A model generated the notes under the pieces. The model was given only the letters and a program-made list of their open reading frames with translations. It did not search any database and had not been told where the DNA came from. Source: a virus. Taken from it: 37,807 nucleotides of DNA. The stretch spans positions 1 to 37,807 of IMG/VR virus record IMGVR_UViG_3300024264_000084; one strand, given 5' to 3'. The stretch's first letter is position 1; each line of letters starts with the position of its first letter. Position numbers and translations under genes: made by a program. Positions 1 through 37,807 of the stretch are shown piece by piece.

Positions 1-150
1 GGCAATTATAATTTCAATCAAGGACAAGGACAAGGACAAGGTCAATGGGATTATTATCAAGGACAAGGGGACTATTATCAAGGGGATTACTATCAAGGAC
101 AAGGACAAGGTCAAGGGCAAGGTAACAATGGTTACAATCCTAGCTATGGC
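1..150. repeat. Terminal repeat, left copy (circular join)
   Basis: These 150 bases reappear at 37664-37807. The only difference is one extra CAAGGA hexamer here (three tandem units before CAAGGT, against two in the right copy). This is what an assembler leaves when it reads past the join of a circular or circularly permuted molecule. The tract lies inside a coding region, and the 6-base difference keeps the reading frame. Confidence 0.9.
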
Positions 151-378
151 AGTCCTAGCAGTGGACCAACTGGACCAACCTTTGGCACAGACTATGCATC
201 AGCAATGACTAACCTAATCAACTCAGCCCCTAGCAGCAGTGGTGGTGGTTTTGGATTAGGCTATGATTCAGCAATGACCAGCGGTATAGGTTCTGACGTA
301 AGTTCGGCTAAGAGTTTTTCAACTGAATACGAAGAAAATATTAAAGGTTTATTAGAGACTTTAAGAGGGGGTAGCTAG
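1..378 (+). CDS. Q/G/Y-rich low-complexity protein, C-terminal part (continues from 36578)
   Basis: Open from base 1 in frame 1 to a TAG at 376-378, giving 125 residues. It continues the reading frame that leaves the right edge of the window, so the whole gene spans the circular join and encodes about 487 aa. The first 45 or so residues are made of Gln-Gly dipeptides mixed with DYYQG units. Next come a Pro/Gly/Ser-rich stretch (SPSSGPTGPT) and a more ordinary tail ending in ENIKGLLETLRGGS. Short elements repeat within it, such as DYASAMT and GYDSAMT. I recognise no domain. It sits between the terminase subunits in the late operon, so a virion or packaging-associated role is possible but not shown. 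Confidence 0.8.
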   Translation, partial: GNYNFNQGQGQGQGQWDYYQGQGDYYQGDYYQGQGQGQGQGNNGYNPSYGSPSSGPTGPTFGTDYASAMTNLINSAPSSSGGGFGLGYDSAMTSGIGSDVSSAKSFSTEYEENIKGLLETLRGGS

Positions 379-379
379 T

Positions 380-538
380 ATGTGGTCATGGCACTGGATT
401 GTAGGATGTCACTTTGGTTTTGAATGGTATGAAGATGTAAAGATAGACGACTCTAAAAATAAAAAACATTATGAATATTTCATTATTGATGTAGGATGTT
501 TACGCATACAAAAATGTAAACAAGTGGAAAATGTGTAA
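380..538 (+). CDS. Small Trp/Cys-containing protein, 52 aa, unknown
   Basis: Starts one base after the previous stop and ends TAA. Its last base is the first base of the next ATG, so the pair is probably translationally coupled. The product begins MWSWHWIVGCHFGFEW, rich in aromatic residues, and holds three cysteines. No family recognised. The tight packing between genes supports real coding; its role is unknown. Confidence 0.55.
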   Translation: MWSWHWIVGCHFGFEWYEDVKIDDSKNKKHYEYFIIDVGCLRIQKCKQVENV

Positions 539-669
539 TGAAGCCAATGAAAAGACCAATGAGAAAGAAACAACAGAAGAAAGGATGGAAGAATTACGTC
601 GCTGGTTTGAAGCTAACGCAGATTGTGTCTAAGTTGTTTAAGAAAGTCAGAGGCAAATGGAAGGGTTAA
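538..669 (+). CDS. Very basic 43-aa protein, unknown
   Basis: ATG overlaps the preceding stop and the 3' end overlaps the start of the endonuclease VII gene by 13 bases. The product is dominated by Lys and Arg (MKPMKRPMRKKQQKKGWKNY...), which suggests nucleic-acid binding. Similar tiny basic ORFs next to terminase genes are common in marine phages, but I assign no function. Confidence 0.55.
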   Translation: MKPMKRPMRKKQQKKGWKNYVAGLKLTQIVSKLFKKVRGKWKG

Positions 670-983
670 GCAAGGCAGAGAAGAATAAAATAGCAGGTAA
701 AATCTGGAGAGCAAACAATCCAGATAAGATAAGAAATAAGAACTACAAAAATAGATACGGCATTACATTAGATGATTACAATGCCATGCTAAAGAAACAA
801 AAACATAGATGTTATTTATGTAGCAGCCATAATGATGATACCAAGTTATATGTAGACCATTGTCATACAAAGAAGACAGTGAGAAAGTTATTATGTCAGT
901 TTTGTAATACTGGATTAGGTCAGTTTAAAGACAATGTAAAGATAATGAAAAAGGCAATAGAGTATTTAAAACAATTTAAATAG
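657..983 (+). CDS. Recombination endonuclease VII family protein
   Basis: 108 aa. It carries the endonuclease VII signature: a zinc-binding pair C52-x2-C55, a second pair C80-x2-C83, the catalytic-region LYVDHCH motif (residues 64-70) and the LLCQFCNTGLGQFKDN block. In T4 this family resolves branched DNA (Holliday and Y junctions) before or during packaging. Its place directly upstream of the large terminase fits removal of replication branches from concatemers. An AGAGG-like ribosome binding site precedes the ATG. T4 gp49 is longer; this short form is common in marine phages. Confidence 0.9.
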   Translation: MEGLSKAEKNKIAGKIWRANNPDKIRNKNYKNRYGITLDDYNAMLKKQKHRCYLCSSHNDDTKLYVDHCHTKKTVRKLLCQFCNTGLGQFKDNVKIMKKAIEYLKQFK

Positions 984-1014
984 GGTAACGACCTCGTAAG
1001 AGAGTTACAATAAG

Positions 1015-2280
1015 ATGGCAAAACAAATAACCACTGGCTATAAGCCAAGAGCACCACAAAAACAAATACATGAAATGGTTAAAAGTAATCGTTTCAGTGT
1101 TGTAGTGGCTCACAGAAGAATGGGAAAAACTGTGTGTGCTATTAACCAATTAATACACAGTGCGTTGAACTGTGATAAGCCTAATCCTAGATTTGCTTAT
1201 GTAGCACCAACTTACAATCAAGCTAAAAGAATTGCATGGGACTACCTGCTAGAATACACAAGACCTTTAAACGCTAAAGCCAACATTGCTGAACTGCGTG
1301 TAGACTTTATGGGCAGAAGGATAAACTTGTACGGAGCAGATAACCCTGACAGTCTGCGTGGAATCTACCTAGATGGGTGCGTTCTTGACGAAGTTGGGAA
1401 CATTAATCCTACATTATTCACAGAGATTGTCAGACCTGCACTAGCAGACCGATTGGGCTACTGCGTAGCAATGGGAACACCGAAAGGACAGAATCACTTT
1501 AAAGACTTGAGAGACAGAGGGTCAAAAAGTGAAGGCTGGGAACTATTAGAATTTAAATCTTCTGAAACAAACATTGTAGATAAAAATGAATTACTCGCTG
1601 CTAAAGCAGAAATGGGTGATGATAAGTATGCTCAAGAATTTGAGTGTAGCTTTAATGCTCCAGTAGAAGGGGCTTACTATTCAGCTATTATTAATGATAT
1701 AGAAGAAAAGAAACAGATTATAGATATTCCTAAAGACGAACTAGCAAGAACATATACTGGCTGGGATTTAGGTATATCAGACTCTACTAGCATTTGGGTA
1801 GCACAAGTAGTCAACAAAGAAATACGACTCATAGATTTTGTAGAGAATCATGGTGTCGGTCTTGATTACTATGTCAACTGGCTGCGAGAACATGACTATA
1901 TGTACGCAACACACATACTACCTCATGATGTTGCTGTAAGAGAATTAGGCACAGGTAAGTCAAGAAAAGAAATGTTAGAAGATGCAGGACTTAATATTAC
2001 TGTTGCAACTAAATTAACAGTAATGGATGGCATATCCGCAGCAAGAAAAATATTACCACGCTGCTGGTTTGATAAAGATAAAACAAAACAAGGATTAGAT
2101 GCACTACGGAACTATCGTAGGGTATTTGATGAAAAAAGAAATGTGTTTCATGACAGACCTTTCCATGACTGGGCATCACACGCATCTGATGCGTTCAGAT
2201 ACCTAGCAGTTGGTATGGATGAGTCTCCTATGGAAGCATGGACAAAACCACTAAAAACAAATAATTCATGGATAGTATAA
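1015..2280 (+). CDS. terL: Terminase large subunit
   Basis: 421 aa DNA-packaging motor. The N-terminal ATPase has the terminase-type Walker A AHRRMGKT (residues 32-39) and a Walker B ending in the D125-E126 pair (GCVLDEVG). The C-terminal RNase-H-like nuclease starts at YTGWDLGISD with acidic D251, and a late motif HASDAFRYLAVG holds D392. The enzyme translocates DNA into the prohead through the portal and cuts the concatemer. The stop is followed immediately by the portal ATG. The weak upstream Shine-Dalgarno leaves the start slightly uncertain, but no better start lies nearby. Confidence 0.95.
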   Translation: MAKQITTGYKPRAPQKQIHEMVKSNRFSVVVAHRRMGKTVCAINQLIHSALNCDKPNPRFAYVAPTYNQAKRIAWDYLLEYTRPLNAKANIAELRVDFMGRRINLYGADNPDSLRGIYLDGCVLDEVGNINPTLFTEIVRPALADRLGYCVAMGTPKGQNHFKDLRDRGSKSEGWELLEFKSSETNIVDKNELLAAKAEMGDDKYAQEFECSFNAPVEGAYYSAIINDIEEKKQIIDIPKDELARTYTGWDLGISDSTSIWVAQVVNKEIRLIDFVENHGVGLDYYVNWLREHDYMYATHILPHDVAVRELGTGKSRKEMLEDAGLNITVATKLTVMDGISAARKILPRCWFDKDKTKQGLDALRNYRRVFDEKRNVFHDRPFHDWASHASDAFRYLAVGMDESPMEAWTKPLKTNNSWIV

Positions 2281-4434
2281 ATGGCATACGATAAAGAAAA
2301 TAATTTAGAACTTGTTAATCTAATAGATTCTTATATTTCCGATTCATTAGGTTTTATAGAAACTGAAACATCAAGAGATAGACAAGTAGCACTAGAGTAT
2401 TACTTGCGTGAACCTTACGGCAATGAAGTAGAAGGTCGTTCACAAATAGTGACTGGTGAAGTTGCTGAAGTAGTAGATGGTGCACTGCCACAAATTATGA
2501 AAGTCTTTACTAGCAGTAATAAAGCGGTAGAGTTTGAGCCCTGCAACGAAGGTGATGGTGCTCTAGCAGAACAAATGACAGCGTATGCAAATCATATTTT
2601 CTACAAAGATAATAATGGTTTTGAAATTATGCATGATTGGTTTAAAGATGCACTGTTACAAAAGGTAGGGATTGTAAAAGCCTATTGGAATGACAAGAAA
2701 AATATAACAAAAGAAAAGTATCAGAACTTAACAGAAGACGAATTAACAATGATTATGCAAGACGAGGAAGTTGAAATCATTGAGCAAGAACAAATAGAAG
2801 AAGTCATAGAGCAAGAACCACAGCCAGCAGTAGACCCAATGACAGGTCAGCCTATCATGGATGAGATGGGTATGCCAATGATGATGGATACGCCTCCAAT
2901 TATTAATATCCACTACAATATAAAATGTAAACGAACAGAAGATTTCTCTAAAATTAAAATAGAGAACGTAGCACCAGAAGAGTTCTTAATAGATAAGAGA
3001 GCAACAACAATAGAGGATGCTGACTTTGTAGCACAAAGAAGCATGGTTACTCGTTCAGATTTAATAGCAATGGGGTATGACCAAAGCATTGTTGATGATT
3101 TACCTATGGGTGATACATTAGAATTTACACCTGAAAGGGTAGCAAGGTATGGTCAAGGTGAACAACCTTTTAATACTTCTAACGCTAATGATACATCAAT
3201 GGAACTTGTAGAATACTTTGAGTGTTATGTAAAAACAGATTTAGATAAAGATGGTATAGCAGAGCTTCACAGAGTTTGCTATGCAGGCAATGAAATATTA
3301 ATGAGTGAGGAATGTGATTATGTTCCTTTCCACAGTGTTTGCCCTATTCCAATTCCACACAAATTCTTTGGACAGTCTTTAGCTGACAGAGCAATAGACC
3401 TACAGTTAATTAAGTCTACAGTTACCCGACAAATGCTAGACAACTTATACTTAACTAACAACTATCGTGTAGGAGCAGTAGAAGGACAGGTCAACTTGGA
3501 TGACTTACTCACATCTACAGCAGGTGGTGTTATCCGTATTAAGAACCCAAATGCGTTAGTACCAATGACAGTGCAATCTAGTGCAGGGCAATCATTCCCT
3601 ATGCTAGAGTACCTAGATATGGTTCAAGCTAAACGAAGTGGTGTATCAGATTTACAACAAGGACTAGACCCTAATCTATTACAGAATGTAACAGCAACAG
3701 CCGTATCTGCAATGACATCATCATCAGCAGGTAAGCTAGAGTTAATAGCCCGTATCTTTGCAGACACAGGTGTAAGTACATTGTTTAGAGGGATTATGGC
3801 ATTAGTCTGTAAATATCAAGACAAAGAAAGAATCGTTAAAATTAATAATTCTTTTGTTCCAATGAATCCTAGAGAATGGGAAAACGAATACAATCTAACT
3901 GTTAATGTTGGATTAGGAACAGGTGGAAAAGCAGAACAGCTAGCAACAATGCAAATGATTCTTGTTAAGCAAGAAGAAGTAATTAAAGAATATGGGTTAA
4001 GTAACCCGTTAGTTAATATTAAACAATACAGAGATACATTAGCTAAGTTTATTAATATGGCAGGCTTCAAAGATGATAGCCAGTTCTTAATGGAAATATC
4101 AGAAGAGCAAGCAATGCAATTACAAAAAGCAGCTGCTGAAGCTCCTAAAGAAGAAGATAGTAATACTAAAGCAGCCACTATCCTTGCACAGGTAGAAAGA
4201 GAAAAAGCAGAGATGCAAATGCAATCTAAGATGGCACAGCTTCAACTAGAGAAACAACAAACAGAACTTAAAGCTCAAAGAGAAATGTTAGAGCTTCAAC
4301 AAGATAGAGTTAAGTTTGAAAAAGAAATGGCACTAAAAGAAATGGAGTTTTCACAGAAAGCACAAACTGATAAAGATAAAGCAGTGATGAACTCTTTAGA
4401 AAAAATACACAATATGGCGGCATCTAAATCATGA
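2281..4434 (+). CDS. Portal protein
   Basis: 717 aa, close to the size of the P22 portal (725 aa), and directly downstream of terL with no spacer. Family-like features include an N-terminal segment opening with YDKENNLELVNLIDSY, a central core containing VPFHSVCPIPIPHKFFGQS, and a long charged Gln/Glu/Lys coiled coil from about residue 620 to the end. It would form the dodecameric ring through which DNA enters and leaves. An acidic Met/Pro-rich insert near residues 155-205 (EQEQIEEVIEQEPQPAVDPM) looks like a surface loop. The ATG of the next gene overlaps the stop. Confidence 0.9.
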   Translation: MAYDKENNLELVNLIDSYISDSLGFIETETSRDRQVALEYYLREPYGNEVEGRSQIVTGEVAEVVDGALPQIMKVFTSSNKAVEFEPCNEGDGALAEQMTAYANHIFYKDNNGFEIMHDWFKDALLQKVGIVKAYWNDKKNITKEKYQNLTEDELTMIMQDEEVEIIEQEQIEEVIEQEPQPAVDPMTGQPIMDEMGMPMMMDTPPIINIHYNIKCKRTEDFSKIKIENVAPEEFLIDKRATTIEDADFVAQRSMVTRSDLIAMGYDQSIVDDLPMGDTLEFTPERVARYGQGEQPFNTSNANDTSMELVEYFECYVKTDLDKDGIAELHRVCYAGNEILMSEECDYVPFHSVCPIPIPHKFFGQSLADRAIDLQLIKSTVTRQMLDNLYLTNNYRVGAVEGQVNLDDLLTSTAGGVIRIKNPNALVPMTVQSSAGQSFPMLEYLDMVQAKRSGVSDLQQGLDPNLLQNVTATAVSAMTSSSAGKLELIARIFADTGVSTLFRGIMALVCKYQDKERIVKINNSFVPMNPREWENEYNLTVNVGLGTGGKAEQLATMQMILVKQEEVIKEYGLSNPLVNIKQYRDTLAKFINMAGFKDDSQFLMEISEEQAMQLQKAAAEAPKEEDSNTKAATILAQVEREKAEMQMQSKMAQLQLEKQQTELKAQREMLELQQDRVKFEKEMALKEMEFSQKAQTDKDKAVMNSLEKIHNMAASKS

Positions 4435-4661
4435 CAAAAGCAGAAGCATTTAAAAACCTGATAAAGAGTGATGAGCTTAACGACGAAATAGAAATGATGA
4501 GGGAAGAATTAGTACAGCTAATTATAAACTCTGATAGCCAAGACACAGAGTTAAGAGAACATTCTTATCTCAGGATTAAAGTAATTAATGAGATTATGGC
4601 TAGGTTTGAATCTATCGCTAAAGACGATGAGATTAAAGACAAGGCTTGGAAGATATTATAA
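4431..4661 (+). CDS. 76-aa helical protein, unknown, portal-scaffold interval
   Basis: ATGA overlap with the portal stop indicates translational coupling. The product is charged and probably all-helical (MTKAEAFKNLIKSDELNDEI...). Small helical proteins at this position are widespread in podoviruses with this head module. I do not recognise a named family; an assembly role is a guess from position. Confidence 0.75.
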   Translation: MTKAEAFKNLIKSDELNDEIEMMREELVQLIINSDSQDTELREHSYLRIKVINEIMARFESIAKDDEIKDKAWKIL

Positions 4662-4913
4662 ATGGAACCAATTACGCTTATATTTTTAAGTGGTGCACTT
4701 ACAGGAACAGTCACAGGTGAAACATTTAAACCATTAGGGATTCCTGTTGATAATGCTAATGTAGCTAAAGAATGCAGTGTTAGTACAAAAAGCTCTAAAG
4801 TCTACGACAAAGAAATTAAACTTTATATTGAGAATGTTCACAAAGAAGAACATTGCAATACAAAAACAAAAGACAGTGAAGATATTAAATTTAAAAACAT
4901 AAAAGGACATTAA
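4662..4913 (+). CDS. 83-aa protein with hydrophobic N-terminus, unknown
   Basis: Begins on the base after the previous stop. Residues 5-25 (TLIFLSGALTGTVTGE) are moderately hydrophobic and could be a membrane anchor or weak signal. The remainder is hydrophilic and Lys-rich with two cysteines. A small membrane-associated or virion role is possible; nothing specific is recognised. Confidence 0.6.
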   Translation: MEPITLIFLSGALTGTVTGETFKPLGIPVDNANVAKECSVSTKSSKVYDKEIKLYIENVHKEEHCNTKTKDSEDIKFKNIKGH

Positions 4914-4963
4914 GCATATTGCTTAGTTGGTAAAGCCACACCTAGAGGGCAAAAGGAAAGAGA

Positions 4964-5986
4964 ATGAGTGATGACACCATGACTTCCGATTCATCGGAAA
5001 GTGGAAATCTAACAGTAACAGAAGCAGCTTCAGCTATTGAAGGCATGCTATCTGCACCAGAGGACTCCACACAGGAACAACCAGAAGTTGTAGAAGAGCA
5101 AACCGAAGAAGTAGCAGAGGTAGAGGAAGCAGAAGACCAAGCGGATTACGAGGAAGCTGTAGAGGCAACCGAAGATGAAGTAGAGGAATATGCAGACTCC
5201 GAAGTTGAAGAACCTGAAGAAGTTGAGGAAGAACAAACTTTCACCATAAAAGCAGCAGGTGAGGAAAAAGAAGTTACCCTTGATGAACTAAAGAAATCTT
5301 ATCAACTCGGCTCTGATTATACTAAAAAGACTCAAGAAGTAGCTGAACAGCGTAAAGTCATAGAGCAGGAAGCTAAAGCTATTATTGAGGCTAGACAAGT
5401 TAGAGATAACTACTCGCAAAAATTGCAAAGGCTAGAAGAATTTTTATCTGGACAAGATGACAGTCCAGAAGATTTAGCTGCAATGAGAGAGAACGACCCA
5501 GTAGGATATGCAGTTAAGGTCGCAGATATGACCGAGAAAAAAGAACAATTACAAAAGGTTCATGCAGAAAGGATGCAAATTGCTCACGAGCAAAAAATGC
5601 AGAATGATGCACAGATGAAACAGTTTGTACAACAAGAACAAAATAAACTAGCAGAATCCTTACCAGAGTTTTCAGATAAAGCTAAAGGCGAACAAGTCCG
5701 TAATGACATTCGTAGCTATGGCAAAAAGATTGGATTCACAGACAAAGAGTTAGCTCAAGTCTATGATTCTCGTCAAGTATTAGTATTACATGATGCAGCA
5801 CAGTACCGCAAATTAATGGCAGGTAAAGCTGGCGTTAAGAAGAAGGTAGCAAAAGCACCAAAGACTTTAAAGTCTGGAGCTAAGGTAAAGCAGAATGTAA
5901 CTGATATACAGAAGAAACAACTTAAACGGCTACAGCAAACTGGTTCAGCTAGAGACGCTGCAGCAATATTTGAAAACTTTATTTAA
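4964..5986 (+). CDS. Capsid scaffolding protein
   Basis: 340 aa, immediately before the major capsid gene. The first third is extremely acidic (many Glu/Asp from residue 30 to 90). The middle is a Gln/Glu/Lys-rich predicted coiled coil and the C-terminus is basic (KAGVKKKVAKAPKTLKSGAKVK). This profile of acidic start, helical middle and basic capsid-binding tail is typical of phage scaffolds such as P22 gp8. It would guide prohead assembly and then leave. An AAAGGAAAGAGA Shine-Dalgarno lies just upstream. Confidence 0.85.
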   Translation: MSDDTMTSDSSESGNLTVTEAASAIEGMLSAPEDSTQEQPEVVEEQTEEVAEVEEAEDQADYEEAVEATEDEVEEYADSEVEEPEEVEEEQTFTIKAAGEEKEVTLDELKKSYQLGSDYTKKTQEVAEQRKVIEQEAKAIIEARQVRDNYSQKLQRLEEFLSGQDDSPEDLAAMRENDPVGYAVKVADMTEKKEQLQKVHAERMQIAHEQKMQNDAQMKQFVQQEQNKLAESLPEFSDKAKGEQVRNDIRSYGKKIGFTDKELAQVYDSRQVLVLHDAAQYRKLMAGKAGVKKKVAKAPKTLKSGAKVKQNVTDIQKKQLKRLQQTGSARDAAAIFENFI

Positions 5987-5995
5987 GGAAATACA

Positions 5996-6958
5996 ATGGC
6001 AGAATATAGAACGTATACAGCGATTGGTCAACGTGAAGATTTAAGTAACACAATCTACAACATTGCTCCAACCGAAACACCAGTAGTTTCATCTATTGGT
6101 AAAACAAAAGCAACAGCAACATACCACGAATGGCAAACTGATACATTAGCAGCAGCTAGTGCAGAAGGCTTAGTTGAAGGTGCTGATGCAACAGGTGCAT
6201 CTGATACACCTACAGAACGTGTTGGTAACAAAACACAAATTCAAGGTAAGACAGTCCATATCTCTGGAACTCTTGACGCAGTTGATAAAGCAGGTCGTAA
6301 GACTGAAACAGCTTACCAACTAGCTAAAGCAGGACAAGAACTAAAACGAGACATGGAAAAAACTATTCTTGGTAACGTAGCTCAAAGTAATGGTACTGCT
6401 GGTTCATCAGCTAGACTACTTGGTTCTATCCAATCATGGCTTGGTAGTAACTTTGTAACAATGACAGATGGTGTTGCACCAGTAGATGCTAATGGTACGA
6501 ATGCTCGTACAGAAGGTTCTACAGCAGCTGCATTTACAGAAGAGAAACTAAAAGAAGTAGTTAAATCATGTTTTGTTAATGGCGGTAATCCAACTATATT
6601 AGTTGTGCCACCTACACAGAAACAAGTTGTATCTACTTTTGCTGGTATTGCAGAGCAAAGATATCAAGCTCCTGCAGCTAAAGCAACAACTATTATTGGT
6701 GCTGCTGATGTTTACTTATCAGACTTCGGTACTTTATCTGTTGTACCTGACAGATTTATGACTGCTGATACAACACCTGACGCAGAACAAGCTCTAGTGC
6801 TTGACCCTACAATGGCTTCTATTGCTACACTGAGACCATTTGAGTCAAATCTATTAGCTAAAACTGGTGACAGTGAGAAACATCAAATGCTTGTTGAGTA
6901 CACTCTACAAGTATCTAATGAGAAAGCACATGGTATCGTTGCTGACTTAGCAGTTTAA
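5996..6958 (+). CDS. Major capsid protein (DUF5309/SU10-like)
   Basis: 320 aa, preceded by AAGGAAATACA as ribosome binding site. The N-terminal block YTAIGQREDLSNTIYNIAPT, then TPVVSSIGK and YHEWQTDTL, is the hallmark of the DUF5309 (SU10 type) capsid family, which adopts the HK97 fold and is very common in uncultured marine podoviruses. A central TILVVPPTQKQVVSTFAG block and the C-terminal VEYTLQVSNEKAHGIVADL also fit. It builds the icosahedral shell. A strong hairpin lies just after the stop, consistent with separate control of this highly expressed gene. Confidence 0.93.
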   Translation: MAEYRTYTAIGQREDLSNTIYNIAPTETPVVSSIGKTKATATYHEWQTDTLAAASAEGLVEGADATGASDTPTERVGNKTQIQGKTVHISGTLDAVDKAGRKTETAYQLAKAGQELKRDMEKTILGNVAQSNGTAGSSARLLGSIQSWLGSNFVTMTDGVAPVDANGTNARTEGSTAAAFTEEKLKEVVKSCFVNGGNPTILVVPPTQKQVVSTFAGIAEQRYQAPAAKATTIIGAADVYLSDFGTLSVVPDRFMTADTTPDAEQALVLDPTMASIATLRPFESNLLAKTGDSEKHQMLVEYTLQVSNEKAHGIVADLAV

Positions 6959-6974
6959 TTTTAGGTTAAACATT

Positions 6975-6998
6975 ATATTGCCCCTTCGGGGGCAGTAT
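6975..6998 (+). terminator. UUCG-loop hairpin after capsid gene (partial terminator or mRNA processing/stability element)
   Basis: TGCCCC-TTCG-GGGGCA gives a perfect 6-bp stem closed by the very stable UUCG tetraloop. Four further pairs (one G-U) extend it to 10 bp. It starts 17 bases after the capsid stop. A clear run of T is missing (GTATTATTA follows), so it may attenuate rather than end transcription, or protect the 3' end of capsid mRNA. Confidence 0.75.
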
Positions 6999-7007
6999 TA
7001 TTACCAA

Positions 7008-7121
7008 ATGAATAATATAAAAAATAAACTTTACAAACCTATTCTTATTACATTAGGTTTATTAGCTGTATTACCTATTACACCTATGGCACTTTGTTTA
7101 TTATATGGATGGATACAATGA
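7008..7121 (+). CDS. 37-aa single-TM microprotein
   Basis: Product starts MNNIKNKLYKPILITLGLLA; a hydrophobic stretch of about 23 residues follows a basic N-terminus, so it is a likely one-pass inner-membrane peptide. Its TGA overlaps the ATG at 7118 (ATGA coupling). It could be a holin-like or virion membrane peptide; function unknown. Confidence 0.55.
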   Translation: MNNIKNKLYKPILITLGLLAVLPITPMALCLLYGWIQ

Positions 7122-7405
7122 GAATATTTAAAGAACATAATACAGATAATGGAAAGGTTGTAGAGACTAATCAAGATGTAACTGACATCATTGAAAAGAA
7201 TAAACAAGAATATAATAACAGCTCAACTAAATGGGGTGATGAGTTATTTGATAATAAGATAGCATCTATTCCAATGACTGTTGTAGACACATTAAATCAA
7301 CAAGGCATCATGAGAGGGTTTCATGTATTAGACCAAAAGAAATTCTTTGCATGGTTAAACGACCCAGACAATAGATTTTTTAGAACAAAACAGGGCAGAA
7401 TCTAA
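7118..7405 (+). CDS. 95-aa structural-region protein, unknown
   Basis: I chose the internal ATG at 7118 (MRIFKEHNTDNGK) over the upstream in-frame ATG at 7094, because it overlaps the previous stop as ATGA and the upstream extension is out of character. The product ends MRGFHVLDQKKFFAWLNDPDNRFFRTKQGRI, and the next gene begins directly after its stop. Small proteins of this kind between capsid and neck adaptor are common in marine podoviruses; exact role unknown. Confidence 0.7.
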   Translation: MRIFKEHNTDNGKVVETNQDVTDIIEKNKQEYNNSSTKWGDELFDNKIASIPMTVVDTLNQQGIMRGFHVLDQKKFFAWLNDPDNRFFRTKQGRI

Positions 7406-8029
7406 ATGGCATTCTTTACAAATTACGCAACGCTACAGACAACTATAGCTAGTTATTTGGCTCGTACTGATTTAACAGCACAGATACCAGAATTTATTAG
7501 ACTGGCAGAAAATAGACTTGTTAGAGACTTACGCATTAGACAGATGATTAAAGTTGCAACTTCTGAGACAACAGCAGGTAAAGGAATAATAGCTTTGCCC
7601 CCTGACTTTATGGCTATGAAAGATTTGCATTTACAAGGTAACCCACCACAAGTTGTTAAATTTTTATCTACAAGTAATTTCTTTAGAAACGCACAAACTG
7701 CTGTTTCAGGATTACCTAATAGATATACACTGCTAGGTTCAGAGTTTCAATTTGCTCCAATTCCTGACAGTAAATACACGCTACAAATGGTGTACTATTA
7801 TAAACCACAATATTTAAGTGACACTAATTCATCTAATCTTTGGTTAGTAGAAACACCTGACTTATTGCTATACGCATCACTAGGTGAAGCAGAGCCTTAC
7901 TTGATGAATGATGAAAGACTTGCAACATGGGCAACTATGTATGATAAAGGAATGATGGCTTTACGAAAAAGTGATAGTGAAGCTGAATACCCTGCTACCC
8001 CACTTACAATAACAAACTCAATAAGGTAA
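7406..8029 (+). CDS. Head-to-tail adaptor, P22 gp4-like
   Basis: 207 aa. The N-terminal motif (YATLQTTIASYLARTDL, then IPEFIRLAENRLVRDLRI) is characteristic of the gp4-like neck adaptor that binds under the portal ring after packaging. Mid-protein motifs (LPPDFMAMKDLHLQG, LQMVYYYKPQYLSD) and the ending LLLYASLGEAEPYLMNDERL also fit. P22 gp4 is 166 aa, so this version is somewhat longer. It sits directly downstream of the 95-aa gene with no spacer, as part of the head-closure module. Confidence 0.85.
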   Translation: MAFFTNYATLQTTIASYLARTDLTAQIPEFIRLAENRLVRDLRIRQMIKVATSETTAGKGIIALPPDFMAMKDLHLQGNPPQVVKFLSTSNFFRNAQTAVSGLPNRYTLLGSEFQFAPIPDSKYTLQMVYYYKPQYLSDTNSSNLWLVETPDLLLYASLGEAEPYLMNDERLATWATMYDKGMMALRKSDSEAEYPATPLTITNSIR

Positions 8030-8035
8030 ATTACT

Positions 8036-8437
8036 ATGGATGAAATGTCGGACTACTTAAAAAATAAACTTCTAAACTTGACACTTAATGGAACAGCATT
8101 CGTAGGAATGAATAATCCTTATGTATCACTACACACAGGAGACCCAACGCCTGCTGGAGATTTAACAACTGAAGTTTCTGCTTCAGGTTCTTCTTATGTT
8201 AGGATGCCTGCTTCATTTCCTATTGCAGAAGGAACATCAGGTAAAGTTGAAACAGATGCAGATACTACTTTCCCAGCTGCAACCACGAATTGGGGATTAG
8301 TGAATTACATTGGTTTATGGGATGCATCTATTGCAGGTAACATGTTATATTACACAGCATTAGATACTGCTAAACTTATTGATACAGGTGATGTATTTAA
8401 AATTGCTGCAGACAATTTAACAGTAGAATTATCGTAA
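8036..8437 (+). CDS. Tail/fibre-associated structural protein
   Basis: 133 aa, opening MDEMSDYLKNKLLNLTLNG. NPYVSLHTGDPTPAGDLTTE, SYVRMPASFPIA and NWGLVNYIGLWDASIAGNML form a recurrent family in phage tail modules, probably beta-structured. The LHTGDP motif recurs in small tail-fibre-type proteins of many phages. A second in-frame ATG three codons later (MSDYLKN) is an alternative start. Placed between neck adaptor and fibres, it is probably a virion component. Confidence 0.7.
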   Translation: MDEMSDYLKNKLLNLTLNGTAFVGMNNPYVSLHTGDPTPAGDLTTEVSASGSSYVRMPASFPIAEGTSGKVETDADTTFPAATTNWGLVNYIGLWDASIAGNMLYYTALDTAKLIDTGDVFKIAADNLTVELS

Positions 8438-8446
8438 GGATAAAAT

Positions 8447-8932
8447 ATGGCTCTCGTATTTAAAGACCGCGTCCAAGAAAGTACAACGACTACTGGTACA
8501 GGAACAGTTACGCTTGATGGTGCACTCGGAAGCTTTCAATCATTTAGTGTTATTGGTGATGGCAATACAACCTACTATACGTTAGTATCAGGTAATGAAT
8601 GGGAAGTAGGTATTGGTACTTACACATCTGCAGGAACAACTTTATCTAGGGACACTATATTAGAGTCTAGCAATGCTGGAGCTGAGATTACTTTGTCTGG
8701 AACTAGCAATGTATTCTGTACTTACCCAGCTGAAAAAGCGGTAGTACAAAACGAAACAAATACAGTTGACGCACCACAGATAAGTGCAACTAATGGAATA
8801 TTTGTAAATAATTCAATCATAGGAGCTGACTATATAATTCCTACAAGTTATAATGCAATGTCAGTAAATGTAACAGTAGCAAGTGATGTAACAGTCACAG
8901 TGCCAGCTTCTAGTAAATGGGTAATCTTATAA
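8447..8932 (+). CDS. Tail fibre-type structural protein
   Basis: 161 aa. The N-terminal block (ALVFKDRVQESTTTTGTGTV, FQSFSVIGDGNTTYYTLV, then EWEVGIGTYT...LSRDTILESSN) is a widespread marine phage fibre/baseplate domain that usually forms the virion-proximal part of longer fibres. The C-terminus (IIPTSYNAMSVNVTVASDVT) is beta-rich. AAGGATAAAAT precedes the ATG. Here it is a separate short protein, so it may act as an adaptor for other fibres. Confidence 0.75.
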   Translation: MALVFKDRVQESTTTTGTGTVTLDGALGSFQSFSVIGDGNTTYYTLVSGNEWEVGIGTYTSAGTTLSRDTILESSNAGAEITLSGTSNVFCTYPAEKAVVQNETNTVDAPQISATNGIFVNNSIIGADYIIPTSYNAMSVNVTVASDVTVTVPASSKWVIL

Positions 8933-8933
8933 T

Positions 8934-9467
8934 ATGGCTACAATAATTAATGCCGATACAAGTGATGGATTAAAGCTTACAGCAGATGCAAGCGGTGAAT
9001 TAGAGCTACAATCAGGTGGCGTTACTCAAGTTAAAATTACTTCTTCTGGTGTTAGCAATCTAAGTATTGGTTCACCAAATACTGAATTAGACTTTGAGGT
9101 TGCAAATACTTTTGGGACAATTTATATTACTGTCGGAGACGATGCAGTTGCAACAATACCAGCACCAAAAATCATGGGGTTCTTATCAATTACTTCTAAT
9201 CCACTAAGTCCTACACCACCACAAAATGGCGTTATGTTAGCAGTATATGATTGTGGAACTAGTAAGCAAATACAAAAAGTTGTAGAGGCTTATACAGGTG
9301 GGGAAGGAGCTTTATCTAGTGAATTATACGACCTTTACAGGTATCTTGATTTAACAGGGACAGCAGGAGAAGATGATAAAGTAAGTATAAGTACACATGT
9401 TGATGGAAGTATACAAGTAGAAAATCGTCTAGGTGAAACACATACATTTAGTTTAACATTTTTGTAG
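8934..9467 (+). CDS. Tail fibre-type structural protein
   Basis: 177 aa. The N-terminal repeat-like segment INADTSDGLKLTADASGELE, then LQSGGVTQVKI, is the common phage fibre start in which short beta strands follow a trimer axis. The rest (TIPAPKIMGFLSITSN, SISTHVDGSIQVENRLGETH) is beta-rich with no named domain. It lies two bases after the previous stop. Probably a virion fibre or decoration protein; receptor or partner unknown. Confidence 0.7.
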   Translation: MATIINADTSDGLKLTADASGELELQSGGVTQVKITSSGVSNLSIGSPNTELDFEVANTFGTIYITVGDDAVATIPAPKIMGFLSITSNPLSPTPPQNGVMLAVYDCGTSKQIQKVVEAYTGGEGALSSELYDLYRYLDLTGTAGEDDKVSISTHVDGSIQVENRLGETHTFSLTFL

Positions 9468-9474
9468 GAATACA

Positions 9475-9657
9475 ATGGAATATAACGCTGAACATTTAAG
9501 AGATAACGCATGGCTAGTTACTGAAATCAATGATGAAGGTAATACAAAAAGACATAATGTATTCTGTCGTAAAGATAAAAATACAAAAGAAACTGCTATA
9601 TCTTTAATTAAAGATTATGTTGTATACACATTGCCTGAAGAAGAGGAAAATAAATAA
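9475..9657 (+). CDS. 60-aa protein in fibre cluster, unknown
   Basis: GGAATACA precedes the ATG, and the stop overlaps the next start by one base (TAATG), so coding is likely. The product (MEYNAEHLRDNAWLVTEIND...PEEEENK) is charged with an acidic tail. No family recognised. Confidence 0.65.
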   Translation: MEYNAEHLRDNAWLVTEINDEGNTKRHNVFCRKDKNTKETAISLIKDYVVYTLPEEEENK

Positions 9658-10952
9658 TGGCTGATATAGTCTTAAAAGGAAATACAAGTGGCTCTATTAC
9701 CATTGCTTCACCAGATGTAGCTGGAGTAAATGTATTAACATTGCCTGTTGAAACAGGAACATTACTTACCACCAATACACCACTACCAGAAGTAACTTCT
9801 GTAGAATTTTCAGGAGCAGGAGATTCCTCTGGAAGTATTGCTATTGCTGCACCATATACAAATGAAATAAATACATTGACCTTCCCTGAAACTACAGGAA
9901 CATTTGCAGTAGAAAACTCTCTTGGTATGCGTAACCTTATCATCAATGGTGATATGATGATTGACCAAAGGAATGGGGGTGAAAGTGCTACCATAATAAG
10001 AAATAATCAATATACAATAGATAGATTTCAAGGAAAGATGTCTGAACCATCTAAATACAGTGTTCAGCAAGTTATGGATGGTCCAGCAAATTTTTATAAT
10101 AGTTTAAAAGTTACATCAGCTTCAGCTTACACTGTTTTACCGCCTGACTTTTTTGACATAGAACAAAGAATTGAAGGGGTTAATTGTGCTCGTTTAAAAT
10201 GGGGTACTCCAGAAGCACAACCAGTTACCTTATCTGTTTGGGTAAAGAGTTCATTAACAGGAATATTTACTGCTTCTATAAGAAACGGGAATGCTGATAG
10301 GTCATTTCCTTTTTCTTATGTAATAGAATCTCCTGACACTTGGGAATATAAAGCAATCACTATTGCTGGTGATACAACTGGAGCATGGGCAGACAATAAT
10401 AGTACAGGAATAAGAGTAAATCTTTCTTTAGGAATGGGGTCAGACTTTACTAGTGAAACTGATAGTGCTTTTACTGGTGAATGGCAGGAAGGAAATTATG
10501 CTGGTGTTAGTGATAGAGTCAATGTAGTAGGCACAGAAGGAGCTACTCTTAGCATTACAGGTTTACAATTAGAAGCAGGCGATGTAGCAACACCTTTTGA
10601 GAACCTACAATACGGACAGCAATTAGTATTGTGTGAGCGGTATTGTGAAGTCTATAATCAAAACACATCTTTGGGTACTGGACTTTCATGGACCGATACA
10701 ACAACATCTACAGCTGTGATGTTTAGACAGAAAAAGAGAGCTAACCCTACAATTACTCCAAACAGTATGACTACATTTGCCGCAACTAACGGAGCTGGAG
10801 TGGGTAAAAATTCTACAAATGTTTCATCCATACGAGCAAAAAGAGATTCTGTTGAAATGCAAATAACTGTTGAAGAGGGTCTTACTGTAGGACAAGCGTC
10901 TCTAATTAGAATAAGCTCTGGTGGTTTATTAACAATTTCAGCGGAACTATAA
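9657..10952 (+). CDS. Tail fibre protein with carbohydrate-binding-like domain
   Basis: 431 aa. Residues 1-90 hold two beta-rich repeats (SGSITIASPDVAGVNVLTLP and SGSIAIAAPYTNEINTLTFP) of a kind found at phage fibre N-termini. The LGMRNLIINGDMMIDQRNGG block opens a jelly-roll-like domain with VTLSVWVKSS and the typical end LSITGLQLEAGDVATPFE, as in carbohydrate-binding modules of phage fibres. A C-terminal domain (LCERYCEVYNQNTS...) probably contacts the receptor. Host-surface glycan recognition is inferred from family and position. Confidence 0.8.
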   Translation: MADIVLKGNTSGSITIASPDVAGVNVLTLPVETGTLLTTNTPLPEVTSVEFSGAGDSSGSIAIAAPYTNEINTLTFPETTGTFAVENSLGMRNLIINGDMMIDQRNGGESATIIRNNQYTIDRFQGKMSEPSKYSVQQVMDGPANFYNSLKVTSASAYTVLPPDFFDIEQRIEGVNCARLKWGTPEAQPVTLSVWVKSSLTGIFTASIRNGNADRSFPFSYVIESPDTWEYKAITIAGDTTGAWADNNSTGIRVNLSLGMGSDFTSETDSAFTGEWQEGNYAGVSDRVNVVGTEGATLSITGLQLEAGDVATPFENLQYGQQLVLCERYCEVYNQNTSLGTGLSWTDTTTSTAVMFRQKKRANPTITPNSMTTFAATNGAGVGKNSTNVSSIRAKRDSVEMQITVEEGLTVGQASLIRISSGGLLTISAEL

Positions 10953-10954
10953 TT

Positions 10955-11113
10955 ATGTATAAAAAATTAATTGATTTAATTACAAAGCAAGAAGCAGATG
11001 TTATTTTAAGATTATCAGACAACGCTTGTATTCCAAATGACCCAGATAACACAGACTATCAAGAATACCTAGAATGGGTAGCAAAAGGTAACCAACCAGA
11101 GGAAGCAGAATGA
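10955..11113 (+). CDS. 52-aa fibre-associated small protein (IPNDP...YQEYLEWV type)
   Basis: Starts 2 bases after the preceding stop; its TGA overlaps the ATG of the giant fibre gene (ATGA). The C-terminal pattern IPNDPDNTDYQEYLEWVAKG, followed by NQPEEAE, matches a short motif seen at the ends of phage fibre and fibre-assembly proteins. It may be a detached fibre tip or assembly factor for the adjacent fibre; the function is inferred. Confidence 0.75.
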   Translation: MYKKLIDLITKQEADVILRLSDNACIPNDPDNTDYQEYLEWVAKGNQPEEAE

Positions 11114-14100
11114 GTTTAAAGTTTAACGGAACAGATGGCATTACCTATAATGATGGCACACAACAATCAACAGCTTATACAGGCGAAGGTGGCGAGGGTA
11201 TTCCTGAAGCTCCAGTAGATGGAAAGCAATACGGAAGACAAGATGCTGAATGGACAGAGGTAACAGGTGGTGGTGGTACAGGTGATGGTTACACTAAAGC
11301 AGAAATAGACTCACAACAATCTGCTCAAGATGTAAAGATAGATAAGAACATAGACGATATACAAACTAATGCAGATGCTATTGCAGCAATACCTCCAGCT
11401 ATAGATTCTTATACTAAAGCTGAAGTAGACGCACAGCAAACAACACAAGATACTGCTATTCAAGCTAACGCTGATGCTATTGCAGACTTACCAGAGCCTG
11501 TAGATGCTTACACAAAAGCTGAGATTGATGCACAGCAAACAGCACAAGATGATGTTATTAATACTAAAGCAACTATAGGTGATTCATATCTTAAAGCGGA
11601 ATCAGATGCTACAAATGAGGCACAAGATGTAAAGATAAAAGCTAATGAAGATGCTATTGATGCATTACCAACTCCTGTAGATGCTTACACTAAAACAGAG
11701 ACAGATACAAAGTTAGATTTAAAAGCAGATAAATCAGATACATATACTAAAACACAAACAGATACATTATTAGATAACAAAGCTAATGTTGGTGATAGCT
11801 ATACTAAAGCTGAAACTTACAGTAATGTTGAAGTAGATACAAAGCTGTTTGAGAAAGCAGATAAAGCTGCTACCTACACAAAAGCTGAAGTAGACGATTC
11901 TCAAGCATTACAAAATACAGAGATTGTTAATAAAGCTGATAAGACAGAGGTCTATACCAAAGCTGAGATAGACACACAGCAATCTGAACAAGATACAAAG
12001 ATAGATAAAAATACAGCTGATATTGCAGCAATTCCTTCACCTATAAATACTTACACTAAATCTGAAATAGATGCCTCACAAGCAGCTCAAGATGCAGAGA
12101 TAGATACAAAGATAGGAGATGCTCCTGCTAATGGAGAGCAGTATGTTAGAAAAGATGGACTATGGTCTGAACTAGCTGCAGCAGATGGAGGTATTACAGA
12201 TGCTCCTGCTGATGGTAAAACATATGGACGTAGAGACCTTAAGTGGGAAGAAGTAACTTCTGATGCATATACTGAAGCAGAGACAGATGCCTTACTAAAT
12301 GATAAGGCTGATAAAGCAGACACATATACTAAGGCAGAAGTAGACGCTTCACAAGGGTTACAGGATACAGCAATACAAGCGAATACAGATGCTATTGCAT
12401 CACTGCCATCACCTGTAGACACTTACACCAAGACTGAAATAGACGCACAACAAAATGCACAAGATAATGCTATTGCAGTTAATACAACAGACATTGAAGC
12501 ATTAGTAGATAATAAAGCTGATAAGGTAGATACATATACTAAAGCAGAGATTGATGTTGAACAAGATGCACAAGATGTTGCTATTGCAGATAATGCAACA
12601 AACATAGCTACAACCACAGCAGACGTTGCACAAAACACAACAGACATTGCACAAAACACAGCAGACATTGCAACTAACACAGGTAACATCTCTAGCAACA
12701 CAACTGCTATCGGAACACTATCAGGACAAGTAGCTGATAATTCAGCAGATATTGCAGAGCTACAAGATAGCATATTCTTTAGTTCAGCTTACGCAGCTGA
12801 CTATCCAGTTGCCCCTAACAGAGACCCTGAAGTTGGCAATATGTACTTACAAAACCTTGCTTCGTTCACATACGCTTATGCAGAAGCAACTCAAATCTTT
12901 GCTTCAAAGACTGACGAATCAGGCAATGTAAGACAATTCACTGCAATTAAGGCGGGTGATTCTATTGTATTGAATGAAGTTAATTCTCCAAACTACGGAA
13001 GATATGAGCTTGTTAGCGTTGAGGATGTATCAGGTAGTTATGTTGTAATGAATGTTATTCCCAAGCTAGGAGAGGGTACAGTTATAACAGGTGTTAAGGT
13101 TGCATTTCAAGCTTTCCCTAAACCAGAATCTGGTACAGGAGATGGAATACCTGAAGCTCCTATTGATGGTAAACAGTATGCAAGACAGGATGCTATTTGG
13201 ACAGAAGTAGAAGCTAGTGGAGGTGGAGGTGATGGATATACAAAGGCTGAAATAGACGCACAACAAGAATTACAAGACAATGCAATAGATGCTAATACAA
13301 GCAACATAAGCACTAACACAACAGACATTGCAATTAATATAAGTAACATTGCAGCTAATACAACAGACATTGCAACTAATACAGCAGCCATTGCAGCACT
13401 ACCATCTTATGTTGATGCCTATAGTAAGACTGAAACTAATACATTATTAGATGCTAAAGCAAATACAGATGCCTCTTACCTTAAAGCTGAAACTTATAGT
13501 AATGTTGAGACAGACGCAAAACTATTTACTAAAGCAGATAAAGACGACACTTATACTAAAACTGAAACTGATGCTGAAATTGCAGCCGCAGCTGGTGGAC
13601 CATTTAAGTTTTATGGCGACGCAGACGTAACTCAGGCTGGACCTAATAACCCTGTTGAAGGGCAGTTGATGTTTAACAAGGTAGAAGGCTATGCTAATGC
13701 ATATTGGGGAATAGACCCTAACATATTAATTCCTGTAGATTCTATGTTAATTTATGAATTGATGGACACAGGTAAATGGGGTGTTGTTAAAGCACCAAGT
13801 AATATACCTGATGCACCAGTAGATGGTAAACAATATGCTAGACGAGATGCTACTTGGTCAGAAGTAGTAGGTAGTGCTGGAGGTGATGGTGTATGGAGTA
13901 TAGATGAAGAAACTGGTCATGCATATTTTGATGGCACTGCTGATGTCAGGAGTCTTGATTCTTACTACGATATTACAATTGGACCTTATAGATTAAACGC
14001 TGCTCATGGTATGAAAGTGGGTCATGGTTCAGGCGGCTTTATAGATTCTAATGGAAACCCTACGCCTTTAGGGAGTAACGTAGCAATAGGTTATGATACT

Positions 14101-16077
14101 TTAATTGGTGGTACTCTTGAATCTACAGTAAATTATGGTACGAATAATACTGCTGTAGGCTATTACGCAATGAGGGCTAATTTGGGTGGAAATCAGAACA
14201 CAGCTCTGGGTGCAAAAGCTTTGTCTGGTAACAATGCCAATAAAAATACTGCAGTAGGTTCTGGTTCTATGCAATTTAATCAGCAAGGGCACGATAATGC
14301 TGCTCTTGGTAACAATGCTTTACAAGGGAATGTTGAGGGTCACTACAATACCGCAATGGGTAATGCTGCAGGATTATCAATTACAGGGAGTTTTAATACT
14401 GCTATAGGTCACAGGTCTGGTATTTCCTCTTTTGCAACAAGGTCAGGTGATAATTGTACTTTCATAGGATATAACTCTAAAGGAAGTTCAGACCAAGTAT
14501 CTAATGAAATTACACTTGGTGATGAGAATGTAGATAAAGTAAGAATGGGTAATGGTCATGTTATCTATGATGCAGCACTTGGTGGAAGTGATATACAAGA
14601 AGCTCCTGTGGATGGCAAAGAGTATGTTCGTAAGGATGCTGAATGGGTAGAAAGGTCAATTGATGGTATATGGGATATAGATGAAGAAAGTGGTAATGCT
14701 TTTTATGATGGCATTATTGATGTCAAGAGTGTTGAATCTTATAACGATTTAATAATTGGACCTTATAAAACCAATGCTGCCAGAGGTATGAGTATTGGAC
14801 ATGGTCCAAGTAACCAAGTAGATTATCTTGGAAGACCTATACCTATAAGTAGCAATATAGCAATAGGATATGGTACTTTAGTTGGTGGCTTAAACCCTGA
14901 TGTATACAACACTGGTCAGTATCTTACTGCTATAGGATACAACGCTCTAGCAGCTAATACTCAAGGAACTCGTAATGTAGCTATAGGTTACCAAACTTTG
15001 ACTGCTAACACTATAGGTAGTGACAATACTGCAGTAGGTATTTCAGCCGCTTCAGGTAACTGGACAGGAAAAAATAATGTTGCTGTAGGTAGAAATGCAT
15101 TATCCAGCAATAATGATGGAGACTCAAATACCGCAATTGGTAATTACTCTGGACAGAACATAAAAGGGAATTTCAATTCTGCTCTGGGATATCAAGCTGG
15201 AAATTCATCACTAACAGGCGACAATAATACCCTCATAGGTTATGGAGCTCAAGCAAGCTCAAGCACTGTATCCAACGAAATTGTGCTTGGTAATGCTGAT
15301 GTAACTGTAGTAAGGATGGGTAATGGAGATGTTATATATCCAGCAGATGGTGATGGTGGTGGTGGTATTGGTGGTACAAGCATATGGACAGAATCAACTG
15401 GTATTGATGATGAGCCTATTGCTACTTATAAAGGCGATAAGATTATAGTTGGAGATGTTGATGCAAGTGTTGTCAATGGTATAGCTATTGGTCATGGTAG
15501 ATATGGTACATCTTCTTGCTTAGGAATAGGATATGAGACTTTAAATAGTAATCTGGGATTAGGAAATATGGCTATAGGTTTCCAATCCATGAAAACTAAT
15601 ACGACTGGAACTAAATGCGTAGCTATTGGTTACCAAACTTTGAATGCTAACTCCGCTGGATTTTCCAATACTGCAATAGGTTACCAGTCATCTTATGGTA
15701 ATTGGACTGGAGATAAAAACACTGCCATTGGTAAGTCATCATTATTATCTAATAATACAGGTAATAATAATACCGCAATTGGTGAAAATGCATTAGCAAA
15801 TTCTAAGGGAAGTAATAATACTGCTTTAGGTACAGGAGCTGGTGACAATATAACATCAGGTACTAACAATACTGTAATAGGATACGATGCCAAAGCAAGC
15901 TCAGGTACTGCTACTAACGAAGTTACTCTTGGTAACGCTGATGTAACAGTTGTTAGAATGGGTAATGGCACACCTTTAACTACTACCACTTATGTACAAG
16001 AGCAGTTAGCTATTAAAGATAAACTCATTGAGAAACTATCAGCAAGATTAGATGCACTAGAAAAAAGGATTAAGTAA
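11110..16077 (+). CDS. Giant tail fibre with YTKAEID and YadA-head repeats
   Basis: 1655 aa. The N-terminal and central thirds (to about residue 900) consist of tens of repeats of the type YTKAEIDAQQ-x-AQD...N(T/A)(D/S)-I-A, a trimeric coiled-coil/beta fibre motif, broken by APVDGKQYGRQDAEWTEV-type linkers. From about 928 to 1622 come three tandem modules. Each is packed with YadA-head left-handed beta-roll repeats (NTAIGYxAL) and ends in NE(I/V)-x-LG-x2-V(D/T)-x-VRMGNG. Residues 1630-1655 form a short coiled coil (QEQLAIKDKLIEKLSARLDA). It is probably the main host-recognition fibre. No endosialidase-type chaperone domain is visible at the C-terminus. Confidence 0.9.
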   Translation: MSLKFNGTDGITYNDGTQQSTAYTGEGGEGIPEAPVDGKQYGRQDAEWTEVTGGGGTGDGYTKAEIDSQQSAQDVKIDKNIDDIQTNADAIAAIPPAIDSYTKAEVDAQQTTQDTAIQANADAIADLPEPVDAYTKAEIDAQQTAQDDVINTKATIGDSYLKAESDATNEAQDVKIKANEDAIDALPTPVDAYTKTETDTKLDLKADKSDTYTKTQTDTLLDNKANVGDSYTKAETYSNVEVDTKLFEKADKAATYTKAEVDDSQALQNTEIVNKADKTEVYTKAEIDTQQSEQDTKIDKNTADIAAIPSPINTYTKSEIDASQAAQDAEIDTKIGDAPANGEQYVRKDGLWSELAAADGGITDAPADGKTYGRRDLKWEEVTSDAYTEAETDALLNDKADKADTYTKAEVDASQGLQDTAIQANTDAIASLPSPVDTYTKTEIDAQQNAQDNAIAVNTTDIEALVDNKADKVDTYTKAEIDVEQDAQDVAIADNATNIATTTADVAQNTTDIAQNTADIATNTGNISSNTTAIGTLSGQVADNSADIAELQDSIFFSSAYAADYPVAPNRDPEVGNMYLQNLASFTYAYAEATQIFASKTDESGNVRQFTAIKAGDSIVLNEVNSPNYGRYELVSVEDVSGSYVVMNVIPKLGEGTVITGVKVAFQAFPKPESGTGDGIPEAPIDGKQYARQDAIWTEVEASGGGGDGYTKAEIDAQQELQDNAIDANTSNISTNTTDIAINISNIAANTTDIATNTAAIAALPSYVDAYSKTETNTLLDAKANTDASYLKAETYSNVETDAKLFTKADKDDTYTKTETDAEIAAAAGGPFKFYGDADVTQAGPNNPVEGQLMFNKVEGYANAYWGIDPNILIPVDSMLIYELMDTGKWGVVKAPSNIPDAPVDGKQYARRDATWSEVVGSAGGDGVWSIDEETGHAYFDGTADVRSLDSYYDITIGPYRLNAAHGMKVGHGSGGFIDSNGNPTPLGSNVAIGYDTLIGGTLESTVNYGTNNTAVGYYAMRANLGGNQNTALGAKALSGNNANKNTAVGSGSMQFNQQGHDNAALGNNALQGNVEGHYNTAMGNAAGLSITGSFNTAIGHRSGISSFATRSGDNCTFIGYNSKGSSDQVSNEITLGDENVDKVRMGNGHVIYDAALGGSDIQEAPVDGKEYVRKDAEWVERSIDGIWDIDEESGNAFYDGIIDVKSVESYNDLIIGPYKTNAARGMSIGHGPSNQVDYLGRPIPISSNIAIGYGTLVGGLNPDVYNTGQYLTAIGYNALAANTQGTRNVAIGYQTLTANTIGSDNTAVGISAASGNWTGKNNVAVGRNALSSNNDGDSNTAIGNYSGQNIKGNFNSALGYQAGNSSLTGDNNTLIGYGAQASSSTVSNEIVLGNADVTVVRMGNGDVIYPADGDGGGGIGGTSIWTESTGIDDEPIATYKGDKIIVGDVDASVVNGIAIGHGRYGTSSCLGIGYETLNSNLGLGNMAIGFQSMKTNTTGTKCVAIGYQTLNANSAGFSNTAIGYQSSYGNWTGDKNTAIGKSSLLSNNTGNNNTAIGENALANSKGSNNTALGTGAGDNITSGTNNTVIGYDAKASSGTATNEVTLGNADVTVVRMGNGTPLTTTTYVQEQLAIKDKLIEKLSARLDALEKRIK

Positions 16078-16084
16078 CTAAATT

Positions 16085-16561
16085 ATGTACGGCTTTTCTA
16101 CATTCTCACAATGTCCTTACTCTACACTGCCAATAGGCACAACTGCTCTTGTTGCAGCACATATTCATGGGCAAGCAAATGTTACAGCTAGTGCATTAAG
16201 AGAAAAAGCTACTTCAGCATCTATTACGGGTACAGCAATACTAACAGCAGATGGAGTAAAAGTTATATCTGCTAATGCAGATATTCATGGTAAAGTAAAT
16301 GTTATTGCATTAGGCGGTCTGATTGAAAGTGGAGTAGCTTCTATTACTGCAACTGCTACTGTTACTGCTAGCTCTGCAATAGTAGAACTTGGTTCTGCTT
16401 CTATTATAGGTAAAGTAACAGTGTCTGCAATAGGAGAAGTAGTAGGTGACGCATGGACAGATACTCCAGTATTAATAAATTTATGGTCAGAAGTTCCAGA
16501 AGTTGATAGCTTGTGGACAGACTCAACAACAGTAACTAATGATTGGAAACAAAAGGGATAA
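16085..16561 (+). CDS. Tail structural protein with internal repeats
   Basis: 158 aa. The start YGFSTFSQCPYSTLP is typical of a small tail protein in marine podoviruses. The centre repeats an Ala/Thr/Val beta unit (ALVAAHIHGQANVTASAL, SASITGTAILTADG, ADIHGKVNVIALGG, ASITATATVTASSA). The end is Trp-rich (WTDTPVLINLWSEVPEVDSL, then WTDSTTVTNDW). The next gene follows after three bases. Virion role inferred. Confidence 0.75.
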   Translation: MYGFSTFSQCPYSTLPIGTTALVAAHIHGQANVTASALREKATSASITGTAILTADGVKVISANADIHGKVNVIALGGLIESGVASITATATVTASSAIVELGSASIIGKVTVSAIGEVVGDAWTDTPVLINLWSEVPEVDSLWTDSTTVTNDWKQKG

Positions 16562-16564
16562 AAC

Positions 16565-17263
16565 ATGGCAAAGACTAAAGTATCAGAATGGGATGTTGAT
16601 AGTGCACTTAATACCGATATTAACAATATTGATATTAATACAGGATGTAGCCCAGCAAATATTAATGCTGCTATTAGAGAGGTAATGGCACAAATAAAAG
16701 ACTTGCAAGGTGGCTATACTTCAGACACTATGCCTGTTGCTTCTGGTGGAACTGGTGCAACAACAGCAGAACAAGCTAGAATTAACTTGGGGATTGTAAG
16801 CCAATTTGTAAGAGGAATGGTTGTAATGTGGTCAGGAACTATATCAAATATCCCTAGTGGGTTTTTATTATGTGATGGTACATTAGATACACCTGATTTA
16901 AGAAATAGGTTTGTTATTGGTGCTGACGCAGATTCTTCTGGGGTAGCTAAAACAACAGTAACAGGAGCTGCTTCACAAACTGGAGGAACTAAAGATGCTA
17001 TTGTGGTTACTCATACACATGCATCTACAGGAATAACTGATACTGTTGGTGACCATGTTCACTCTATTCCAAATATAGGTTCTCCCGATGGTGGCAATTT
17101 TGTAACACTAGGTAGCGATTGGAGTTATCCATCAACTATGGATACCGAACCAGCAGGAGGTCATGTGCATAATGTAACTAATACTGTTAGCACTGTAGGT
17201 TCAGATGGAACAAACCAAAACCTTGTTCCTTATTACGCTCTTGCTTACATAATGAAATCATAA
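16565..17263 (+). CDS. Phage tail collar domain protein (short fibre type)
   Basis: 232 aa. N-terminal part carries the TMPVASGGTGATTAEQARIN motif found in many tail fibres. The collar domain follows (MVVMWSGTISNIPSGFLLCD, then GTLDTPDLRNRFVIGA). Three His-x-His motifs (THTH, DHVH, GHVH) near residues 155, 165 and 200 resemble the iron-binding HxH sites of T4 gp12-like tips. The ending NLVPYYALAYIMKS is the classic collar C-terminus. Probably a short receptor-binding fibre. Confidence 0.9.
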   Translation: MAKTKVSEWDVDSALNTDINNIDINTGCSPANINAAIREVMAQIKDLQGGYTSDTMPVASGGTGATTAEQARINLGIVSQFVRGMVVMWSGTISNIPSGFLLCDGTLDTPDLRNRFVIGADADSSGVAKTTVTGAASQTGGTKDAIVVTHTHASTGITDTVGDHVHSIPNIGSPDGGNFVTLGSDWSYPSTMDTEPAGGHVHNVTNTVSTVGSDGTNQNLVPYYALAYIMKS

Positions 17264-17264
17264 T

Positions 17265-18701
17265 ATGTCAACACAAAAATTACAATTTACAGAATGGAAG
17301 CCTGACCTTCCTGATACTACAGGTAGTTTAAACGACGCTAAGAATGTATATTCAGTAGGCATTGGTTATTCACCATTTCCAAGTGCAGCGGATTACTCTA
17401 CTCCTGCTACTGAAAATCTTAATAGTGTATTTGCTGCGAAGTTTGGAGAAATAATAGAAGTGTTTTCTGGTTCAGCCACAGAAATATTTAAATTAAATCT
17501 TGCTACTTTAGACTTAACAAGTGTATCAAGAGCAGGTGGCTATACTGGTGATGGCGTATGGAAGTTTGAACAGTTTGGTAATGTAGTATTAGCTTGTAAT
17601 GGAACTGAAAAAATACAGGCATGGACTATAGGGACATCAACAGAATTTGCAGATGTAGCGGCAGATGCCCCTGCACCTAAAGATATTGCAGTAGTTCGTG
17701 ACTTTGTTTTTGCTGGTAACATGACTGCTGATAATGGGTTTAACAAGGTACAGTGGTCAGATATTAATGATGAAACAGATTGGACTTCTGGGTCTACAAG
17801 CCAAAGTGATTACCAAATAATTCCTGATGGCGGTGATGTTCTAGCAGTAACAGGTGGTGAGTTTGGTTTAATATTTTCAGAAAATTCTGTTACCAGAGCA
17901 TCATATATTGGTAGCCCACTTTTCTTTCAAATGGATACCATATCAAATGGGCAAGGATGTTTAGAAGGTAACTCTGTTATTAACTATGGCAGCTTATCTT
18001 TTTGGTTATCAGATGATGGATGGTATTCTTCTAACGGAGAAATTGTTACTAACATAGGCTTAGAAAAAATAGATAGATGGTTTTTTGAAAGAGCTGACAT
18101 GACAAAATTAAACACAATGAGTGTAGCAATAGACCCTGTTAAAAATCTTGTAGTATGGAATTTTGCTGACACTAGCGGTAATAGAGAATTATTAATATAT
18201 AACTGGGAACTACAAAGATGGTCAAGAGGAGCTACTATATCTGATACAGTAGGAACTATGACCTCTATTACTACATCATTAGAAGGCTTATCTTCTGTAT
18301 TCGGTTACACAAATATAGATGCTATGCCTGCATCACTAGACTCAAGACTGTTTATTGGAAATAAATTTTTACTTGCAGGTACAAAAGGTAAACAAATTGT
18401 TACCTTTACAGGACCACCTATTACACCACAATTAATTACAACAGATATAGAAGTTGGTTATAACTCTGTCGCAACACTAGCAAGACCACAAATAGAGAAC
18501 GGAACAGCACAGGTTGCTGTAGCTAGTCGTAAAGAATTAGATGACAACATTGAGTTTGGTGCATTTATACCAGCAACCCAAGAGGGTAGATGTAGTTTAA
18601 GAAGTGCTGGTAGGTATCATCGGTTTAATGTACGACCAACAGGTAACTGGGAAATGGCAATGGCTGTAGATGTAGATTTAAAACCGCAAGGAAATAGATA
18701 A
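17265..18701 (+). CDS. Tail hub / packaged-DNA stabilisation protein, P22 gp10-like
   Basis: 478 aa (P22 gp10 is 472 aa). Tell-tale blocks are the N-terminal FTEWKPDLPD, VQWSDINDETDW, YIGSPLFFQMDTISNGQGCL and LSFWLSDDGWYSS, giving a beta-propeller-like pattern. In P22 this protein closes the portal/gp4 channel after packaging and helps attach the tail. The gene order after the fibres and before the internal proteins agrees. The stop overlaps the following ATG. Confidence 0.7.
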   Translation: MSTQKLQFTEWKPDLPDTTGSLNDAKNVYSVGIGYSPFPSAADYSTPATENLNSVFAAKFGEIIEVFSGSATEIFKLNLATLDLTSVSRAGGYTGDGVWKFEQFGNVVLACNGTEKIQAWTIGTSTEFADVAADAPAPKDIAVVRDFVFAGNMTADNGFNKVQWSDINDETDWTSGSTSQSDYQIIPDGGDVLAVTGGEFGLIFSENSVTRASYIGSPLFFQMDTISNGQGCLEGNSVINYGSLSFWLSDDGWYSSNGEIVTNIGLEKIDRWFFERADMTKLNTMSVAIDPVKNLVVWNFADTSGNRELLIYNWELQRWSRGATISDTVGTMTSITTSLEGLSSVFGYTNIDAMPASLDSRLFIGNKFLLAGTKGKQIVTFTGPPITPQLITTDIEVGYNSVATLARPQIENGTAQVAVASRKELDDNIEFGAFIPATQEGRCSLRSAGRYHRFNVRPTGNWEMAMAVDVDLKPQGNR

Positions 18702-19015
18702 TGGCTAGAATGTATCGTACACTTCCGTATCAAGGTGCTGACCCTAGAGTAGTTGCAGAAATACTTAATAATGTTATGAATGGCAAGACTAATAACAGTG
18801 GAACTTTTACTTTAGCAGTAGATGTAACAGAAACTACAATTGCTAATGAAAGAGCAGGGTTTGATTCTGTTATTTTATTCTCACCAATAACAAAGAGTGC
18901 AGCAAATGAGGTAAGGCATACATGGATAAAAACAAAAGGCAAAAGTAATTTTACTATAGGGCATAGAATTACATCTAAGACTGATGTAACATATGATTAT
19001 ATCATTGTTGGATAA
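18701..19015 (+). CDS. 104-aa virion-region protein, unknown
   Basis: Overlaps the previous stop by one base (TAATG). The sequence (MARMYRTLPYQGADPRVVAE...TWIKTKGKSNFTIGH...YDYIIVG) is beta-rich. It resembles small conserved proteins found after tail-hub genes in many marine phages, often labelled hypothetical. It may decorate the tail or hub; no function is shown. Confidence 0.7.
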   Translation: MARMYRTLPYQGADPRVVAEILNNVMNGKTNNSGTFTLAVDVTETTIANERAGFDSVILFSPITKSAANEVRHTWIKTKGKSNFTIGHRITSKTDVTYDYIIVG

Positions 19016-19020
19016 ATTTT

Positions 19021-19428
19021 ATGAAACTATATGTAGTGCCTACGAATCAAGTGCAAAGATTTTGGTATCTTGCAGAACCTTTATTACAAAAAGCATTAGA
19101 CAAAGGTAACGACGAATTTACAGCTGACCAATTAAAGCTGTTAGTTACACTAGGTCAACAACAATTACTATTAGTAATGAAAGAAGATAAGTGTTATGTA
19201 GCTGTCACTGTTCAATTTATTAATTACCCTAACGACAGAATAGCTTACATAACTTATATAGGTGGCAAGAATACTAGAGCAGGGTTTGAGCAGTTTAAGC
19301 AGTGGGCAAAAGAGCAAGGGTGTACCGCAATACAAGGGTCTACTAAATACGAGAGTATAGCTAGGTTATGGAATAGGCTATATGGTTATCAAAAAAAATA
19401 TCAATTAATGGAGTTGAAACTAGAATGA
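19021..19428 (+). CDS. GNAT-like acetyltransferase-fold protein
   Basis: 135 aa. The order of secondary structure and motifs (LLLVMKEDKCYVAVTVQFIN, RIAYITYIGGKNTRAGFEQF, KQWAKEQGCTAIQG, ARLWNRLYGYQ) resembles small GNAT-superfamily proteins often found between tail-hub and internal-protein genes in podoviruses. The usual acetyl-CoA loop (Q/R-x2-G-x-G/A) is not clear, so it could be a structural relative with no activity. The next ATG overlaps its stop (ATGA). Confidence 0.55.
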   Translation: MKLYVVPTNQVQRFWYLAEPLLQKALDKGNDEFTADQLKLLVTLGQQQLLLVMKEDKCYVAVTVQFINYPNDRIAYITYIGGKNTRAGFEQFKQWAKEQGCTAIQGSTKYESIARLWNRLYGYQKKYQLMELKLE

Positions 19429-20318
19429 TTAAGTTAAAAATATGGTTATATAACTGGTTAGCTAAAAATTTAGGCAAACTCGGTAGAGAAGGAGATACCG
19501 AACTTGCTCATGTTAATGCATGGGAAGCTAATTTATTAAGGGCACATGGGGGTTCAGGCACGATTAACCCTGTAACAGGACTGCGTGAGTTTAAAGGGGG
19601 AGGAAGTTCAGAGACAACTTCAAAGATTGACCCTGCTATATTACCATACATAACCTATGGGTTAGGTGAGTCTAAAGGATTATACCAAGCCGCTGGTCCA
19701 AACTATTATCCTGATAATACTTATGTTGGGGCAAATGACACAACATATGACGCTATGAGACAAACAGAAAATAGAGCAAGGGATGGTAGTCCATTGCTAT
19801 CAACAGCTCAAAATGAACAGTTAAGTACAATACGAGGTGACAGATTATCAGCAGGGAATCCATACTTTGCAGATATGATGGCAAGTGCAGCTAGACCTGC
19901 AATCTCAGAATTTAACACAGCCATTAGAGACATTGGAAGTAGAACAGCCGCTTCTGGAAGATATGGTTCAGGTGCTATGGGTGAGATGGAATCAAAAGCA
20001 ACAGACAATCTAGCAACTGCTTTAACAGGTGAAGCATCAAAGTTAGCCTATAACAACTATACTACTGAAAGAGCAAGACAAGATGCAGCTATTGCAGCAG
20101 CTCCACAAATGGCTCAAGCAGACTACGCAGATATTGATAGACTTATGGCAGTAGGTCAACAAGAAGAAGACTATGAAAGACAAGCACTTGAAGCTGATAT
20201 TGCTAGGTTTGAATACAATGAGAATAAACCTTATATGAAATTAGATAGCTATCTATCAGGAGCTTATGGTGCACCGACTCCAATCAATACAACCACTACT
20301 AGCGGAGGGGGTAAATAA
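19425..20318 (+). CDS. Internal virion / DNA-ejection protein
   Basis: 297 aa. The N-terminal KIWLYNWLAKNLGKLGREGD is amphipathic; a LAHVNAWEANLLRAHGGSGT block and a Gly-rich stretch follow. A helical region (NEQLSTIRGDRLSAGNPYFA...SRTAASGRYGSGAMGEMESK) resembles podovirus internal proteins injected with the DNA (P22 gp7/gp20 class). Gene position after the hub and before two larger helical proteins supports this. It overlaps the neighbouring genes at both ends by a few bases. Confidence 0.7.
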   Translation: MIKLKIWLYNWLAKNLGKLGREGDTELAHVNAWEANLLRAHGGSGTINPVTGLREFKGGGSSETTSKIDPAILPYITYGLGESKGLYQAAGPNYYPDNTYVGANDTTYDAMRQTENRARDGSPLLSTAQNEQLSTIRGDRLSAGNPYFADMMASAARPAISEFNTAIRDIGSRTAASGRYGSGAMGEMESKATDNLATALTGEASKLAYNNYTTERARQDAAIAAAPQMAQADYADIDRLMAVGQQEEDYERQALEADIARFEYNENKPYMKLDSYLSGAYGAPTPINTTTTSGGGK

Positions 20319-21031
20319 TGGCAATGGTCCCGTATATGGCAGCAGGTTATGCTGCAGATAGAATGATGGGTGGCAATGGAATGACAGGGCTAGCTGTCGG
20401 AACTGGTGTAGGAGCATTTGGTTCAGGAGCTCTTGGAGGTTCTGCTCTTGGTAGTACAAGTGCTGTATCAGGTGCAGGGTCTGCAGCGTCTACCTCTATG
20501 ATGACGAATCCAGCACTTACTTCTGGAGCAGGTTCAACAATGGGAGTTAGTTCTATAGCAAACCCAATGGCAGGTATGTCTCCTTCTAATATGGGAGCAG
20601 TAAACCCATTAACAACAGGTGGTATTAATGAATCTATTTCTCCGTTCACACCAAATGGAACATCAGGCATAGGTGGTAATGTAGGAATTTTAGGACAACC
20701 TATATCTAACCAAACAGTTAATTCAGCCTTAACAGCAAACAAAGGTTTATTGAATATGGGATTAGAGAACACTCGTATACAAGATGGATTTGATTTTATT
20801 AATGATGGCTATGAAAATATGTCGTTTATGGATTCAGTTGGGGCAGCTCAATTAGGCGGTCAAGCAATAGATGCAAACAATCCACCCCCACCACCTGCAG
20901 CTCCACCACAAGTTGCTAAAGGCAAAGTGTCTTCAGTTGGTAAGCCACTAGCAATAAATGTCCAAAGACCTAACACAAGATTTGAAAAAGACCCAAGACA
21001 ATTATACGAGGAAAGATATGGCTACGTTTAG
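20318..21031 (+). CDS. Gly/Ala/Met-rich internal virion protein
   Basis: 237 aa. Residues 1-60 are Gly/Ala/Met/Ser-rich and hydrophobic (YMAAGYAADRMMGGNGMTGL), similar to membrane-inserting or ejection proteins. The middle is low-complexity Gly/Asn/Pro. A PPPPPAAPP run is near residue 190 and the charged C-terminus ends LYEERYGYV. It overlaps the next gene by 14 bases. Probably part of the ejection apparatus by composition and position; no named family. Confidence 0.65.
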   Translation: MAMVPYMAAGYAADRMMGGNGMTGLAVGTGVGAFGSGALGGSALGSTSAVSGAGSAASTSMMTNPALTSGAGSTMGVSSIANPMAGMSPSNMGAVNPLTTGGINESISPFTPNGTSGIGGNVGILGQPISNQTVNSALTANKGLLNMGLENTRIQDGFDFINDGYENMSFMDSVGAAQLGGQAIDANNPPPPPAAPPQVAKGKVSSVGKPLAINVQRPNTRFEKDPRQLYEERYGYV

Positions 21032-22280
21032 TTTAGATGAAATATTTGATTACATAAATCCAGAACCTAAATCTGCAGGAAGGTTACAGAACTTAGGACT
21101 TCTTGAAGCAAGTGATTTAGAAGAAGCTAGAAAACAATCTATCTTTCAAGGCTTGCTAGGTACAGGTTTGGCTTTTGCTGCTCAACCACAAAATCAAAAC
21201 TACGGCAGTATAGTTCCTTATCTAGCAAAGGCAGGTATGCAAGGACTAGAAGCTAGCAAAGCTCCTTATAAACAACTAACACAAGATGCATTAATGAATC
21301 AAAAGTTAGATGAAATTAAATACCAAAGAGGAGAAAGAAAGTATTTAGATTCTAAGAGAATAGTAGATGATAAATATCAAGCTGAAGAAAGAGACTATGA
21401 CAGGAAGGTAAGAAAGGCAGCTACTGAGAAACAAGCAAGAGAAGACAAAATCCAAAGAATGCCTTTATATAATACTACAATTACTGACAGACCTAATCTA
21501 CCTATGAAACCACAACAAGTTAGATTACCTAACGGAGAACAATCTGTTAGACCTCAGTTTGGAACAACGCCTCAAGACTCTTTAGTAACTCAAGGTATAA
21601 ATTATGATAAGTTAGAAGCACTAGCAAAGAATGGTTCTTGGGATGCTCTTGGAGCAACTACAAGTCTAGTAAAAGATTTAAAGACTTTAAAGAATCCTAA
21701 ATTAACAAGTAAAGCTATAGGTAACAATCTAATATTCTTTAATGAAGCAGGTATGATTGTAAGTCAGACAAAGGTAGGTGACGATACTATTGAGGAAAAA
21801 GAAATAACTAGAAAAACATTAGGACCAGATGGTAAAACTGTTTTGGAAACACCTATAATACAAGTTACTCAAAAAGATGTTGATGGCAATAGAAGGATTA
21901 TTGGACATAAGGATATTGAAGGGGGTGAGTCTGTCCCACAAAATTCAAGAGCAGTAAATATAAGGCTGCCTAGTACAAGTAAAGATGTTACAAAAGCAAG
22001 CTCACTTGTTACGCAGAAACTTATAAAAAACATATATCCTAATTTAACTGTTACTCAAGCCCAAGCAGGGTATATTGAAGAGCAAGCAAATGCATACAGT
22101 AACAAAAGAAGAAATGATGATAATGTAATTGTTGATTCGGTTGAAGCTATAAAATATGTAATTGAAAAAGAGGATTTAATAAAAAAAGGAGCTGATATAG
22201 GAATTTGGGAATTTGATGATAGCATAGATATTAGTAGAAGCCAGAATGGTAAGAAGAAATCGCTTGATGAATTTAATTAA
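21018..22280 (+). CDS. Internal virion/ejection protein, 420 aa
   Basis: I place the start at 21018 (MATFSLDEIFDYINPEP), 20 codons inside the longest ORF. It has GAGGAAAG a few bases upstream, while the upstream ATG at 20958 has no ribosome binding site and would overlap the previous gene more deeply. The product is helical and charged (GERKYLDSKRIVDDKYQAEE...RKVRKAATEKQARED), a common profile for podovirus internal proteins. No enzymatic motif seen. Confidence 0.7.
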   Translation: MATFSLDEIFDYINPEPKSAGRLQNLGLLEASDLEEARKQSIFQGLLGTGLAFAAQPQNQNYGSIVPYLAKAGMQGLEASKAPYKQLTQDALMNQKLDEIKYQRGERKYLDSKRIVDDKYQAEERDYDRKVRKAATEKQAREDKIQRMPLYNTTITDRPNLPMKPQQVRLPNGEQSVRPQFGTTPQDSLVTQGINYDKLEALAKNGSWDALGATTSLVKDLKTLKNPKLTSKAIGNNLIFFNEAGMIVSQTKVGDDTIEEKEITRKTLGPDGKTVLETPIIQVTQKDVDGNRRIIGHKDIEGGESVPQNSRAVNIRLPSTSKDVTKASSLVTQKLIKNIYPNLTVTQAQAGYIEEQANAYSNKRRNDDNVIVDSVEAIKYVIEKEDLIKKGADIGIWEFDDSIDISRSQNGKKKSLDEFN

Positions 22281-22288
22281 GGATTAAT

Positions 22289-25200
22289 ATGGCAGAGCCT
22301 ATATTTGAATTAGACCCAATCGTTGTAAAGCCTTATGATGTTAATGGTGCTTTAAGTGAAGGTTATACATATAAAGATATTGCATCTCATTTATCAGAAA
22401 AAAATAATTACAATTTAGATGGAGCAATAAAAGAAGGTTATAACTATCAAGAAATATCTGAACATCTTGCTAACTTAAATCCATCAAATAAAAAAACTAA
22501 AGAATCAAAGTCAAAGTCTTATCAAGATTCAAGGTTAGATAGGGATGCAGAAGGTAATGTCATTGGCACTTTTGATGAAGATACTTTTGTTGGTTCAACA
22601 TTAAATAAAATAATTCCCCAACCTAAAAAGATTCCTGCTCAACTAATGAGGCAGTTAGAGTTGACAAGAAGAGGTGTTATGGAAGGGGCAGCAGAAGGGT
22701 TAGACTTTATAGCAAGTCCTGCTAGAGGGATAATGAACCTAGTAGGGGCAGATGTTCCTACACTAGCAGAAGGTTTAGAGAAAGAATACAAAGAACAAGG
22801 AGTAGCTTATCCTGAAGATAGCCAAGAAAGAATTGTCAATCAGGCAACAAAGTTTCTACCTATTACTGGCGTAACTAATTCGGTAGTAAAAGCAGGACAA
22901 CCAATAACTCAAGTAGGTAAGAACATACAAAAAAGTTTACTAGAGAATGAAGGCAGGCAACTTCTTTCTGGTGGGCTTATGGGTGGTGGTATGCAATATG
23001 CCGCAGAGCAAGGTTCTGGTATGGCTGGTCAGTTAGGTACAGGGCTTGCTGCTAGTATTGCTCCATTTGTGTTTAAAGGAAAAAGCTCTATTCAAAAGCC
23101 TATATATAAACAAGAGTTAAAAAATGCTGATAAACAAAAAAAACTAGAGCTAAAAAATAATGATACTATTAATGACTATGAAGCAGAGCTAGCAAAAAAT
23201 TTAAAAGCAGGACTTACTTATGATGAATCAGTCCCATTATCTTTAAAGAAACTAAAGCTTCCACAAGAAAAATTAAATCAAGCATATATAAATACTAGCA
23301 GAGAATTAAATACATTTAAAAATAAACAAGGTGATTTAGATTATCTTGCAATAGAAAATACTTTAGAGAATAAAAGAATTGCTGACTTCAAACCACAAAA
23401 TATTATTGATAAACTAACAGAGAATTGGAATACAAAATTAAAAAGTGTTGATGAAGATATTGCTAACAGGGTAAGCAGATATGATTTTGATGAACATATT
23501 AAAACAGCAGAAGGATTAGAGATAGTAAAACCATTTGTTGTAGCATTAAATAAAATTAAGAAAGATAACCCTCAACTGTATAGAGAAGTTTCAAAAGATT
23601 TGTACAGTGGGAATCATGATAGAGTTACTAGGGTAATGGCAGACTTAGGTGAGGAAGCTTCACAAGGTTGGAATCAAACTCAGTTATTATTAAACGATAC
23701 TAGAAATGCATTACTAGATTCTGGATTTAAGATATTTAAAAAAGATGAATACTTCCCTCGCCATGTTAAAGATGTAGAGAGTTTAAGAAGAACATTAAAT
23801 GTTGAGCAGAAAAATAATTTAGATTTACAGTTAGATGAGTCTGTATTAGTTAAGGTAATGAATGAAGTTAAAAAAGATAACCCTAAATTTTATGATGACT
23901 TAACTGATGCTGAAGTTTTATCTATAGCTAAAGATAAAATAAAAGAAGAGAACTTAGGTCATGGTTATCTAGGCGATGAAAGAATAGCAAGTATTACAGA
24001 TAGCTTTATAAGGGGATATGGAAATAATAAATTAAAATTAGGTGCTCCAAGATATACTAAAGAAAGAGTAATAGATAATGTAGATGATACTCTCTTACCA
24101 TTTTACACTAACCCAGAAGATGCAATTACAGATTATGTAAGAAGCACAACAAAGCAAATAGAAAAAAGAAAATTGTTTGGTCAAGATATACCTGATACAT
24201 TCCAAAGTGCAGAAGACATAACACGTTCTTTAGGAACATTGCTAAAGGATAAGAACTTAAGTCAAAAAGAATTAAATGAAATAAGAGAGTTAATGGTTTC
24301 AAGGTTTGGTAAAGGTGAGCAATCTGCTGGACCATTAGTTTCTACATTAAAAGATTTTATATATATGGGGACATTAGCAAACCCATTATCAGCAGGAACA
24401 CAAGCAGGTGATGTAATGCAAACTGCATTTCAATTTAAAGATGGAGTAAGAAAATCTCTTAATGCTTTGTTTAGTACAAAAGAAGTAAAGATAAAAGACA
24501 TGGGACTAGATGAAGTTATTACTGGAGACTTGTCAAAAGAAAAAAGATGGTCTTCTGATTTACTTTCAAAATTTTTAAAAGGAAATTTATTTAAAGCTGT
24601 AGATAAATTGGGTAAAGAAACTAACTTTCAAACAGCATTAAAAGAAGGTAGAGCATTATCTAAAAATGCAGATGGTCAAAAAGTTTTAGAAAGAAAATGG
24701 GGCAAGGTATTTGGTGAAGAGTACGATAGCTTTGTAAAAGATTTACAATCTGGAAAGGTAACGGACAATGTTAAGTATTATTTATGGCATAACCTAGCAG
24801 ACCAACAGCCTATATCATTATCTCAAATGCCTAAATACTATTTAGATATGCCTAATGGTCGTGCCTTCTATGCATTGCAATCGTTTGCTTTAAAACAATT
24901 AGATGTTATGAAAAGAAATATTGTTAATGAATATAAGAATGGAAATAAAAAGAAAGCTGTATGGCAAGGAGCAAGGTATTCTATGATTGTGGGTGGTGGT
25001 AATACAGCAGTAGACTATGCTAAAGATACTGTTGTAGGTAGAGACGTTGACCCATACAATATACCTAGAGATATATTGCTAAACACAGTCAAAATATTTG
25101 GTGTTAATGATTACACTTTAAAAGGATTGTCAGAAGGAAAGGTAGCTGATTGGTTTAATACTATGTGGATGCCACCTCTTTCAGTGGTTGGTGCACCAGT

Positions 25201-25399
25201 GCAAGATGCTGCTATGATTTTGAATAAAGCATTTGACCCTGATGAAGAATTTACTTCTGAAGATTTTTATAACTCACAAACATTACCTAGAGTTCCTTTT
25301 GTTGGTTCAATTATAAAACAAACATTAGGTGGTGGTGCTGAAAAATATAATGAAAGATTGGAAGAAGAAAGAACTAATAACATATTTGGAATAGAGTAA
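22289..25399 (+). CDS. Large internal virion protein, 1036 aa
   Basis: AAGGAT precedes the ATG. The N-terminal FELDPIVVKPYDV tag is followed by two similar 20-residue units (GALSEGYTYKDIASHLSEKN and GAIKEGYNYQEISEHLANLN). A glycine-rich hydrophobic stretch lies near residues 215-260 (SGGLMGGGMQYAAEQGSGMA), then long helical regions. Size and location match the largest ejection protein of podoviruses, which helps form the trans-envelope channel. I found no clear lytic transglycosylase motif, so any peptidoglycan activity is unproven. Confidence 0.75.
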   Translation: MAEPIFELDPIVVKPYDVNGALSEGYTYKDIASHLSEKNNYNLDGAIKEGYNYQEISEHLANLNPSNKKTKESKSKSYQDSRLDRDAEGNVIGTFDEDTFVGSTLNKIIPQPKKIPAQLMRQLELTRRGVMEGAAEGLDFIASPARGIMNLVGADVPTLAEGLEKEYKEQGVAYPEDSQERIVNQATKFLPITGVTNSVVKAGQPITQVGKNIQKSLLENEGRQLLSGGLMGGGMQYAAEQGSGMAGQLGTGLAASIAPFVFKGKSSIQKPIYKQELKNADKQKKLELKNNDTINDYEAELAKNLKAGLTYDESVPLSLKKLKLPQEKLNQAYINTSRELNTFKNKQGDLDYLAIENTLENKRIADFKPQNIIDKLTENWNTKLKSVDEDIANRVSRYDFDEHIKTAEGLEIVKPFVVALNKIKKDNPQLYREVSKDLYSGNHDRVTRVMADLGEEASQGWNQTQLLLNDTRNALLDSGFKIFKKDEYFPRHVKDVESLRRTLNVEQKNNLDLQLDESVLVKVMNEVKKDNPKFYDDLTDAEVLSIAKDKIKEENLGHGYLGDERIASITDSFIRGYGNNKLKLGAPRYTKERVIDNVDDTLLPFYTNPEDAITDYVRSTTKQIEKRKLFGQDIPDTFQSAEDITRSLGTLLKDKNLSQKELNEIRELMVSRFGKGEQSAGPLVSTLKDFIYMGTLANPLSAGTQAGDVMQTAFQFKDGVRKSLNALFSTKEVKIKDMGLDEVITGDLSKEKRWSSDLLSKFLKGNLFKAVDKLGKETNFQTALKEGRALSKNADGQKVLERKWGKVFGEEYDSFVKDLQSGKVTDNVKYYLWHNLADQQPISLSQMPKYYLDMPNGRAFYALQSFALKQLDVMKRNIVNEYKNGNKKKAVWQGARYSMIVGGGNTAVDYAKDTVVGRDVDPYNIPRDILLNTVKIFGVNDYTLKGLSEGKVADWFNTMWMPPLSVVGAPVQDAAMILNKAFDPDEEFTSEDFYNSQTLPRVPFVGSIIKQTLGGGAEKYNERLEEERTNNIFGIE

Positions 25400-25560
25400 T
25401 GGATATAATATATATAGCAAAGCATATGATAGATAAAACAATAGATGATGTTGATATTGTTTATGGCGAAAATACTATGACTATATTTTTAGATGATGGC
25501 TCTAGTGTTGAGATGATTGTAGATTCTATACATTTAAATACAACAGAATATGACTCGTAA
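25399..25560 (+). CDS. 53-aa protein at end of late operon, unknown
   Basis: The ATG overlaps the previous stop by one base, and its 3' end overlaps the next ORF by 11 bases. The product (MDIIYIAKHMIDKTIDDVDI...) is acidic with beta-like alternation. No family recognised. The coupled overlaps on both sides support translation. Confidence 0.6.
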   Translation: MDIIYIAKHMIDKTIDDVDIVYGENTMTIFLDDGSSVEMIVDSIHLNTTEYDS

Positions 25561-25660
25561 AGCAATTAACTTATTGCTGGGGATAATGGCTGTAGTAGGT
25601 GTTGCTTTATTTCTTTTGTTTATCTATTGTTTAATACTTATTATTACTATAGGTCAATAA
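25550..25660 (+). CDS. 36-aa single-TM protein, holin candidate
   Basis: The basic start MTRKA is followed by a strongly hydrophobic segment (NLLLGIMAVVGVALFLLFIY) that reaches almost to the C-terminus. It is the last late gene before the strands converge; the - strand gene ends 6 bases further on. Position and topology would suit a minimal holin or lysis regulator, but no endolysin is recognised next to it, so this is only a candidate. Confidence 0.5.
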   Translation: MTRKAINLLLGIMAVVGVALFLLFIYCLILIITIGQ

Positions 25661-25665
25661 CCTAC

Positions 25666-26163
25666 CTACTTCTCAAGCTCAAAATGTTTAATAGTTTTAA
25701 TATCTTTAAATAATACTTTAGTTACTTTATCTTTTCTTTTGTATCTTGTATGAACAAGATAAACTCCTTTACCTTTTTTGTAATTGTTCTCTTTTAATTT
25801 TGACAAAGTTAAATTTAATAATTCAATTCTATTTACAACCATCCAAGTATCTTCTCTTTCAAAAACAATGTAATCAGAATCACCTCTTATCCAACCATCC
25901 CTACCACTTACATTCTTACCTTCTACCCAAACTGATTCCATCACACCAACACTTGGGTCAGAGCTATGGTCTAACCTTTTAGTAGTCTTAACATCAAACT
26001 TACTAACACTTCCTATTTCTTTTAAGATACCCATCACATCCCAATGCTCATAGATATCTTGATTCTTGTTTGAATAAACAATATTTGTTATATGTTTTTC
26101 TGCAAATCTTTTTTCAGCAGACTTACCATAATCAAAACAATATTTAAAATTTTGTTTAAGCAT
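25666..26163 (-). CDS. PD-(D/E)XK nuclease-like protein
   Basis: 165 aa from the internal ATG (MLKQNFKYCFDYGKS), which overlaps the upstream stop. I prefer it to the start 6 codons earlier. The layout HWDVMG ... SKFDVKTTK matches the D...D-x-K core of PD-(D/E)XK nucleases. The block EGKNVSGRDGWIRGDSDYIV is conserved in a family of marine phage nuclease-like proteins. It lies at the 3' end of the leftward operon, beside the antiterminator. Substrate is unknown; it could act in host DNA breakdown or DNA processing. Confidence 0.65.
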   Translation of the reverse strand: MLKQNFKYCFDYGKSAEKRFAEKHITNIVYSNKNQDIYEHWDVMGILKEIGSVSKFDVKTTKRLDHSSDPSVGVMESVWVEGKNVSGRDGWIRGDSDYIVFEREDTWMVVNRIELLNLTLSKLKENNYKKGKGVYLVHTRYKRKDKVTKVLFKDIKTIKHFELEK

Positions 26164-26482
26164 ATATCTTTCTACTAGCAATAGTTAAAAGATTATCTAT
26201 AGCTAACTCCAAATCTCTTTCATAATAGATAGGCTTGTTGCCACCTAAAAATCTATAGTTAATAGCTTGCTTTTGCTTTATAGGTAAGTCGTCTATAATA
26301 GAGTCAACAGTCTTAATGTTTTCCATATCAGATTTAGATACCATATCCTCAAACACTTCTGAAGTAGACTCACCTCCTGTTAAGAAGTAAGATGTTTTGC
26401 TAGGGTAACCAAGCTTGTGGCTATCTTGTTTCATCCACCTTGCCCAATCATCTAGTATATCCATCAGTCTAGCTATCCTCAT
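26156..26482 (-). CDS. Antitermination protein Q-like late regulator
   Basis: 108 aa. The start LMDILDDWARWMKQDSHKLG, then YPSKTSYFLTGG, is typical of the phage Q/antitermination family. A central IDDLPIKQKQAINYRFLGG and an end with YYERDLELAIDNLLTIASRK also fit, as does its place near the end of the early operon. Such proteins load onto RNA polymerase at the late promoter and let it read through a leader terminator. A matching promoter-leader-terminator unit is at 34348-34451. The family call is from motif memory, not a profile search. Confidence 0.65.
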   Translation of the reverse strand: MRIARLMDILDDWARWMKQDSHKLGYPSKTSYFLTGGESTSEVFEDMVSKSDMENIKTVDSIIDDLPIKQKQAINYRFLGGNKPIYYERDLELAIDNLLTIASRKIYA

Positions 26483-26712
26483 TTCTTACTTAACCCACCC
26501 AGTATTGTTCCCCAGTTACTTGCTCTCCTTGTTTGCTGTGGGGTCATAGCTTTAGGCATTTCAAAACCATAGTCCTTGCTTAATCTATCCAATGCTCCTG
26601 CATGAACACCTGCATAATCTGCTATTCTTTTTCTGCTAGCATCAGGATTCTTTGCTATAAACTCTTTAGCTCTTGTTGCAAATTCTAAATATCTTTCGGC
26701 TGTGTATTTCAT
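26479..26712 (-). CDS. Small helix-turn-helix-like protein
   Basis: 77 aa, overlapping both neighbours by a few bases. Residues 24-45 (DASRKRIADYAGVHAGALDR) read like a helix-turn-helix: helix, A-G turn, recognition helix. The end is basic and ends in GGLSKK. A DNA-binding regulatory role next to the Q-like gene is plausible; no target can be assigned. Confidence 0.55.
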   Translation of the reverse strand: MKYTAERYLEFATRAKEFIAKNPDASRKRIADYAGVHAGALDRLSKDYGFEMPKAMTPQQTRRASNWGTILGGLSKK

Positions 26713-27035
26713 TATGATATATCTACCTCCCTACATACCCATTTGTTATTCTTCTTATGCCACCCTTGAACAAGTAGCACCCAATTTGCATTTCTTAAAT
26801 GAGAGATAGCATCACTATCCTCCATCTTCTTTACCCTTGCACTAATGTTACTGTAGCTAGTGACTTGGATTCCTACTGTGTTGCCTTTACTATCTACTGC
26901 TAGTAAGTCTATAATGCCAAACAAGTCTTGTCGTATCTTGGCAAATGCATTCCACCTTTCTACAATAGCAACTAAAGGATAGTCACCACTATCTCGTAGT
27001 TTCTTCAGAGTTCTTTGTGTTGGGCTTATCGCCAT
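26712..27035 (-). CDS. PDDEXK-type nuclease / resolvase-like protein
   Basis: 107 aa. The pattern VAIVERWNAFAKIRQDLFGI, then IDLLAVDSKGNTVGIQVTS, resembles the VRR-NUC / archaeal Holliday-resolvase-like nuclease core, with an early Glu, then the D of IDLLAVD and the Q-x-T strand. The canonical E-x-K is replaced by I-Q-V-T, so catalysis may be altered. The C-terminus has paired Trp residues (NWVLLVQGWHKKNNKWVCRE). It is common in phage replication regions. Confidence 0.6.
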   Translation of the reverse strand: MAISPTQRTLKKLRDSGDYPLVAIVERWNAFAKIRQDLFGIIDLLAVDSKGNTVGIQVTSYSNISARVKKMEDSDAISHLRNANWVLLVQGWHKKNNKWVCREVDIS

Positions 27036-27141
27036 TCTCTTCCTCCTTTCTAGCTACATTGCCTTTAAATATTCTGTTCCAATTTTCTTCTAGTTCTTCG
27101 TCTGTTATATCTTGTTTCCTTTTACCACTGCCTTTACTCAT
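26989..27141 (-). CDS. 50-aa MSKGS-type small phage protein
   Basis: Begins MSKGSGKRKQDITDEELEEN and contains NWNRIFK, a pattern often seen in a short conserved phage ORF of unknown role. The start overlaps the previous gene's stop (ATGA). Its 3' end overlaps the downstream nuclease-like gene by 47 bases in another frame, where AAGGAGGAAGAG also serves as that gene's ribosome binding site. Confidence 0.65.
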   Translation of the reverse strand: MSKGSGKRKQDITDEELEENWNRIFKGNVARKEEENGDKPNTKNSEETTR

Positions 27142-27398
27142 ATACAATCTCTCCTTACTTTGCAAACATCTTTAGTATCTCTATATCTCCAAGCACCATT
27201 ACTCATATCTATATTAATAATATTTATATTTTCAGGAAGATAAGCATACTCTTTAGGTATACATCTAAAGCCATTATACTGTTCATCGTTGTATAAAAAA
27301 TAATGAATCTGTGCAACTTCACAACTCTTAAAGTTTCCGATATAAGCTTCATCCATACTTGTATTGCTGACCAATAAAACAAATGCAAACTCAATCAT
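27138..27398 (-). CDS. 86-aa protein with hydrophobic N-terminus, unknown
   Basis: Starts MIEFAFVLLVSNTS, a short hydrophobic stretch that may be a signal or weak anchor. A cysteine-containing body follows (KSCEVAQIHYFLYNDEQYNG, CIPKEYAYLPE, KVCRVRRDC-like end) with four cysteines, which suits an extracytoplasmic disulfide protein. AAAAGGAGAG lies upstream, and the ATG overlaps the previous stop. No named family. Confidence 0.65.
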   Translation of the reverse strand: MIEFAFVLLVSNTSMDEAYIGNFKSCEVAQIHYFLYNDEQYNGFRCIPKEYAYLPENINIINIDMSNGAWRYRDTKDVCKVRRDCI

Positions 27399-27538
27399 TA
27401 CAACTCTCCTTTTGTAATAACCTTTTCTGTTAGCTCGTGCTTAATACTAAAATCTTTTTTGTTGTAAGTCATTATAAATTTATACCCATCATATATAAAC
27501 TGATGTTCTTTCCACTCATCTTCTTTTTTCTTTGTCAT
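27398..27538 (-). CDS. 46-aa Lys-rich protein, unknown
   Basis: MTKKKEDEWKEHQFIYDGYK... ending KVITKGEL. Start and stop overlap both neighbours (ATGA and TAATG), typical for this operon. An AAGGAAAAG ribosome binding site is present. No family recognised. Confidence 0.6.
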   Translation of the reverse strand: MTKKKEDEWKEHQFIYDGYKFIMTYNKKDFSIKHELTEKVITKGEL

Positions 27539-27687
27539 TTCTTTTCCTTACAGAATCCTGATGAATTAAATTTTCCCATATCAACACTAACACTGCACCA
27601 CCACTTACCATCAGAATATATCTTGGCTGGTTTTTTACAAACATTACATACAGGATTATTTATTTTTATTGGTTTTGCAGATGCCAT
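27535..27687 (-). CDS. Zinc-ribbon-like 50-aa protein, copy B
   Basis: Cys pattern PVCNVCKKPAKIYSDGKWWC ... GFC gives C14-x2-C17, C31 and C46, consistent with one zinc site. It resembles the next upstream gene in cysteine spacing and in the SD(G/K)KW(W/Y)CS core, so the two are likely tandem paralogues. It overlaps that gene by 32 bases in another frame. AAGGAAAATC precedes the ATG. Function unknown. Confidence 0.7.
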   Translation of the reverse strand: MASAKPIKINNPVCNVCKKPAKIYSDGKWWCSVSVDMGKFNSSGFCKEKK

Positions 27688-27814
27688 GATTTTCCTTTAT
27701 GTCAAACATATTGAAAGAGCAATACCATTTCTTATCGCTATCCATAAACATAGCATCACGACCACACTGATGACATACAAACTTCTCTCCGTAAACTTCT
27801 TTAGTCTTCGTCAT
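27656..27814 (-). CDS. Zinc-ribbon-like 52-aa protein, copy A
   Basis: KFVCHQCGRDAMFMDSDKKW, then YCSFN and a late GIC, give a C-x2-C ... C ... C pattern like its downstream neighbour. The start lies inside the 3' end of the DUF3310 gene (14-base overlap). Such minimal zinc ribbons are common in phage early regions and often bind nucleic acid or proteins, but no role can be assigned here. Confidence 0.7.
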   Translation of the reverse strand: MTKTKEVYGEKFVCHQCGRDAMFMDSDKKWYCSFNMFDIKENHGICKTNKNK

Positions 27815-28097
27815 GTAACTCGTCATCTATCCATTTGTCTTGATTCACTTTAGCTTCTAATACAGCTATCTCTTTCTGATGAACTGTAATCATTTGTTCA
27901 AGATACCATATTGCTTTTTTACAGTCATCTATTTTGTCAGTAAGTTTGTCTGATTTCAAACCCTCTCTGCTAATATACTTGAGAGCATTACCTTTTATGT
28001 AGCCATAGAACTCTTCCTTACTCATCTTGGCTTCCATATACTCTATTGTTTCTATCCCACCTTTTTTATAATGGTCTGGATTTATTGTGTCACTCAT
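27801..28097 (-). CDS. DUF3310 family protein
   Basis: 98 aa. NPDHYKKGGIETIEYMEAKM, then SKEEFYGYIKGNALKYISR and KAIWYLEQMI, is the unmistakable DUF3310 signature (sometimes labelled SaV-like or nucleotide-kinase-like). The domain takes up most of the protein, followed by a helical acidic tail. Function in phages is not established. AAGGAGTTGAT is a strong ribosome binding site. It is the first gene of the leftward transcript that starts opposite pqqA. Confidence 0.9.
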   Translation of the reverse strand: MSDTINPDHYKKGGIETIEYMEAKMSKEEFYGYIKGNALKYISREGLKSDKLTDKIDDCKKAIWYLEQMITVHQKEIAVLEAKVNQDKWIDDELHDED

Positions 28098-28164
28098 ATC
28101 AACTCCTTATAATCATTAGTATAAACTCATACATTGTTCAATATCTTTATCATTACTTCTAAAC

Positions 28165-28170
28165 TATAAT
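28165..28170 (+). promoter_or_regulatory. -10 box of putative pqqA promoter
   Basis: A perfect TATAAT stands 33 bases before the pqqA ATG. The -35 position (TATCTT at 17-18 bp) is poor, so transcription may need an activator or a phage-modified polymerase. The 105-base gap 28098-28202 must also hold the leftward start for the DUF3310 gene; a TTGAAC on the - strand is a weak -35 candidate. Confidence 0.45.
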
Positions 28171-28202
28171 TCAATCTCTATTAACCTACAAGGAACTTAA
28201 CT

Positions 28203-28274
28203 ATGTGGACTAAACCTCAAGCAACTGAAATGCGTTTTGGTTTTGAAGTAACAATGTATGTCATGAACAAATAA
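28203..28274 (+). CDS. pqqA: PqqA, coenzyme PQQ precursor peptide
   Basis: 23 aa, starting MWTKP and holding GFEVTMY. This is the PqqA hallmark: correct total length, W2, K4-P5, and Glu15 and Tyr19 in E-V-T-M-Y, the two side chains that radical-SAM PqqE (with PqqD) cross-links to begin PQQ synthesis. AAGGAA sits 7 bases before the ATG. It is a lone + strand gene in a leftward operon, with a TATAAT box upstream and a hairpin just after, like a self-contained accessory (moron) unit. No other pqq gene is present, so it would feed the host's PqqB-F machinery. PQQ is the cofactor of methanol and glucose dehydrogenases, so a methylotrophic host is plausible. Confidence 0.85.
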   Translation: MWTKPQATEMRFGFEVTMYVMNK

Positions 28275-28278
28275 AGAA

Positions 28279-28296
28279 AGGGGAGTCTCCTCCCCT
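28279..28296 (-). terminator. Hairpin terminator between pqqA and the secreted-protein gene
   Basis: AGGGGAG-TCTC-CTCCCCT forms a 7-bp stem with a 4-base loop. Read leftward it is followed by TTTCTTTATTTG, a fair T-tract, so it would end the transcript that finishes with the 28312-28545 gene. Read rightward it follows pqqA by 4 bases but lacks a T run. Confidence 0.7.
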
Positions 28297-28311
28297 ATCT
28301 CTCCCCCCTAG

Positions 28312-28545
28312 TTAATAGCATATAGTGCCTTGTCCTGTTGGCTGACAAACTGTTAATTCATCACTGCCATAAACAAATGTTGGCTCATCACCTAGTTGTG
28401 TTCCTACCTCTACGTTACCTGAATTATCAATAACGAGAACAGTAGGTTCTGATGATTCAATAATAGTTAATGAACCATCATCACTGTAAACCCCATCTGC
28501 TAGAACAGGTAAACTAAACATCATTCCTAGCAATAAATATCTCAT
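28312..28545 (-). CDS. Secreted/periplasmic small protein, 77 aa
   Basis: Start chosen at MRYLLLGMMFSLPVLA-DG: a short signal peptide with a likely cleavage after VLA. A longer start at 28560 would add MFLSN and overlap the SSB-like gene. The mature part (YSDDGSLTIIESSEPTVLVI...) is acidic and beta-rich, with a cysteine pair near the end (VCQPTGQGTICY) that suits a periplasmic disulfide. An early-expressed envelope protein could serve in superinfection exclusion, but this is inference. Confidence 0.7.
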   Translation of the reverse strand: MRYLLLGMMFSLPVLADGVYSDDGSLTIIESSEPTVLVIDNSGNVEVGTQLGDEPTFVYGSDELTVCQPTGQGTICY

Positions 28546-28546
28546 G

Positions 28547-28813
28547 TTAGAAAGGAACATCTGATGCTAGTTCGTCAAAACTTTTAGGTGTTACTGTTTC
28601 TTTAGGTGCGTTACTATTTTCAGGCACATATGGTTCTTGCATTTGTCCACTCATATATGTTGTCCCTGATTTAGATTCTCTTACCCAAGCACTTAATGAC
28701 ATTTCTTTACCGCCTTCTAAAGTAATTGTCCCTGTGTAATCAGGTTGTGAATCTTTAGTTTTGTTATTTTTAAATAACGCAAACCTGTTAGTGTTATCAT
28801 ATTGTTCAGCCAT
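28547..28813 (-). CDS. Phage single-stranded DNA-binding-like protein
   Basis: 88 aa. RFALFKNNKTKDSQPDYTGT, then ITLEGGKEMSLSAWVRESKS, resembles small phage OB-fold/DUF736-like proteins placed with recombination genes. The C-terminus FDELASDVPF copies the acidic tip of bacterial SSB (D-D-I/L-P-F), through which SSB recruits partner enzymes. It lies next to YqaJ exonuclease and the annealing protein, as expected. AAGGAGAATCAAC precedes the ATG. Confidence 0.7.
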   Translation of the reverse strand: MAEQYDNTNRFALFKNNKTKDSQPDYTGTITLEGGKEMSLSAWVRESKSGTTYMSGQMQEPYVPENSNAPKETVTPKSFDELASDVPF

Positions 28814-29432
28814 GTTGATTCTCCTTTATGGTTTTAATTTTATATTCTACTTCTTGCACGAATGTGCTTACTTCTTCTTCCAAACGAGCTATCAGCTCAT
28901 TATCTCTTGGCACTCTACTAATGAATAACTTTAAGTCATCAGGAAAGTCAGGGTGGTATGACACAAAGTCGCACCATTGCTTACCTGTGCAAGCCATTTG
29001 CCATTGCATCTGGTGAATGTATCTCTTATGTATATGTCCTGTTTCTAATGTTGTGGTATGTGTTATAGATTGTGGGCATTTAATTTCTATTAACCCATCA
29101 TCACCTACCAATCCATCTGGACTAGCACCACACATATCTATGCTAGGGTGGTCTATCATACCAACATCCCTTACATCAGTGCCTACTAGCAACTCCCTAT
29201 AATTAGCATAACAAGTCTTGGCTTCATCTTCATACTCTACGCCATGCTTCATAGCATCATTCATAAACATAGGAACAACCTTACCTGTTAGTCTTTCAGT
29301 CACTAACTGCATACGATACTTTGTTTTATAAGTAGACTCTCCTGTTTTAGTCTTAATCATAATGTCATGTATCTTACTAGCAGTGACCTTACCTAGACGA
29401 GCCTTGAACCATTCATCAGAACGCTGTTCCAT
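28806..29432 (-). CDS. YqaJ-like (lambda exonuclease family) exonuclease
   Basis: 208 aa. Family motifs are QRSDEWFKARLGKVTASKI (residues 3-21), KHGVEYEDEA (62-71), and the catalytic core CGASPDGLVGDDGLIEIKCP with D106, E116 and K118; an HKRYIHQMQWQMACTGKQWC block follows. This 5'-3' exonuclease makes 3' single strands for annealing, pairing with the DUF1071 protein directly upstream. AAGGAG precedes the ATG. It overlaps the SSB-like gene by 8 bases. Confidence 0.9.
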   Translation of the reverse strand: MEQRSDEWFKARLGKVTASKIHDIMIKTKTGESTYKTKYRMQLVTERLTGKVVPMFMNDAMKHGVEYEDEAKTCYANYRELLVGTDVRDVGMIDHPSIDMCGASPDGLVGDDGLIEIKCPQSITHTTTLETGHIHKRYIHQMQWQMACTGKQWCDFVSYHPDFPDDLKLFISRVPRDNELIARLEEEVSTFVQEVEYKIKTIKENQHG

Positions 29433-29935
29433 TATTCACTCTCCTTAACTTTCTTAATAAAGGGTAAGCATAAAGCTCTATCAGCTTCGGTTAAACCATT
29501 AAAGTATTGTCTTGCTGATGCTACCCCTTGCTCTTTGTATATGTTCTCTATATGTTCTAAGACATCATGTGGGGGTAGGTCTTCCCCCTGAAAAACAAAC
29601 AAGCCCAGACCATATAACGCAATGGCTTTTGCTAAACATCTTTGCATTGCTGTATTTAATTGCATTGAATTAGGATTCTTAATGGCTTGGTTCTTAAAAT
29701 CTATGACAGGTAATTGTGCAGTCATCTCTTTATCAAATGCTTTGACTGTGCAGAACACCATCATACTGCCATCAGGTAATGTAAGTGGCTCTTTATATTC
29801 CCAACTAGCAAATTGGTCAAGCTTTAATAATTCTTCGGTGGCATGAGACCAACTTAAATAATTGAACTTCCCTTTCTTTTCTATCAGATGACTAACATCT
29901 GTTTTAGATATTTCTATAAAATTATATTTACTCAT
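29432..29935 (-). CDS. DUF1071 single-strand annealing protein (Sak3/ERF-like)
   Basis: 167 aa. GKFNYLSWSHATEELLKLDQ, MMVFCTVKAFDKEMTAQLPV and the block SMQLNTAMQRCLAKAIALYG, then LGLFVFQGEDLP, are typical of DUF1071, a Rad52-fold annealing family of phages. With the YqaJ exonuclease next door it makes a two-component recombination system (lambda Red-like). Coupled by ATGA overlap with the 52-aa gene upstream. Confidence 0.88.
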   Translation of the reverse strand: MSKYNFIEISKTDVSHLIEKKGKFNYLSWSHATEELLKLDQFASWEYKEPLTLPDGSMMVFCTVKAFDKEMTAQLPVIDFKNQAIKNPNSMQLNTAMQRCLAKAIALYGLGLFVFQGEDLPPHDVLEHIENIYKEQGVASARQYFNGLTEADRALCLPFIKKVKESE

Positions 29936-30090
29936 CTGTTTCTCCCAAATATTATGTCAACAATTTCCTGTTGATAAGAAAGTTTCTTCAACTGTTCCAT
30001 CTCCAAATAGTCTTGGTGCATCTCTGCTTGTAATTGGTCTTGTGATATTTCTTGCTGAACCGCAAGTGCTAACTCTGTTGATTTACTCAT
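29932..30090 (-). CDS. 52-aa Gln/Glu-rich helical protein, unknown
   Basis: MSKSTELALAVQQEISQDQL... is a probable single long helix or coiled coil. GAAAGGAGAAACACA is a strong ribosome binding site and the stop overlaps the annealing protein's ATG, so it starts the recombination transcript. Role unknown; its placement suggests a cofactor of the recombination module. Confidence 0.65.
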   Translation of the reverse strand: MSKSTELALAVQQEISQDQLQAEMHQDYLEMEQLKKLSYQQEIVDIIFGRNR

Positions 30091-30122
30091 TGTGTTTCTC
30101 CTTTCTTTTTAAAAGTTAATAT

Positions 30123-30151
30123 ACTTTACTACTGTTAATTCTGTTTGTCAA
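30123..30151 (-). promoter_or_regulatory. Leftward promoter for recombination operon
   Basis: On the - strand, TTGACA (30151-30146), a 17-base spacer and TAAAGT (30128-30123). The predicted start is near 30116, 26 bases before the ATG of the 52-aa gene. It lies directly after the terminator of the upstream transcript. Confidence 0.65.
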
Positions 30152-30168
30152 ACTATTTATTAAAATAA

Positions 30169-30188
30169 TAGGGGTGTTGCCACCCCTA
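30169..30188 (-). terminator. Terminator of the 30195-30533 gene
   Basis: TAGGGGTG-TTGC-CACCCCTA forms an 8-bp stem. Leftward it runs into TTATTTTAAT, a broken T-tract. It starts 6 bases past the stop of the 112-aa gene. Confidence 0.75.
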
Positions 30189-30194
30189 CCCCAA

Positions 30195-30533
30195 TCATTT
30201 GTTATCTGCAATTATTTCTGACAACACAAAAGATTTTGTTTTTGGTTTCCAAGCCCTGTTTGATTTTTCATACACTTCAATAAAGGCTTTTGTTTTATTT
30301 GAACCACGAACAAATTTAATAATTCTAAATGGTTGTGTCCAACCACTACCAAAATTTCTTTTATAAATTTTGTTTATATCTATTTCCATAAATTTAGCTA
30401 AGTAAGATTTAAAAGCTTTAACTGCTTCCTCTCTTGTATAGCCAACATATTTTACTTCTGCTTTGCCTTGTGAAATTAACATGGTGTCATACCCAAGCCC
30501 ATTCCAATTTTTACATATGATTTCTATTTTCAT
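30195..30533 (-). CDS. 112-aa basic protein, unknown
   Basis: MKIEIICKNWNGLGYDTMLI... includes YVGYTREEAVKAFKSYLAKF and many Lys/Arg in the second half (KRNFGSGWTQPFRIIKFVRG). Mixed alpha/beta, no family recognised. It forms its own transcription unit: terminator just after it and an operator-rich 228-base leader before it, so it is probably under tight control. AAAGAAGGAAACAT is the ribosome binding site. Confidence 0.65.
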   Translation of the reverse strand: MKIEIICKNWNGLGYDTMLISQGKAEVKYVGYTREEAVKAFKSYLAKFMEIDINKIYKRNFGSGWTQPFRIIKFVRGSNKTKAFIEVYEKSNRAWKPKTKSFVLSEIIADNK

Positions 30534-30585
30534 AATATGTTTCCTTCTTTTTAAAGGTTAATAAATAACAATCAATTTATTGACT

Positions 30586-30601
30586 GTTAAACTACCTTAA
30601 C
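30586..30601. promoter_or_regulatory. 16-bp palindrome GTTAA-N6-TTAAC (copy 1)
   Basis: GTTAAACTACCTTAAC, upstream of the 112-aa gene and overlapping the -10 region of a leftward promoter candidate (TTGACA at 30622-30617). The same GTTAA-N6-TTAAC layout recurs at 33987, 35632 and 35953. Confidence 0.5.
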
Positions 30602-30630
30602 ACAGTAAAAATAGTTTGTCAAGTTTACCT

Positions 30631-30671
30631 TGATTTGTTTTACTTATCACCTTGATAAGTTTTGCTTATCA
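30631..30671. promoter_or_regulatory. Tandem 19-bp operators upstream of 112-aa gene
   Basis: Two sites of the form TGAT-N11-ATCA: TGATTTGTTTTACTTATCA at 30631-30649 and TGATAAGTTTTGCTTATCA at 30653-30671. The second has perfect 7-bp arms (TGATAAG/CTTATCA). Their starts are 22 bp apart, about two helix turns, so they face the same side. They stand just upstream of the leftward TTGACA at 30622-30617. Variants of this site lie at 34060 and 36012. Confidence 0.65.
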
Positions 30672-30745
30672 AACCCTTGTGACTTAAATACTTTTCCCTC
30701 TTTACTTGTTGCCTTGTATTCAAACTGCCCAAATGTTTTTTTCAT
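30647..30745 (-). CDS. Possible 32-aa ORF after helicase
   Basis: Reads MKKTFGQFEYKATSKEGKVF... and stops inside the tandem operators. It fills a gap in a gene-dense strand, but has no Shine-Dalgarno and overlaps the operator sites, so it may be chance. Confidence 0.25.
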   Translation of the reverse strand: MKKTFGQFEYKATSKEGKVFKSQGFDKQNLSR

Positions 30746-30761
30746 TTGTTTTAAAAATTCA

Positions 30762-31718
30762 TTAACGGATATTTGTTTGGATTCCAAATTGTCTCTCCCC
30801 ATATCTAAAAGATTTATTATCAAAGTATAAACCTACTGAACCTTCCCAACCTGTGCCATGCCTTTGCTTACTCACTTGCACAAAGCAATCATACTGCTTG
30901 CTTATCTCTACAGTATTAGCACCCTCATCTGTCATGTCCTTTTCTTTCTGCTTGTTCCTGAATACTGTTATGCAATTGTCTGCTAGGTTAGTAATATCAC
31001 TTGAACCCATGACATCAAACTTACTAGGTTGCCCCGCCTCACTCATTGTCTTTCTGCTATGTGCCACCAAGAATATATGAACCCCAATATCTCTGGCACA
31101 AACACAGAGCTGATTTAAGAATTGCTTTTGCTTATTATAGTCATCACTATTAATACCTATCTTGGTCAATGAATCAATAACAAATACCTCTACCCCTAGC
31201 TTTTCTTTAGCATACTGAATCACTGATAATACTTTTACAGGCGAAGTTTCTCCCTCTGCATCATATAAAAATAAGTTATCATTTATCTTGTCTAAAAAAT
31301 TATCTATGCCTAACTGTGTTGGCATTTGTGTTCCTGAATCTTGTTGCAACATTCGCCCTAGTGTTGCCCTACATTGCATTTCAAACGAACCTATCAGGCA
31401 CTTGTGTTCTGCTAACATCTTGAGTATCACATAGTTTAACCATGCTGATTTACCATGCCCACTGTAACCAGAGACAATTGTTACCTCATGTTCCCTTACC
31501 CTAAACAAACCCTCAAACTTGCTAAAAGGTAATGGTATGCCACCATTTACATCTTGAGTAAAATAGTCAAGTATTTCTCCACTGTATGCTCTTGGTGATT
31601 TAATCTTGAAGTGTTCATCTGTATCTCTAGCAGAGAAATAATTATCTACATCTTTATCATCTATGATTAATTTATTTAACTCATCATTAATACTTTTTAC
31701 ATTATTATTTAATGTCAT
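30762..31718 (-). CDS. Replicative helicase, RecA/DnaB-like fold
   Basis: 318 aa. Walker A GYSGHGKS (84-91) and Walker B VFVIDS (178-183), followed by GSFEMQCRATLGRMLQQDS- and VHIFLVAHSRKTMSEAGQPS-type motifs of DnaB-C/Twinkle-like helicases. The N-terminal primase-binding domain is short, so this is a lone RecA-type motor. It would unwind DNA at the fork together with the adjacent zinc-finger primase-like protein (14-base overlap). A Sak4-like recombinase is an alternative reading of the fold, but the length and DnaB-like layout favour helicase. Confidence 0.8.
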   Translation of the reverse strand: MTLNNNVKSINDELNKLIIDDKDVDNYFSARDTDEHFKIKSPRAYSGEILDYFTQDVNGGIPLPFSKFEGLFRVREHEVTIVSGYSGHGKSAWLNYVILKMLAEHKCLIGSFEMQCRATLGRMLQQDSGTQMPTQLGIDNFLDKINDNLFLYDAEGETSPVKVLSVIQYAKEKLGVEVFVIDSLTKIGINSDDYNKQKQFLNQLCVCARDIGVHIFLVAHSRKTMSEAGQPSKFDVMGSSDITNLADNCITVFRNKQKEKDMTDEGANTVEISKQYDCFVQVSKQRHGTGWEGSVGLYFDNKSFRYGERQFGIQTNIR

Positions 31719-32124
31719 TGTATATACCCTTTAACCTTTCTGTTATTTCAAATAATTTATTATTATCTGAATCAATTAATTTTTCTCCTTTACGAATACT
31801 GCTAGAACATAATGCAACAAATAATAAATCATCTCTTGTTGCCTTTAGCAATCCATAAGGATTAGAAAATCTTATCCTTGTCTTTGGTTGAAACTCTGTA
31901 TCTAATGTATCAGGCATAACATCATTCCATGTCAGTCCTGAATCATTTAATATCTGTTCCATACTGCACCCTGCAAAACAATTGAGTATCATCTTATCTT
32001 CTTTAAACTTTAACCCTAGACTTGCGTTCTTATCATTGTGGCTAGGGCATAAGCATTGATACTCTCCATCACCAGACTTATAAACCTTTTCAAACTTCGC
32101 TAGTATTCTCTCTTTCTCTATCAT
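31705..32124 (-). CDS. CHC2-type zinc-finger primase domain protein
   Basis: 139 aa from MIEKERILAKF, chosen because AAGGAG lies 7 bases upstream (a longer ORF begins at 32145). The motif YQCLCPSHNDKNASLGLKF ... LNCFAGCSMEQIL gives zinc ligands C26, H29, C49 and C53, followed by GLTWNDVMP, as in phage CHC2 primases. No TOPRIM or primase catalytic domain follows, so it is a stand-alone DNA-reading domain. Its partner may be the helicase downstream or the host primase. Confidence 0.82.
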   Translation of the reverse strand: MIEKERILAKFEKVYKSGDGEYQCLCPSHNDKNASLGLKFKEDKMILNCFAGCSMEQILNDSGLTWNDVMPDTLDTEFQPKTRIRFSNPYGLLKATRDDLLFVALCSSSIRKGEKLIDSDNNKLFEITERLKGIYNDIK

Positions 32125-32275
32125 GTAACATCTCCTTAATTTCATATTGTCTTAGCTTAGGTATTCCCCTTTGCCCCCAATAGAATACTGCCTGTCTGCT
32201 TAACTTGGGTTCAAACTTTTCTGCTAATTGATTAGGTGTTACTTCTAATTTCTTACACACTTCTTGTAATGTCAT
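32090..32275 (-). CDS. Cro-like helix-turn-helix regulator
   Basis: 61 aa from MTLQEVCKKLEVTPNQLAEK, with AAAGGGA upstream; the longer ORF start at 32320 has no support. It reads as a Cro/YdaS-type helix-turn-helix: LAEKFEPKLSRQAVFYWGQR is the two-helix unit, followed by GIPKLRQYEIKEML. No CI repressor is present, so it may simply switch early genes off during lytic growth. It is a candidate binder of the 19-bp or 16-bp operators. It overlaps the primase gene by 35 bases. Confidence 0.72.
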   Translation of the reverse strand: MTLQEVCKKLEVTPNQLAEKFEPKLSRQAVFYWGQRGIPKLRQYEIKEMLHDRERENTSEV

Positions 32276-32324
32276 CACTATTCCCTTTATATAATTTGAG
32301 TAAAAGAATTTAACAAACAATTAA

Positions 32325-32480
32325 TCATTCGTCAAACAATTCTTTTTTAATATCTAATTCAACCTCTATTTCTATTTCATCTGGTTCATCTTCTTCTATC
32401 TCAAAGAAGTATCCGTTATAACCCATGTCTGGTTCATCTTCATCATACTCATTCGTTCCTTTATCTCTATCAATTATCAT
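32325..32480 (-). CDS. Highly acidic 51-aa protein
   Basis: 22 of 51 residues are Asp or Glu and only 4 are basic (NEYDEDEPDMGYNGYFFEIE...). The ATG overlaps the upstream stop. Such composition resembles DNA-mimic inhibitors, but many phage acidic ORFs are uncharacterised; function unknown. A leftward TTGACG...TAAATT promoter candidate overlaps its 3' end and could serve the Cro-like gene. Confidence 0.6.
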   Translation of the reverse strand: MIIDRDKGTNEYDEDEPDMGYNGYFFEIEEDEPDEIEIEVELDIKKELFDE

Positions 32481-32656
32481 TACTCATTCCCTCCTTGAAA
32501 TTCTTTTTCTAAAAAATCATCTATGTCTTGAAAAATTTTATCTAATGTTGAATCACTGATAACTTCACTGTCTAGTTTTAAATCCAGAACATTGCCATTA
32601 TCAAGCCTTACTGTTGTTGGTATATATATATCTATATCATAATCATAATTACTCAT
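32480..32656 (-). CDS. 58-aa acidic protein, unknown
   Basis: Start MSNYDYDIDIYIPTTVRLDN chosen at 32656, overlapping the upstream stop, rather than the longer MNHGRAK start at 32677. It has one beta-like and one helical half (STLDKIFQDIDDFLEKEFQG). No named family. Confidence 0.6.
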   Translation of the reverse strand: MSNYDYDIDIYIPTTVRLDNGNVLDLKLDSEVISDSTLDKIFQDIDDFLEKEFQGGNE

Positions 32657-32831
32657 CTTCGCTCTCCCATGATTCACCTTGCTCTTTTACTGAAGTAATT
32701 TGCCAATCTAAACTCTGGTCTACTTCCCAATCTTCGTTCTCTACCTTTTCAATTGCTTCATCTTTAGAGTTGGCTTGGATAACTGCTACCTCGCCAACCT
32801 CTCTTATTGCATAAAGTGTATATGTCTTCAT
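32649..32831 (-). CDS. 60-aa protein, unknown
   Basis: MKTYTLYAIREVGEVAVIQA... EAIEKVENEDWEVDQSLDWQ. The pattern of strand, then A-x2-DEAIEKV helix, then strand is common in small phage proteins with a ferredoxin-like fold. It overlaps the upstream stop by ATGA. Function unknown. Confidence 0.65.
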   Translation of the reverse strand: MKTYTLYAIREVGEVAVIQANSKDEAIEKVENEDWEVDQSLDWQITSVKEQGESWESEDE

Positions 32832-33007
32832 TGCGGTATCTCCTCTACTGATTCTTCTGAAAATCCCATAACGTCAATATTATTGTCTAGGTGTTTAAAT
32901 AACTTTATATCTCCATGCCTGTTTAATACTTCTTCACCTGTTCCTACCTCTACCTTTGCTAACAAGTAACCAATCACTTCGTATCCATACTCTTTATCAC
33001 AATTCAT
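32828..33007 (-). CDS. 59-aa protein, unknown
   Basis: MNCDKEYGYEVIGYLLAKVE... EEIPQ. Its TGA overlaps the next ATG and its start overlaps the previous stop. No family recognised; tight overlaps support coding. Confidence 0.6.
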   Translation of the reverse strand: MNCDKEYGYEVIGYLLAKVEVGTGEEVLNRHGDIKLFKHLDNNIDVMGFSEESVEEIPQ

Positions 33008-33300
33008 CTTATGCTCTCCAATTTTTTAGTTTTATAATTAAATCTTAATCCTTTCCTTTGCTCTCGTCTTAATAAATTTTTCCTTTCATTTCTAATATAC
33101 TCTATTTTCTCTTGAGTAAAGGCACTAGGATTTTCATTAACTAATTCATACTCTACTTCTGCTATACGTCTTAATACCATTAGCCTAGTCTCTTCTGTTA
33201 ATCTCTCCCACAGCTCTCCATGTGCATAAGTGCCATGTTTAATTTCTTTACCTATTGCACTTGCTTGTATCAGTCTTTCTTTTTGTGTATTACTTAACAT
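33004..33300 (-). CDS. 98-aa helical basic protein, unknown
   Basis: LSNTQKERLIQASAIGKEIK, HGTYAHGELWERLTEETRLM and a Lys/Arg-rich end (RKNLLRREQRKGLRFNYKTK). It is probably all-helical, and the basic tail suits nucleic-acid binding. It overlaps the upstream gene by 11 bases. Unnamed family. Confidence 0.65.
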   Translation of the reverse strand: MLSNTQKERLIQASAIGKEIKHGTYAHGELWERLTEETRLMVLRRIAEVEYELVNENPSAFTQEKIEYIRNERKNLLRREQRKGLRFNYKTKKLESIR

Positions 33301-33415
33301 AATTTAAAATCTCCATAATAATTAATAATAAAATTGCACCACTTATATTGCCTAGCAAAAAACAGTTTCGTCTTCTTTTCTTTTCTGCTAGGAAACTATA
33401 ATCTTTAGTCTTCAT
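33290..33415 (-). CDS. 41-aa single-TM protein
   Basis: A basic stretch (EKKRRRN) precedes a hydrophobic segment (CFLLGNISGAILLLIIMEIL). I chose the second of two in-frame ATGs because GAGG lies 6 bases before it. An inner-membrane microprotein expressed early; function unknown. Confidence 0.55.
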   Translation of the reverse strand: MKTKDYSFLAEKKRRRNCFLLGNISGAILLLIIMEILNYVK

Positions 33416-33545
33416 CTTCATCCTCGTATTCTTCAGTTATATAATCATCAACAACATTAGCTACATGGCTCTTATGAATATCTATTTCAACCTCGTTGTT
33501 GTCTTCGTCATACCCTACTATTTTCCATGCTATTATTTTTGGCAT
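33405..33545 (-). CDS. 46-aa protein with acidic tail
   Basis: MPKIIAWKIVGYDEDNNEVE... ending EEYEDEDED. A beta-rich first half and a fully acidic C-terminus. GGGGAATAATT precedes the ATG. Overlaps its downstream neighbour. Unknown. Confidence 0.6.
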   Translation of the reverse strand: MPKIIAWKIVGYDEDNNEVEIDIHKSHVANVVDDYITEEYEDEDED

Positions 33546-33547
33546 AA

Positions 33548-33622
33548 TTATTCCCCTATTAACTCTTCTATTAAAAATGCTAGTAACCCTAGCAACCCTA
33601 GTATGCTAAACAATGTAAACAT
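33548..33622 (-). CDS. 24-aa hydrophobic microprotein
   Basis: MFTLFSILGLLGLLAFLIEE ends at ELIGE: one membrane helix with an acidic C-terminus. GGAG is 8 bases before the ATG, and it is packed between two other ORFs with 2-base gaps or overlaps. Small size lowers confidence. Confidence 0.5.
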   Translation of the reverse strand: MFTLFSILGLLGLLAFLIEELIGE

Positions 33623-33623
33623 A

Positions 33624-33779
33624 TTAATTACTCCTTTTAATAACTTTGTCATAGATACTTAATTCGTATCCTAGTTTAAATAAATCTTTTTCAATAAATA
33701 CTTTTGCCATACTCCATTCACTATCACTACATAACATTCTTGTGTTATTAACTTCTTGTTGCAATTTATTTATATTCAT
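33624..33779 (-). CDS. 51-aa protein, unknown
   Basis: MNINKLQQEVNNTRMLCSDS ... VIKRSN, helical. AAGGGGTAATTAAT precedes the ATG and resembles the AAGGGGTATAA sites of the 34527-35607 cassette. No family recognised. Confidence 0.6.
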   Translation of the reverse strand: MNINKLQQEVNNTRMLCSDSEWSMAKVFIEKDLFKLGYELSIYDKVIKRSN

Positions 33780-33791
33780 ATTAATTACCCC

Positions 33792-33968
33792 TTAAAAGTT
33801 ATCGTTAATATAATGAACAGAATTATTAATAATTTCTGTATCATCTAATTTATCTACATTAAACCATGTTAAAAATTTACTTCTAAAAGTGTTATCCTCT
33901 AGCAGTAATGAAAAATCAACATAAGTTAATCCTTCTATACTATTTAAAATCTTATCTACTCTTTTCAT
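33792..33968 (-). CDS. 58-aa protein, first gene of the leftward early operon
   Basis: MKRVDKILNSIEGLTYVDFS... begins about 37 bases after the predicted start of the major leftward promoter, with AAGGATAACAAA as ribosome binding site. A first-expressed gene often interacts with the host; no family recognised. Confidence 0.62.
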   Translation of the reverse strand: MKRVDKILNSIEGLTYVDFSLLLEDNTFRSKFLTWFNVDKLDDTEIINNSVHYINDNF

Positions 33969-33986
33969 TTTGTTATCCTTTATCTT

Positions 33987-34002
33987 GTTAATAAAATTTA
34001 AC
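33987..34002. promoter_or_regulatory. 16-bp palindrome GTTAA-N6-TTAAC (copy 2)
   Basis: GTTAATAAAATTTAAC begins about 3 bases after the predicted start of the main leftward transcript, so it could be a repressor site or a 5' mRNA stem. Confidence 0.55.
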
Positions 34003-34011
34003 TACAATGTC

Positions 34012-34041
34012 ATTAGAACATACGTTAAATAAGCTTGTCAA
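34012..34041 (-). promoter_or_regulatory. Major leftward early promoter
   Basis: On the - strand, TTGACA (34041-34036), an 18-base spacer and TCTAAT (34017-34012), with start near 34005. It reads into the operon beginning at 33968. Its -35 lies in CTTGTCAATA (34034-34043), the inverted copy of TATTGACAAG at 34106-34115 that carries the divergent rightward -35. Confidence 0.75.
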
Positions 34042-34059
34042 TACTTATTTTGCTATCAG

Positions 34060-34078
34060 TGATTTAAATTACTTATCA
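34060..34078. promoter_or_regulatory. 19-bp operator between divergent promoters
   Basis: TGATTTAAATTACTTATCA, identical in all 19 positions to 36012-36030 and similar to both sites at 30631-30671. An outer AGTGAT/ATCACT palindrome surrounds it. It sits between the leftward (34012-34041) and rightward (34108-34136) promoters, where one bound protein could affect both. Confidence 0.65.
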
Positions 34079-34107
34079 CTCTTTTATAAATATCTACTTT
34101 CTAGCTA

Positions 34108-34136
34108 TTGACAAGTAACTTATTTTCTGATAAAAT
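34108..34136 (+). promoter_or_regulatory. Rightward consensus promoter into gene-free region
   Basis: TTGACA (34108-34113), 17 bases, TAAAAT (34131-34136), with start near 34143. No ORF follows on the + strand before the terminator at 34427-34451, so the transcript would be a noncoding RNA of about 308 nt. Confidence 0.7.
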
Positions 34137-34169
34137 CGTTTACATTGTTTTTGTTTTTGTGTGTATACA

Positions 34170-34198
34170 GTCAATCGTAGCCTCTAGCGAAGATTGAC
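34170..34198 (+). other. Hairpin-forming, relatively GC-rich segment in gene-free control region
   Basis: GTCAATC (34170-34176) and GATTGAC (34192-34198) make a perfect 7-bp stem around a 15-base interior. TAGCGA occurs at 34185 and 34203. The block stands out from very AT-rich surroundings, so it could be a structured RNA part or a protein site. The rest of 34200-34345 is AT-rich without ORFs. Confidence 0.5.
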
Positions 34199-34258
34199 GA
34201 AGTAGCGACAACTTAACATATTAACAATTTTATCAAGACTGATTAACCGAAAGCTAAT

Positions 34259-34282
34259 AATTATATATTTAAAAATATAATT
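34259..34282. repeat. 24-bp AT palindrome, one mismatch
   Basis: Arms AATTATATATTT and AAAAATATAATT are reverse complements except for one position. It could be an easily melted element or protein site, perhaps part of a replication origin, but no iterons or DnaA boxes were found to support that. Confidence 0.4.
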
Positions 34283-34347
34283 AAACTTCAAAACAAAGTT
34301 ATCAATATTTAGTAATTAATAATCTTTTATATATTCTTATTCTTAAC

Positions 34348-34376
34348 TTGATTATTGATTCTTATTAGTGTATAAT
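34348..34376 (+). promoter_or_regulatory. Rightward PR'-like promoter
   Basis: TTGATT (34348-34353), a 17-base spacer and a perfect TATAAT (34371-34376), with start near 34383. A -10-like GATAATTATAT lies within the first 20 transcribed bases, where lambda-type late promoters carry a sigma-dependent pause needed for Q loading. The terminator follows within 70 bases. Confidence 0.72.
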
Positions 34377-34382
34377 CAGTGC

Positions 34383-34451
34383 TTATGGGGATAATTATAT
34401 CCTGAAGATATGTAAGGATTTATTTTAAGGCTCTGTATGAGTCTTTTTTTT
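34383..34451 (+). ncRNA. Short leader RNA (about 69 nt) from promoter to terminator
   Basis: A transcript bounded by the consensus promoter above and the terminator at its end; no ribosome binding site plus ORF inside (only ATG-TAA and a 6-codon ATG...TGA). TATCC can pair with upstream GGATA, or ATCCT with downstream AGGAT, so two folds are possible. It resembles lambda 6S RNA in arrangement. The 5' end is predicted, not mapped. Confidence 0.55.
34427..34451 (+). terminator. Rho-independent terminator, rightward (tR'-like)
   Basis: AAGGCTC-TGTAT-GAGTCTT stem (one G-U) followed by a run of T to 34451. A textbook intrinsic terminator right after the short leader. Confidence 0.85.
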
Positions 34452-34478
34452 ATTGTAAGGTTAGGTATTAATAGACGT

Positions 34479-34508
34479 AAAAAAACCCCGTATCGGATGA
34501 TTACGGGG
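34479..34508 (-). terminator. Rho-independent terminator of the leftward 34527-35925 cassette
   Basis: CCCCGTA (34486-34492) and TACGGGG (34502-34508) form a 7-bp stem. Leftward it is followed by seven T. It lies 19 bases past the last gene of the cassette. Confidence 0.88.
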
Positions 34509-34526
34509 CTTTAATTTTTAGATATT

Positions 34527-34814
34527 TTAGATATTTATTAATTCTTTATGTAAATGATAAGGCTTTAATTTACTTTCATTATATTTTAAATACTTTTCAA
34601 AATCATATTGCTTATTATATTTACAAGCCCATGATAATGAATATTTAAATTTACATTCAAATTTATATTTTATCCTTTGATAGTATTTTAAAAGATTTTC
34701 ATTTTCTTTTATAATGGCATTAATTAAAAAATCATTACTTGGATATTTTGAATATCTATTTAAATCAGTTTCTAAGCTATTTACTAATTCTTTTAATTGT
34801 TTATATGTTCTCAT
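34527..34814 (-). CDS. 95-aa Lys/Tyr-rich protein, AT-rich cassette
   Basis: MRTYKQLKELVNSLETDLNR... is helical and basic with many Tyr/Lys (CKFKYSLSWACKYNKQYDFE). AAAAGGGGTTAATA precedes the ATG, which overlaps the previous gene by 14 bases. Codon use is far more AT-biased than in the structural genes. No family recognised. Confidence 0.6.
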   Translation of the reverse strand: MRTYKQLKELVNSLETDLNRYSKYPSNDFLINAIIKENENLLKYYQRIKYKFECKFKYSLSWACKYNKQYDFEKYLKYNESKLKPYHLHKELINI

Positions 34815-35115
34815 TATTAACCCCTTTTAAATAGTTTTTAACATTTTCTAATGTATTAAAATCTAATGAATCATTAGATATTTTTCCATTTTCTGAGATT
34901 GATTTTATAACATAAGAATCTTTTTTAATGTTATCAAACATATCAGAAAATTTATATGTATGAGTAATTAAATATTTAACCTTTGTTATTTTGTGAGTTA
35001 ATAGTTTATAACTAATATCATTAAAGAATTTTTTATTGTCTCTACTAAAATAACTTGATATTGCATTTAAAGAGCCGTTATTAATTCTTTTTAAGTCTTG
35101 TATTGTATTAATCAT
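34801..35115 (-). CDS. 104-aa protein, AT-rich cassette, unknown
   Basis: MINTIQDLKRINNGSLNAIS... is helical, rich in Asn/Lys/Ile/Ser. Its ribosome binding site AAGGGGTATAAAA is nearly the same as those of its cassette neighbours. No family recognised. Confidence 0.6.
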   Translation of the reverse strand: MINTIQDLKRINNGSLNAISSYFSRDNKKFFNDISYKLLTHKITKVKYLITHTYKFSDMFDNIKKDSYVIKSISENGKISNDSLDFNTLENVKNYLKGVNNENI

Positions 35116-35126
35116 TTTTATACCCC

Positions 35127-35399
35127 TTATAAGATTGAATTGATTTTTTTAGAAAGTTTTTTATTATCCATGCTATTTAATATATCTTTTATTAGATATT
35201 TTCTAGCAGTAGAAGTAATACTGAGTAATTCTTTTTTTTCATTATGGTCTTGCAATATTTCAAAACATTCTTCTTTTTGAGTTTCAGAGCCAAAATTAGA
35301 AGTTATTAACATTGCATTTTCAGAATGTAGATTATTATCAGTATTATTTTTTATTTGCTTTAATAAATTTTCTATATAACTATTTTCTCTAATATACAT
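35127..35399 (-). CDS. 90-aa protein, AT-rich cassette, unknown
   Basis: MYIRENSYIENLLKQIKNNT ... ILNSMDNKKLSKKINSIL, helical. AAGGGGTATAAA directly precedes the ATG. The LITSNFGSETQKEECFEILQ centre is unfamiliar. No domain recognised. Confidence 0.6.
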   Translation of the reverse strand: MYIRENSYIENLLKQIKNNTDNNLHSENAMLITSNFGSETQKEECFEILQDHNEKKELLSITSTARKYLIKDILNSMDNKKLSKKINSIL

Positions 35400-35409
35400 T
35401 TTATACCCC

Positions 35410-35607
35410 TTATTTATTGATTAATGTAAAAAAGTTATCATATATCTTTTTAATGTCTGATTCTGGCAAATTAAAAACACTTGATAAAGCATTTATATCA
35501 GAATCATTATAAGAAAAAGATTTATTTAATTGTTCATTAGTTTGAACAATACAATCTAAAATAGTATTTAATTTTAATTCTGTTTGATTTGATTTAAATT
35601 TAATCAT
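35410..35607 (-). CDS. 65-aa protein, AT-rich cassette, unknown
   Basis: Start placed at MIKFKSNQTELKLNTILDCI because AAAGGGGTATAAA lies just upstream; the longer ORF from 35649 begins inside a 16-bp palindrome and has no ribosome binding site. Helical, with NLPESDIKKIYDNFFTLINK at the end. No family recognised. Confidence 0.6.
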   Translation of the reverse strand: MIKFKSNQTELKLNTILDCIVQTNEQLNKSFSYNDSDINALSSVFNLPESDIKKIYDNFFTLINK

Positions 35608-35631
35608 TTTATACCCCTTTAAAAGTTTAAT

Positions 35632-35647
35632 GTTAAAAGATTTTAAC
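35632..35647. promoter_or_regulatory. 16-bp perfect palindrome (copy 3)
   Basis: GTTAAAAGATTTTAAC has perfect 7-bp arms. A leftward promoter candidate lies just upstream: TTGATT (35689-35684), 16 bases, TGTAAT (35667-35662), start near 35655, so the palindrome covers about +8 to +23. Confidence 0.6.
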
Positions 35648-35764
35648 ACTATTTAACATTTATTACAATGTTATTAAAATGATAATCAAGATAATAAAAC
35701 TCTTTAATATCAAGTAATTAATAATTAATAGGATTTATAAAGCTAATATTAAAAATTAATTTCA

Positions 35765-35791
35765 AAAGGCTCTATATTATATAAAGCCTTT
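35765..35791 (-). terminator. Hairpin after the 40-aa gene
   Basis: AAAGGCT and AGCCTTT form a 7-bp stem with a 13-base loop, 12 bases past the stop of the 35803-35925 gene. The leftward T-tract is weak, so it may only partly terminate. The stretch 35650-35802 otherwise holds only the promoter candidate noted above. Confidence 0.5.
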
Positions 35792-35802
35792 CAAGATTAA
35801 AT

Positions 35803-35925
35803 TTATACTTTGACGTTATAAACTGCATAAGATATTAATATTAAATATGTAAGCATGATTGATTCTAATATTTCATATTTATACTTATCATCAAACTCTT
35901 TTATTTTAGTAATTAATCTATCCAT
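35803..35925 (-). CDS. 40-aa single-TM protein
   Basis: MDRLITKIKEFDDKYKYEIL then a hydrophobic ESIMLTYLILISYAVYNV segment. AAGGATTTTAAA is a good ribosome binding site. First gene of the leftward cassette, with the palindrome at 35953 just upstream. Function unknown. Confidence 0.6.
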   Translation of the reverse strand: MDRLITKIKEFDDKYKYEILESIMLTYLILISYAVYNVKV

Positions 35926-35952
35926 TTTAAAATCCTTATAAAGTTAATAAGT

Positions 35953-36003
35953 GTTAAATGTATTTAACATAAACAATAATAAACAATATAAATATAAATG
36001 CAA
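35953..36003 (-). promoter_or_regulatory. Leftward promoter candidate with 16-bp palindrome at start (copy 4)
   Basis: On the - strand, TTGCAT (36003-35998), 16 bases, TATTAT (35981-35976), start near 35969. The perfect palindrome GTTAAATGTATTTAAC at 35953-35968 begins right at the predicted start, as in the copy at 33987. Confidence 0.5.
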
Positions 36004-36011
36004 TACTTTAT

Positions 36012-36039
36012 TGATTTAAATTACTTATCAATAAATAAT
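36012..36039 (+). promoter_or_regulatory. Operator-covered promoter of the small terminase gene
   Basis: TTGATT (36011-36016), 17 bases, AATAAT (36034-36039). The 19-bp operator TGATTTAAATTACTTATCA at 36012-36030 covers the -35 and most of the spacer, a classic repressor position. Identical operator at 34060. Confidence 0.6.
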
Positions 36040-36089
36040 AAACAATAAGTAATAAACATAATAAATAATATTAGTAATATAAAAACAAT

Positions 36090-36542
36090 ATGAATAAAGA
36101 TAATAAAACAATAGATATAAATAATAATAATAATATTAATATGTCATTAGAAACAGAAACAAAAGATAAAGAAGTAAATACGAATGAGAATCATTCTCAA
36201 AAGAGGAAAAGAGGAAGACCGCCCTATCTTGTTACTAGCGACTCCCGAAATCAAGTCTATAATTTATCTATAGTAGGAACTAGGTATGAAGATATCGCAT
36301 TAGTGCTTGGTATATCAGATGACACATTAACAAAGTATTATAAGTCAGAGCTAGAGAAAGGTCGCATAGAAGCTAACGCTGCTGTTGCTGGGACATTATT
36401 TGAGAAAGCAAAGCAAGGCGATACTAGCAGTATGATATTCTGGTTAAAGACAAGAGCACAGTGGAGTGAAAAAAATACCACAGAATTAACTGGAGAAGGG
36501 GGTGCACCCATTAATATAAAAGTAATTACAGGAATAGAATGA
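36090..36542 (+). CDS. terS: Terminase small subunit
   Basis: 150 aa. After a low-complexity Asn-rich start, KRKRGRPPYLVTSDSRNQVY, then YEDIALVLGISDDTLTKYYK, is the helix-turn-helix DNA-recognition domain. EKGRIEANAAVAGTLFEKAK and QGDTSSMIFWLKTRAQWSEK form the typical small-terminase core and C-terminal signature. It recognises phage DNA to start packaging. It is the first late gene; its promoter carries a 19-bp operator. The N-terminal NNNNNIN tract lies in a tandem AAT-rich stretch. Confidence 0.88.
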   Translation: MNKDNKTIDINNNNNINMSLETETKDKEVNTNENHSQKRKRGRPPYLVTSDSRNQVYNLSIVGTRYEDIALVLGISDDTLTKYYKSELEKGRIEANAAVAGTLFEKAKQGDTSSMIFWLKTRAQWSEKNTTELTGEGGAPINIKVITGIE

Positions 36543-36577
36543 AAAAACATAAACTCAAATTTTTTGCGGGATAAAAA

Positions 36578-37807
36578 ATGGCAAATTCTTATAACCCTGC
36601 CACTGGTACTATAGGAAGTGATGGTAATTTTACCTCCTATGATAGGGGTGATTATGACCCTACTACTTATAGTGAAGCTAATGGTATTAACTTTGATAAT
36701 GATGGAATGACTCCTGATAAAGAATTTGTAAATCCATATCTAGGAGGACCAGAACTAATAGAATTAGCTCCTCATTTATCTTCTATTCATAGAGCTCCCG
36801 TTTACACAAATGAATGGGGAGGTATGGATGATTTTTCCTATTTTACTACAACAGATACATCAGCTCCTCTAGGAGGGACTTATAGTCTTTTAAGTAATAC
36901 GGGTGCGAATGCGGATGCTCCTATTACTTACGACTTTCTCAACCACATGCCAGACACTTGGGATAGAACGGCAGGTCTGAGTGCAGCAGGAGACTATATA
37001 GGAGGGAGAGGACCTTTCGGATTAGACGCTTCAGACGCAAGATATATGGAAGATTACCGAAACACGTTAAATATGGTAGCAGACCAAACTGCAAGTCGTG
37101 CCTTCCAAAGAAAGTATAATGATGATATGGCGAAAAGGTTAGGGAATTATGAATATGGAACAGCATATGCCCTAGACAGCAGTTCACCTAACTATGGACA
37201 AGACCCAATACCTTTGCTAGGTGAGTGGGTTCATAGAGACCCTACTAACACTAGTTACGCAGATAGAAACACACCGAGAGCAGTAATAGAATGGGATGAA
37301 GGAATGGGACCAGATTACGAATATTCAGAACAAAATTATTCAGGATATGATGGGAATCGTTTTACTACAACAGACGAAAATGGTAGTCTTATCCTTAACG
37401 ATTATGCAAATGGTGGAGTACCCGCTGAAAGAGCAGGGACAGATTTTAATTCAGGCAACAGATTTAAGAAAATTACTACGATACCCTATGTTCCCGATAG
37501 AATAAACCCAGCAGTCCATCCAGAGTATATTAATCGTCATGGCGTAGCAACCAAATGGGAAAGTGGTTACGACCCTAATGATACTATTAATGCTAATCGG
37601 AATACTGATGCTGATGGTAAAAGCAATGAGTATAATGATAACTGGTATCAAGGTGATGGTGATGGCAATTATAATTTCAATCAAGGACAAGGACAAGGTC
37701 AATGGGATTATTATCAAGGACAAGGGGACTATTATCAAGGGGATTACTATCAAGGACAAGGACAAGGTCAAGGGCAAGGTAACAATGGTTACAATCCTAG
37801 CTATGGC
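36578..37807 (+). CDS. Q/G/Y-rich low-complexity protein, N-terminal part (continues at 1)
   Basis: Starts MANSYNPATGTIGSDGNFTS and stays open to the window edge; across the circular join it continues at base 1 and ends at 378, about 487 aa in all. Residues 1-340 are Asp/Asn/Gly/Tyr-rich with motifs such as RGDYDPTTYSE and YTNEWGGMDDF. From about residue 360 it becomes repeats of QG, DYYQG and QGQGQGQ, a prion-like composition. No domain is recognised. The ribosome binding site is weak (GCGGGATAAAAA). Between the terminase genes it could be a packaging or head protein, but that is inferred only from position. Confidence 0.8.
   Translation, partial: MANSYNPATGTIGSDGNFTSYDRGDYDPTTYSEANGINFDNDGMTPDKEFVNPYLGGPELIELAPHLSSIHRAPVYTNEWGGMDDFSYFTTTDTSAPLGGTYSLLSNTGANADAPITYDFLNHMPDTWDRTAGLSAAGDYIGGRGPFGLDASDARYMEDYRNTLNMVADQTASRAFQRKYNDDMAKRLGNYEYGTAYALDSSSPNYGQDPIPLLGEWVHRDPTNTSYADRNTPRAVIEWDEGMGPDYEYSEQNYSGYDGNRFTTTDENGSLILNDYANGGVPAERAGTDFNSGNRFKKITTIPYVPDRINPAVHPEYINRHGVATKWESGYDPNDTINANRNTDADGKSNEYNDNWYQGDGDGNYNFNQGQGQGQWDYYQGQGDYYQGDYYQGQGQGQGQGNNGYNPSYG
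37664..37807. repeat. Terminal repeat, right copy
   Basis: Repeats bases 1-150 with one CAAGGA unit fewer (two against three). It marks the overlap of the circular molecule and lies inside the Q/G/Y-rich gene. Confidence 0.9.

Follow-up and report, generated by a model that had tools for sequence, protein, structure and literature searches.

Phages of methylotrophic bacteria carry a 72-base gene, pqqA, which is most probably a working gene of the Methylophilaceae type that these phages keep as an auxiliary metabolic gene. Its product would feed PQQ synthesis by the host, likely in support of methanol oxidation by XoxF. The case rests on the identity of the encoded peptide, the selection acting on it, its clean gain or loss at one locus, and the lack of any other pqq gene in the loci examined.

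The gene and its surroundings

The window, the whole stretch of 37,807 nucleotides that was analysed, is a 37.8-kb IMG/VR virus record encoding a large terminase, an SU10-type portal, a major head protein and a DnaB-like helicase, with a YqaJ/Sak/SSB recombination module adjoining the pqqA region. The terminase, portal and major head protein place pqqA in a genuine phage genome, and the gene is also found in cultured phages. The two ends of the window (1-150 and 37664-37807) have about 150 bp in common (96%), a low-complexity Gly-Gln-rich coding repeat in which one 6-base unit differs. A single gene split by circular assembly is the probable cause, and the record may thus represent a complete genome. 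The features of the region are as follows.

27801..28097, minus strand: DUF3310/nucleotide-kinase-like small gene, divergent, upstream of pqqA (PF11753, E 5.6e-19; phrog_236)
28122..28270, plus strand: presence/absence segment of 149 bp, with the -10 box, the ribosome site and the ORF up to the stop region (missing in the relative L436)
28165..28170, plus strand: -10 promoter box TATAAT (sequence; conserved position in relatives)
28190..28195, plus strand: ribosome binding site AAGGAA, 7 bases 5' of the ATG (sequence; AAGGA kept in 32 distinct relatives)
28203..28274, plus strand: pqqA ORF, 23 codons (PF08042, TIGR02107; kept in relatives)
28279..28296, minus strand: hairpin and T-run, terminator of the opposing operon (terminator scan; kept in alleles without pqqA)
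28312..28560, minus strand: 82-aa ORF with a signal-like hydrophobic N-terminus, convergent with pqqA (no family match)
28547..28813, minus strand: single-strand DNA binding protein-like gene (phrog_18154, E 6.6e-13)
28806..29432, minus strand: YqaJ-type exonuclease/recombinase (PF09588, E 3.4e-24)
29432..29935, minus strand: Sak-type single-strand annealing protein (PF06378, E 1e-30)

Genes resembling the 82-aa ORF occur near pqqA in few relatives only.

Translation of 28203-28274 gives the peptide MWTKPQATEMRFGFEVTMYVMNK, with Glu15 and Tyr19, the residues of PqqA that become cross-linked during PQQ synthesis. The Pfam PqqA family PF08042 covers the whole peptide (43.6 bits, cut-off 21.1, E 2.7e-11) and the NCBIfam equivalog TIGR02107 matches it at 39.3 bits against a cut-off of 20 (E 3.9e-10); no family matching it was found in PHROGs. 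A chance ORF is ruled out by these scores, by the approximately 0.01 occurrences of the PqqA core pattern expected per shuffled copy of the window, and by the absence of PqqA family matches from all 14 control genomes. A sequence-only reading of this DNA had proposed a PqqA gene of 23 codons with Glu15 and Tyr19, a ribosome site AAGGAA, a TATAAT box and an orientation opposite to that of its surroundings. Translation confirms the ORF, both signals are in place, the genes on either side lie on the minus strand and both family models support the identity.

A segment present or absent as a block

The same reading had implied that the hairpin terminates pqqA, which proved wrong. The T-run lies on the minus strand, the terminator scan scores the hairpin on that strand only, and the hairpin is retained in relatives without pqqA; it therefore ends the opposing operon, and its role as the terminator of pqqA is ruled out. 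The description of the gene as a self-contained unit thus stands for the -10 box, ribosome site and ORF as a block and falls for the hairpin. In L436, whose flanks match those of the window, exactly positions 28122-28270 are absent as one piece and the hairpin is still there. Measured against the usual features of a moron, pqqA forms a discrete presence/absence block and has no terminator of its own. As for a promoter of its own, the -10 box is conserved (TAWAAT in 31 of 32 distinct relatives and TACAAT in the remaining one), and no -35 box is recognisable upstream of pqqA in the window or in these relatives, the -10 box being unscored by the sigma-70 scan.

Relatives were sampled through the neighbouring DUF3310 gene and not through pqqA itself, which gave 80 loci, 76 of them judgeable. 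Fifty-seven of the 76 carry pqqA, mostly at the same offset, and 19 do not, counts to which many near-identical contigs contribute and which are hence not independent. Two loci with regex false positives elsewhere (L454 and L455, MYWLSPF...) were counted as lacking the gene. As about a quarter of the relatives sampled have no pqqA at this site, the gene is not essential for this type of phage.

Such clean presence and absence among relatives could also be shown by a neutral passenger, a piece of host DNA that the phage happens to carry to no benefit, and a gene this short is easily swapped with host copies. A passenger would decay, yet none of the 19 loci without pqqA contains a remnant, their similarity to the gene being no higher than that of shuffled sequence. 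Decayed pseudogene copies in these relatives are thereby ruled out.

Named phages carrying pqqA

The closest named phage over the region is Methylophilales phage Venkman, isolated on the OM43 strain H5P1 (aligned over 73% of 3 kb with 76% identity; portal 86%). Its pqqA occupies the same position as that of the window, in an unannotated stretch, and in both the distance to the divergent DUF3310 gene is 106 bp. Searched by tblastn against 50,697 phage records, the peptide matched nine records of Methylophilales/Methylophilaceae phages, namely Venkman, MEP301, MEP401, MEP402, four Melnitz strains and P19250A, together with one environmental phage of unassigned host (MW202481) and two mis-filed bacterial contigs. 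In this search no SAR11 phage and no phage of any other named host was matched, even though a SAR11 phage portal is 41% identical to that of the window. Among named phage records, pqqA is thus confined to phages of methylotrophs and one environmental phage. MEP431-434 and Venkman EXVC038S are present in the taxonomy and absent from the records found, so that the statement covers the cultured methylophages returned. The Acinetobacter 'phage MD-2021a' (CAKLQF020000010.1 and CAKLQH020000055.1, both matching PqqA) was rejected as a PqqA phage; the one examined contains consecutive genes for ppk, pqqB, pqqC, pqqD and a radical SAM protein, and resembles a bacterial chromosome (pqqABCDE).

In the phage records examined, pqqA is either unannotated or hidden under an ORF of the opposite strand. 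In Melnitz (MZ577097) the gene at 76134-76208 is overlaid by the hypothetical ORF MelnitzEXVC044M_152, and in MW202481 the gene at 2119-2190 is overlaid by the hypothetical ORF UOF77531.1. A text search of papers on Venkman, MEP301, MEP401/402 and Melnitz found no mention of pqq genes. The sequence-only reading had suspected both a methylotroph host and a gene overlooked in related phages; these records bear it out on both counts.

Conservation and selection

A first scan of IMG/VR for GFEVTMY codons listed at least 120 stretches, all of which decode to complete PqqA ORFs of 23-25 residues. In a second scan the pattern was limited to codons 1-14, so that the catalytic residues were not selected for, which removes the possibility that conservation is an artefact of the search pattern. 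Each of the 120 loci it returned has exactly 23 codons and keeps Glu15 and Tyr19; Glu15, Thr17, Tyr19 and Asn22 are invariant and their codons vary silently. Across these viral loci pN/pS is 0.022 for EVTMY and 0.078 for codons 15-23 (bootstrap 0.021-0.124); at the variable positions 4, 6 and 8 of the leader it is 0.68. Between the window and Venkman, 8 of the 9 changed codons are silent. Judged from these substitution patterns, pqqA is under strong purifying selection as a peptide, with silent sites near saturation, and the invariant E-x3-Y pair fits a working PqqE substrate.

This pattern bears on three other explanations. A regulatory element, RNA or DNA, that is conserved and merely resembles pqqA might be expected to be short and to lie between operons, as the gene does, but the substitutions are mostly found where they leave the codon's meaning unchanged, and the ORF keeps its length, its start and its stop; we regard such an element as practically excluded. 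A neutral passenger is difficult to reconcile with strong selection at near-saturated silent sites and with the spread of pqqA over phages of several distinct types, among them the T4-like Melnitz, the Zobellviridae MEP401/402, the Venkman/P19250A type and MEP301; we consider it very improbable.

The third is that the peptide acts as a decoy or inhibitor which occupies PqqD/PqqE, lowers PQQ synthesis by the host and redirects host metabolism. Small phage proteins often inhibit host enzymes. PqqA binds PqqD tightly, with a Kd of about 0.4 uM (PMC10906245), and an excess of peptide could therefore compete. However, a decoy has no need of the cross-linked residues, which are invariant in all 120 copies chosen without regard to them; constraint on the peptide is strongest in its reactive segment, and viral and host peptides share one type. 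A decoy is thus hardly more credible than a passenger, and a working substrate remains the preferred reading.

Host genes and other viral pqq genes

The phage gene is a homologue of a metabolic gene of the host family: PqqA matches, between 1 and 12 per genome, occur in 149 of 150 Methylophilaceae genomes, and PqqE exceeds its cut-off in 12 of 13 host genomes. OM43 hosts have pqqBCDE and several stand-alone pqqA genes; strain LSUCC0665, for example, has a single pqqB-C-D-E cluster with no adjoining pqqA, and three separate pqqA genes. Multiple pqqA genes that differ in expression have been described in a PQQ-producing methylotroph (PMC9851590). In Methylophilales bacterium LSUCC0135, 12 PqqA matches, mostly scattered singly, stand against one PqqE over the cut-off.

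Compared with the PqqA of Methylophilaceae (TIGR02107/PF08042; e.g. the stand-alone OM43 copies of LSUCC0665), the phage peptide has the same length of 23, the same consensus MWTxPxATEMRFGFEVTMYVxNK with E15/Y19 and the same AAGGA site, and the host copies likewise lie apart from pqqBCDE. The window copy differs in being located in a phage genome, beside a recombination module and the terminator of an opposing operon, and its exact peptide was not found among the host loci examined. The phage pqqA of L499 (MWTQPQATEMRFGFEVTMYVCNK) is nearly identical in its coding part to an OM43 host copy (L312) and has an upstream region of the phage type, which suggests allele exchange between phage and host pqqA.

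PqqB, C, D and E were found in none of 156 viral loci, nor in the regions of seven named phage records or the window; for a whole genome this absence holds for the window alone, since most viral loci are fragments. The same four genes are present in an OM43 genome, and so in the cell that such a phage would infect. Host contamination of the viral contigs is ruled out, as the host genes around pqqA and pqqBCDE are absent from the viral loci, with the exception of a SoxYZ-like carrier on one 72-kb contig. On this contig (IMGVR_UViG_3300025120_009955, L055), positions 295-1617 hold a thioredoxin, pqqA (715-786) and the carrier in a row. The carrier (898-1617) belongs to the quinoprotein-dehydrogenase-associated SoxYZ-like family TIGR04557 (197 bits, cut-off 140), which also occurs near a tandem pqqA pair of OM43 hosts (L311:8425-9216, L312:4193-4951).

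Eight viral contigs (L016, L025, L030, L036, L037, L040, L091 and L128) have PqqA types unlike those of Methylophilaceae, for example MKWSKPTYQKLRLGFEVTMYFKQV in L040, and several of them also bear terminase, portal or capsid genes. Their sequences suggest that phages of other PQQ-making hosts carry pqqA as well.

Proposed role

PqqA is consumed with each PQQ made, and the other Pqq proteins are catalysts. With PqqB-E already in the cell, one 72-base gene would be the cheapest way of sustaining PQQ, and this would account for the presence of pqqA without the other pqq genes in phages. In a 1:1:1 complex, PqqA is bound by PqqD, which offers the Glu and Tyr of the peptide to PqqE (PMC10906245). 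We infer that the phage gene is expressed, that host enzymes cross-link its product, and that more PQQ results, to the benefit of the phage. Specifically, pqqA would be transcribed during infection from the promoter box of the phage; the 23-aa peptide would be taken up by host PqqD and cross-linked between Glu15 and Tyr19 by host PqqE; and the remaining host Pqq proteins would complete PQQ from this precursor. The cofactor would most likely go to the XoxF-type methanol dehydrogenase of the host, so that methanol oxidation could go on while progeny are made.

The assignment to XoxF is the step at which a different use of the same substrate has to be weighed, with PQQ serving another quinoprotein dehydrogenase or being used as such. 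Methylophilus has several PQQ dehydrogenase genes, and three of the contigs with PqqA types unlike those of Methylophilaceae (L037, L040 and L128) carry terminase or portal genes. In the OM43 genome tested, by contrast, a single gene exceeds the PQQ alcohol dehydrogenase cut-off, and OM43 oxidises methanol via XoxF, xoxF being usually its most abundant transcript (PMC5120137). The extra precursor would thus most plausibly be spent on XoxF; use outside methanol oxidation seems unlikely to us, though less so than a decoy.

A broader proposal is that pqqA nearly amounts to a signature gene of phages of PQQ-dependent methylotrophs. Distinct phage types would converge on the same 72-base gene, swap alleles with the copies of their hosts and in some cases gain a second quinoprotein gene, because the supply of a consumed peptide limits the energy derived from methanol in infection. 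We put this forward tentatively, as a possibility rather than an expectation.

Relation to known systems and significance

Cyanophage psbA (D1) and similar genes resupply the fastest-consumed component of a host energy pathway. The logic proposed for pqqA is the same, and the products differ: that of psbA is an enzyme subunit and PqqA is a cofactor precursor peptide.

Viral pqqA as such is not unprecedented. As far as the description of the Lake Baikal viral population VP_266 goes (2020; PMC7678222), this virus encodes PqqA without the rest of the pathway, together with a viral methanol dehydrogenase, and a role in methanol oxidation was proposed and methylotroph hosts were ascribed. By the same description it differs from our case in its freshwater origin, in having its own methanol dehydrogenase and in being a single case presented without selection or synteny analysis. 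A study of reservoir sediments (2026; PMC13188868) likewise lists pqqA, with pqqD and pqqE, among viral metabolic genes, from another habitat and other hosts, and reads them as related to phosphate solubilisation. Viral pqqA is therefore known in kind. What appears to be new, as far as the searchable literature shows, is that every cultured methylophage genome returned contains it and that its annotation there was missed, together with its conservation, the test for selection, the allele with an empty site and the pairing of the gene with a SoxYZ-like carrier.

As pqqA is found in every cultured methylotroph virus returned, carrying it is probably widespread among such viruses as a means of sustaining the energy metabolism of their hosts. 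In viromes, the gene could serve as a simple marker by which phages of methylotrophs are recognised from sequence, and the cultured pairs (Venkman and Melnitz on H5P1, MEP301 on HTCC2181) allow a test of whether one consumed peptide limits the energy of the infected host. Our results suggest that peptide-sized genes go missing from catalogues of auxiliary metabolic genes. If the proposed role is correct, phages of abundant coastal methylotrophs would routinely replenish the precursor of the cofactor on which marine methanol oxidation runs, by means of a gene so short that annotation can pass over it.
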